Assembly (NCBI GenBank): GCA_021295755.1
Contig: JAGWBT010000026.1
Coordinates: forward strand, 6,585 to 51,713
Direction of reading: 5' to 3'
Length of the DNA: 45,129 bases
Source: Candidatus Poribacteria bacterium
Lineage (GTDB): Bacteria; Poribacteria; WGA-4E; PCPOR2b
How positions within the stretch are numbered: the first letter of the stretch is position 1; each line of letters begins with the position of its first letter. Positions 1-45,129 of this stretch are shown piece after piece. Position numbers and translations under genes: made by a program. A model generated the notes under the pieces. The model had not been told where the DNA came from. It did not search any database and was given only the letters and a program-made list of their open reading frames with translations.

Positions 1-36
1 ATTCTTCAGTCTCAAAACCGCCGTTTTTCAATATAC

Positions 37-137
37 TAGGACTTACGCAGCGCGTTCGTAAGTCCCCCTGATAAGGGGGATTTCGGGGGTTAAAAATTAA
101 AAATCTACTCCCGTGTGCCAAATTTGTGTAAGCCCTA
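37..137. repeat. MITE-like element with 13-bp inverted ends
   Basis: The ends TAGGACTTACGCA (37-49) and TGTGTAAGCCCTA (125-137) are inverted copies matching at 11 of 13 positions. The interior carries a GC-rich palindromic core at 61-91 (CCCCCT-GATA-AGGGGG followed by a G-run) that recurs at 2186-2216. There is no coding capacity. The size and ends suit a small non-autonomous transposable element, but no transposase is present and the target duplication is unclear. Bases 1-204 otherwise contain nothing recognisable. Confidence 0.5.
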
Positions 138-204
138 TATACTATACATAGCATAAGTATATCACTTCTTTATGGACTGTTCAAGGGAAATCTCACGTTA
201 AAAA

Positions 205-1230
205 TCAGATCTGCCCGAATCGCTCGATCACCTCAGTGTGTGAAGCGGTGCCCGTTGTCCCAATTTTAGTAACGGTAACCGATGCGACAAGGTTTCCGAC
301 CTGCGCCGCTTCAAGGTAGCTAGAGCCACCGCAAAGTGTCGCAATAATCGCTGCAGAAACGCTATCCCCCGCTCCCACCGGATCGAGCTCTTGGTCAAGT
401 GGGATACCCGGTACATGTTCGACCTGTCCGTTGTGAAATACCAAGATGCCCTTCGGACCAACGGTTACAAAAAGTGGCTTTCCCGTCTGCTCCATCAGGA
501 TCTGCCCACATCGCTTTACTTCCTCTATATCGACTTCTCCATCAGTCCAATCCGGATCGACTGCGCGTTTCGCCTCAAATCGGTTCGGTTTGATAATGAC
601 ATGACGGTACTTTCCGATCCGTGTCCGAGAATCCACAAAAAAGATTTTGTCGGGAAACTCTACAGCAAGTTGGCAGATTTCTGATCGCACCCGATCTGTT
701 ACCACTCCCCAATTATCATGTGGCATCTGATCTCCAACAATGATCCCCTCCACTTGTAGCACACATTCACGCAGCGCGCGAATCACTCTATCCTCCACTT
801 CAGACCGCATCATAGATTGATTCTCTATATCAAATCGGGGGCCTTCCGTTTCAATCCCTTCATAGCCGCGATGGATGGGTTTAAGATAGGTGGGGGTAAA
901 CCGATCCGGAGCAGTAATCATAAAATCTGTGATGCTGCCATTGGCTTCTAACCGGTCGAGCAAGGTGCTGCCAAACCCATCCTCGCCAATCACTCCTAAC
1001 GTGTAAATTTCCCCGACCTCTAGCGCGGCAAGGTTGTTGGTAACAGTCCCCGCCGCACCTGGACTGTAGCGTTGCTCGACGACAGGGTTCGTATGCCAAG
1101 GAGTCTCTAGCGACAGGGTTGATTTCGTTTTATCAACTATCCAATAGGCGTCGAGATAAAAATCCCCGACAACCATAATCTTCCGTTCTCGAAAACCTTC
1201 TAGGATTGTTTGTAGACGCATTTCATCCAT
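205..1230 (-). CDS. PfkB-family sugar kinase, RfaE-like
   Basis: This is a 341-aa ribokinase/PfkB-fold kinase expected to phosphorylate a sugar or sugar phosphate with ATP in the cytoplasm. The N-terminal segment VVGDFYLDAYW resembles the opening of RfaE/HldE heptose kinases. A glycine-rich stretch (SPGAAGTVTNNLAAL) gives the first PfkB signature, and DPVGAGDSVSAA near the C-terminus carries the catalytic Asp and anion-hole glycines. The start at 1230 is chosen because GAAGGAGATTTC lies directly before this ATG; a longer frame reaches 1287 without an SD. No nucleotidyltransferase domain follows, so it is not a full HldE. The exact substrate is not readable from sequence. It is divergent from the GDPD gene. 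Confidence 0.85.
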   Translation of the reverse strand: MDEMRLQTILEGFRERKIMVVGDFYLDAYWIVDKTKSTLSLETPWHTNPVVEQRYSPGAAGTVTNNLAALEVGEIYTLGVIGEDGFGSTLLDRLEANGSITDFMITAPDRFTPTYLKPIHRGYEGIETEGPRFDIENQSMMRSEVEDRVIRALRECVLQVEGIIVGDQMPHDNWGVVTDRVRSEICQLAVEFPDKIFFVDSRTRIGKYRHVIIKPNRFEAKRAVDPDWTDGEVDIEEVKRCGQILMEQTGKPLFVTVGPKGILVFHNGQVEHVPGIPLDQELDPVGAGDSVSAAIIATLCGGSSYLEAAQVGNLVASVTVTKIGTTGTASHTEVIERFGQI

Positions 1231-1391
1231 GAAATCTCCTTCTGTGACGGTTAATGTCCATCCGTATCCTACATACCATTTTTGCATTGACGAACGCTTT
1301 TAGCCCGTGTTACGATTGAGTTCACTTCTGATAGCAGAAAGATATTTGCCTACTTTAGCAGGTTTTCACTGTGAGTTCAAGAGGTATAAAA

Positions 1392-2117
1392 ATGGTTGCT
1401 AATGTTGCCCATCGGGGTGCATCAGGAAACTACCCCGAAAATACACTGCTCGCTTTTCAGCGGGCGTTAGAAATTGGCGTTGATGAGATAGAGCTCGATC
1501 TTTACCTGACAAAGGATGACCATCTAATCGTCATGCACGATTCAACCGTGGATCGGACAACTGACGGCACGGGTGCGATTTCGGAACTCACGTTGACCGA
1601 AATCAAAGCCCTTGATGCCGGAGGGGTGTTTGGTGAACAGTTTCGGGGCGAACGTGTGCCGACATGGGAAGAAACCTTGGAGCTCGTGCAGGGGAAGGTG
1701 GAGCTTAATGTTCATCTCAAGGAAGGCGGTAATCCAGACGGACACTATGAACGCAAGGTCGCAAAGGCGTTGAATGACTTTCACATGGTAGAGGATTCCA
1801 TTCTGACATGCAGCGATGCAAGCGTTGGAATTTTCGCTGATATTGACTTACGGATCGAATGTCGGATCTTTCGTGCGAATCGTACCCCAGAGGAATATAT
1901 CCGTAAATCGGTAGAGATGGGACTTCGGACGATGCAGCCCGGACGGGACATTACGACTCAGGAGTTTGTTCAAAAGGCACATGCCGCGGGACGAATTGTG
2001 CACGTCTTCTACGCGGATACCCCCGAAGATATGCAGGCTTACATTGAAATCGGTGTTGACGGGATTCTGACGAACTATCCAGAACGACTGAAAGCAATTC
2101 TCACGGAAACTGCGTAA
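1392..2117 (+). CDS. Glycerophosphodiester phosphodiesterase (GDPD)
   Basis: This 241-aa protein should hydrolyse glycerophosphodiesters to glycerol-3-phosphate and an alcohol. The hallmark AHRGASGNYPENTLLAF is at the N-terminus, with HRG and the PENT motif. EIELDLYLTKD supplies metal-binding acidic residues and VMHDSTVDRTTDGTG the second catalytic His. The C-terminal half keeps the TIM-barrel pattern through VDGILTNYPERL. The length suits the bacterial cytoplasmic family, and there is no signal peptide. A GTG in frame at 1371 is possible, but ATG 1392 is preceded by AGAGGT and gives the usual N-terminus. It stands alone, followed by a repeat element. Confidence 0.92.
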   Translation: MVANVAHRGASGNYPENTLLAFQRALEIGVDEIELDLYLTKDDHLIVMHDSTVDRTTDGTGAISELTLTEIKALDAGGVFGEQFRGERVPTWEETLELVQGKVELNVHLKEGGNPDGHYERKVAKALNDFHMVEDSILTCSDASVGIFADIDLRIECRIFRANRTPEEYIRKSVEMGLRTMQPGRDITTQEFVQKAHAAGRIVHVFYADTPEDMQAYIEIGVDGILTNYPERLKAILTETA

Positions 2118-2126
2118 AAGAAGTTA

Positions 2127-2258
2127 TGGTGAATCATAGAAATAAGGAGACGTTCACCAATAACTTTCCTTTGTGAAGTTTCAAAAGTCCCCCTGATAAG
2201 GGGGATTTAGGGGGTTGGTTGTGCATTGAAGGTGTATAAGTAATTGTAGAATTCACCA
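2127..2258. repeat. Second MITE-like element sharing the palindromic core
   Basis: TGGTGAAT (2127-2134) and ATTCACCA (2251-2258) form a perfect 8-bp inverted pair around a 132-bp non-coding stretch. Inside, 2186-2216 repeats the core found at 61-91 with a single difference in the G-rich tail. The element ends 4 bp from the thiI stop codon, so its hairpin may also end transcription from both neighbours. The end sequences differ from the first element, so the two share only the core. Confidence 0.45.
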
Positions 2259-2262
2259 AAAG

Positions 2263-3333
2263 TCAGAACTTAGAATTGTCAACTATCCTTCTTTCGACCG
2301 ACTCCACCGCTAGCTGCACCAACATATCAACATCCAGTGCTGCCTCCGCCTCTTGAACCGCTTCAAGCGATGCGTTGGTCGCTGGATGTTCAGGAACAAA
2401 GAGCGAGCAACAGTCATCATGAGGGATCGTCGAAATTTCAAAGGTCCCGATCTGCTCCGCCAAGTCCATAATCTCCGCTTTATCGTCGCCAATCAGTGGA
2501 CGCAAAATAGGAATCTCCGCAACCTCCTCAATCACGCGAAGGTTGCCCAGCGTTTGCGAGGCGACCTGCCCGAGACTTTCGCCGGTGACGAGGCACGCCG
2601 CTTTTGCAGCGGCTGCAATCTGCTGCGCAATACGTACCATCATTCGGCGGTAGAGGATGACCCGAAACGGCGCAGGGGTCCGAGTTACAATTTCCTGTTG
2701 AACTTCTGCGAATGGGACAAGGAAAATCTGTGTCCGATAGTTCCATGTCGCCAAGATCTCAGCAAGTTCCTCTACTTTCTCAAGCGATGCTCTGTCTGTG
2801 TAGGGATAGCTGTAAAAATGTATGAAGAGTGCCTTGACACCGCGTTTCATCATCCGCCAAGCGGCAACCGGCGAATCGATCCCGCCAGAGAGCATGACGA
2901 GGACTTTCCCGCTCGCACCCACTGGCAGCCCGCCAACCCCTCGAAGTTTTTCCACATAAATGTATGCTGCTTCGTCGACAATTTCAATGTTGCAGCGCAA
3001 GTCAGGCGTGTACATATCTGCTGATGCGCCGGTCGCGCCGAGCAGATGCGCCCCCACCGCCGCACTTATTTCAGGCGAAGTCAGCGGAAAACGTTTGTTT
3101 GCCCGTTTCGTTTCAACTTTAAGCGTCTTGAACTGCTGATCTTTGACGAGCTCCAATGCCGCATCTTGAATAGCATCAATCGTTAGTTCCGCGGCAGCGA
3201 CCAGTTCAAAATGAGCTATTCCCATGACCCTGCCCAACCGCTCTTGGACTGCTGCAACATCCGCTTCGGGTTGCAGCATCACTAGAATGCGTCCGTATAT
3301 GCGCCGCACCTCGGCGCATCCCATGCCCTTCAA
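2263..3333 (-). CDS. thiI: tRNA 4-thiouridine synthase ThiI (5' end damaged)
   Basis: ThiI adenylates U8 of tRNA and transfers sulfur; it can also supply sulfur for thiamine. The visible order is THUMP domain (about residues 20-130), PP-loop SGGIDSPVAAW (about 150), and GESLGQVASQTL in the AANH domain. DDCCSLFVPEHPAT lies near the C-terminus. There is no rhodanese extension, as in Bacillus-type ThiI. The frame from the TTG at 3333 gives 356 aa, but homology continues upstream: codons to about 3390 read GNRSYFEKKLAQNIRLSLKG, the normal ThiI N-terminal domain. An in-frame TAA at 3406-3408 separates this from a plausible ATG at 3423 (MIGLR), where the family has a RYGE motif. Function is therefore uncertain. 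It lies 4 bp downstream of the TOPRIM-like gene. Confidence 0.85.
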   Translation of the reverse strand: MKGMGCAEVRRIYGRILVMLQPEADVAAVQERLGRVMGIAHFELVAAAELTIDAIQDAALELVKDQQFKTLKVETKRANKRFPLTSPEISAAVGAHLLGATGASADMYTPDLRCNIEIVDEAAYIYVEKLRGVGGLPVGASGKVLVMLSGGIDSPVAAWRMMKRGVKALFIHFYSYPYTDRASLEKVEELAEILATWNYRTQIFLVPFAEVQQEIVTRTPAPFRVILYRRMMVRIAQQIAAAAKAACLVTGESLGQVASQTLGNLRVIEEVAEIPILRPLIGDDKAEIMDLAEQIGTFEISTIPHDDCCSLFVPEHPATNASLEAVQEAEAALDVDMLVQLAVESVERRIVDNSKF

Positions 3334-3427
3334 TGACAGCCTTATATTCTGAGCGAGTTTCTTTTCAAAATATGAGCGGTTCCCGAAATAGCTTTTCCAT
3401 AACCCTTATCGAAGTCCTATCATTTCA

Positions 3428-4069
3428 TTATGTATCCCAGCCCTGCTGTTTGATTATCTGTTGGAGTTCACTTTCCAAAGCAGCAAAGGCAGATAATGCA
3501 CGCAAGGGGGAAAAATCCTGAATGAACTCAGTAACACGACGGGCATATTCACTCACCGGAAACCCGCTTAAACGCCGTCCTTTGAGGTTACTTGCTTGCT
3601 TGAGACGCTCATGCAGTACCGTTTTCGGATCTGGCAAGTCCTCTAGCCGACTAATTGCAGGCAGATATAGCGATTGGCGATTAGAAGAGTTTCCAGCTGC
3701 ATGATTGATGGCTGGTTCATCAAACAGTAACCACGCTTCCTGCATACGAACTGGCACAACACAAATCCTTGGCGGAACGGAGATAACAACGCTTTGGATT
3801 GCTGTCGTAATTTCGCTGACACGGTTCTCCCGTGGTTCTCTTTCGGCATCTCGATGAACAAACAAGAGATCACAAGGATAGAGCTCGAGACCCCAGTGAA
3901 TTTTATCTTCTAATCGCCTTCGCTTTTGGTGGGGAATCCTGTTCAAGTCTGCCCATGCAGATTGAATGGCATACGCCACACCATTCTCTCTCAATAACCA
4001 GGTAAGAATCGGGATTAATGCAATATCTGAACTACCATCTGTCACTAGGGTATACCGTAGCTCTGTCAT
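3428..4069 (-). CDS. TOPRIM-like partner protein of AAA ATPase (DUF4276-like)
   Basis: This 213-aa protein opens with a beta strand and TDGSSDIALIPIL, which resembles the VEGxxD strand-turn of TOPRIM/DUF4276 proteins with Asp in place of Glu. CDLLFVHRDAERE follows at about residues 68-80 as a candidate DxD-type metal site, and PVRMQEAWLLFDEPAI resembles the ELEAW helix of DUF4276. There is no signal peptide or membrane segment. Its ATG overlaps the ATPase stop codon (4066-4069), so the two are translationally coupled. OLD, Gabija and PARIS systems likewise pair an ABC-type ATPase with a TOPRIM nuclease, so a nuclease or defence role is possible. The family assignment is from memory of motifs and is not certain. 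Confidence 0.55.
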   Translation of the reverse strand: MTELRYTLVTDGSSDIALIPILTWLLRENGVAYAIQSAWADLNRIPHQKRRRLEDKIHWGLELYPCDLLFVHRDAEREPRENRVSEITTAIQSVVISVPPRICVVPVRMQEAWLLFDEPAINHAAGNSSNRQSLYLPAISRLEDLPDPKTVLHERLKQASNLKGRRLSGFPVSEYARRVTEFIQDFSPLRALSAFAALESELQQIIKQQGWDT

Positions 4070-5515
4070 TCTGGACCACTATAATCAAAAAGTAAGAGTT
4101 GGAGACTGTCTATAACTCGTTGGGGTTTTTTCAGCTTTGGTTTCGGTGACGAGTCTATTGGCTCAGTAGACTCCGAGTCTATCGGTTCAGTAGACCCTAG
4201 GTAAGCCAACAACTGACCTTTGGCTACAGATTGAACGTCCGGCAGAGCTTTTGCCCGCCATGTATTGGGTAACCAGCTAAAGCGCACCCCCTTAAATCGC
4301 TGATTATTCTGTACCATCTCTCTCAAGTCTGCAATCAAAAGCATATTGGGGAATGTGTATTAACAATTACCTGACATAGTGGGTTATCCGGTCCAACAGG
4401 GTGCCCCACATCGGTGGCGATGTCCTGAAGTAGCCGCAAAATCGAGGGAATTCGTGCTGGATGAATACCGTTTTCCGGTTCCTCCATGCAGATGAGACCA
4501 CTCGCTTGTGGGTCTAATTCTAAAATTGATAGTCCTAGAAAGCGTAACGTTCCATCAGAAAGCGAGCGCCCTGGGTGAATTGTACCGCTATGGTCTTTGA
4601 CTTCCAAAGTGAGTAGCTCACGTCGTTCATCTCGATCAATCCCGACCGAAGCAACATCGTCAATCAGTTCTGATAGCCGAGCGGCGACCCGATCATATAT
4701 CTGCTGCCCGTTAGAGGTTGGATTTGTGTTTTCTTGAGACCGTGCCAGTCCAAATAAGGTCGCTGGCAAGTGAGAGCCATCGCTACCTAAGCCGGGCGGC
4801 GTTGTGAACTCATCAGGTTCACGCAGCGAAGAAGACTCCAATTGTAGTAACCGCCAAGACTGCATTTCACGACGCGCTAACAGTGCTGTTGGACTCTCCG
4901 CGGCGTTGACAGTAGAAAGTACGGTGCGTGGAAGATTTTTCGCCAGAATAGCTTGAGGCCTGCCACTACTTCCGCCATCTTTATGTAACTTAATAACGCA
5001 ATTCCCTTCCTGATCTTCAGTTGAAATAAAAGGGACCGCTCTCCTACCTTTTAATACAGAATCGCGCCATCTTTTTCTTTGATCCGCGAATGGCAGATGT
5101 TTTTTCCAGTCATTTAATTTTAGACGCTCAAGTCTCTCCTCAATGAGTTCGAGGGTGCCCAGCGAGGGTAAGCTATGATCCACACGATACGCAAGTGCAA
5201 CACGGTAACGGAGAAACGTCGTAGTTGCTTTTGCCTGCTGCCCCAAGTCATCTATCCCTTCTTGGGGAATTATCATCTCCGCTTCAAAGCACATCTCCGT
5301 AGTATCCTTATCGCCGATACGATGCCCTCCTCACTGCGCACTGACCGGGCTGCATTTATCAATGTATCGTTGGCTAAGGCACTGAGAAACTGAATCGCAT
5401 CAAACAGATTCGATTTGCCCGTGCCGTTTGCACCGGCAACACAGGTAAAGGGGCCCAAGGGAACATCAATATCAATAAGGTTTTTGAATCCAGAAACTTT
5501 TAAGCGAGTCAACAT
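4066..5515 (-). pseudogene. AAA_21/OLD-like ATPase, broken by two frameshifts
   Basis: Three consecutive frames make one protein of about 480 aa. The first (5515 to about 5327) has MLTRLKVSGFKNL and Walker A GANGTGKSN. The second has FEAEMIIP, the signature SLSDGTLRFLGL, Walker B LICMEEPENGIHP and the switch histidine in VIVNTHSP. The third (to 4066) gives ADLREMVQNNQRF and the acidic/basic tail. Adding one base to GGG at 5325-5327 and to the four-base run at 4348-4351 restores a single frame. An SD (AAGGAGGGAG) precedes 5515. The stop overlaps the start of the TOPRIM-like gene, so the module was built as an operon. Either the gene is decaying or these are base-calling errors. Confidence 0.8.
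4151..4198. repeat. 24-bp tandem duplication in ATPase tail
   Basis: Two adjacent 24-bp copies (4151-4174 and 4175-4198) differ at only a few positions and encode the repeated peptide STEPIDSE in the C-terminal tail of the ATPase. The unit is a multiple of three, so the frame is kept. Confidence 0.7.
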
Positions 5516-5547
5516 AACGTTCTCCCTCCTTTTATTGTGTTTTCGGT

Positions 5548-6243
5548 TTACTGCTCATTTCCTAAAATGTCCGTCGTTGTCCGAAAGTGCAGCTTAGCGA
5601 CATGACGCAAAGATTCAGCGCCGTGCTGTTTAACAAACCGTTTGCCTGTGTCAATGACTTGTGACGCGCCTTTGGGTAACTGGATTTGGTATTTATTAGA
5701 AAGTTGTTCTAGTTCTTGAAGAAAAATGTCACGGGCAATAATTGATGCAGCAGCGACAGCGATATCACCTTCCGCTTTCGGCATTTGCACCAACCTGATG
5801 CTGGGATTCAGAGCAACCTGCAACTCTGTTTCCAATACTTCCTCCTTAGCGAAACGGTCTACAAGGATGTAACGACAATTCACACGCTTGAGGAGTTCCT
5901 GAATCACCCTAGTGTGCAGCGATGCAAGGAGGTGGTTCAGATTTTGTCCTCTCTTCCTGAATACAGTGTACTGTTCGTTATATCGAGCTGGTTCAAGACT
6001 AAACTGTGAGATATTATCACCACAATGCAACCGCATTTCTTGCGCCAGCTTCCTAACCCGCGAGTCGGAGAGTTGTTTCCCGTCACGGACCCCCAATGTG
6101 TGCAGTAGTTCACGGATCTCGGAATTGACATATACAGCCGCTACAGTCAACGACCCAAAATAATCCCCTTTGCCCGCTTCATCTGTGCCAACCCAAGTGG
6201 GCCAATTATGGTGACCTACTGAGTTTTGAGTGGATTTTGTCAT
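5548..6243 (-). CDS. rnhC: Ribonuclease HIII
   Basis: RNase HIII cleaves the RNA strand of RNA-DNA hybrids. GTDEAGKGDYFGSL (residues 19-32) is the HIII form of the RNase H2-fold active site. Further acidic residues lie in ILVDRFAKEE and SIIARD. The protein has 231 aa, shorter than the roughly 300-aa Bacillus enzyme, because the N-terminal TBP-like substrate-binding domain is absent: the catalytic core starts by residue 17. It begins 7 bp after the stop of the lipoprotein gene and is followed 32 bp later by the ATPase start, so it is probably the second gene of a leftward operon. Confidence 0.9.
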   Translation of the reverse strand: MTKSTQNSVGHHNWPTWVGTDEAGKGDYFGSLTVAAVYVNSEIRELLHTLGVRDGKQLSDSRVRKLAQEMRLHCGDNISQFSLEPARYNEQYTVFRKRGQNLNHLLASLHTRVIQELLKRVNCRYILVDRFAKEEVLETELQVALNPSIRLVQMPKAEGDIAVAAASIIARDIFLQELEQLSNKYQIQLPKGASQVIDTGKRFVKQHGAESLRHVAKLHFRTTTDILGNEQ

Positions 6244-6250
6244 ATCATGC

Positions 6251-7198
6251 CTAGTACCCTTCCCGTTGTGTCCCGGCGTCAGGCACAGGCGCTGCGAGCG
6301 GATCTAAAACTTCGTCTACACCGTAGAATTGCCCACTCTCGCGTCCCGTGCCGCGGTCAACGACGTCAGGCCCTATCTCCTTATTCCCACGAATGTAATT
6401 TTCGCGTAGGCGGCCACCATCATATACCGCCCAACCTCCATTGGCAGTGATGTTATTTGACACAATCTCAGGTGAAGCAGAGGCGTGACACCTAATCGCA
6501 TCTTGATAGTTACTGGATATTTCGTTGTAATGAATCGTTGGTCGGGAGTCATCATCGCAGACAATCCCTAGCTCATTTGCTAGGATGGAGTTTCGAGTTA
6601 TCTCTGGGGACGCATTTTTCAGACATTTAATTGCTGTGCCATTTTTGTCAATTTGGTTGTCGCTTATCGTTGGAGAGCTATCGTTACAGAGAATTGCCAT
6701 CTTGTTGTTTTGTAGCAAACAGCCTTCAATCTGCACGCCATCGGATTCGGACGATAGCGCTATGTCAGCTTCCTGAATACGACAGTAACTCAGATGAGAG
6801 TTGGGACTCGTTCCTTCAAATCGGATGCCCACCCAATCGCCAGTTTTGGGCGGTTTTGTTTCGGATCCGAGTAAACCAAATATAATCATACGGTCTGGAT
6901 CGCCCTCTGCATACAGCGACCCGCGGATAATCAGTTGATGAGTGCCAGTTTCCGAATCGAGACCGACAACCGAGTCGGATCGGATGGTCAGCGTCTTCCC
7001 TTCAGGGACGATGACATCACCAACAATTTGGATCTTCCCCGCCCACACCTCATTTTCCGTCAACTCGCCTGATTTTTGGAGCGGATTCTCGCTAGTCCCA
7101 ATCTCGCCGATGTTGAAAGCACCGCCTTGGCAGCCAATCCAGAAGGATAGGGATAATATCAAGATGATGGAGTGGATTCTATTGTCGGCAGATCGCAT
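6251..7198 (-). CDS. Right-handed parallel beta-helix lipoprotein (NosD/DUF1565-like)
   Basis: This 315-aa protein has a short hydrophobic signal ending in SFWIGC, a lipobox, so it is probably a lipid-anchored envelope protein. Residues 100-290 contain repeated turns of about 23 residues (for example SPTISDNQIDKNGTAIKC, SPEITRNSILANELGIVC, RPTIHYNEISSNYQDAIRC). This is the pattern of NosD/pectate-lyase-type parallel beta-helices, in which turns end in N-x-I and A-I-x-C. Such folds bind or cleave polysaccharides, but no catalytic residues can be assigned. A perfect SD (AAAGGAGGTTTAG) precedes the ATG, and a consensus promoter lies at 7248-7277. It heads the operon with rnhC. Confidence 0.8.
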   Translation of the reverse strand: MRSADNRIHSIILILSLSFWIGCQGGAFNIGEIGTSENPLQKSGELTENEVWAGKIQIVGDVIVPEGKTLTIRSDSVVGLDSETGTHQLIIRGSLYAEGDPDRMIIFGLLGSETKPPKTGDWVGIRFEGTSPNSHLSYCRIQEADIALSSESDGVQIEGCLLQNNKMAILCNDSSPTISDNQIDKNGTAIKCLKNASPEITRNSILANELGIVCDDDSRPTIHYNEISSNYQDAIRCHASASPEIVSNNITANGGWAVYDGGRLRENYIRGNKEIGPDVVDRGTGRESGQFYGVDEVLDPLAAPVPDAGTQREGY

Positions 7199-7247
7199 CT
7201 AAACCTCCTTTGTGTACTCATGGCGTGCGTGGAAGGAACTAAGGTTG

Positions 7248-7277
7248 ATTATAAAAGAATCCACAGAGTGATGTCAA
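7248..7277 (-). promoter_or_regulatory. Sigma70-type promoter for the beta-helix lipoprotein
   Basis: On the minus strand TTGACA (7272-7277) and TATAAT (7248-7253) are separated by 18 bp. Initiation would fall about 40 bp before the ATG at 7198. Confidence 0.75.
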
Positions 7278-7307
7278 GCCTGTTTTTGAAATGCGCCAAA
7301 CGAGTCC

Positions 7308-7337
7308 TTGACTTTACACTATGTTGTCTGATACAAT
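7308..7337 (+). promoter_or_regulatory. Sigma70-type promoter for the kinase operon
   Basis: TTGACT (7308-7313) and TACAAT (7332-7337) are spaced by 18 bp. Initiation would fall near 7344, about 55 bp before the kinase ATG. It is divergent from the promoter at 7248-7277, with about 30 bp between the two -35 boxes. Confidence 0.7.
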
Positions 7338-7398
7338 ACTACCAAACATATATTTCGTGCGCACGCAAATTTGTGTCGTGCTTGATTAGGGCACACAG

Positions 7399-8979
7399 AT
7401 GTTTTTCAAACGTCAGAGAACTGTTCCCACGGGCTACGCCGCCTCCAATTTCTTGCTTACCTACTTCGTTGTTGGGTTGGTGATTCTTTCGCTTGCCTTC
7501 GTGTATTATACCCGACGGCTTCTCCAACATAATGAAGTTTTTGTGAAGCAGGTAGAACCATTGGCACATCTTACGGCTGTGCTGCTGAGTCTCAATGATG
7601 GGCAACTCCAAAGCCAACTAAGCCAGATTATTAATAAGGAGTTGTTGACTGAAAGCCGGCTCTCATTTATTATGACAGATGCCGACGATGGTCAAGTCCA
7701 AATCGCTAAAAATCTTAGCGATAAGATTATTGAAAAAAAAATTGATGATGGCATCCCGCTCTCTGACGCTGAGAAGTCAAAACTTATTGATATTCTCAAT
7801 AGGATGAAACGGAACGAACCAATACCGCTCCATAATTTCATGTCTGATGGGTATCTTTATCATGGCGAAGCGGATGCTAATGCAATTGATCGACTCCCGT
7901 TTGTCATCACGGATTTGAAGGACAATCCCCGGCAGTGGAAGATCTGGGATCAATGGCTTAAAGCGGAGATTGCTACGCCGGAGCAATATGAGCGGGCGAA
8001 GAGACTTGTTCATAATTCCAAAGCCATGGGGCGCTTTGTCTTACTGCAAACCAACCCCGGCAGGCCCCTTCAAGGTCATCTGTACTACGAGGTAACCCCT
8101 GACTACATCATCTTCGTTATGCCCATCGTGTTGGTCGTAGTCTTCTCGACCATCTTGATTGTCGGCTTTTTGAGCTATCGACGGATTAAAACCGTGGAGC
8201 AAGCGTCGATTTGGGGTGGGCTTGCAAAGGAGACCGCGCATCAACTCGGCACACCGATTTCTTCCCTGATGGGGTGGGTCGAGCTATCAATGGAGTTGGA
8301 CAAGCAGCAAGGAGACAGCAAGACTACCGAAATTTATGCTAATATGCAGAGCGATCTTACTCGACTCCAACGTATTACAGAACGTTTCGGCAAAATTGGA
8401 TCGTATCCACAACAAACCCGTATCGATATTAACACAGTTATCGGCGATGCCGTTGCTTACTTCCAAAAGCGTTTGCCAAATCTGAGCAAACAGGTTGAAT
8501 TGCGCGTCGTTGACCGCAAACTTCCCGAAATTGTAGCGAATGCAGATCTGTTACAATGGGTTTTTGAAAATCTGATCCGGAATTCACTTGATGCAATAGA
8601 CAAAGAAAATGGCGTCATCGAAATTGACCCACGACTCCATCCAAAGGAGCATCAGATTGTCATCCGGTATAGAGATAATGGACAAGGAATTCCCCGGCAA
8701 AACAGAAATAAAATCTTTCGTCCAGGGATGACAACGAAGAAGCATGGATGGGGACTTGGTTTGACGCTTGTCAAGCGAATCATTGAAGCATATCATCATG
8801 GGCAGATTCGACTCGTTCATACTAGTTCCCAAGGGACAACCTTCGAGATTGTATTGCCCGTAGAAACGGCTGAGGATCAGAAAACAGCTAAACTTCTGAC
8901 GAAAGTGTCACTGTTCTGGATGAAATCTAAGGAGAGAAAGAAAGGGGAACAAAGTGTTAGCGCAAAACATAACACGTAA
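7399..8979 (+). CDS. Membrane sensor histidine kinase (partner of PglZ regulator)
   Basis: This 526-aa kinase has one membrane segment at about 17-37 and a second at about 236-258, enclosing a periplasmic domain of about 200 aa with no recognised fold. The cytoplasmic part has the H-box AKETAHQLGTPISSLMGW with His281. The HATPase domain has the N-box ENLIRNSLDAI, RDNGQGI and GWGLGLTLVK. The QLGTPISSL form of the H-box is the type seen in kinases that accompany PorX-like regulators in Bacteroidetes. No HAMP or PAS domain is evident. The gene overlaps the next by 26 bp and a promoter lies at 7308-7337, so the pair is co-expressed. The signal sensed is unknown. Confidence 0.9.
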   Translation: MFFKRQRTVPTGYAASNFLLTYFVVGLVILSLAFVYYTRRLLQHNEVFVKQVEPLAHLTAVLLSLNDGQLQSQLSQIINKELLTESRLSFIMTDADDGQVQIAKNLSDKIIEKKIDDGIPLSDAEKSKLIDILNRMKRNEPIPLHNFMSDGYLYHGEADANAIDRLPFVITDLKDNPRQWKIWDQWLKAEIATPEQYERAKRLVHNSKAMGRFVLLQTNPGRPLQGHLYYEVTPDYIIFVMPIVLVVVFSTILIVGFLSYRRIKTVEQASIWGGLAKETAHQLGTPISSLMGWVELSMELDKQQGDSKTTEIYANMQSDLTRLQRITERFGKIGSYPQQTRIDINTVIGDAVAYFQKRLPNLSKQVELRVVDRKLPEIVANADLLQWVFENLIRNSLDAIDKENGVIEIDPRLHPKEHQIVIRYRDNGQGIPRQNRNKIFRPGMTTKKHGWGLGLTLVKRIIEAYHHGQIRLVHTSSQGTTFEIVLPVETAEDQKTAKLLTKVSLFWMKSKERKKGEQSVSAKHNT

Positions 8980-10528
8980 AATCCTTTGGGTTGATGACGA
9001 GATTGACGCACTGCAACCCCACATTCTTCTTCTCCGCGAGAAGTCTTACGATGTCACACCAGTTTCCAATGGAACTGATGCGATTTCGTTACTCAAGGAA
9101 TCCTACTACGACGCTGTTTTGCTGGATCAGGTGATGCCAGGGCAAGATGGTATGTCAACATTGGACCGAATCCGTGAAATTAACCCCATACTACCAGTGA
9201 TTATGGTCACGCAAGGCAGCGAAGATCGGTTAATTGATGAGGCGCTAGGAAAACGGGTTAGCGACTTTTTGGTGAAACCCATTGGTGTCGCGCAAATCGC
9301 TTCGACCCTAAAGCGTGTACTGGATCAGACGAATATCGTTGAAGCACAGGTGCCACGTAACTATACCCACGATTTTAACCAAATCCGTGCCACTAAGGAC
9401 GCAGATCCAGACTGGCGGGAATGGATAGAAATCTATCTGAAATTACTCGAGTGGGACCGTGAGTTTAATCACTTGGCACAAACAGGACTTGAAGAAACAC
9501 ATTTAGAGCAAAAAAAAGAATGTAACGCTTTATTTTCTGGTTATGTACAGGAAAACTACCTCCGGTGGTTAAAGGGCGAGGATTCTCCTATTCTGTCTGT
9601 TGATGTTGTTGATAAATTTGTTATCCCCCACCTCCGTGAGGAACGCCAGGTGTATCTGATCGTCGTTGATTGTCTACGACTCGATCATTGGATAGCAATT
9701 GAACCGGTACTCCAACCCTATTTCTATATTGATAGGGATTACTATTTTTCAATTTTACCGAGCGCAACGCTCTACTCGCGTAATGCGATTTTTAGTGGTC
9801 TGTTTCCGCAAGAGCTAGCGGAAAGATTTCCACAGTATTGGCAGGAGGATGCCGCGGACGAAACCAGCACGAATCGTTACGAAAGGCAACTCCTCCAACT
9901 CCAACTCCAACGTGCAGGAATCAAACTTAAATCGGGATTAAAGTACTTTAAGATCTTCGATATCAAAGGTGGCAATGAGTTTATACGCCAAGTTTCTTCG
10001 TTTGATCGAATCAGCCTATCCGCTCTGGTCGTGAATTTCATTGATATGCTGACGCATCAGCGTTCACAGTCAGACATTCTTCAACAGATTGCGCCGGATG
10101 AATCCGCCTTTCAATCTCTAACAAAATCGTGGTTCGCTCACTCGGCGCTATTCGAGATCTTAAAAATCATCTCGAAACAGGATGCCGTTATCGTACTAAC
10201 AGCAGATCACGGTTCGGTCCTCTGTAATCGACCATCAAGAGCGTACGGCAACCGCGAAACCTCTACGAGTCTGCGCTTCAAAGTGGGTACAAATTTAGGC
10301 TGCGATACCGATCAAGCTATTTATATCGATGATCCGAAACGGTATAGACTACCTGCCGAAAACTCAAGTAAAAACTACATTATTGCAAAAGAAGATTATT
10401 ACTTTGTTTACCCCAATCAATTCAATGAATATACCCGCCAGTTCCGAGGTGGTTTCCAACATGGAGGCATCTCAACGGGAGAATTGATTATACCAGTGGT
10501 CACAATGACTCCGCGCGAACAAAATTAA
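8954..10528 (+). CDS. PorX-like response regulator with PglZ domain
   Basis: The 524-aa protein has an N-terminal receiver domain (1-125) with the acidic pocket VDDE at 13-16, phospho-acceptor Asp58 in AVLLDQVMPG and Lys in FLVKPIG. A helical linker is followed by a PglZ/alkaline-phosphatase-fold domain. Metal ligands are visible in VVDCLRLDHW, PSATLYSRNAIFSG (Thr nucleophile region), TADHGS and FQHGGIS. Family knowledge: PorX in Bacteroidetes combines the same domains, acts on small oligonucleotide substrates and controls type IX secretion. Whether that holds here is inference. The GTG start overlaps the kinase gene and has a G-rich SD. An RNase E/G gene lies downstream. Confidence 0.9.
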   Translation: MLAQNITRKILWVDDEIDALQPHILLLREKSYDVTPVSNGTDAISLLKESYYDAVLLDQVMPGQDGMSTLDRIREINPILPVIMVTQGSEDRLIDEALGKRVSDFLVKPIGVAQIASTLKRVLDQTNIVEAQVPRNYTHDFNQIRATKDADPDWREWIEIYLKLLEWDREFNHLAQTGLEETHLEQKKECNALFSGYVQENYLRWLKGEDSPILSVDVVDKFVIPHLREERQVYLIVVDCLRLDHWIAIEPVLQPYFYIDRDYYFSILPSATLYSRNAIFSGLFPQELAERFPQYWQEDAADETSTNRYERQLLQLQLQRAGIKLKSGLKYFKIFDIKGGNEFIRQVSSFDRISLSALVVNFIDMLTHQRSQSDILQQIAPDESAFQSLTKSWFAHSALFEILKIISKQDAVIVLTADHGSVLCNRPSRAYGNRETSTSLRFKVGTNLGCDTDQAIYIDDPKRYRLPAENSSKNYIIAKEDYYFVYPNQFNEYTRQFRGGFQHGGISTGELIIPVVTMTPREQN

Positions 10529-11112
10529 GGTTCTAAACGAATCAGGTTGAAAGAGTGTACTCACAGATAACCTGTGAAGAATTTCGTTGAACAACACTTT
10601 CCGTCTAGTGCGGGCCTATACAAACTCTTCCTCATACCCCACTTACTTTCTTCCCGCTCCTAACGGTCTAGCAGCTTTGGTGTTTATCCTGTTCTCATGA
10701 GGTTTTGTCACGTGTTTAGTGACAGTGGGCGTGCTCATTAATCTTTTAATTTTCAGGTTCTTACAAGATTCTCAATAGTTCAAGAGCTTGGATACAATAC
10801 ATGAAACGTGATCAGCGAAGCACTTCACGTTTCGGTTCTGGATGCCGTCATGGTGAAGATTATCATGAGTTTAGTGATGGTGCAGTAACAGCGAACAAGA
10901 AAACCGTGAAGCTGTATCTATCGTAGGTCTTACGCCGGGGCGATATTGTATGATATGCCCGGATAATGCAAAAGCATACGGATTACCACTATTGATTAAA
11001 ATGATTAAAAGATTACTTTTTCCTAAGCCTGATTGTTTTGTTCGTTGCCTCCATAGATAGACCGGTTGTGAGTTGTGTGACCTCGTTCTTGAACTTAAGG
11101 ACGGAGGCGACA
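10529..11112. other. 584-bp non-coding region, probable RNase E/G leader
   Basis: No convincing gene is present. Two structured elements are visible. A perfect 9-bp stem GAAACGTGA/TCACGTTTC (10803-10811 and 10825-10833) has a 13-nt loop. A second stem pairs GGGC-ATAT with ATAT-GCCC around 10938-10960 with one bulged base. A weaker 6-bp stem TGTCAC/GTGACA lies at 10706-10724. None has a T-run, so they are not typical terminators. A 41-codon frame from ATG 10801 lacks an SD. A long structured leader would suit RNase E-type autoregulation, but this is inference. Confidence 0.4.
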
Positions 11113-12660
11113 ATGGAAAAAGAGATTATCATTTCTGACGATGAGTATGAAACGCGATGTGCCGTACTTGAAGATGGCGTTCTAACCGAGATCGATATTG
11201 AACGCAAAAATGACGAGCATACGCTTAACAACACCTATAAGGGTCGTGTAGAGAACGTGCTTCCGGGTATGCAGATTGCCTTCGTGAACATTGGACTGGA
11301 ACGACACGCTTTTCTGCATATTTCAGATATTGTTCGCGATCTGGAAGAGGATAGTTCCAATGACGATTCTACAAAACTCGATCTAAATAGAAAGTCGAAC
11401 GATTCACCAAAACCCGGAAGGGGATATCCGTATTCTATCAGCGACCTTATTCACCCAAACCAAGAGATCCTAGTGCAGGTTGGAAAAGAGCCGATTGGGA
11501 CAAAGGGACCCCGTGTAACAACCTGTATCACGCTGCCTGGGCGTTATGTTGTCTATCTGCCCACCGCGTCGAACATCGGTGTGTCCCGCCGGATTGAGTC
11601 AGCAGAAGAGAGGCAGCGTCTCAGGGACATTGCTGAAGCGATACGGGCTGACGTCGAGGGTGGATTTATTATTCGGACCTCTGCTGAAGGAAAAAGTGAG
11701 AAAGATTTCGCCACAGAGATTCAGTACCTAGTTGGCCAATGGAAACGGATTGTACAACAGGCCGACAAGATACAGGCTCCTAGCCTTGTCCATAAGGAAC
11801 ACAGTTTCATTGTTCGAGTCATTCGAGATTCATTCACAAGTGAAGTCAAGCGGCTTGTCATTGATTCCAAGGAGCAATATCAGGACGCAATAGACTATCT
11901 TTCATCTTCTGGCTCTGAACTCCGTTCACAGGTCAAGTTCTATGACAAATCTACACCCATTTTTGAAGCCTACGGCATTGATAAAGAAATCAAAAAGGCG
12001 CTGAGTGAAAAAATATGGCTCAAATGTGGTGGGCACCTCGTTATTCAACAGACCGAAGCGATGGTCTCTATTGATGTCAATACAGGGAAATTTGTCGGGA
12101 AAGGAGACCCCGACAGTACCATCTTGAGTGCAAACCTAGAGGCTGTTGAAGAAGTCGTGCGGCAGATTCGTCTAAGAGATCTTGGGGGAATTATCGTCAT
12201 TGATTTTATTGATATGGATGACCCCGAGCATCGACGAATGGTCTATAAGATGCTGCAGCAGGCGTTAGACAAAGATCGGGCTCGAACTAACCTGTTACAC
12301 ATATCCGATCTTGGACTTGTGGAAATGACACGGCAGCGGACCCGTCCCAGTTTAGCGACTGTTCTGACTGAATCTTGTCCCTATTGTGATGGACACGGTT
12401 CAGTCCTTTCAACTGCTACCATCACGATTGATCTGCTCCGATCTATCAAGAAAGCGCAACGGAAATCCCGGAAACGACGTTTGAGGGTGGTTGCAAATGA
12501 ACACATTGTATCCCATCTGCTCGACGAGAAAGCCGGTAGATTGCGCCAACTTGAAAAATCTATGAATATACAGATTCGGCTGCAAGGGGACGCGGATGTG
12601 CATCTTGAGGATTATCAAATCTTTGCAGAAGGTTCAAATCGCGAGATTTACTTGAATTAA
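11113..12660 (+). CDS. rng: Ribonuclease E/G
   Basis: This 515-aa endoribonuclease acts in mRNA turnover and rRNA/tRNA processing. The N-terminal S1 domain is marked by YKGRVENVLPGMQIAFVNIG with an insertion of about 40 residues. The catalytic DNase I-like part has VSIDVNTGKF and IVIDFIDM with the two metal-binding aspartates. ESCPYCDGHG supplies the zinc-link cysteines. The length is that of RNase G/short RNase E, with no C-terminal degradosome scaffold. ATG 11113 is chosen because GGAGGCGACA lies directly before it; the frame is open from 11038. It is followed after 100 bp by rplU-rpmA, a frequent arrangement. Confidence 0.93.
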   Translation: MEKEIIISDDEYETRCAVLEDGVLTEIDIERKNDEHTLNNTYKGRVENVLPGMQIAFVNIGLERHAFLHISDIVRDLEEDSSNDDSTKLDLNRKSNDSPKPGRGYPYSISDLIHPNQEILVQVGKEPIGTKGPRVTTCITLPGRYVVYLPTASNIGVSRRIESAEERQRLRDIAEAIRADVEGGFIIRTSAEGKSEKDFATEIQYLVGQWKRIVQQADKIQAPSLVHKEHSFIVRVIRDSFTSEVKRLVIDSKEQYQDAIDYLSSSGSELRSQVKFYDKSTPIFEAYGIDKEIKKALSEKIWLKCGGHLVIQQTEAMVSIDVNTGKFVGKGDPDSTILSANLEAVEEVVRQIRLRDLGGIIVIDFIDMDDPEHRRMVYKMLQQALDKDRARTNLLHISDLGLVEMTRQRTRPSLATVLTESCPYCDGHGSVLSTATITIDLLRSIKKAQRKSRKRRLRVVANEHIVSHLLDEKAGRLRQLEKSMNIQIRLQGDADVHLEDYQIFAEGSNREIYLN

Positions 12661-12662
12661 CA

Positions 12663-12691
12663 TTGACTGTGGAGAGAATTTCTGTTATAAT
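12663..12691 (+). promoter_or_regulatory. Consensus promoter of rplU-rpmA
   Basis: TTGACT (12663-12668) and TATAAT (12686-12691) have exactly 17 bp between them and start 2 bp after the RNase E/G stop codon, so L21-L27 can be transcribed independently. Confidence 0.85.
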
Positions 12692-12699
12692 TCTTACTC

Positions 12700-12727
12700 G
12701 CGTCCCCGCTTGATTTGCAGGGGACGC
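12700..12727 (+). promoter_or_regulatory. L21 mRNA leader hairpin
   Basis: A perfect 8-bp stem GCGTCCCC/GGGGACGC with a 12-nt loop lies at the very start of the predicted transcript. A run of eight T follows about 15 nt later, just before the rplU SD. Leaders upstream of rplU are known in other bacteria for autoregulation, but this one is not a match I can assign to a known family. Confidence 0.55.
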
Positions 12728-12763
12728 TAACACTACACAGATTTTTTTTAAGGAGAAAGAAAG

Positions 12764-13117
12764 ATGTATGCTGTATTTGCCTCGGGTGGGAAACAGCATC
12801 GTGTTCAGGTGGATACGCTAATTGACATTGAAAAGTTAGATGCGCCTGCCGGTGAAGAAGTGACCCTATCAGAAATATTGGCTATAGGCGATGGTAACGG
12901 CAACGTGCAAGTCGGCACACCATATCTTGAAGATGCCGCTGTCGTCGGCGAAGTAGTACAACAAGCTAAGAACAAAAAAATTATCGTTTTCAAGTCGAAA
13001 AGGCGCAAGGGTTATAAGCGGAAACTTGGACACCGGCAGCAATTTACCCGATTACGCATTACTGAAATACGAGACGGAAATAACGCACCCAACAAGGAAA
13101 ACGAAAATGGCTCATAA
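12764..13117 (+). CDS. rplU: 50S ribosomal protein L21
   Basis: L21 is a large-subunit protein that binds 23S rRNA near L20. This 117-aa protein begins [15 protein letters not shown], the usual start, and has the basic segment [18 protein letters not shown] with the conserved GHRQ signature, followed by TRLRITEI. It extends about 14 residues beyond the typical end with a hydrophilic Asn-rich tail. An SD (AAGGAGAAAGAAAG) precedes the ATG. The 3' end overlaps rpmA by 11 bp, so translation is coupled. Confidence 0.98.
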
Positions 13118-13373
13118 AAAAGGCGGCGGAAGTACGAGTAATGGACGAGATAGTATCGGTAAACGGCTTGGTGTCAAGCGGTTTTCTGGCAGTGTTGTGA
13201 CCGCTGGGAGCATTCTGGTTCGACAGCGAGGCACACACATCCACCCCGGAAGGAACGTTGGGGTTGGGAACGACTACACGCTTTTCTCGAAGATTGATGG
13301 CTATGTCTGGTTTGAGCGGAAGGATAAGTTTCGCAGGAAAATTAGCGTGTATCCACAACGTCCCGAATTCTAG
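13107..13373 (+). CDS. rpmA: 50S ribosomal protein L27
   Basis: L27 sits at the peptidyl-transferase centre of the large subunit. The 88-aa product starts [16 protein letters not shown] and has the conserved [11 protein letters not shown] and [10 protein letters not shown] segments. The N-terminus begins directly with the Ala-His-Lys-Lys form, so the cleaved extension found in Firmicutes is absent. The start at 13107 lies inside the rplU 3' end; the upstream frame to 13026 is not used. A strong terminator follows 30 bp later. Confidence 0.98.
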
Positions 13374-13402
13374 CCGCTTATTCCATTAGATTTGTTAAAT
13401 TC

Positions 13403-13432
13403 AAAGCCTCGTCATTAAGCGAGGCTTTTTTT
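13403..13432 (+). terminator. Rho-independent terminator of rplU-rpmA
   Basis: AAAGCCTCG and CGAGGCTTT form a 9-bp stem with an 8-nt loop, running into a stretch of seven T. Confidence 0.92.
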
Positions 13433-13585
13433 GTTTTCAGACATATGATTACGTGGTAGAATATACCTCCACTCTTTAGCACAGAGCAGATTTTATCGGA
13501 CAGGTCCTATTTGACTCTGCTGAATCCTTGGTAAACTGTTTTATCTCTCATACTTTCTGAAGTTTTCAGACAAGAACTTTGAACC

Positions 13586-16339
13586 ATGTCAAATTGGTAC
13601 TCCCAAAAGATCCCACATCTTCTACATGAATTCAAAACAGACCTCGATCATGGGTTGAGCAGTCAGGAAGCTACTTCCCAACGTGGAAAATACGGCAGCA
13701 ATGAACTCCTGCAAACCCATGACCGTTCATTCTTTGCTCTCTTATTAAGACAATTCGCCAATTTAACAGTCATACTCCTGTTCGTTGTTATTTGCCTCCT
13801 TTTCTACCTTCAACGCACGATTCACGAAATCCTAGTATTTTCGGCCATTCTTTGTTTTCATGTCCTTTGGAGATTCATTCACGCTGGGCGGGCGCACTCT
13901 CAACTTCAGGCTATTAAAACCCATTTAGAGGTCAGTGTATCCGTTATTCGAGATGGGGGTGTTCTCAAACTACCCCCTAACGCCATTGTCCCCGGGGATC
14001 TATTGCTCCTGAAGGAAGGAGACTATGTTCCGGCTGATGCTCGCATCGTTGAGGCTGATGCCTTGGTGGTCGATGAGGCGCCGGTGTTCGGAACGACCGC
14101 CTACACGCACAAAAACGATGAAGATATCTCCACTCCAAATCTGTCACCCAACAAGCAAAGTAATATGATCTTTGCCGGAACCTATGTCTTGGAAGGAGAA
14201 GCACGCGCAATTGTTGTTGGAATCAACGATCAGCTGGAGATAAACCGATCCGATAAGCGTACGCCCGCTATGGTTGACCTAGATGCCGAAGCGGAAGTAC
14301 AGATGGGCCTCTTTTACGATTATTTCCAAATTATCGGGGGAATTTTAGGAGCGGTAGCGATCGGCCTAGCGTTTCTACTTCAAGATAAAAGTGCCCATTG
14401 GAGTGAAATCCTGTTTCTTAGTTTTGGCTTTGTTGTGGCTGCGATTCCAGAAGGGATTGCCTCAGCGAGTCGGGCCATCCTAACCCAACACGCTTATACA
14501 CTTTTACAGAAAGGAGTCGCAATCCGTAATCTTGTCAATTTGGAAAGATTGGGCAAACTTACGACGGTATGCGTTGATGAAGTAGGCAATTTTATGACGG
14601 AGGAGATGGCTGTTTCGCACGTTTTTGTCGATGACAGTCTCGTCGATCGCGAGACGTGGGAAGCTTGGTTGAAATCCCGTGATGAACACATATCGGCTGA
14701 GACTGATGAAGCTACAATTTTAACGGCCTTACCCGATTCAGAAATGCCACGAGAATTTCCGCTGCTAATTCTGCTTGCAAGCCACTGTGCTGCTGATACA
14801 AGCAGGAGTGGTATGGCGGAAGCTTCGACTGTAGTGGAAGTAAGCATCAGCGATACGCTGAACCAAGTTGCCGAAAGAATTGGATTTGACTTGGAGCGTT
14901 ATAATGAAGCCTTCACCAAGATTGATGAACAGATTCAGACATCAGAATGCCCATATAAAACACTCGTTTTTGCACTCCAAGACGGGAAGTTCTTAAAATT
15001 GATGTTCGGTGATGCAGAGGCAATCCTGCAAACTTGCCACCGCATTCAGGTCGATGGAAATGCTAACTACATGAGTTTCGACCAGAAACAGTTGATACAT
15101 CAGGCAATTGAATACCTATCAAATAGCAAAACTCAAGCTTTCGCTGTCGCCTATCGAAACCTAAACACTCCGCCCCCGCTCGAAGATACGCAACATAACA
15201 TGACCTTTTTAGGCTTTATCACTTTTATGGAGTTAGAGTACCCTGATTCAAAGCAGAGTATCCAATCCAGTCTAGATGCAGGACTAAAAATCGTCACAAT
15301 AACAGATAGAGACAGGAATGCCGCTCTAGATATCGCCAAAGAATTGGCTATTGTTCAAGATAAACACGGTGTTGTTACGCAAGAAGACTTGGCTGATTTC
15401 AGTGATGAGCAGTATGAATCGATTGTAAATCGCTTACTTGTATATTGCCGCCCTACCCCTGAACAAAAACAGAACTTGGTACAACATCTAAAGCGTCTCG
15501 GTTATTCTGTTGGATTCTGGGGAAAATCACCACTCGATTTGCGGGCGATGCGAATGGCAGATGTCGGTTTCGCTTCCGCTGCGCGCTCATCCCATATTGT
15601 ACAACACCGCGCAGGGTGTGTAGTACTTAACGAGGGCTTTGGTGTCATCACAGATCTCATGCGTCAGGTCCGTGAATCATATATCAACTTGAGAAGTTCA
15701 ATGCGCTGGCTGCTCTCCTGCAGCCTTGCACAGGTTCTCACGCTTGTCATCGGATACGCGCTACCGCATTTCGCTTTCTTTTTTCCCGCGCTACGTGATT
15801 TACCTATGCCGTTGACCCTGCTGCAGCTGTTCTGGGTTCATTTACTGGTAAGTTTGATACCACTGATGAGTTTGGGATGCGATCGCATCCGTGGTGATAT
15901 TAGATATAGCAGACCGCAAACGATTCCACCCTTCCTATCACGAGCGGATTTCTACGATATGATGCTGCGCAGCATTGTCATCGCATCAATGACTATTTTT
16001 AGTTTTATTCTTACATCTGTAAATACAGATGCGACTCCGCAGAACCCTCATGCCACCGCACAAACGGCAGCATGTACCACATTGATTTTTGGGCTGTTGA
16101 TTTCGAGTTTTCAGTGCCATCGCCTTTTCTGGGAATCTGTTTTTCAAAGGATAAGGGCAAATCTGCCCTTATGTTTTACTATCTTGGCGTGTATTGCGCT
16201 GCATCTCTCTATCGTCTATCTGCCAACAACGCAACAAATATTCGGTTTTGCGCCGCTTATCCAAGAGTGGCAATGGATACTTGCATTCTGTGCCGTTCTC
16301 CTATTTTTGCCCTTGAACCTCACGACTCGGCGCCGTTAG
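13586..16339 (+). CDS. Degenerate P-type ATPase (P2-like), probably catalytically inactive
   Basis: The 917-aa protein has the length, membrane pattern and domain order of a P2-type cation ATPase. It has an N-terminal cation-transporter domain (LSSQEATSQRGKYGSNEL), the A domain, M4 with AIPEG (286-290), P and N domains, and about six C-terminal membrane segments. The catalytic motifs are altered. DKTGT is DEVGN (331-335; the Asp remains, the Lys is Glu). TGES is FGTT (168-171). The KGA region is MFGDAE, TGD is TDR (573-575) and TGDGVND is WGKSPLD (645-651). M6 NLVTDGLP is HLLVSLIP. The surrounding framework, such as PEQKQNLVQHLKRLGY and ADVGFA, is well kept. This suggests a pseudoenzyme or regulator rather than a pump. 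It stands alone behind the rpmA terminator. Confidence 0.85.
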   Translation: MSNWYSQKIPHLLHEFKTDLDHGLSSQEATSQRGKYGSNELLQTHDRSFFALLLRQFANLTVILLFVVICLLFYLQRTIHEILVFSAILCFHVLWRFIHAGRAHSQLQAIKTHLEVSVSVIRDGGVLKLPPNAIVPGDLLLLKEGDYVPADARIVEADALVVDEAPVFGTTAYTHKNDEDISTPNLSPNKQSNMIFAGTYVLEGEARAIVVGINDQLEINRSDKRTPAMVDLDAEAEVQMGLFYDYFQIIGGILGAVAIGLAFLLQDKSAHWSEILFLSFGFVVAAIPEGIASASRAILTQHAYTLLQKGVAIRNLVNLERLGKLTTVCVDEVGNFMTEEMAVSHVFVDDSLVDRETWEAWLKSRDEHISAETDEATILTALPDSEMPREFPLLILLASHCAADTSRSGMAEASTVVEVSISDTLNQVAERIGFDLERYNEAFTKIDEQIQTSECPYKTLVFALQDGKFLKLMFGDAEAILQTCHRIQVDGNANYMSFDQKQLIHQAIEYLSNSKTQAFAVAYRNLNTPPPLEDTQHNMTFLGFITFMELEYPDSKQSIQSSLDAGLKIVTITDRDRNAALDIAKELAIVQDKHGVVTQEDLADFSDEQYESIVNRLLVYCRPTPEQKQNLVQHLKRLGYSVGFWGKSPLDLRAMRMADVGFASAARSSHIVQHRAGCVVLNEGFGVITDLMRQVRESYINLRSSMRWLLSCSLAQVLTLVIGYALPHFAFFFPALRDLPMPLTLLQLFWVHLLVSLIPLMSLGCDRIRGDIRYSRPQTIPPFLSRADFYDMMLRSIVIASMTIFSFILTSVNTDATPQNPHATAQTAACTTLIFGLLISSFQCHRLFWESVFQRIRANLPLCFTILACIALHLSIVYLPTTQQIFGFAPLIQEWQWILAFCAVLLFLPLNLTTRRR

Positions 16340-16433
16340 CACTAATGTCTGAAAAGCTTTCTTGCCCATTTGATATGAATACCCAGATTCATGTTTGGGG
16401 TTGGTAAGGTTCTAGTGCCCTGATTCCCTCAAC

Positions 16434-17681
16434 TTACCGTGCCGAGGTCCTGGCACGTGCTGCAAACAATACATCACGAAGTCGGGTGCCAACAATCCGT
16501 TCTTCGCCGGGCTGAAGGCTGAGAGAGAACACTGTCAGTGGACTACTCTGCCGCTTGACTAATCTTGCATCAGGGGGAGCCGGGGGGAAAAATTCGCGGA
16601 CCCTCGTCACATAAGGATTATAGTTACACAGCACCGATATAGGCGGACTCCCCTCGCGCAACTCGCGTCCGCACTCATCTACAGTCAGCCCCAAAGCCTC
16701 TTCATCCCAATCCACAATCAACTGCATGAAGCGGTTACTACCGTTACGGAGTTCAATCTTAGTTTCAATACCGGGCACAGATTCAACATACCCCGCGATT
16801 ATTTTCAGAGTTTCCGTCTGTTCGCGATACAACGCATCAAGATCAATCGTCAGCCACTTTTCAAGCGCTGCCATACAACCGATAATCTCTTCCTTTCCGA
16901 CCTTCATTGCGCGGCACACGGCACCCTCAACTGGGGTGGCATTGGCAAGCGCTGCCTCAATCAGGTACCGGCGCCCGAGCAACAGGCCGCTAGCTTGCGG
17001 TCCCCGTAACCCTTTGCCGCCGCTAAACCCATACAGGTCTATGCCCATGCGTGCATACCGCTGGATATTGTCAATGGGCGGGATACCACCGGCTGCGTCC
17101 ACAAATACGGGTATACCGGCAGACTTACATATCGCCACCATCTCTGCTAGCGGAGGTGGATTGACAGGATCTGGATCAGCGGAATATCCCGTACAAAGCA
17201 TGGCGGTTTTATCGTTGATGGAGCGACGCAGTGCGTCCAGCGACTTAGCCACTACCGGCTTGCCTCCCACTAGTCGCAACGCACTGTCAAAGATACTACG
17301 TCCACCCCACATAATCACCTGATCTTTAAGACCCGTGGTGTCAGGCAGTTGCCAAATCTTCTCCGGATCGGTGCCGGCGATACATGCTGCTGTTGCCAGC
17401 GCCATAGATCCCGCAGCACCAGAAGAGACCAGGCCGGATTCCGCACCCGAAATTTCCGCAAGCCGTCTGCCCACAGCCCTTTGCAATTCGACCACATCAA
17501 CCATATAATGCGCTGCTTCATCGATTGCACGGCGCACCTCTGGCCATACCACCGTCGCGCTCAGAAACGTGAAGGGAAGGTTAGCATTGATGAACGGTTT
17601 GACACCTAGACGCGTATAAACATTGGCGTCAAAGTTGTGATCTGCTCCTTGTACCACCTGCTGGTTGGCTGGATAACGCAT
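16434..17681 (-). CDS. SelA-like PLP-dependent enzyme (DgaE/aminotransferase V fold)
   Basis: This 415-aa fold-type I PLP enzyme belongs to the group containing selenocysteine synthase SelA and D-glucosaminate-6-phosphate ammonia-lyase. The lysine that binds PLP lies in GFSGGKGLRGPQASG (about residue 225). VFVDAAGGIPP supplies the Asp contacting the PLP ring, and SSGAAGSMALATAA is the phosphate-binding region. LGVKPFINANLPFTFLSAT is the usual N-terminal start of the family. No tRNA-Sec or selB gene is in view, so selenocysteine synthesis is unlikely. Elimination of a sugar-amine or amino acid substrate is more plausible. An SD (AAGGAGAGAAACGG) precedes the ATG and a promoter lies at 17788-17815. 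Confidence 0.8.
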   Translation of the reverse strand: MRYPANQQVVQGADHNFDANVYTRLGVKPFINANLPFTFLSATVVWPEVRRAIDEAAHYMVDVVELQRAVGRRLAEISGAESGLVSSGAAGSMALATAACIAGTDPEKIWQLPDTTGLKDQVIMWGGRSIFDSALRLVGGKPVVAKSLDALRRSINDKTAMLCTGYSADPDPVNPPPLAEMVAICKSAGIPVFVDAAGGIPPIDNIQRYARMGIDLYGFSGGKGLRGPQASGLLLGRRYLIEAALANATPVEGAVCRAMKVGKEEIIGCMAALEKWLTIDLDALYREQTETLKIIAGYVESVPGIETKIELRNGSNRFMQLIVDWDEEALGLTVDECGRELREGSPPISVLCNYNPYVTRVREFFPPAPPDARLVKRQSSPLTVFSLSLQPGEERIVGTRLRDVLFAARARTSAR

Positions 17682-17787
17682 CCGTTTCTCTCCTTGAGTT
17701 CAAGTGTGTTCCCTGATGAACCTGACCTAAGCTAGTTCGTGGCCTTACTCTCTCTTCTCCCATAATCACCTTTACAATGTGGGCTTG

Positions 17788-17815
17788 ATTATACGAATTC
17801 TCAGATCGATGTCAA
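17788..17815 (-). promoter_or_regulatory. Sigma70-type promoter for the SelA-like gene
   Basis: On the minus strand TTGACA (17810-17815) and TATAAT (17788-17793) are separated by 16 bp, about 107 bp upstream of the ATG at 17681. Confidence 0.75.
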
Positions 17816-17955
17816 CGTGAAAGTATGGCGAGTGCCATCTCAGCGGTTGGGAGTACCAGGGCAGGTTGCCAGGGCGGTTCCGAAAAAGGGTTGACTTGAT
17901 TGAAGGATTGATTTATGCTGTTATCAAGACTACGAAACAGAAAGAGGAGATTAAG

Positions 17956-19053
17956 ATGTCTGAAAAAAAATTAGGGGTGTTAGTACACGGAGCAGGCTGG
18001 GTATCGACGCAACACATTAAAGCGTTTGAAACAAATCCACACACACAAGTAGTTGCAATCTCAAGCCGGAAATTAACAAGTTGTCAAGCGCGTGCAACGG
18101 AGGCGGGATTAGAGGGTATTGGGCTTTATGATAACTACGAGCAAGCCCTCAAGCATGATGGTGTAGACATCGTTTCTGTCTGTACGCCTCAATACTTACA
18201 TGCAGAAAATACGATTGCCGCAGCAGAGAGCGGGATACATGTTGTTATTGAGAAGCCGATTGCCAATAGTCTAGAAGAAATCAAGGCGATGCGTGATGCA
18301 GTCCGATCAGCAGGGGTGAAGACAATAGTGAGTTTCGTCTTACGCTGGAATCCCCTTTTTGAGACCCTCAAAGCAATGGTTGCCGATAACGCGATTGGCG
18401 ATCCCTACTTTGTCGAAACAGATTATCAGCACGATATCGCTAGTTGGTGGACAGGTTACGAGGACGCCCGAAAGAAATCAACAGGTGTGAGCGCGATGAT
18501 TACAGGTGGCTGCCACGCCGCTGATTCACTTCGCTGGTTTGCTGCCAAAGGTAAGTACGAAGCTGCCGATCCCATCGAAGTGTTCGCTTATTCCGGGGGC
18601 TATCGCAAAGGAGTTTCGGAGGAGTATGACTACTTCACGTCCCGATGGCAGGAGGCACCACCGCTGGAATATGACGATTTTGAAATCTGTCTTGTCAAAT
18701 TTGCCAACGGTGTGTTGGGTAAGGTATCTGTCAATTACGGATGCATCATGCCCTATACCTTCCCACTTGAGATTTTTGGCAACCGTGGATCGATCAAAGA
18801 CAATCGGGTCTGGTCACACAAATATCCGGGACAGAATGGATGGGTGGAGATTCCAGCCATCATGCCAGACAGTGCCGATGTCACGCACCATCCGTTCCAA
18901 GGACAGATGGATCACTTTGTTGATTCCATCTTGAATGATCAAGAATCGCACTGTAATCTAGAGGATGCTATTAAAACGCACGAGATTGCTTTCGCCGCTT
19001 TACAGTGCTATGAAACAGGGCAGCCTGTGCAGTTACCATTGCTATCCGGCTGA
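17956..19053 (+). CDS. Gfo/Idh/MocA-family oxidoreductase
   Basis: This 365-aa NAD(P)-dependent dehydrogenase is of the sugar/inositol type. The N-terminal Rossmann fold begins LGVLVHGAGWVSTQHIKAF, with a GxGxxxxxH-like loop. SVCTPQYLHAENTIAAAESG and VVIEKPIANS include the EKP motif with the lysine typical of the family. The C-terminal alpha/beta domain has the conserved GGCHAADSLRWF histidine segment. ATG 17956 is preceded by AAAGAGGAGATTAAG; the frame open from 17866 lacks such a site. The substrate is unknown. It is divergent from the SelA-like enzyme, and the pair may share a sugar-acid or amino-sugar pathway (inference). Confidence 0.88.
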   Translation: MSEKKLGVLVHGAGWVSTQHIKAFETNPHTQVVAISSRKLTSCQARATEAGLEGIGLYDNYEQALKHDGVDIVSVCTPQYLHAENTIAAAESGIHVVIEKPIANSLEEIKAMRDAVRSAGVKTIVSFVLRWNPLFETLKAMVADNAIGDPYFVETDYQHDIASWWTGYEDARKKSTGVSAMITGGCHAADSLRWFAAKGKYEAADPIEVFAYSGGYRKGVSEEYDYFTSRWQEAPPLEYDDFEICLVKFANGVLGKVSVNYGCIMPYTFPLEIFGNRGSIKDNRVWSHKYPGQNGWVEIPAIMPDSADVTHHPFQGQMDHFVDSILNDQESHCNLEDAIKTHEIAFAALQCYETGQPVQLPLLSG

Positions 19054-19079
19054 ACTTCTATCGTTATATGTGACCTGTT

Positions 19080-19128
19080 GTAGCCCAAGATCCTCGGTTG
19101 ATTTATTGGCTTAGGAATCTTGGGCTAC
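19080..19128. repeat. Palindromic repeat or bidirectional terminator
   Basis: GTAGCCCAAGAT (19080-19091) and ATCTTGGGCTAC (19117-19128) are perfect 12-bp inverted arms, extended inward by CCT/AGG with one bulge. It lies between convergent genes and lacks a T-run, so it may be a dispersed REP-type unit that also stops transcription. Confidence 0.6.
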
Positions 19129-19163
19129 GGGGAAGCACTACAGTCTCACATTTGCACCATTTA

Positions 19164-20779
19164 TTAAACCTGTTGCATTTCGCCCGATTGGTAACGGTTC
19201 CAATAGTCCCTGACTTTTCCTAGTACCCTCGGTGCAAGGAGGAGGCTTCCAATGATGTTCGGGAAAGCCATACCGAGAGCCATCGCATCCGAAAAGTCTA
19301 AAACAGCATCCAATTTATTGACTGCACCAACGATAACAAAAAGGATAAAAATAATTCTGAAAACGATAACAGTGTTTAGGCCGGCACCACCGAAATGGTC
19401 GAGCAGGTAGATCCAACCCCGTTCGCCGTAGTAAGCCCAAGAAATCATTGTGGAATAGGAAAACAGCCCGATACTGATGGTAAGGATCAACGGGAACCAA
19501 CCTATGGCACTTTCAAACGCTTTTGTCGTTAGCGTAACGCCATCAGACTGTGATAGGTTGGGATCATTCCATGCGCCCGTAATGATGACTACCATCGCCG
19601 TCATCAAACATACGATGATAGTATCAATGAAGGGACCAACCATCGCCACGATACCCTCTCGAACAGGTTCTTCTGTCTTTGCTGCTGCGTGAGCGATAGC
19701 AGCACTGCCGATTCCCGCCTCATTTGAAAAAGATGCGCGTTTGATACCCAGACCAGTACGCCAAAAAATCCGCCGTAGAAAGCATTACCTGTGAAAGCCA
19801 TGCTAAAGATAAGACCGATGGCTTCAGGGATTTTGGTAAAGTTCATCAAAATTATTAGAATCGAAACACATACATACAAACCACACATGGCAAGTACAAT
19901 TTTAGAGGTCGCTGCGCCAATTCGTTTAATCCCACCGATAATCACTGCCCCCACCAAAATTGCTATTACAATACCGATGATCCAGTTCGCGCCTGCTGAA
20001 AGTCCGAAAGTGCTCCGAAACGCCTCGGCTGTCTGATTTACCTGAAACATATTTCCGACACCGAGGGCACCTCCCATGACCATCAGTGCATACATGATTG
20101 CTAGCACTTTCCCCAAAGGTGCCCAACTGCCTCCCAGCTGTTTCAATCCGATATCGACGTAGTACATGGGACCGCCGGAGATGCTACCATCTGCATTTGT
20201 CTGCCGATACAGTTGGGATAAAGTACAACTGCTGAACTTTGCAGTCATCCCGAATACCGCTGCGATAAGCATCCAAAAAACAGCGCCCGGACCGCCTAAC
20301 TGAATAGCAATCGCTACGCCTGCAATGTTGCCGAGACCAACCGTTGCAGACAACGCGCTTGTCAGGGCACGGAAATGGGAGATTTCCCCGGTGTCCTCTG
20401 GGTTATCATATTTCCCTCGAATGACGTTGATGGAGTGCTTCAATCCCCGCACGTTGATCCAGCGATACCAGAAAGTAAAAAAGATTGCACCGAGGATTAG
20501 GATAACAATAAGAAAAGGAAGACTAATAACCTTTTTCTGGGGATTGCCGGATGCGTCCAGCACCGGATTTCCATCTCGGTCGCCCTCATCAATCTGAATA
20601 GAACCAAAGGCGATGTCAAAAAAGAGAACCGCGCCAATTGTCGCGTTAGCTTTATCAAGGGCAGAAGGTTCTCCGCTTTCTTGTGCCCAAGCAGATACCA
20701 CATATAGAATCGTCAATAACGCTAGGAGTAGGATAGCCACTCCTGCCTTACTATAAAACCACGGTGCTTTTTACTGCAT
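19164..20779 (-). pseudogene. Sodium:alanine symporter (AGCS family), stop and frameshift
   Basis: This AGCS-family permease imports alanine/glycine with sodium and would have about 8-10 membrane segments. The first frame runs from 20740 to about 19750 with the family motifs TVGLGNIAGVAIAIQLGGPG and SGGPMYYVDIG. The second runs to 19164 with VGPFIDTIIVCLMTAMVVI and SWAYYGERGWIYL. Adding one G to the GGG at 19747-19749 joins them as GIKRASFSNEAGIGSAAIAHAA, the conserved stretch. The 5' end also looks damaged. The best start, ATG 20779 with a strong SD (AAAAGGAGCAAAT), meets TAA at codon 3, and the same frame then continues KAPWFYSKAG into the signal-like hydrophobic segment. If the TAA is real, a GTG at 20740 is the next start. 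Confidence 0.85.
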
Positions 20780-20817
20780 ATTTGCTCCTTTTTTATCTCA
20801 TCTGTATGTCCTGCCAC

Positions 20818-20852
20818 AAAAAAATGCCAGCAACGAAGTTTCATTACTGGCA
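20818..20852 (-). terminator. Terminator downstream of livM
   Basis: On the minus strand TTGCCAGTAA pairs with TTGCTGGCA (one G-U pair) and is followed by seven T. It resembles the terminator at 24141-24186 in its CAGCAACGAA arm. Confidence 0.75.
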
Positions 20853-20886
20853 ATCTAAGTGATTCCGTCTAATCTTGTCAAAGGTC

Positions 20887-20946
20887 TCATTCTGTTACGT
20901 TCATAACTTGTCGAAAATCAAAAACGAAATCGGCCCTTGACCGCTT
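20887..20946 (-). pseudogene. Remnant of the 3' end of the Tyr/Arg/Pro-rich lipoprotein gene
   Basis: Codons ending at TGA 20887-20889 read KRSRADFVFDFRQVMNVTE, nearly identical to the C-terminus KRSASDFVFDFRQVVNVKE of the lipoprotein ending at 24222. DNA similarity continues past the stop for about 40 bp towards the following terminator and is roughly 80% over the pair. Nothing upstream of these codons matches the lipoprotein: livM ends 14 bp away. Confidence 0.75.
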
Positions 20947-20959
20947 GCTGAGTCTGTGG

Positions 20960-21946
20960 TTAGGCTTGCTCCTTCATTGATAGCAATCCTGCTGGACGGA
21001 AACGCATTATAAGGATTAGGATAATGCCAAAAATTAGATAGCGCCATCCACCGAATGGACGTAGGAGCTCTCCTAAAACCCCTAGGAGGCCGGCCCCGAT
21101 AACTGAGCCCTTGATGGTGCCCAGGCCACCGAGTACGACCATGCATAGGATGAAGATAGATTCCCAAAATTCAAATGCACCTGCACTGATATTGACCTGA
21201 AATTGTGCAAAGAATGCACCGCCAACGGCTCCAATTGCCGCGCTGACAGCAAAGGCAAGGGATTTGTATTCGCGGAGGTTAATCCCCATACTCTCTGCTG
21301 CCCGTTCGTCCTCTCGGATTGCCGCCCACGCTCGCCCGACACGCGAATTCTGCAAACGATACACAACGATAACTGTAAGAGCCAACAAGATCAGGATATG
21401 GTAATACTGTTGCCAGTATTCGTAGAGTTCATATCCAAAAAAGGTAGGGGCTGGAATATCATTTACAAATCCGTTGGGACCACCGATGAGCCATTCCTCA
21501 TTTTTCACGATTCTGAAAAGGAGCTCCGAGAACCCAAAGGTCACGATGGCAAAATAATCTCCTGTTAGACGCAAGGTAGGAGCACCGCGTAATAGACCCC
21601 AGAGTGCGCCATGAATTGCAGCAAGTGGCAGCGCAATCCAGTAGCTCCAACCGAGCCTTGCCATCAACAGCCCCGCCGTATACCCACCGACGAGGTAAAA
21701 TCCTACATATCCCAAATCAAGTAATCCTGTGAATCCCGGCACGATGTTGAGCCCTAAAGCCAGTAGCATATAGAGGCAAGCCTGCACCACGACTCGGAGG
21801 ATGTAGTCTCCGCTTGGTAGCGGTAAGACCATGTTGCGTTCATATAACAGATCTACAATACGGTCTGAGCCGTAGGTTATAAGCGGAAATAGAAGTATCG
21901 CTGCAAGGAGGATAATGGTTTTGGAAGTAAATAGCTTTTTCGGCAT
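20960..21946 (-). CDS. livM: Branched-chain amino acid ABC transporter permease LivM
   Basis: This 328-aa inner-membrane permease of the HAAT family has about 8-9 membrane segments. Family motifs are LNIVPGFTGLLDLGYVGFYLVGGYTAGLL near residue 65, and SRVGRAWAAIREDERAAESMGIN, the EAA-like loop that contacts the ATPases. VVLGGLGTIKGSVIGA lies near the C-terminus. It follows livH by 14 bp and ends the livKHM block. A decayed copy of the lipoprotein 3' end and a terminator follow, not livG as in the usual operon. Confidence 0.95.
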   Translation of the reverse strand: MPKKLFTSKTIILLAAILLFPLITYGSDRIVDLLYERNMVLPLPSGDYILRVVVQACLYMLLALGLNIVPGFTGLLDLGYVGFYLVGGYTAGLLMARLGWSYWIALPLAAIHGALWGLLRGAPTLRLTGDYFAIVTFGFSELLFRIVKNEEWLIGGPNGFVNDIPAPTFFGYELYEYWQQYYHILILLALTVIVVYRLQNSRVGRAWAAIREDERAAESMGINLREYKSLAFAVSAAIGAVGGAFFAQFQVNISAGAFEFWESIFILCMVVLGGLGTIKGSVIGAGLLGVLGELLRPFGGWRYLIFGIILILIMRFRPAGLLSMKEQA

Positions 21947-21960
21947 GTTGGTTTATTGGA

Positions 21961-22829
21961 TTAAGCCCGTGTCGCTGTTGATTTCCCCAACAGTCCAGAC
22001 GGTCGAAAGATAATAACGAGAATCATAATGATATAAGCAATCGCCAGACGGTACTCAGAAGAGATGTAGCCAGCACCGAGGGCTTCGGCAACCCCGAGTA
22101 CCACGCCGCCAAGCATTGCGCCGGTAATGTTACCAATCCCTCCAAGCACAGCGGCGGCAAATGCTGCGACCCCTTTGTAGTACGCAGCCCAACCATGACA
22201 CCGGCAACGGCCCCCAGTGCGGATCCAATTGCAAAGGTCACGGTGATTACGCGATTGGTATCAATGCCCATCAAGCTTGCTGCGATTCTGTTTTGAGCGC
22301 AAGCCCGCATCGCTTTTCCAATTTTTGTTAAGTGAATTAACCGGTTTAAGCCAATCATCAAGCCGATGGCGAGCAAGATAATAAAGACATCTAGGAATGA
22401 AACTTGTGCCCCACCGGGTAAGGGGATAGTATTGCCCGTTAAGAGCGTGGGTGTTGCTTCGGCGGGAAATTTGCGCCATCTTGCCCCCCAAATCAAGCGA
22501 GCGAGATTTTGCAGCATCAGGGACATGCCAATGGCGGTAATCAGGGCGGAGAGACGTGGGGCGTTACGGAGCGGCCGGTAGGCGACGAAGTCAATCAACA
22601 TCCCCATCAACGCGCACAGGGTCATGCTAAGTGGTAATGCAACCCAAAATGAAAGGCCGAAGGTCGTGACACATAAGAAGGCAAAATACGCACCGAACAT
22701 AAAAATTTCGCCGTGTGCAAAGTTGATGAGCTGGATGATGCCGTAGACCATCGTATAGCCCACGGCAATTAGGGCGTAGATGCCGCCAAGCACGAGTCCG
22801 TTAATAATTTGTTCCAGAAATTGGGCCAT
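21961..22829 (-). pseudogene. livH: Branched-chain amino acid ABC transporter permease LivH, one frameshift
   Basis: LivH is the second permease of the branched-chain amino acid transporter. The first frame (22829 to about 22190) has NGLVLGGIYALIAVGYTMVYG and INFAHGEIFMFGAY, the LivH hallmarks, and the EAA-like loop KIGKAMRACAQNRIAASLMGI. The second (to 21961) has VLGGIGNITGAMLGGVVLG and IIFRPSGLLG. Adding one G to GGG at 22188-22190 restores VGAAYYKGVAAFAAAVLGGI and a 289-aa protein of normal length. This single missing base in a homopolymer may be a sequencing error. An otherwise intact operon supports that view. Confidence 0.9.
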
Positions 22830-22936
22830 AAAAAAATTAAAAACTCCTACGACGTTATGTGTGAAATGTCAACGGGTAAGTCAGCGAAGCACAGAACAGG
22901 GTTCCACAGCAGCTACGTGAGACACCGCCTTGCACG

Positions 22937-24109
22937 TTACTCTGTACTAAGCATCTGCCCCTCAGCAGGCACAAACTGACCATCTTTGACAATCTTGACA
23001 TAAGCCGGCTTGGTGCAATCCCCATTCTCATCAAAATAGGTCAAACCTGTGATGCCGGTGTACCCTTTTTCAGGACTGTCAATTGACGCTAAATGATCAC
23101 GAATGGCTTTGCGATTTTCACCACCTTTTTCGATCGCTTCGACAATCATGCCGACCGCATCATAAGTTAGCGCTGCCCAAGTATCCGGAGCGACCCCATG
23201 CATTTCCTCAAACGCCACCGCCATCCTTTGCGCTTCGGGTCCGCCGAGCTCAAACACAAATGGTGTCGAGACATACGTGCCTTCGGCCGCGTCGCCAGCG
23301 ATTTCAAGGAAATCCGGAGAATCAACGCCATCCGCACCAAAGAGTTGCGCTGTGATGCCTGCCTCACGGGCTTGTGAGGCGATTAATCCCGCCTGACTGT
23401 ACAACCCTGAGAGAAAAATCAGATCCGGTTGCTTCGCCTTAATGCTTGTCAGTTGCGCCTTAAAGTCGGTGTTATCGCGATCGTATGCCTCAGCTGCGAC
23501 GATTTCAAGACCGAGTTCTTCAGCAACCTCGGTAAAACCATCTTTAAGACCACGCCCATAGTCATCATTATCGAAGAAGATGGCGACTTTTTGAATGTCT
23601 CCCAATACATTCTTGATATACCTAGCTACAAACGCTCCCTGAAAATCGTCACGGTACAAATTTCTGAATGTCCACTCGCTACCGGCACAAACACGGACGT
23701 TGGTCGAGCCAGGCGAGAGTTCAACTATACCAGCACGTTTATAGATCGGTTTACCAGCTAACGAGCAGGAACTATTAAAGTGTCCAACGACTGCAAGAAT
23801 CTGCCGATTGCTCGCGATTCGCTCTGCAACCAGGCTGGCTTCTTTCTCTTTGCCGGTATCATCTTCAAAGATAAGCGTTAGTGTTTTGCCGTTGACGCCA
23901 CCGGCAGCATTAATCTCTTTTGCCTTGAGTTCCGCACCACGCTTAATCATCTCTCCAAAAGCAGCAACAGAGCCGGTATAGGGACCCGCAACAGCGACTT
24001 TAATCTCATTTCTTTTTTCACAGCCGGTAAGTGCAAAACCCACAATCATAACAAATGTTACGACATAAATGACAAGCGAGGCGGTTGAACGCGCTCTGTT
24101 TTTCTTCAT
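22937..24109 (-). CDS. livK: Branched-chain amino acid-binding lipoprotein LivK
   Basis: This 390-aa periplasmic binding protein of peptide-binding fold type I should deliver leucine/isoleucine/valine or a related ligand to LivHM. The signal ends with GFALTGC, a lipobox, so it is anchored as in diderm lipoproteins. KVAVAGPYTGSVAAFG opens the first lobe, followed by AAGGVNGKTLTLIFEDD and VVGHFNSSCSLAGKPIYKR, where the Ser cluster binds the ligand carboxyl group. ATG 24109 is chosen for its SD (AAGGAGGTATAT); an upstream in-frame ATG at 24142 lacks one. It heads the livKHM block, 107 bp before livH. Confidence 0.93.
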   Translation of the reverse strand: MKKNRARSTASLVIYVVTFVMIVGFALTGCEKRNEIKVAVAGPYTGSVAAFGEMIKRGAELKAKEINAAGGVNGKTLTLIFEDDTGKEKEASLVAERIASNRQILAVVGHFNSSCSLAGKPIYKRAGIVELSPGSTNVRVCAGSEWTFRNLYRDDFQGAFVARYIKNVLGDIQKVAIFFDNDDYGRGLKDGFTEVAEELGLEIVAAEAYDRDNTDFKAQLTSIKAKQPDLIFLSGLYSQAGLIASQAREAGITAQLFGADGVDSPDFLEIAGDAAEGTYVSTPFVFELGGPEAQRMAVAFEEMHGVAPDTWAALTYDAVGMIVEAIEKGGENRKAIRDHLASIDSPEKGYTGITGLTYFDENGDCTKPAYVKIVKDGQFVPAEGQMLSTE

Positions 24110-24140
24110 ATATACCTCCTTGATGGATTCATCTTCAGAC

Positions 24141-24186
24141 AAAAAGCTGTCAGCAACGAAATCACGATCTACTTTTCGTTGCTGAC
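24141..24186 (-). terminator. Terminator of the Tyr/Arg/Pro-rich lipoprotein gene
   Basis: On the minus strand a perfect 13-bp stem, GTCAGCAACGAAA and its complement, has a 12-nt loop and is followed by AGCTTTTT. It ends only about 30 bp before the livK ATG, so livK has little room for its own promoter and may depend on read-through. Confidence 0.85.
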
Positions 24187-24221
24187 AATTTAAGTGATTC
24201 GGTCTAGCTTTGTCAAAGATT

Positions 24222-25046
24222 TCATTCTTTTACATTGACAACTTGTCGAAAATCAAAAACGAAATCAGATGCCGACCGTTTTTTCTTCTTATTGATAATT
24301 TGAACTTTCGGCAAGATAACCTTTACATCCGTCGTGCCGATGTCCAGTCTATCAAACACCAAAAGTCCCTCACGTTGCGCACCTGAGAACAGCCGCCCGC
24401 CATCGAACACCGTTTCACGCGCAACTAGTCGTTCATGATTGGCTGCAGCTGGATCCGGATAGTAATCATACACCCGATACGGTGTGTAAGGGTAGCGGTA
24501 CCGGTATCCTAAACGATAGTTATATGGGGGGGGGTAATAGCGACGGTAGGGACTCCGATAGTAAGAACGTGGGTAAGGATAACGGTATCGATATCCCGGG
24601 TCGTAGAATGCCACTGTTCTTGGTCTTATGTTTTCATAGAGTTCTTTGAAGTAGTCATAAGGGAGGGTGGCATACTGCTCACCGTTTAGATCGACTAAAA
24701 TTGCTGTGGGATCAACAATAACCCGCGAATTAGATCTGTTTTCTATGCGAATACCGAAGACGGTATACAGCGGTTCAACGTTCCCCCAACGGTCAATCCC
24801 AAGAAACGGATTAATCCGTGGATCTTCTGTGAGTTCAAACAGTTCCACTTCATCGAGTGGTTCAAGCGTAATTTGAACGCCGCGCTGCTCCACGGAGATA
24901 GAGCCTGTTTGTTCATCGATTTGGGCGTGTTTTCTGCCGGCAATTGGTTCCATATAGACTTCAATCTGTGGCTTGGGTGCACACCCCGCTAAAATGCTGA
25001 TGGTTGCGATAGGGGCAAAGATGCCCAAAAACTTTCGGTACATCAT
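24222..25046 (-). CDS. Lipoprotein with Tyr/Arg/Pro-rich tract, function unknown
   Basis: The 274-aa product has a hydrophobic signal ending in ISILAGC (lipobox). Residues about 50-130 form a folded-looking beta-rich part with QRGVQITLEPLDEVELFEL and FGIRIENRSNSRVIVDP, which looks like an immunoglobulin-like or DUF-type adhesive domain. From about 145 to 200 there is a striking tract of short YRYRYPYP and YRRYYPPPY units. The end is well ordered: VRDFVF-type DFVFDFRQVVNVKE. ATG 25046 is preceded by AAGGAGTGAAAAA. A terminator follows. The Tyr/Arg/Pro tract suggests binding to polyanions or the cell wall, but that is speculation and I do not recognise the family. Confidence 0.7.
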   Translation of the reverse strand: MMYRKFLGIFAPIATISILAGCAPKPQIEVYMEPIAGRKHAQIDEQTGSISVEQRGVQITLEPLDEVELFELTEDPRINPFLGIDRWGNVEPLYTVFGIRIENRSNSRVIVDPTAILVDLNGEQYATLPYDYFKELYENIRPRTVAFYDPGYRYRYPYPRSYYRSPYRRYYPPPYNYRLGYRYRYPYTPYRVYDYYPDPAAANHERLVARETVFDGGRLFSGAQREGLLVFDRLDIGTTDVKVILPKVQIINKKKKRSASDFVFDFRQVVNVKE

Positions 25047-25233
25047 TTTTTCACTCCTTGAAATTAGGCATGTGAGTTCTAAGCGCAAAGAATCTCCATT
25101 ATCAATTTATCAGCATTGGTGGATAACGTCATATCGATGGTTTCTCAAAAAGTTGCCAAACTTCCTTCGGAACTTTCATAGTTTAACATAGAACGTAGCG
25201 AATTGCAATTGCATTCTATGTGCCTTTTTCCGG

Positions 25234-25262
25234 TTGCTTTAGATGGATAGGTCTTGTATAAT
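25234..25262 (+). promoter_or_regulatory. Sigma70-type promoter for the ATP-grasp gene
   Basis: TTGCTT (25234-25239) and TATAAT (25257-25262) are 17 bp apart. Initiation near 25270 supports ATG 25313 rather than the TTG at 25277. A 7-bp inverted repeat CATAGAA/TTCTATG lies about 20 bp upstream of the -35 box. Confidence 0.75.
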
Positions 25263-25312
25263 TTCCCAATTGAACCTTGAATAGCTACCAGCCTCCAGTT
25301 GGAAGATCTGCT

Positions 25313-26569
25313 ATGAACCCAAATAGGAAACGTATTCTTCTGCTCCTGCCCACGAAAACATATCGCGCCAAGGCATTTCTCTCAGCGGCATCGCAGTTAG
25401 GGGTGGCGGTTGCGATTGGATCAGATCAACCGCAAACGTTGTCTGAGTTATCGCCTCGAAAGTCCTTGGTCATTAACTTCAGAAAACCTGAGAAGGCAAC
25501 GGAGGACATCGTTGCATTCGCGCAAACGCACCCTATTGATGCGGTTGTAGGGGTTGACGACGACACAACAGTTGTGGTGTCAATGGTGTCCAAGGCGTTG
25601 TACCTACCGCATAATTCCGTGGAATCTACTCGCACCACCCGCAGCAAATATCAGATGCGAAAAGTGCTTGCAACGGGAGGTATCCCCTCACCGCACTTCG
25701 AACTTGTCTCAATCAGGGCGGATCCAGCCGAAATTGCAACTGCTGTAAACTTTCCATGTGTCCTCAAGCCGCTTTCTCTTTCCGCGAGTCGGGGTGTCAT
25801 CCGTGCGAATAATTTGAAGGAATTTGTGACGGCATTCCAAAGAGTTGTTAGCATTTTAGGCTTGTCCGACGTTAAATCACGAAAGGATGCTAGAACAGAG
25901 CAAATTCTTGTTGAAGATTTTATACCGGGGATAGAAGTCGCTCTTGAGGGCATCCTGATTCGAGGGCGACTGAAGGTACTAGCTATTTTTGATAAACCCG
26001 ACCCACTAGATGGCCCCTTCTTCGAGGAAACACTCTACGTCACCCCATCCCGCTTGCCAGCCGAGGTCCAAAACGACATTATATCGTGCACGGCACGAAC
26101 AGCAGAAGTGCTAGGTTTGCGGGAAGGACCCGTCCATGCGGAGCTGCGAGTCAATGACGATGGCGCATGGATAATCGAAATCGCCGCTCGGTCAATTGGT
26201 GGGCTTTGTGCGCGTACGCTGCGCTTTGGCGCAGGGATCTCGCTTGAAGAACTCATCATTCGACACGCTATCGGGATGGAAGTTGATTCGTTACAGCGTG
26301 AACGGCAGCCGGCTGGCGTGATGATGATTCCTATTCCTCGCGCCGGAATTTTGCAGGAGGTACGAGGCAAAACCGACGCGGAACAGGTCTCAGGCATTGA
26401 GGAGGTTACCATCAGCATCCCGATTGGGCAGGAAGTCCTTCCTCTGCCGGAAGGTGCGAGGTATCTTGGATTTATCTTTGCGAGGGGCAACTCCCCTGAA
26501 AGTGTCGAAGCCGCCCTACGCGAGGCTCACGACCGGTTGGAATTTGTCATCATAGACGGGAAACTGTGA
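25313..26569 (+). CDS. ATP-grasp domain ligase/carboxylase-like protein
   Basis: This 418-aa ATP-grasp protein should join a carboxylate to an amine or thiol with ATP. The N-terminal domain (RILLLLPTKTYRAKAFL) resembles the pre-ATP-grasp Rossmann domain of amino acid ligases. SKYQMRKVLATGGIPSPHF precedes the ATP-binding lobe, with the lysine in FPCVLKPLSLSASRGV. EDFIPGIEVALEG and AELRVNDDGAWIIEIAARSIGG supply the Mg-binding Glu and Asn/Arg residues. The C-terminal third (about 330-418) is like the ATP-grasp C-terminal domain of carbamoyl-phosphate/biotin-type enzymes. The substrate is unknown. It is followed after 100 bp by the FIST gene on the same strand. Confidence 0.85.
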   Translation: MNPNRKRILLLLPTKTYRAKAFLSAASQLGVAVAIGSDQPQTLSELSPRKSLVINFRKPEKATEDIVAFAQTHPIDAVVGVDDDTTVVVSMVSKALYLPHNSVESTRTTRSKYQMRKVLATGGIPSPHFELVSIRADPAEIATAVNFPCVLKPLSLSASRGVIRANNLKEFVTAFQRVVSILGLSDVKSRKDARTEQILVEDFIPGIEVALEGILIRGRLKVLAIFDKPDPLDGPFFEETLYVTPSRLPAEVQNDIISCTARTAEVLGLREGPVHAELRVNDDGAWIIEIAARSIGGLCARTLRFGAGISLEELIIRHAIGMEVDSLQRERQPAGVMMIPIPRAGILQEVRGKTDAEQVSGIEEVTISIPIGQEVLPLPEGARYLGFIFARGNSPESVEAALREAHDRLEFVIIDGKL

Positions 26570-26670
26570 TCTACTCCGCAATTACAACGTTATAGAGCGT
26601 GATAATAGAGAATAATCATAGTAGACCAGCCATCTAGTATTCTGAGTTACAGAAAGGCAAGGTGAGACCA

Positions 26671-27846
26671 ATGATACGTGCTGGTGTTGGTCACAGTCTC
26701 AGTGCTTCAGGCTCTGAAGCCGCTGAACAAGCGACCACAATCGCAATGGGCAAGGCAAAATTGGCAAAAGCCGACCTCGCGTTTGTTTTCGCTACGGCAG
26801 ACTATCAAAGTGAGTACGCACAATTATGTGAAGAAGTACAGAAGACATCGGGGTGCGAACATCTAATCGGTTGTAGCGGGATGGGTATTCTCACGTCAGA
26901 CGGCGAGTTTGAGGGAAAATCCGTCGTTGCTGTGCTTGTATTACGTTCAGACCAGTTGTCTGCTCTTTCCTTCTGTGTATCCGAAGATGGAGCAGCTCCT
27001 GCCGGCACGGCGATACGCAATCAAATACAGCCAGAACTCCGTGAAAAGTCACTCTTGGTCGTTTTGCCGGATGTGCGATGTGTCCAACCTGCTGAACTGG
27101 TCCAACAGATCGGAGGACATGGAGATACGCTTCCCATCGTTGGAGGGGCTGCATCTGGAGATCCGATGAGCGGTCAAATGCACCAATGGTGTGGGACGGC
27201 GATTACAGAATCGAGTGTCGCAGGTGTACTGCTGACGGGGAATTTCCACACCGAGATTGGCGTCGCACAAGGGTGCCAACCGATTGGAAGTCCGGTTGAA
27301 ATCACTGGCGCAGAGGACAACCTGATTTTTGAGCTAGATGGTAGGGAAGCGGTAGAGGTGTTACAAGAATCACTTGCACTGCTAACCGAGGAAGATATAC
27401 AGCGTTCAGGCAGAATGATTTTTGTAGGTATCGCTATGGATAAATCAAATCGGTCACCACAACCGGGCGACTATCTGATTCGTAACATCACAGGCATCGA
27501 TCCACAGAATGCTGCAATCGGAGTTGCAGAGAGAATCGAAACGGGACAAATCGTACAGTTTCACTTGCGAAATCCTTTTGCGGCTTCAGAAGATATTCAG
27601 GCTATTGTGAATCGGCTGCATGAAAGCGCGCAGGCACATCCACCAGCTTTCGGGCTTTACTTCAATTGCTTGGGCAGGGGGGCTGGGCTATACGGTGAGC
27701 CAAATCACGATATTCAGATTATCAAGGAAAAATTTCCGGATCTGCCGATTATCGGTTTCTTCGGGAATGCCGAATTTGCTCCCATTGGTAATCGAAATTT
27801 CGCCCATGCCTACACAGGTGCACTTGTCCTTTGTTCGGAGACTTAA
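26671..27846 (+). CDS. FIST N- and C-domain sensor protein
   Basis: This 391-aa protein has FIST_N (about 1-190; DLAFVFATADY, HLIGCSGMGILTSDG) and FIST_C (about 200-385; GREAVEVLQESL, PFGLYFNCLGRGAGLYG-like segment, PIIGFFGNAEFAPIG). FIST domains are predicted small-ligand sensors, often for amino acids, normally fused to or encoded beside signalling proteins. Here the protein stands without an obvious output domain and has no membrane segment. ATG 26671 has AAGGTGAG before it; the frame opens at GTG 26662. Its stop codon shares TTAA with the stop of the convergent hydrolase gene. Confidence 0.88.
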   Translation: MIRAGVGHSLSASGSEAAEQATTIAMGKAKLAKADLAFVFATADYQSEYAQLCEEVQKTSGCEHLIGCSGMGILTSDGEFEGKSVVAVLVLRSDQLSALSFCVSEDGAAPAGTAIRNQIQPELREKSLLVVLPDVRCVQPAELVQQIGGHGDTLPIVGGAASGDPMSGQMHQWCGTAITESSVAGVLLTGNFHTEIGVAQGCQPIGSPVEITGAEDNLIFELDGREAVEVLQESLALLTEEDIQRSGRMIFVGIAMDKSNRSPQPGDYLIRNITGIDPQNAAIGVAERIETGQIVQFHLRNPFAASEDIQAIVNRLHESAQAHPPAFGLYFNCLGRGAGLYGEPNHDIQIIKEKFPDLPIIGFFGNAEFAPIGNRNFAHAYTGALVLCSET

Positions 27847-29675
27847 GAATCAAGAAGGTATATGGGCAGCACGATGTGGGAAGCGTGATTCATCTCATGA
27901 TGGATCGTGTTTTCAGCGATACGCCACCGCCCATCATTCGGATCACCGGTGTTGCGGTTGATGTCAAAATTTGGGAAATTGCTGCTACATATATCGACAC
28001 GAATCCGATGGTTTGCTGCAAACAGGTTAGCGGATGGCTCAAGCGGGATCTCGATCTGATATATCTTCCCCGGCTCCATGGGCTTCGATGTCTCCCACCC
28101 CTCCCGATAGCGTGCACGGAGGATACCTTCGGACACAGGGAAGGCGTAACCCGTCGGATAATCGGGACTTGAGGGATAAAGGTCAATCAGTTTCACAAAA
28201 AAGTCGGTATCGGGCGAATCTGACGATACCCACAAGATTACCTTTATATTTCCGGCAATTCTGATGTTTTCGGACAGCGGTTGGGTCTGGAAAACCAATA
28301 CATCTGGACGGGAAGCAATGGGCATACCCGGAATGCCGTGCCCCGGCAAGGTTTCCAAATCAATCTGATCGCGTGGTCCCATCCCGGAGAACCCGCCCTC
28401 GGCGGCTGGACCGTAGGGAATGATACAACGGCCATTGCTCGAAACCGTATTCCGTGGATCATAGGTATAGGACGTTCCTGCGTTTTCCTGACTCGGTTTC
28501 TCTCGCGATAGCAGACTCTCTGAGTGTAGATAGAATGGTGTTGGTTCAATGCCTTTGGGGGGCCAAATGTCGCCGTAATGCCATTCTCCACCGTGTTTCA
28601 GCCTTCCGTTAGTGTCGCGTCTCCCGTTCCCGCCACCCATAGCAAACACCTTGACCGGCGTTCCAATGTCAGCGCCCTGATCGTCCTTGAGCCAGCGATC
28701 AAACCATGCCAACTCCAAATTCAAGAAATCGTCGTAGTTGTGAATCGTTCCTGTCGTTCCGAAATTCACATCCCCACACAACGAATTAAAGTTGTTATGC
28801 GTCCAAGGACCGACAAGGAGATATTGGTTTTCTCGCTGCATCTTCACCATCTTCTGGTAACCGTCGATAATGGTGCGTGGATACCAATCATACCAACCAA
28901 CGACCCATAAAATGGGTATCTCCGGAAAACAGTCAAAATACTCGTCCATCGCGAAGCCGGGTTGACGCCAAAAGTCCGTATAATCGTAGTTCTCAAAGTA
29001 GAGTTGAAAGGCAGCGTCTTCATATTTGGGCGTAATACTGAGCGGCGTCTGTCCGCGTTTCCACGGGATTCGAGACGCCCAATTCAGAAAGTTCTGACCT
29101 GAACTCATCGTCCGAACCGCTTCGGCGATAGCGGGATTTTGCTGTGCTTCTTGGCTAGTTGTTGCCGTTTCAAGAATCCACTTCAAAAGCCCCAAATGCA
29201 GCGCACCACCCCCACGCATACTGTAGTGATACGCATTGATGGGACCTTCATACGGGATTATTGTGGCTAATCCCGGCGGGTTCTGTGTTGCCGCGTGGAA
29301 CTGCACCCAAGCCATGTGAGAACAGCCATACATACCCACCTTCCCGTTACAAGACGGATGATTCGCAAGCCAGACCACTGTGTCATAACCATCTTGCGGT
29401 TCATCTCGAAACGGGAAAAAATCGCCACCAGATTTGAAGCGACCACGGCAGTCCTGCACCACCGATAGGTAACCGTGCTTGGCGAAGAAACTCCCCATGT
29501 TCTCGTAACTTTCCTTCTTGTAGGGGGTTCGCTGCAGAACAGCGGGCAGTTTGCCCTCCAACGGACGACCGTCTGCCGCCGGAAAGTAGAGATCTGCGAC
29601 CAAATTCACGCCGTCTCGCATGGGGACCGTAACATCCCGTACAACAATGACATCCCATGTCTTTTTTTTACTCAT
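27843..29675 (-). CDS. CocE/NonD-family alpha/beta hydrolase (peptidase S15-like)
   Basis: This 610-aa acyl hydrolase belongs to the X-Pro dipeptidyl-peptidase/cocaine esterase group. The N-terminal MRDGVNLVADLYFP and QRTPYKKESYE are family hallmarks. VVQDCRGRFKSGG forms the oxyanion region, VGMYGCSHMAWVQF carries the nucleophile Ser (GxSxxx; the usual small residues are replaced by His-Met), and VGPWTHNNF supplies the catalytic His. The C-terminal third has the jelly-roll PepX_C domain with WVSSDSPDTDFFVKLIDLYP. There is no signal peptide. It is convergent with FIST and divergent from the phytanoyl-CoA dioxygenase. The substrate is unknown. Confidence 0.9.
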   Translation of the reverse strand: MSKKKTWDVIVVRDVTVPMRDGVNLVADLYFPAADGRPLEGKLPAVLQRTPYKKESYENMGSFFAKHGYLSVVQDCRGRFKSGGDFFPFRDEPQDGYDTVVWLANHPSCNGKVGMYGCSHMAWVQFHAATQNPPGLATIIPYEGPINAYHYSMRGGGALHLGLLKWILETATTSQEAQQNPAIAEAVRTMSSGQNFLNWASRIPWKRGQTPLSITPKYEDAAFQLYFENYDYTDFWRQPGFAMDEYFDCFPEIPILWVVGWYDWYPRTIIDGYQKMVKMQRENQYLLVGPWTHNNFNSLCGDVNFGTTGTIHNYDDFLNLELAWFDRWLKDDQGADIGTPVKVFAMGGGNGRRDTNGRLKHGGEWHYGDIWPPKGIEPTPFYLHSESLLSREKPSQENAGTSYTYDPRNTVSSNGRCIIPYGPAAEGGFSGMGPRDQIDLETLPGHGIPGMPIASRPDVLVFQTQPLSENIRIAGNIKVILWVSSDSPDTDFFVKLIDLYPSSPDYPTGYAFPVSEGILRARYREGWETSKPMEPGKIYQIEIPLEPSANLFAANHRIRVDICSSNFPNFDINRNTGDPNDGRWRIAENTIHHEMNHASHIVLPIYLLDS

Positions 29676-29803
29676 ATTTTTCCTGCTTGCCTTTTCTGTT
29701 TCGATTTTGGTACACTAAACAAATCCATAACCACCTATCACTATTTTTGAGCAATTATAGAAAATCGCTAAAACGGACTAAATCAACTTTGGAGGAGATA
29801 TCA

Positions 29804-30775
29804 ATGAGCCTTACCAATACGGAGTTACAACAGTTTAATGAAGAGGGATATGTGGTGAAATCGGGTGTCTTTTCGGTAGAAGCCCTACAACCAATCCAAG
29901 ATGCGCTTAGCGAAATAGTCGACGCAGAAGCGAAACGCCTGCAAGCTGAAGGCGTCCTGGAGAACATCTATCCCGACGAACCTTTCGGCAACCGTTTGGG
30001 GCATATCAGAAAATCCAACCTCGACGCTGCGATAGAGATTACCAGAGGTGTCATGGGGTCTGGCGGGGGTGGTTTTAGTGGGGCATCAATGTTCGGTATG
30101 CTCACCCACTCTCCCCTACTCTCTTGCGTCGAAAGCCTTATCGGTCCCACCATTATTGGTGCTTCTGCGTATCGTATTCGCCCGAAACTACCAGAGTGGG
30201 AACGTGGTGAAGTGCCGTGGCATCAAGACTCCGGGTATTTCCTCCCTCACTGTGATAAACACCTGCTCGTTACCTGCTGGATTCCTCTAGTTGATTCGAC
30301 CCGGAATAACGGTTGTCTCTACGTGATGCCCAAGGTGCATCGGCGGGGCGTTTATCGGCATTATACCGGGGGACATGGTGGGTTCCTCGAAATACCCACC
30401 GATGAATTTCCAGACACGGGACCCATTCCGATGGAGATGAAGGCAGGGGATGTGTTGTTCATGACCAACTTGACCCCACATGCCTCATTTGAAAATCACA
30501 GTGAACAGGTGCGCTGGAGCGTAGACTTGCGCTACCAAAGTGCTGAAGCCCCAAACAACGCAGATGAAGGTCCGGAATCCTATACGCCGGAACGCGAAAC
30601 AGTTACTATGGCATGTTATCCGCCAGAAGCCGATTTTGTCCTGCGTAATCCCGAACACCCGGAGCAGGAGGTTCGCAGCCCAGAAGAATTTCGTAGAATC
30701 CGGGAGCGCTTTCATGGAGCAGGGGCATTCCACCCCGGACGGGGTTGGACACGGCTTGAAGATAGAGAAATTTGA
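29804..30775 (+). CDS. Phytanoyl-CoA dioxygenase (PhyH) family protein
   Basis: This 323-aa Fe(II)/2-oxoglutarate oxygenase has the iron ligands in PWHQDSGYF (HxD) and the distal His in NLTPHASFENHS. VRWSVDLRYQ provides the Arg that binds 2-oxoglutarate. The N-terminal segment LTNTELQQFNEEGYVVKSGVF is typical of bacterial PhyH proteins. The substrate cannot be inferred: family members hydroxylate lipids, amino acids, ectoine or secondary metabolites. ATG 29804 is preceded by GGAGGAGATATCA; the frame open from 29657 is not used. Large PhyH expansions are a known feature of Poribacteria, which fits the suggested affiliation. Confidence 0.9.
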   Translation: MSLTNTELQQFNEEGYVVKSGVFSVEALQPIQDALSEIVDAEAKRLQAEGVLENIYPDEPFGNRLGHIRKSNLDAAIEITRGVMGSGGGGFSGASMFGMLTHSPLLSCVESLIGPTIIGASAYRIRPKLPEWERGEVPWHQDSGYFLPHCDKHLLVTCWIPLVDSTRNNGCLYVMPKVHRRGVYRHYTGGHGGFLEIPTDEFPDTGPIPMEMKAGDVLFMTNLTPHASFENHSEQVRWSVDLRYQSAEAPNNADEGPESYTPERETVTMACYPPEADFVLRNPEHPEQEVRSPEEFRRIRERFHGAGAFHPGRGWTRLEDREI

Positions 30776-30858
30776 ATCCTATTCCTACGAACCCCGAAAA
30801 AAACACTCCACACTGTCTTGTATATTACTGAACCAAAAAAGAGCAGAGGAGGAATTTT

Positions 30859-31353
30859 ATGAGAATGCTAGGAAACAAGAAAATTCGCCATATTGCACGA
30901 ATCCTACAATATGTGCCGGTAGTGGTAACTTTTTTCTTCGCACTATCTTTTTGGCGAAAAGGGTTCAATGAAGGGGCTGTCGCCATCGGTGCAGTTTGTA
31001 TTGGCTTGCTGTTACTAAATCTCCTACTGCATATAGATCACATCGGAGATAAAATAATGGCAATCAGAAAACCTCTCGGTCTTGTGGCTTCAGTTATCAT
31101 TATTTCTATTGGGGTGTATTCTTTGGCAATAGGAAGTATCTATGCGGGTATATTTTATGTGTTACTCGGTATGACTTTCCTATTCATGGAGATTTTGAAG
31201 GGGAAGTGGGGAGTTATTTGTTGTGCTGCTGTTCTTGTACTCGCTGTGGGCGTCCTCATTTTAGAAGCGGTCAACAGCAACAAACCACCCGCTGTTGAGA
31301 GAGAAATGGGTGTCCAGCAGGTTATGGCAACCCAAAAACGCTTTCACGCCTGA
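30859..31353 (+). CDS. Small integral membrane protein, unknown
   Basis: This 164-aa protein has about four or five hydrophobic segments (roughly 18-30, 40-58, 72-90, 95-112, 117-135) and a short basic N-terminus. The last about 20 residues are hydrophilic. An SD (AGAGGAGGAATTTT) precedes the ATG. No family is recognised. The last codons overlap the decayed thrC 3' end on the other strand, so the natural stop may have been created by that rearrangement. It may be co-transcribed with the PhyH gene 83 bp upstream. Confidence 0.6.
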   Translation: MRMLGNKKIRHIARILQYVPVVVTFFFALSFWRKGFNEGAVAIGAVCIGLLLLNLLLHIDHIGDKIMAIRKPLGLVASVIIISIGVYSLAIGSIYAGIFYVLLGMTFLFMEILKGKWGVICCAAVLVLAVGVLILEAVNSNKPPAVEREMGVQQVMATQKRFHA

Positions 31354-31530
31354 TCCCCACCCACATTGAATGTCACCGCTCTGTTTACGGGTTGAATGCG
31401 CCCCGCTGCCTCTAGCTTGCGAAGTATCGTAGGTTGGGTTGAACACTTGAAGGGATTCACTATCAAGCGCAGCTGAGTTTCTGTCCCTCAACACGATGTT
31501 TTGCTCGGGGGCGCAAGTGAAATCCAATCC
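31344..31530 (-). pseudogene. Remnant of a threonine synthase 3' end
   Basis: Codons ending at TGA 31344-31346 read RKLEAAGRIQPVNRAVTFN, then VGGDQA. They align with the C-terminus of the intact threonine synthase at 33081 (CKLLKAGEVQPDNRVALFN, then TGGYQA). Further upstream, bases 31504-31530 read GLDFTCAPE, matching EGILACPEG of the same protein. About 75 bp between these parts do not fit and include a GTAGGTTGGGTTGAAC-type sequence, perhaps an inserted repeat. The fragment lies directly after livF. Confidence 0.7.
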
Positions 31531-31562
31531 TCGCAGCCAAAAAAAATCTTCCTGCCCCGTCG

Positions 31563-32267
31563 CTATTCCCCTAGATACGCCTCCCGTACTCGTGCATCGT
31601 TCAAAAGTTCCGATGATGTGCCTTCGATAGCTATCTCCCCTGTCTCCATAACGTAGCCGCGATGGGTAGTCTGTAAGGCGAGATACGCGTTCTGCTCAAC
31701 CAGAAGAATAGTGGTGCCTTGGTTGTTAATTTCTTGAATTATCTCAAAAATCTGCTCAACCAGAAGTGGTGCAAGTCCAAGCGAAGGTTCATCAAGCAGC
31801 AGGAGACGGGGATGTGACATAAGCGCACGACCGATAGCCAGCATTTGCTGTTCACCACCGCTCAATGTGCCGCCCTGCTGCCCTCTTCGCTCACGCAAAA
31901 CTGGAAAAAGATCAAAAACCCGATCAAGATCTTCTCTGATGCCGGGGGTATCCTTGCGCAGGAATGCACCAAGTTCAAGATTCTCTAACACTGTCATTTC
32001 AGGAAAAATCAGTCTCCCCTCGGGTACCTGCGAAATTCCCAATTGGACGCGCTTTTCTGCTGAGGTCTCGGTCAAATCGTCCCCCTCGAAGGTAATTGTC
32101 CCTTGCGCGGGGTGATGGATGCCCGATATTGTCATCAATGTCGTTGATTTGCCCGCTCCATTGGCTCCAATCAAACAGACCATTTCCCCTTCTTCAACGT
32201 AAAAGGAGACACCCCTGATGGCCCGAATATTGCCATAGTAGGTGTGAATCTCGTTAAGTTTGAGCAT
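31563..32267 (-). CDS. livF: Branched-chain amino acid ABC transporter ATPase LivF
   Basis: LivF is one of the two ATPases energising the LivHM permease. Walker A is GANGAGKST, the Q-loop region LGISQVPEGRLIFPEMTV is typical of LivF, the signature is TLSGGEQQMLAIGRAL, Walker B is LLLLDEPSLGLAP and the switch is VEQN. The start is taken at ATG 32267 (MLKLNEIHTYYG). It overlaps the livG 3' end by 14 bp; a TTG at 32282 is possible but less likely. The livG/livF order and overlap are those of the standard operon. Confidence 0.95.
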   Translation of the reverse strand: MLKLNEIHTYYGNIRAIRGVSFYVEEGEMVCLIGANGAGKSTTLMTISGIHHPAQGTITFEGDDLTETSAEKRVQLGISQVPEGRLIFPEMTVLENLELGAFLRKDTPGIREDLDRVFDLFPVLRERRGQQGGTLSGGEQQMLAIGRALMSHPRLLLLDEPSLGLAPLLVEQIFEIIQEINNQGTTILLVEQNAYLALQTTHRGYVMETGEIAIEGTSSELLNDARVREAYLGE

Positions 32268-33039
32268 CGTAGGATTCCCCAAGATAAGCTTTGATTACAC
32301 GCTCATCGTTTTGAACTGCTTCAGGTTCGCCAGCGCTGATCTTTTCTCCCTGAGCGATTACAGTAACCCAGTCTGAAATCTGCATGACCATTTTCATGTC
32401 ATGTTCAATCAGCAGAATCGTGATTCCTTTGTCACGGATCGCATGGATGAGTTCTATTAACTGTTGTGTTTCCTGCGGGTTCATGCCCGCCGCGGGTTCA
32501 TCTAAAAGCAGCAGTTTTGGCCCCATCGCTAACGCCCGTGCAATTTCAATTCGTCGCTGGTCGCCATAAGAAAGATTGCCGGCAAGCTGATCCCGAAAGC
32601 CTTCTAATCCCACGAAGTTGAGTTGCTGAAACGCATGCGACGTGATGTGTGATTCTTCTTGACGCTGTTTTTGGTTACGACTGATTGAGTTCCAGAGGCG
32701 GCTTTTTGACCGGCAGTGCCTCCCGATTTTCACATTATCTAACACCGTCAGTTCAGAAAACAGCCGGATGTTTTGAAATGTGCGCGCCATTCCAATTTCC
32801 GCAATCTGATCCGGACGCAGATCAACAACGTCTCGATTTTGAAACTTGACGCTCCCTTCGGATGGAGGTTCCAGTCCTGTGACACAGTTAAAAAGTGTCG
32901 TTTTGCCCGCGCCGTTGGGACCAATTAGGCTGGCAATCTGTCCTTCTTGCACAGATATATCAACATTTGACACGGCGGTCACGCCGCCAAAATGCTTGGT
33001 CAGCTTGGTAATTTCAAGAATTGACGTTGTTTCGTTCAT
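32254..33039 (-). CDS. livG: Branched-chain amino acid ABC transporter ATPase LivG
   Basis: This 261-aa ATPase has Walker A GPNGAGKTT, the LivG-specific ARTFQNIRLFSELTV after the Q-loop, signature LSYGDQRRIEIARALA, Walker B LLLLDEPAAGMNP and the switch IEHDM. The C-terminus has the short extension GEKISAGEPEAVQNDERVIKAYLGE seen in the BCA_ABC_TP_C domain. It lies 41 bp after thrC, without a visible promoter, so it may be read from the argF-thrC transcript. The partner permease genes are 8-11 kb downstream. Confidence 0.95.
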   Translation of the reverse strand: MNETTSILEITKLTKHFGGVTAVSNVDISVQEGQIASLIGPNGAGKTTLFNCVTGLEPPSEGSVKFQNRDVVDLRPDQIAEIGMARTFQNIRLFSELTVLDNVKIGRHCRSKSRLWNSISRNQKQRQEESHITSHAFQQLNFVGLEGFRDQLAGNLSYGDQRRIEIARALAMGPKLLLLDEPAAGMNPQETQQLIELIHAIRDKGITILLIEHDMKMVMQISDWVTVIAQGEKISAGEPEAVQNDERVIKAYLGESYDAQT

Positions 33040-33080
33040 AGTTTTTATCTACATTTCGAATAAAGAGTTGACAGGCGGAT

Positions 33081-34229
33081 TCACGCCTGATATCCACCTG
33101 TATTGAACAGTGCCACCCTGTTATCCGGCTGAACTTCCCCGGCTTTCAGCAGTTTACAGAGTCCCGCAACCGTTGCTGCACCTTCAGGGCAAGCCAAAAT
33201 GCCTTCCTGCGTTGCCAAGGTTGCCATTGCCTCCTGTATTTCGCCATCGGTGACGGCAACTGCAGCACCATTGCTCTGGTAAATAGCCTCGAGAATCAAA
33301 AAATCGCCGACAGCCTGTGGCACTCGTAAGCCGGCGGCAGATGTATGTGCGTTTGACCACGGTTCGGCTTCAGCTGCACCGTCCTGCCACGCTTTGACGA
33401 TTGGCGCGCAACCCGTCGACTGTACGGAGATCATACGCGGACGTTTCTCATCAATCCACCCGATAGCTTCCAACTCCTGAAATACTTTCCACATTCCGAC
33501 GATTCCCGTGCCTCCTCCCGTCGGATAGACGATGACATCGGGAAGCTCCCAATTAAACTGTTCCGCGATCTCAAGGCCCATCGTCTTTTTTCCCTCAACG
33601 CGATACGGTTCTTTGAGGGTTGAAACGTCGAACCACCCTTCATCTTCCTTACGCTCGGCAACGATTTTTCCCGCATCCGTAATTAATCCGTCAATGAGCG
33701 TAACATTTGCGCCCGCCAGTTGACAGGTGTTACGGTTAAACGGCGGAACATCTTGGGGCATGAAGATATGCGCCGCCATCCCCGCTTGGGCTGCATAGCT
33801 AGCGAGTGCAGTCGCTGCGTTACCTGCGGACGGAATCGCGAGTTTAGTTAATCCGAGTTCTTTGGCTCTGGAAACCGCCATTGCCAATCCACGCGCCTTA
33901 AAACTGCCGGTTGGCAGACGGGACTCATCCTTCACCCACAACGCTTCGAGTCCTAAGAAGGCAGCAAGCCGTTGTGCTGGCAGGAGCGGTGTCATCGACT
34001 CATTCAGGGAAACGATGTGGCGCGAGTCAATTACGGGAAGAAGTTCGGCATATCGCCACATTGATGCCTCACGTCCCGATAGGGAAGATTTATCCCAAGT
34101 TTGAGCAATCTTATCCAACGCATAACGCGGAAATAGAGGCTTCCCGCACTCCGTGCACAAGTTCTGTGGGAGGTTGGGGTCGTAGGTTTGGGCGCAACGG
34201 CTGCATTCGAGGTGAGTGAAATAACTCAT
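33081..34229 (-). CDS. thrC: Threonine synthase
   Basis: ThrC converts O-phosphohomoserine to threonine. The 382-aa fold-type II PLP enzyme has an N-terminal zinc ribbon (CSRCAQ and CTECGK), the PLP lysine in LPTGSFKARG, SAGNAATALASYAAQ and the phosphate loop PTGGGTGIVG. The class with a zinc ribbon is common outside the enteric group. Its start codon overlaps the argF stop (34226-34229), so translation is coupled. thrB lies 5 kb away on the same strand. A partial copy of its 3' end is found at 31344-31530, beyond the livGF block. Confidence 0.9.
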   Translation of the reverse strand: MSYFTHLECSRCAQTYDPNLPQNLCTECGKPLFPRYALDKIAQTWDKSSLSGREASMWRYAELLPVIDSRHIVSLNESMTPLLPAQRLAAFLGLEALWVKDESRLPTGSFKARGLAMAVSRAKELGLTKLAIPSAGNAATALASYAAQAGMAAHIFMPQDVPPFNRNTCQLAGANVTLIDGLITDAGKIVAERKEDEGWFDVSTLKEPYRVEGKKTMGLEIAEQFNWELPDVIVYPTGGGTGIVGMWKVFQELEAIGWIDEKRPRMISVQSTGCAPIVKAWQDGAAEAEPWSNAHTSAAGLRVPQAVGDFLILEAIYQSNGAAVAVTDGEIQEAMATLATQEGILACPEGAATVAGLCKLLKAGEVQPDNRVALFNTGGYQA

Positions 34230-35140
34230 AGTGCTCCCAACAGTTTCAGGATTAATCCTTTCATGCTATGAAGTCGGTTCTCCGACTGATCAAACATAAT
34301 CGATCTCGGGTCCTCAACGATTGCGCCCGAAATCTCATAACCACGGTGAGCGGGCAGACAGTGCATAACGAGGACCTCCTGCCCCGCGAGTAACTCAGCG
34401 TTCAACTGATAGGGTGATAGGGTTTCAATTCGTCGTTCCTTCTCCTCCTTAAACGATGGATCCGTAAAAAACTCCATATCGACCCATGTGTCTGTATACA
34501 CAACATCACTGTTTGCAATCGTTGGGTGGAGCTGATCTGATGCTTTATAGGTCCCCGCTTTACGCGCTGTTTCATAGAGTTCCTCATCGACAGCTGCAGG
34601 ATTCATCTCCGGCGCAACGACCGTTACTTCCATGCCTGTCTTTAGCCCGGCGGTAATCAACGAGTTGCATACGTTATTGTGCACCCCGATATAAGTGAGC
34701 TTAATCCCTTCGATACGTCCGAATTTTTCCTGTATGGTCATCAAGTCACCGAGTGCTTGGGTCGGATGGTAACGGTCGCAGCACCCGTTGATGACCGGAA
34801 CCGTTGCGCTCTCGGCTGCTTTCACGACATCTGCATGTTTGAGAAAACGAGCGAGAATAAGATCTGAATAAGCCGACAGTACACGAATTTCATCGCGCAA
34901 ATCTGCAAGCGCGAAATTGGTGGTACGCCAATCCAGATAAACGGCATGACCACCCAATTGAGTCATACCGACTTCCCCAGCACAACGGGTTCGGGTTGAG
35001 GTCTTCTGGAAAAGCATGGCAAGGCTGCGCCGATTCGTAGTATTCGCATACTGTTCTTGGTTGTTTTTGATTGCGATGCTGCCCTCAACAACCGCGATCA
35101 CATCTTCTGTCGACCAGTTTTTTAACGAAACAAGATTCAT
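34226..35140 (-). CDS. argF: Ornithine carbamoyltransferase-like protein
   Basis: This 304-aa transcarbamylase should make citrulline from ornithine and carbamoyl phosphate. Carbamoyl phosphate is bound by KTSTRTR (STRTR) and HPTQALGD. HCLPAHRG supplies the catalytic Cys. The second-substrate loop, normally DxWxSMG in OTC, is DTWVDMEF here, and GDGNNVANSL is GVHNNVCNSL. Specificity for ornithine is therefore likely but not certain. ATG 35140 has GGGAGACC before it; a longer frame reaches 35170. The promoter at 35172-35200 drives argF and thrC. Confidence 0.82.
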   Translation of the reverse strand: MNLVSLKNWSTEDVIAVVEGSIAIKNNQEQYANTTNRRSLAMLFQKTSTRTRCAGEVGMTQLGGHAVYLDWRTTNFALADLRDEIRVLSAYSDLILARFLKHADVVKAAESATVPVINGCCDRYHPTQALGDLMTIQEKFGRIEGIKLTYIGVHNNVCNSLITAGLKTGMEVTVVAPEMNPAAVDEELYETARKAGTYKASDQLHPTIANSDVVYTDTWVDMEFFTDPSFKEEKERRIETLSPYQLNAELLAGQEVLVMHCLPAHRGYEISGAIVEDPRSIMFDQSENRLHSMKGLILKLLGAL

Positions 35141-35171
35141 GATAGGTCTCCCAAAAAGTTTGAAAAGCATG

Positions 35172-35200
35172 ATTATACTTCATGGCAACCCCCATGTCAA
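35172..35200 (-). promoter_or_regulatory. Perfect consensus promoter of argF-thrC
   Basis: On the minus strand TTGACA (35195-35200), a 17-bp spacer and TATAAT (35172-35177) match the sigma70 consensus exactly. Initiation near 35165 leaves a leader of about 25 nt before the argF ATG at 35140. Confidence 0.9.
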
Positions 35201-35332
35201 GCGAGAATAGTGCTAAAAAAGTTTGACGCTGATACCTACTTTTGCGAAAATAGAGATGTGTCTGATTACTGCCTATCTGCCCATCGCTTAATCAGCCCAA
35301 TACACCGCCATAAAATCTGAGGTCCCCAACTA

Positions 35333-35608
35333 ATGGATAAAATCAAACTCCAACTTTACACGAAAGCTGATTGCCCGCTTTGCGATGAAGCGAAGGAATG
35401 CCTAGAATCGATCGCAGCGCAATTCCCAATCCAGATTGAAGAAATCGACATCACAGCAAATTTGGGTTTATTCATAAAATATAAAGAATTAATTCCTGTG
35501 CTTGAGCTGGAAGGAAAACAGTTGTTTGTGCATCGGATCCATGTGAAAAGCCTCAAGCGAAAATTAATCTGGCAGCGGTGGCGGCGATGGTTCATTGACA
35601 AGGGCTAG
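35333..35608 (+). CDS. Glutaredoxin-like thiol protein (DUF836-type)
   Basis: This 91-aa thioredoxin-fold protein has the redox motif CPLC in LYTKADCPLCDEAKECL, EIDITANLGLFIKYKELIPVLEL with the cis-Pro segment (LIPVLEL), and a basic C-terminal tail. It fits the small glutaredoxin-like family often annotated DUF836. Its partner is unknown, but the peroxiredoxin gene follows 176 bp downstream on the same strand. There is no clear SD, and the ATG at 35333 gives the usual N-terminus. Redox exchange with the peroxiredoxin is inference from context. Confidence 0.8.
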   Translation: MDKIKLQLYTKADCPLCDEAKECLESIAAQFPIQIEEIDITANLGLFIKYKELIPVLELEGKQLFVHRIHVKSLKRKLIWQRWRRWFIDKG

Positions 35609-35784
35609 GCATGCCCATAATAATCCCCAAGCAATCTGTCTGTCCTTGTCTGCTCGATGTTCAAATATTCATAGCCCGACTCTCCACTTGACACATCCAT
35701 AAATGTGTGATAGACTTTGCGGCGCAAACACAACTGTACCAACTATTGAATCACAACAAGACTTTTAGGAGGAGGTTTACTTAT

Positions 35785-36252
35785 ATGGCAGATGTAGGAA
35801 GCACTGCACCTGATTTTAAACTTGCTGGCACTCTCGGTGCCGAGGATACAGAAGTCTCTCTGGACAACTTCAAAGGCAAGAATCTAGTGGTGATATTCTA
35901 TCCACTCGATTTCTCGCCAGTTTGCTCCGAACAGATTCCTGATTTTAATGAAAAGGTTGATGAGATTCGCGCGAAAAATGCTGATATCATCGCGATTAAC
36001 CGTGACTCAGCGTTTGCGCATAAAGCATGGAGCGAGCAACTTGGTGGTGTTAAATTCCCGCTCCTCGCCGACATGAATCTTGAAGTATCAAAGCAGTTTG
36101 GGATGGCACTTGAAGAGGTCGGAATCACGAATCGCGGCGTTATCATCATTGATTCGGAAGGCAATATTGCTTTCAAGCATGTCGAAGATGCCCCACCAGA
36201 CAACACCCTTGCCGTGAATCAGGTATTGAGTGAACTTGATAAATTGAGCTAA
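35785..36252 (+). CDS. Peroxiredoxin (AhpC/TSA, BCP/AhpE-like)
   Basis: This 155-aa peroxidase reduces hydroperoxides. The peroxidatic Cys lies in YPLDFSPVCSEQ, where the usual Thr of PxxxTxxC is Ser. It is the only cysteine, so this is a 1-Cys enzyme that needs an outside thiol such as the upstream glutaredoxin-like protein. TNRGVIIIDSEGNIAFKHVE is the usual C-terminal strand region with the conserved Arg. ATG 35785 is preceded by a very strong SD (AGGAGGAGG), whereas the frame is open from 35707. A terminator follows 40 bp later. Confidence 0.92.
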   Translation: MADVGSTAPDFKLAGTLGAEDTEVSLDNFKGKNLVVIFYPLDFSPVCSEQIPDFNEKVDEIRAKNADIIAINRDSAFAHKAWSEQLGGVKFPLLADMNLEVSKQFGMALEEVGITNRGVIIIDSEGNIAFKHVEDAPPDNTLAVNQVLSELDKLS

Positions 36253-36292
36253 ATCGATATTCCGAATCCAATCTTAAACACTAAAGTAATCG

Positions 36293-36331
36293 ACGGGCTT
36301 CAGAGATTTAATCTTTGAAGCCCGTTTTTTT
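36293..36331 (+). terminator. Terminator of the peroxiredoxin gene
   Basis: ACGGGCTTCA (36293-36302) pairs with TGAAGCCCGT (36316-36325) in a 10-bp stem with a 13-nt loop, followed by seven T. Confidence 0.9.
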
Positions 36332-36433
36332 GTCAGAGGCTGCTTGAACCTTTGGGGAAACGGCAAAGAAATCCGCAACAGTCTCGGCAGCCTGTTCATG
36401 TTCAATTATTGGATATTTTGGATTGAGCACCAT
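36308..36433 (-). CDS. Short ORF after proB, possible gene fragment
   Basis: A 41-codon frame starts with ATG 36433, 7 bp after the proB stop. Its product reads MVLNPKYPIIEHEQAAETVA, then DFFAVSPKVQ and a Lys-rich end. The helix EHEQAAETVADFF is reminiscent of the start of nucleotidyltransferase-type proteins, which would continue much further, so it may be the remnant of a truncated gene. Its end runs into the peroxiredoxin terminator. There is no clear SD. Identification is weak. Confidence 0.25.
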   Translation of the reverse strand: MVLNPKYPIIEHEQAAETVADFFAVSPKVQAASDKKTGFKD

Positions 36434-36440
36434 ACGCTTC

Positions 36441-37589
36441 TCACGTTTCTATCCTGTGCATCACAACCAAATTATCCCGGTGAATCACTTCGTTATAAGA
36501 GTAGTAGCCGAGTAGCTTTTCAATTTCGCTGGTCTGCTTACCCATAATCCGTTTCAATTCATGAGTATTATAATTAACAAGCCCTCTGGCAAGTTCAATG
36601 CCGTTTTCGTCTCGACAGGAGACGGTGTCTCCGTGATTAAAGTTTCCCTCTACCCGTTGAATCCCGGACGGTAAAAGACTTCTACCTTGATGAACCAACG
36701 CACGGCGTGCCCCTCCGTCCACGAATAGATGTCCTTTTGGTGGGCGCGAATAGGCAATCCACCGCTTCCGTCCTGACATCCGCTCCTGTGGGAGGAATAA
36801 CGTGCCGATCTTTTCCCCCGCTAGTATGCGGCTGACAACTTGGAACTCGGTGCCATTTGCAAGTACCATCATCTCACCCGATCCGGTCACAATTTCAGCA
36901 GCGTGTAGTTTCGTTGTCATACCGCCGGTGCCACTCTGGCTACCAGCACTTCCCGCCGACCGTTTGAGTTCATCAGTAACGTCATAGACGAAACTGATTA
37001 ATTTTGCGCCGGGATCCTTGCGAGGATCTGCGGTATAAAATCCATCCTGATCCGACAAGATAATTAGCAAATCCGCTTCTGCGAGATTAGTCACATACGC
37101 CGCCAACGTATCATTGTCGCCGACCTTGATCTCCTCTACCGCGACCGTGTCATTTTCGTTGATGATTGGAAGTACACCAAGTCGCAGAAGTGCGCGTAAG
37201 GTATTGCTCATATGTGTATAACGTTCGCGGAAATTGAAGTCATCCTGCGTCAGAAGCATCGTCCCGGTGATCTGGCTGTATTGTGAAAATCGCTGTTCAT
37301 AGGCGTGCATCAGGCGGGTCTGCCCCACTGACGCTGCGGCCTGCAGTCCGGGGAGCGTCTGTGGACGTTGTGTGAGCCCTAATCTTCCTGTGCCAGCAGC
37401 GATTGCACCAGAGGTGACGAGGATGATCTCTTTACCCTTTTGCTTCACCGAGGCGAGATCTTGCACCAACGCATCCAATCGCTCGGGATTAAGGTCGAAG
37501 TTCTTTGAGACGGTCGTGCTGCCAACCTTCACGACGACGCGTCGAGCGCGCGCCAACAGTTGACGTGGTTCAATTTGTGTTGATTTCAT
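36441..37589 (-). CDS. proB: Glutamate 5-kinase
   Basis: ProB phosphorylates glutamate in the first step of proline synthesis. The 382-aa protein has the amino acid kinase domain (VVVKVGSTTVS, LVTSGAIAAGTGRLG, NENDTVAVEEIKVGDND, LSDQDGFYTADPR) and the C-terminal PUA domain from about residue 280 (LFVDGGARRALVHQGRSLLPSGI). GTGGMTTKLHAA is the conserved Gly-rich loop near the ATP site. ATG 37589 gives the normal N-terminus and overlaps the obg 3' end by 20 bp; the frame opens at 37664. No proA lies in the window. Confidence 0.95.
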   Translation of the reverse strand: MKSTQIEPRQLLARARRVVVKVGSTTVSKNFDLNPERLDALVQDLASVKQKGKEIILVTSGAIAAGTGRLGLTQRPQTLPGLQAAASVGQTRLMHAYEQRFSQYSQITGTMLLTQDDFNFRERYTHMSNTLRALLRLGVLPIINENDTVAVEEIKVGDNDTLAAYVTNLAEADLLIILSDQDGFYTADPRKDPGAKLISFVYDVTDELKRSAGSAGSQSGTGGMTTKLHAAEIVTGSGEMMVLANGTEFQVVSRILAGEKIGTLFLPQERMSGRKRWIAYSRPPKGHLFVDGGARRALVHQGRSLLPSGIQRVEGNFNHGDTVSCRDENGIELARGLVNYNTHELKRIMGKQTSEIEKLLGYYSYNEVIHRDNLVVMHRIET

Positions 37590-38868
37590 CAGCGCTATAT
37601 GTAAACTCGAAGGCATCGACTTGGACGGTATCGCCGTCCGTGATACCAGCTTTGATGAGCGCATTCAGGACGCCCATTTTTTTTAGTTTTCGATGGAGGA
37701 GAACCAGTGCTTGGTCATTGTCCATATCGGTCATGAGAACAGCGCGACGAGGTTCTTCGCCACGCACGATAAAACGACCTGACCGCGCGACGAGTTCAAA
37801 TCGTTCGTTGGGTTTGGGGAGGTGGAAGGTCGGTTGAGGTTCCGTAGTTTCTTGCTGTTCACGAATCCGCTCATTTATCCGCTGCAGGAGTTGATATGTT
37901 GCTCTAATGAGCCGGGCTATCCCGTCGCCGGTAACTGCAGAGACCGGAAAAACACGCCGTTTCCCGAAGTAGTCTTTGACTCGCTGCAAATTGGTCTGTG
38001 CATCAGGAAGGTCAATTTTATTGAGGACAATTAACTGTGGCAGGCGAATCAAGCGAGGGTTGTACCGTTCGAGTTCCATGTTGATCTGTTCGTAGTCGGC
38101 GATTGGATCGCGTCCATCGACAGAAGCAGCGTCGATGATGTGGAGGAGCATCTTCGTGCGTTCAATATGTCGCAGAAAGTCATGGCCCAGTCCGGCACCT
38201 TCGTGCGCCCCCTTAATGAGACCGGGAATATCTGCGAGCAGGAAGTTCTGTTCAGGATCAACTCGGACAACCCCTAGGTTGGGGGTCAGCGTTGTAAACG
38301 GATAGTCCGCAATTTTCGGCTTTGCCGCGGAGGTGCGTGCAAGCAGTGTCGATTTGCCGCCGTTCGGATAACCGACCAAGCCAACGTCCGCAATCAACTT
38401 GACCTCTAGCGTGACGTTACGTTCCTCCCCTGGTTCCCCCTTTTCGGCGACACGTGGGGTTTGGAACGTGCTGCTCTTGAATCGCGCATTGCCTCTGCCG
38501 CCAATCCCACCACGTGCGATAACCGCACGCTGTCCGACCATTTTCAAATCAACGATAACTTCTTCTGTTTCCGGTACTCGCACAATCGTACCTGCTGGGA
38601 CTTTGACGACTCGATCGTCAGCGTCCGCCCCGTGCATCAATTTCCCCATGCCGTGTTGACCATTCTCCGCAACCTGGTGGGGGTTATATCGGCAATCAAT
38701 GAGCGTACTTATTCCCTCGGCAACTTCCAAAATAACGCTTCCGCCGTGTCCCCCATCGCCGCCATTCGGACCACCGCGCGGCACAAACTTTTCGCGGCGA
38801 AAGCTGATGCAGCCGTTTCCGCCCCCACCGCCCTTCGCATAGATTGTCGCGGTATCTGTGTTCATCAT
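37570..38868 (-). CDS. obg: GTPase Obg/CgtA
   Basis: Obg is a ribosome-associated GTPase in 50S assembly and stress control. The 432-aa protein has the glycine-rich Obg fold (GGGGGNGCISFRREKFVP, GGPNGGDGG), the G domain (G1 GYPNGGKST, G3 DIPGLI, G4 NKID) and the C-terminal OCT domain (FIVRGEEPRRAVLMTDMDND). Adjacent ATG codons at 38868 and 38865 make the exact start ambiguous by one codon. AGGAAG lies upstream. It overlaps proB, and obg-proB is a common arrangement. Confidence 0.97.
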   Translation of the reverse strand: MMNTDTATIYAKGGGGGNGCISFRREKFVPRGGPNGGDGGHGGSVILEVAEGISTLIDCRYNPHQVAENGQHGMGKLMHGADADDRVVKVPAGTIVRVPETEEVIVDLKMVGQRAVIARGGIGGRGNARFKSSTFQTPRVAEKGEPGEERNVTLEVKLIADVGLVGYPNGGKSTLLARTSAAKPKIADYPFTTLTPNLGVVRVDPEQNFLLADIPGLIKGAHEGAGLGHDFLRHIERTKMLLHIIDAASVDGRDPIADYEQINMELERYNPRLIRLPQLIVLNKIDLPDAQTNLQRVKDYFGKRRVFPVSAVTGDGIARLIRATYQLLQRINERIREQQETTEPQPTFHLPKPNERFELVARSGRFIVRGEEPRRAVLMTDMDNDQALVLLHRKLKKMGVLNALIKAGITDGDTVQVDAFEFTYSADEINTN

Positions 38869-38986
38869 TTCTTCGCTTCCTCACTTCTTAAAACGCATAG
38901 TAAATGGTGAATGAAACAGAAAACTAGAGGGTGGGAGGGGAAAATCGGTGGATTCGTTAGGGATATAGACAACAGATCTCAGGTGG

Positions 38987-39901
38987 TTATAGTCCATTCA
39001 TCTGCACAGTTGCCCCGGCAGAATCGATGGGTAACACCTTGATGTCGCAAGAAATCTGGTTTCGGCTGAAAGCTTGGCTCATTTCCGAACCGACTTGATC
39101 TGTTGATGTTGTGCAGTAGGCTGCAACGCTGGGACCTGCTCCACTTAGCGCCACACTTAATGCGCCTGCACGCATCGCAGATTCGGCGACATCATCAAAT
39201 CCAGGGATGAGGGAGGTTCGATACGGTTGATGGAGTCGATCTGCCATGGCAAGCGATAACATCTCTAATTTACCTGTTGCAATGGCTGCTACTAACATAG
39301 ACGAACGACTCACATTGTGGATTGCATCAGCAAAATCGACGGTTTGGGGCAGAACGCTACGGGCCGCTTTGGTTGACAACGAAAAATCGGGAATTGCCAC
39401 CACCACCCGCAGATCCAAATCGCAATCCAATTGGATCGAATGGACGTGGCCACCCTGCATCATAGATATGACCAAACCACCAAGCAGCGATGCAGCAACA
39501 TTATCCGGATGCCCTTCAAACTCAGTGGCAAAATCGAGCAATTCAGTACGCGAAAAAGGGGCATCGCATAGGACGTTCGCTGTCAACAGACCACCGAGTA
39601 TGGCTGTGCCACTGCCACCCAGTCCCCGGATTGCGGGAACGCCATTTGTTAGACCCAATCGCAGCCCTTTCGGCTTATACCCGCACTTGTTGAATACCAA
39701 ATTTGCCGCACGGTAAGCGATATTACTTTCGTTGTTGGAGAGCTTATCTACATCGACGCCGGTGACCTTAATCTCAGTTCCTTTGTCAATTTCTTCAAGC
39801 GAAATTGTGCTATAGAGTTGCAGGGCGAGCCCAAGGACGTCAAAACCGGGACCTAAGTTTGTGGTGCTCGCTGGAACACGAGCGGTCGCTTTATTGGGCA
39901 T
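38987..39901 (-). CDS. thrB: Homoserine kinase
   Basis: ThrB phosphorylates homoserine, making the substrate of ThrC. This 304-aa GHMP kinase begins ARVPASTTNLGPGFDVLGLAL, the family signature. The ATP loop is RGLGGSGTAILGG, where Gly replaces the first Ser of the usual GLGSS. SGAGPSVAAY is the conserved C-terminal GHMP motif. The gene lies 28 bp after the aminotransferase gene on the same strand, which can supply aspartate to the same pathway, with thrC encoded elsewhere in the window. Confidence 0.93.
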   Translation of the reverse strand: MPNKATARVPASTTNLGPGFDVLGLALQLYSTISLEEIDKGTEIKVTGVDVDKLSNNESNIAYRAANLVFNKCGYKPKGLRLGLTNGVPAIRGLGGSGTAILGGLLTANVLCDAPFSRTELLDFATEFEGHPDNVAASLLGGLVISMMQGGHVHSIQLDCDLDLRVVVAIPDFSLSTKAARSVLPQTVDFADAIHNVSRSSMLVAAIATGKLEMLSLAMADRLHQPYRTSLIPGFDDVAESAMRAGALSVALSGAGPSVAAYCTTSTDQVGSEMSQAFSRNQISCDIKVLPIDSAGATVQMNGL

Positions 39902-39929
39902 TAAATCTACCTTCGGAAATTAAGGGCAA

Positions 39930-41096
39930 TTACCGGATCCTTGAAATTGCCGAATCCATCCGGGCTAAGGCTTCTTGGATATTCTCCAACGAATTGGCAT
40001 ACGATAGTCTTAAGTAGCCATCGCCATATTTACCAAACGCAGTACCGGGTAGGACGGCAACGCCTGCGTCCTCAAGTAGGTAGTCCGATAGATCTTGGCA
40101 GGAGAGGGGCAGTCGTGAGACATTGGGGAATACGTAGAACGCGCCGAGGGGCTTGATACAACTCACGCCCTCAATCGCATTGAGACCATCAACAATCGCA
40201 TCACGCCGATGTCTGAACTCAGTAACCATTTCGTGGACAAAGTCTTGTGGTCCCGTTAGTGCCTCGATCCCCGCAAATTGCGTGAAGGTTGCCGTGCAGG
40301 AATTGGAATTAATGGTCAGTTGTGTAATCTTATCCGCTAGTTCTATAGGAGCAATCCCATAGCCCAACCGCCAGCCGGTCATAGCATAGGTTTTGGAGTG
40401 ACCCTCAAGTAGAATCGTCCGTTCCTTCATGCCCGGTAGACTGATAAGGCTATCGTGCACGCCCTCATAAAGGATCCGTGAATAGACCTCATCTGTCAAC
40501 ACATAGAAATCGTGCTTAATCGCTAACTCGGCGATTGCTTCCAAATCGCTTTTTGCCAATGTACCGCCTGTCGGGTTTTGGGGTGAGTTGATGATCAGCA
40601 GCTTCGTCTGATCGGAAACAGAAGCCTCAAGATCTTCAATCCTGAAGCGAAAATCAACCTCCTCGCGCAACGGCAAAGGGACTGCCTTCCCGTCGATGAA
40701 ATCAATGACCGATTCATAAATCGGAAATCCAGGGTTAGGATAGATAACTTCATCTCCTTCATTGGCAAGTGCCAAGATGGTAAAGAAGATGATAGGTTTG
40801 GCACCGGGCGTCACGGTTACTTCGTCCGGATGAATCTCTACACCCCGCGTTTCTGAAATATGTTCAGCAATCACTTCGCGAAACTCCAGTAAACCCGCGG
40901 AGGGCCCATATCCAGTGTGACCATCCTTCATCGCCTTGAAAGCGGCCTCGATAATGTTCCCAGGGGTTATGAAATCGGGTTGACCAATTTCGAGATGGAC
41001 TATGTCTTTTCCCTGTGCTTCTAATCCTTTGGCTTTGGCAAGTACCTCGAAGGCAGATTCCGTTCCCAAACGGTCCATTCGATCTGCAAAATTCAT
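39930..41096 (-). CDS. Class I/II aminotransferase (aspartate aminotransferase-like)
   Basis: This 388-aa fold-type I PLP enzyme has a lysine anchored in LLEGHSKTYAMTGWRLGY. NSPQNPTGG, TDEVYSRILY and GYGPSAGLLEFREVIAEH are the standard class I markers. DGYLRLSYA near the end carries the Arg that binds the substrate carboxylate. It resembles the AspB/PatA group, which makes aspartate or LL-DAP-type amino acids; specificity cannot be fixed. An SD (GAGGTGATAG) directly precedes the ATG. Proximity to thrB suggests a role in aspartate-family amino acid synthesis. Confidence 0.88.
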   Translation of the reverse strand: MNFADRMDRLGTESAFEVLAKAKGLEAQGKDIVHLEIGQPDFITPGNIIEAAFKAMKDGHTGYGPSAGLLEFREVIAEHISETRGVEIHPDEVTVTPGAKPIIFFTILALANEGDEVIYPNPGFPIYESVIDFIDGKAVPLPLREEVDFRFRIEDLEASVSDQTKLLIINSPQNPTGGTLAKSDLEAIAELAIKHDFYVLTDEVYSRILYEGVHDSLISLPGMKERTILLEGHSKTYAMTGWRLGYGIAPIELADKITQLTINSNSCTATFTQFAGIEALTGPQDFVHEMVTEFRHRRDAIVDGLNAIEGVSCIKPLGAFYVFPNVSRLPLSCQDLSDYLLEDAGVAVLPGTAFGKYGDGYLRLSYANSLENIQEALARMDSAISRIR

Positions 41097-41160
41097 CTAT
41101 CACCTCAATTTTTTGAAAATGGATTCTCCTATCCTAATATCGTACTCAAACTGCTAAATT

Positions 41161-42201
41161 CTACTTTGAAGATGACACAACAAAACCATTATTTCCGGTA
41201 ACCCAAACGTTGCTTGCATCTAGCACAAAAATGCTGTTTGCCGGCACCTTGCTGATAATTGGATCATCAATGGTCTGCACTTCCCATGTTGCTCCGCCGT
41301 CGGTTGTATGAAGGATAATACTGACACCTAGCCCTCCGCCGGCTGCCCAACCGACCGCACTGTCGGCAAAACTGACGCTCAATAGCTTCTCCTCCGTGCC
41401 GCTCGTTTGGATATCCCAACTATCGCCGCCATTTGTGGTGTGAAGAACAATACCGTTCTCTCCGACCGCCCAACCGTTGTTGGCATCGACAAAGAAAATG
41501 TCCTCAAGAATATCCGGGATATTTGTGGGTTGATCCACCCAGGTTTGTCCACTGTCAGTGGTCTTCTGGACTAGGCCATCTTGCCCCCCGGTCTCAGGAC
41601 TGATCCGAACCCCCGTTACCCAGCCGGTAGATTCATCAAGAAATTGGACAGCGTTAAGTACGACTGTTTCTTCGTCACCCACGGCAGCCGCCACTTCACC
41701 ACCGCGAAGCACGCTCCACTGTTTACCACCGTTCGTGGTTTGAACGATTGTTTCATTCATCCCAACCGCATAGCCGATTTTGGGATTGACAAAGTGGACA
41801 CCCTTAAGCCAGTTCCCAACCTTACTTGTCTGGACATCCCAGCGCTTGCCGCCATTCGTTGTGCCGACAATCATGCCCTCTTGGCCAACTGCCCATCCAT
41901 GTTTTTTGTCGAAAAAGTAGATATCGTTGAGCATCTGCTCAATAGGGACTTCCGCTTTCTCCCACGTTTTGCCGCCATCTCTAGTGTGCCCAATATATCC
42001 CGGACTGTCCATATCCAATGCTGAAATACCGACAACCCAGCCTTCCTTGGGGCTGATAAAAGCAACTCCATTGTAGTCCCGAACATCCTCCATGTCCATC
42101 TGTTGTAACACATTCCATTGTCCGCTGGCGTGGGGTACGGTTGTTACCAACGCAGCCGCAAATAGAATCAATCCCAGTAAAATCACTCTTCTTTTCAACA
42201 T
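41161..42201 (-). CDS. Secreted YCF48/Hcf136-like beta-propeller protein
   Basis: This 346-aa protein has a Sec signal (VILLGLILFAAALVTTVPHASG, likely cut after ASG or ASA-type site). It then has six or seven repeats with the YCF48 pattern GWAVGxxGxIxxTTNGGxxW, for example GWAVGQEGMIVGTTNGGKRW, GYAVGMNETIVQTTNGGKQW and GWAVGENGIVLHTTNGGDSW. The family includes the photosystem II factor Hcf136, but in non-phototrophs it is a general secreted propeller of unknown role. SD AAGGAG lies 11 bp upstream of the ATG, and a consensus promoter lies at 42320-42348. Confidence 0.88.
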   Translation of the reverse strand: MLKRRVILLGLILFAAALVTTVPHASGQWNVLQQMDMEDVRDYNGVAFISPKEGWVVGISALDMDSPGYIGHTRDGGKTWEKAEVPIEQMLNDIYFFDKKHGWAVGQEGMIVGTTNGGKRWDVQTSKVGNWLKGVHFVNPKIGYAVGMNETIVQTTNGGKQWSVLRGGEVAAAVGDEETVVLNAVQFLDESTGWVTGVRISPETGGQDGLVQKTTDSGQTWVDQPTNIPDILEDIFFVDANNGWAVGENGIVLHTTNGGDSWDIQTSGTEEKLLSVSFADSAVGWAAGGGLGVSIILHTTDGGATWEVQTIDDPIISKVPANSIFVLDASNVWVTGNNGFVVSSSK

Positions 42202-42319
42202 GCTACAAAAGCTCCTTTCACAGAATTTATATTATACCGATCCTCAAGGCTCAAATCTTCGCAGCCTCACGATTCGATAGGCTTTATTCGTGTGTAACTT
42301 ATTTTTTAGAATAGGCTTT

Positions 42320-42348
42320 AGTATAGCACCCATCATAGATGCTGTCAA
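42320..42348 (-). promoter_or_regulatory. Consensus promoter for the YCF48-like gene
   Basis: On the minus strand TTGACA (42343-42348), a 17-bp spacer and TATACT (42320-42325) form a near-perfect sigma70 promoter, giving a leader of about 110 nt before the ATG at 42201. Confidence 0.85.
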
Positions 42349-42389
42349 GAACAAACATATCGCTCTGCAGCACACCCTTGAGCGTGCAC

Positions 42390-42428
42390 AAAAAGCCCCA
42401 AGACTCCGCACTTCTGTGTCTTGGGGCT
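42390..42428 (-). terminator. Terminator of the moeB gene
   Basis: On the minus strand AGCCCCAAGAC and GTCTTGGGGCT form a perfect 11-bp stem with a 13-nt loop, followed by TTTTT. It lies 27 bp after the moeB stop codon. Confidence 0.93.
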
Positions 42429-42454
42429 GCTTATTATCTGGGGTTGATAGTGGA

Positions 42455-43261
42455 TTACCAACGTACTTGGCAAAACTCCTCATAGTCAATCAGTTCGTGA
42501 ATCGTTGGGTTCTTCCCACAGGCGGGACACTCAGGGTCCTGGCGAAGTGTGAGTTTCTTAAACTCCATCGACAATGCATTAAACAGAAGGAGTTGACCGA
42601 CCAACGGTTTCCCTATATCAAGTAAAACCTTAATGGCTTCAACGGCTTGCACATTCCCGACAATGCCCGGCAACACACCTATCACACCCGCTTCCTGACA
42701 ACTTGGCACCATATCAGGGGGCGGCGGCGATGGATAAAGGCAACGATAGCACGGTCCCCTGCCAGGATGGAAAACTGTCACCTGCCCCTCAAACTGGAAG
42801 ATGCTGCCGTGCACAATCGGTTTACCAAGCATCACACTGGCGTCATTCAGCAAATAGCGGGTCGGTAAGTTATCACACCCATCAACAATCAGGTCATAAC
42901 CCTCAAGTATTTCAAACGCATTCGCTGAAACAATTTTCTCGGTATGTGTAACAACTTTAACATCTGGATTGATGTCTGCGATTGTCTCTTTTGCGGACTC
43001 TGTTTTCAATTTTCCCACATCACTCGTCCCGTGGAGAACCTGTCGCTGGAGGTTACTCACATCCACAACATCATCGTCAACGATTCCGAGTGTTCCAACA
43101 CCGGCTGCTGCGAGATACAGTCCCGCCGGTGACCCAAGCCCACCTGCACCTATGAGAAGCACCTTCGACTCAAGCAGCTTGGTCTGACCCATTCCCCCAA
43201 CCTCTTTGAGGATAATGTGCCGACTATATCGTTCAATTTGCTCACTACTAAAGTTGTGCAT
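42455..43261 (-). CDS. moeB: E1-like adenylyltransferase MoeB/ThiF
   Basis: The enzyme adenylates the C-terminus of MoaD/ThiS-type sulfur carrier proteins. The 268-aa protein has the Rossmann motif LIGAGGLGSPAGLYLAAAG and the Arg of YSRHIILKEVGG. VDGCDNLPTRYLLND precedes the zinc site formed by CYRCLY and CPACGK. VPSCQEAGVIGVLPG carries the conserved Cys. There is no rhodanese domain. MoeB and ThiF cannot be separated by sequence alone. The gene lies 37 bp after an unknown gene on the same strand and ends at a strong terminator. Confidence 0.9.
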   Translation of the reverse strand: MHNFSSEQIERYSRHIILKEVGGMGQTKLLESKVLLIGAGGLGSPAGLYLAAAGVGTLGIVDDDVVDVSNLQRQVLHGTSDVGKLKTESAKETIADINPDVKVVTHTEKIVSANAFEILEGYDLIVDGCDNLPTRYLLNDASVMLGKPIVHGSIFQFEGQVTVFHPGRGPCYRCLYPSPPPPDMVPSCQEAGVIGVLPGIVGNVQAVEAIKVLLDIGKPLVGQLLLFNALSMEFKKLTLRQDPECPACGKNPTIHELIDYEEFCQVRW

Positions 43262-43298
43262 CTAAAAATTCCCTCGTTATGAACCGCAAGAATCGATT

Positions 43299-43880
43299 CT
43301 AGTTATTTTCCAAGTTTGCCAGTAGATCCGCAATTCCTTTGCCTGAATGTGCAGAGATTTGAACCGCAAACCGTTCCCGAATATCTTCAAATGCAAGTTC
43401 AACCGTAAAGTCGGTCCCACCGTACATCTGCTCTAGCACCGCGGTTAAGTCCGGCTGAATCGCATCAAACATCTCTTGGGTGTTCGGTGCAATATGGCGA
43501 TTGTTAATAAAAAACAGAATCTCATCTCCGTTTAGATGTACAGCGTTCTCTAGTTCTTCGGCCTCTTCTATACGAACGCATCTTTGAAGCGTTTCAGTAA
43601 ACGCCTGATGAATCTTTTCGCGATTCTTCCCTTCTACCTTATGCTTCCGGTTATAGAGAAAACCGTGACGACTTCTGGCTGCATCAATGCTATAATTGGT
43701 GCTTGCCGAAATTAGCAGAACGCCTGGACCCGCATGGGTAAACGAGTAATCGGCGTAGTTCAGGTACTCTTCTGGTTCCCCTTCTGCCATCCACCTGTTG
43801 AAGACCCTGATGAAATTCTCGTAATTGATATGGCTGTCTTCGGTGGTGAAGACCTTGATGTTAATCTGTTGTAGATCCAT
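43299..43880 (-). CDS. Conserved hypothetical protein upstream of moeB
   Basis: This 193-aa soluble protein belongs to no family I can name. Noticeable segments are NIKVFTTEDSHINYENFI, then RVFNRWM, YADYSFTHAGPGVLLISAS with the HAGPGV turn, and RSRHGFLYNRKHKVEGKN. The second half is helical (AFTETLQRCVRIEEAEEL). The HAGPG and LYNRK features look like conserved turns of a single alpha/beta domain, not an enzyme motif. There is no signal or membrane segment. It precedes moeB by 37 bp, suggesting a link to sulfur carrier or ubiquitin-like activation, which is inference. An AT-rich TATAAT sits just before the ATG. Confidence 0.7.
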   Translation of the reverse strand: MDLQQINIKVFTTEDSHINYENFIRVFNRWMAEGEPEEYLNYADYSFTHAGPGVLLISASTNYSIDAARSRHGFLYNRKHKVEGKNREKIHQAFTETLQRCVRIEEAEELENAVHLNGDEILFFINNRHIAPNTQEMFDAIQPDLTAVLEQMYGGTDFTVELAFEDIRERFAVQISAHSGKGIADLLANLENN

Positions 43881-43955
43881 AGGTAATTATAACCGTAAAT
43901 TCCTTTCTACGGAAGTTTAGCCCCGCTTACCACACTTATTGCAGGGCATTTGCTT

Positions 43956-44345
43956 TTATTTGGAACTCCTTAACTCAAAAGCCCTAACTATAACGTATGC
44001 AATTAAGGCAAATATAAATACCACTAAGTACATCCAAGCAATTGATTGAAGGGTTTCGATGATGGTTCGATACAGTTCTAGTATCCATCGCTTGTCATTC
44101 AACTCCAAAACCCGGGAATCTTTGGCAGGTGCACTTATATATCTTTCTAGCTGATGTATTCTCACGCCCCCGGAAATGCCAACTACATAAGCAGCAAATT
44201 TCACATATTTGTGCCATGCACTGCTGATCTCGTCCTGAATAATGCGCCTGAAGATGGCGGCAATCGGCTTATCAAAGACCTTCACAACGCAAAATGAGAC
44301 AACAACCGCTAAGACGAATGTGACCAACAGTAAGGCAAAAAACAT
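43956..44345 (-). CDS. Small two-helix membrane protein, unknown
   Basis: This 129-aa product has a hydrophobic segment at about 2-22 and another at about 100-121, separated by an amphipathic, charged region (KPIAAIFRRIIQDEISSAWHK). The topology could place the central loop outside or inside. An excellent SD (GCAGGAGGAAGGATAT) precedes the ATG. No family is recognised. It follows the HicB-like gene by 24 bp on the same strand, so it is probably part of the toxin-antitoxin transcript. Confidence 0.6.
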   Translation of the reverse strand: MFFALLLVTFVLAVVVSFCVVKVFDKPIAAIFRRIIQDEISSAWHKYVKFAAYVVGISGGVRIHQLERYISAPAKDSRVLELNDKRWILELYRTIIETLQSIAWMYLVVFIFALIAYVIVRAFELRSSK

Positions 44346-44369
44346 ATATCCTTCCTCCTGCTTGTTAGG

Positions 44370-44642
44370 TCAGGCAGTCGTTAAGAGTTCGGCAACGTTC
44401 CTACCAATAGTTGGGGGTGGTAGTGCCTTATTTTCTTGATGAGCGATTACCAACCACTCATCAACAATCCGGCATAACTCCCGATGTACTTCAACTTCAT
44501 CGTCGCCATGACAACACGGGCCAATCACTCCTGGACAATAACCGATGAAGCATTGGTCCTCTTCAGACCATTCGACAATCTTGCCTTGATTGGTTTCACT
44601 TGAAATCCAACGTTGGTTCCGTATTTGTCGTATTTTCACCAT
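44370..44642 (-). CDS. HicB-like antitoxin-type protein
   Basis: This 90-aa protein has the partial RNase H fold of HicB: GKIVEWSEEDQCFIGYCPGV, GPCCHGDDEVEVHRELCRI and VDEWLVIAHQENKALPPP. This strand-helix pattern with a VxWSEEDxxFIxxCPG start is typical of HicB/DUF1902 antitoxins. No DNA-binding HTH is apparent after it, and no hicA lies next to it. Its start overlaps the VapC-like stop by 7 bp, so it is co-translated with a PIN toxin instead. The role is uncertain. Confidence 0.65.
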   Translation of the reverse strand: MVKIRQIRNQRWISSETNQGKIVEWSEEDQCFIGYCPGVIGPCCHGDDEVEVHRELCRIVDEWLVIAHQENKALPPPTIGRNVAELLTTA

Positions 44643-45022
44643 TCTCTGTCTATGCCGTAAGCATCAAAGACGGTGTCTACACTAATTATTGGGAGGTTTT
44701 CAACAAGCCCTTGAGCGATTATCAAACGGTCAAACGGATCTCGGTGATGAAAAGGTAACGTAGTCAGCTTTATGAGGCTATCAACTGTGATATCCAATAT
44801 GTCAATGCGATTGAGATGCAGTTGTTCTGGAAACATCTGCTCAAACGGTTCGCCTAAATCAAGTTTCCTTAACCTCGTTTTGATTGCTATCTCCCATAGG
44901 CTGGCGATGCTGCAGAAACTTTCGTGACTTGAACTCTCAATTAACTGTCGTGCTCTGTGGCTCAGTTTTTTGTCGTTATCGAGAAACCAAAGCAGCGCAT
45001 TCGTATCAAGCAGGTATCTCAT
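44636..45022 (-). CDS. PIN-domain toxin, VapC-type
   Basis: This 128-aa PIN-domain ribonuclease is of the type that cleaves initiator tRNA or rRNA. The four acidic residues expected for metal binding are visible: Asp6 in LLDTNALLWFL, Glu44 in ASLWEIAIKTRL, Asp96 in HHRDPFDRLIIAQ, and a last Asp in ISVDTVFDAYGI. The length fits the VapC family. The ATG overlaps the stop of the upstream antitoxin gene by 3 bp and the stop overlaps the HicB-like start, so all three are one operon. Confidence 0.85.
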   Translation of the reverse strand: MRYLLDTNALLWFLDNDKKLSHRARQLIESSSHESFCSIASLWEIAIKTRLRKLDLGEPFEQMFPEQLHLNRIDILDITVDSLIKLTTLPFHHRDPFDRLIIAQGLVENLPIISVDTVFDAYGIDREW

Positions 45023-45129
45023 TCCATGTACTCTTTGAAATCTGGGAGTTCATCGTCAAAATCTTCACTGATGTGAATAAGTCCTTTCGCGCTTCCAGCG
45101 ACAGCCTTTAACCACGGTTCCAGAAAAAT
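45019..45129 (-). CDS. Antitoxin of the VapC-like toxin, 3' part (cut by window edge)
   Basis: The last 36 codons read out from the window edge are in frame and end AVAGSAKGLIHISEDFDDEL, then PDFKEYME and TGA at 45019-45021. The SAKGLIxIxxDFDxxLxDFxEYM pattern is the usual tail of antitoxins (DUF2281 type) that precede VapC-type PIN toxins. The 5' part lies beyond 45129. The stop overlaps the toxin start. Confidence 0.75.
   Translation of the reverse strand: MFLEPWLKAVAGSAKGLIHISEDFDDELPDFKEYME

Follow-up and report, generated by a model that had tools for sequence, protein, structure and literature searches.

Window here denotes the whole stretch of Candidatus Poribacteria DNA under analysis (45,129 nucleotides), which comes from an uncultured bacterial phylum. 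A P2A-type pseudo-ATPase gene at positions 13586-16339 of the forward strand appears, from comparison of its sequence with canonical pumps, to encode a conserved P-type pseudoenzyme with a predicted loss of activity (probability above 0.9). P-type ATPases are defined by their aspartyl-phosphate cycle, and this protein has kept the architecture of the pumps while shedding nearly every residue that drives the cycle. Its molecular role is probably that of a membrane scaffold or sensor.

The gene forms a complete frame of 917 codons from ATG to stop, with no internal stop codon, and has full-length orthologues. By fold and descent the product is a P2A protein, in which the N-terminal, A, P, N and membrane domains follow one another in the usual order; among solved structures, human SPCA1 and Listeria LMCA1 resemble it most in sequence. 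The Cation_ATPase_N, E1-E2_ATPase and Cation_ATPase_C domains score above their Pfam cut-offs, and neither PF00702 (HAD hydrolase) nor PF13246 (Cation_ATPase) is matched by the window protein in the same Pfam search; all five, including these two, score in the canonical relative L125. The NCBIfam pump equivalogs give at most 256 bits, against cut-offs of several hundred bits.

FGTT stands in place of TGES (residues 168-171; 14087-14098), DEVGN in place of DKTGT (331-335; 14576-14590), and the P-domain TGD aligns with TDR (573-575; 15302-15310). The TGDGVND hinge reads WGKSPLD (645-651; 15518-15538) and the M6 stretch NLVTDGLP reads HLLVSLIP (752-759; 15839-15862). The intact 917-residue frame and all five replacements had been described in a sequence-only reading of the window, and both descriptions are borne out. 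Further losses affect the nucleotide and ion sites: the lysine of KGA is Phe474 (FGD, 474-476; 15005-15013), the ion-binding M5 glutamate (Glu771 equivalent) is Gln716 (15731-15733), and the M6 aspartate is Ser756. The protein retains Asp651 (Asp707 equivalent), Lys628 (Lys684 equivalent), the GD...PADAR framework of the A domain and, as elsewhere in the window genus, the M4 helix breaker PEG (288-290; 14447-14455). All of these sites are read on the forward strand.

The same losses recur in homologues across Poribacteria, and they are therefore more than chance. We aligned 95 degenerate rows, in which some genes are entered twice because two collections were used, with per-site denominators of 90-94. 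Neither DKTGT nor TGES occurs in any of the 95. The TGE glutamate is present in 1/91 rows, the KGA lysine in 0/90, the Mg-binding Asp703 equivalent in 0/93, the M5 glutamate in 1/93 and the M6 aspartate (Asp800 equivalent) in 0/93. Other positions are held: the M4 proline (Pro288 in the window protein) in 87/90 rows, the Asp707 equivalent in 91/93 and a basic residue at Lys684 in 92/94; the glutamate of PEG is not kept across the family. In the canonical comparison set, DKTG and TGE are each found in 51/52 proteins. A partly altered exception in that set is L166, an Oscillospiraceae P2A-like ATPase on a long branch with DKTGL and TGDSIAD, which is perhaps another lineage losing the P-type cycle.

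The catalytic aspartate behaves differently from the motif around it. The sequence-only reading held that the Asp of DKTGT survives; this is correct for the window protein (Asp331) and fails as a family feature, as the position is Asp in 41/90 rows and Asn in 43/90, with His, Glu, Gln or Ser elsewhere. Six changes of state are needed on the tree of representatives. The aspartate is thus dispensable for the function that the family shares, having disappeared repeatedly while selection kept the gene.

Orthologues are present in 72 of the 73 genomes of the window's order, and the catalytic set is absent from all of them. Nearly all are full length and free of stops, with a few cut at contig ends. 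The one order genome with no match (G051) is an 81%-complete draft that also lacks the homoserine kinase gene; the draft probably fails to cover this locus, and patchy presence can be set aside. Homologues, likewise without the catalytic set, turn up in each of the ten genomes that represent other families of the class; two of these copies are broken and come from drafts of very low completeness. Of the two genomes from other Poribacteria classes, G059 combines canonical pumps with one degenerate copy (L084), and in G060 we found only a canonical pump and an unassigned C-terminal fragment. In total, 83 of 85 Poribacteria genomes carry an orthologue or homologue, and none within the degenerate clade is canonical. 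The contigs of the orthologues in named genomes belong to Candidatus Poribacteria, and among the matches listed in a pattern-based contig scan, those from outside Poribacteria nearly always have the catalytic set intact. The earlier reading had treated a single protein; its losses stand, and its scope has to be widened to a Poribacteria-wide family.

Catalytic loss appears to have a single deep origin and to have been inherited along host families. When 61 proteins are placed in a tree, a branch with SH-aLRT of 100 sets the degenerate rows apart from the rest, and their inner groups track the host families; long branches and uneven composition are flagged in this tree, making its deepest joints less certain. 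Purifying selection acts on the gene, if less strictly than on some of its neighbors: dN/dS (NG86) is ~0.075-0.20, far below 1, in pairs whose dS stays under about 1. This is similar to the neighboring histidine kinase or the YCF48-like protein of the same genomes, and in most pairs ~2-4 times the value for RNase E/G or the aminotransferase. The sequence-only reading had proposed selection for a non-pumping role, and the shared losses, the low dN/dS and the lack of any canonical orthologue support it well; the sensor of a lipid, ion or partner that it named as an example may be one form of such a role. Canonically invariant positions divide into 56 that are kept, with an entropy of 0.68 against a background of 1.66, and 76 that are changed, with an entropy of 1.78, about that of the background; the framework has therefore been held while catalysis was freed. 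Several replacements are newly fixed in the order (of 26 representatives, T168F in 26, N684G in 25, K332E in 24, K474F in 23 and M644F in 22). Measured against canonical proteins whose overall identity is similar, the N-terminal tail, the A domain and M7-M10 are relatively more constrained, and M1-M2 and the P domain relatively less so.

The AlphaFold2 model of the window protein (pLDDT 84, pTM 0.77) has a complete pump fold with ten helices and an N region of ~180 residues. Its top PDB match is the E1 state of sarcolipin-bound SERCA (TM 0.80). Other nucleotide-free E1 states align with TM of 0.74-0.78, compared with ~0.57-0.60 for most E2 states. For a canonical control modeled likewise, E2-type states match as well or better, with TM up to 0.85. 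This comparison of one model with one control hints that the window protein may rest with an E1-like open headpiece.

The hosts offer few other pumps of this kind. A Cation_ATPase_C search of the 85 Poribacteria genomes found no canonical P2/P3-type pump in 83: there it returned either the degenerate protein by itself or, where that protein has diverged too far or the draft has gaps, no match; canonical Cation_ATPase_C proteins occur only in G059 and G060. Inhibition of a normal paralogous P2 pump is therefore rejected for those 83 hosts. The window genome does encode a copper-type P1B ATPase (L179, G000:C50:31000-34008); its gene lies at the end of a contig and is broken into two frames, and its DKTGT and GDGINDAP motifs are canonical.

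Across most families of the class, the pseudo-ATPase gene lies directly behind the homoserine kinase gene on the same strand (~38 of 45 informative loci), and the usual order outside the window genus is YCF48-like protein, aminotransferase, homoserine kinase, pseudo-ATPase. PorV-like and FlgD-like genes are found upstream of this neighborhood in relatives. The window genus lacks the thrB linkage; there the pseudo-ATPase gene follows rne-rplU-rpmA, a context confined to that genus, on which ground a function read from that operon is rejected. The three usual neighbors are nevertheless in the same window (38987-42201), on the strand opposite to the pseudo-ATPase: the GHMP-family homoserine kinase (38987-39901, ~22.6 kb off), the class I/II aminotransferase (39930-41096) and the YCF48-like beta-propeller protein (41161-42201). 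In G059 and G060 the homoserine kinase has other neighbors. The arrangement suggests co-expression with aspartate-family amino-acid genes in most lineages, which is the weakest step of our explanation, and the linkage may reflect nothing more than gene-order inertia. Two related Clostridia have a canonical P2A ATPase gene immediately after hom-thrB (L140:6377-11640 and L127:5176-11640), with an aspartokinase-like gene (lysC) intervening in L127. None of 16 other thrB-bearing genomes of the Clostridia class has a pump near thrB; the association looks lineage-specific, and an ancient linkage of P2A pumps to thrB is rejected.

Several other window genes deserve mention. A histidine kinase gene is followed by one for a response regulator that carries a fused PglZ domain (PF00072 and PF08665; 7399-10528, forward strand), an arrangement reminiscent of PorX in type IX secretion control. 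On the reverse strand, two genes at 3428-5294 match the candidate defense pair HEC-01B and HEC-01A (PADLOC); the HEC-01 ATPase matches only profile positions 79-389 of 464 and may be truncated. An alanine/sodium symporter gene (19164-20740, reverse strand) occupies two overlapping frames, and is a single 569-aa frame in L051. A LivH-like permease gene (22023-22829, reverse strand) is shortened. These last two defects are probable draft indels or else true breaks.

The window protein shares its domain order, length, ten helices and A-domain framework with the P2A Ca2+/Mn2+-ATPases (SPCA1/PMR1, LMCA1/PacL and SERCA), as well as the M4 proline and the Asp707 and Lys684 equivalents, and its model is closest in fold to E1 states of Na,K-ATPase, SPCA1 and SERCA. 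Only the poribacterial protein has lost TGES, DKTGT, KGA, TGD, GDGVND and the M5/M6 ligands. Among regulated or locked pumps, such as phospholamban- or sarcolipin-bound SERCA and Ser-phosphorylated KdpB, the state closest to the model is E1 of SERCA bound by sarcolipin or phospholamban; these pumps retain their catalytic residues and are merely held back, whereas the window protein has lost them. Inhibited off-cycle E1 states are known (PMC9651954).

The nearest precedent is the animal protein TMEM94/ERMA, which is itself disputed. It lacks TGES, has DKQGI and GSSANL in place of the usual motifs and contains a helix break in M4 (PMC12134183, PMC13322241). One structural study saw no nucleotide and detected no ATPase activity (PMC12134183), and the other claims Mg2+ transport (PMC13322241). 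The poribacterial family resembles it in its P-type fold, missing TGES, and altered DKTGT and GDGVND. The differences are that the N domain is ~180 residues in the poribacterial family and ~400 in TMEM94/ERMA, that the window protein has no GMN motif, that M4 contains PEG rather than PILPLL, and that the aspartate is often lost in Poribacteria. The likeness looks convergent and of independent origin because the nearest relatives of the poribacterial family are bacterial and archaeal P2A pumps; TMEM94 was left out of the tree. In the open-access literature searched we found no bacterial counterpart, no link to Poribacteria and no use of the phrase pseudo-P-type ATPase.

We propose that the family began as a P2A cation pump similar to SPCA/PacL. 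Early in Poribacteria this ancestor would have given up the binding of ATP, phosphoryl transfer, dephosphorylation and the coordination of ions, and purifying selection would afterwards have kept it as a non-hydrolyzing membrane protein. Such a protein could not run the E1P/E2P cycle, and would presumably rest in the E1-like open headpiece conformation. It may serve as a binding platform or sensor through the A domain and M5-M10, where constraint is relatively high. We lean toward this scaffold or sensor role over that of a passive conduit because the ion ligands are lost, constraint has shifted and, in 83 of the 85 genomes, no paralogous P2 pump to regulate was found. A fuller version, in which Poribacteria swapped P2-type ion pumping for a pump-shaped, ATP-independent regulatory protein, a bacterial kind of membrane receptor or scaffold on the P-type fold that is co-expressed with aspartate-family genes in most lineages and senses a metabolite, ion or lipid, is offered tentatively.

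A conduit would use the membrane domain as an ATP-independent uniporter, channel or scramblase for an ion, lipid or metabolite, capped by a headpiece that is either fixed or gated by a ligand. The ten helices and the break at Pro288 in M4 would suit this, as would the relative conservation of M5-M10 and the lipid seen near the M4 break in the TMEM94 membrane domain (PMC12134183). The canonical M5 and M6 ligands are gone, however, conservation is lowest in M1-M2, the helices that form the entry path in pumps, and no positive sign of a pore is seen, leaving this rather unlikely. Less likely again is an unorthodox active transporter that couples ATP to transport by a non-canonical mechanism, as proposed for ERMA, whose Asp is reported to be needed for Mg2+ uptake in spite of its DKQGI, GSSANL and missing TGES (PMC13322241). 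Asp331, Lys628 and Asp651 do persist in the window genus and would leave room for a weak or unusual activity, but the first has given way to other residues in roughly half of the rows, through several changes on the tree in a gene that remains under selection, and the KGA lysine and Asp703 equivalent are absent from every row with a letter there.

Plain decay toward a pseudogene is very improbable. The changed catalytic positions are as variable as the background, and two orthologues are broken, one split over two frames (L077 in G064, 64% complete) and one with an internal TGA (L074 in G061, 76% complete), through local decay or draft errors; for the order, decay is refuted by intact full-length frames in dozens of lineages, dN/dS of ~0.1, strongly conserved framework residues and the deep single origin. 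An artefact of assembly, recoding or misalignment, to which a draft of 257 contigs with probable indels in adjacent window genes might point, is refuted by the same replacements in independent genomes, including the single-contig G001, G026, G041, G048 and G050, and by the canonical P1B ATPase of the window genome, which shows that the losses are not due to code or sequencing.

With its architecture whole and its catalytic, nucleotide and ion residues gone, this nearly phylum-wide protein shows that selection can favor the P-type fold even where the cycle is absent. Most hosts have no P2/P3-type representative that we found other than the pseudo-ATPase. The family also provides an independent natural comparison for the TMEM94/ERMA dispute, since its orthologues differ, Asp or Asn, at the very residue under debate, and these natural variants make the role of that aspartate testable.
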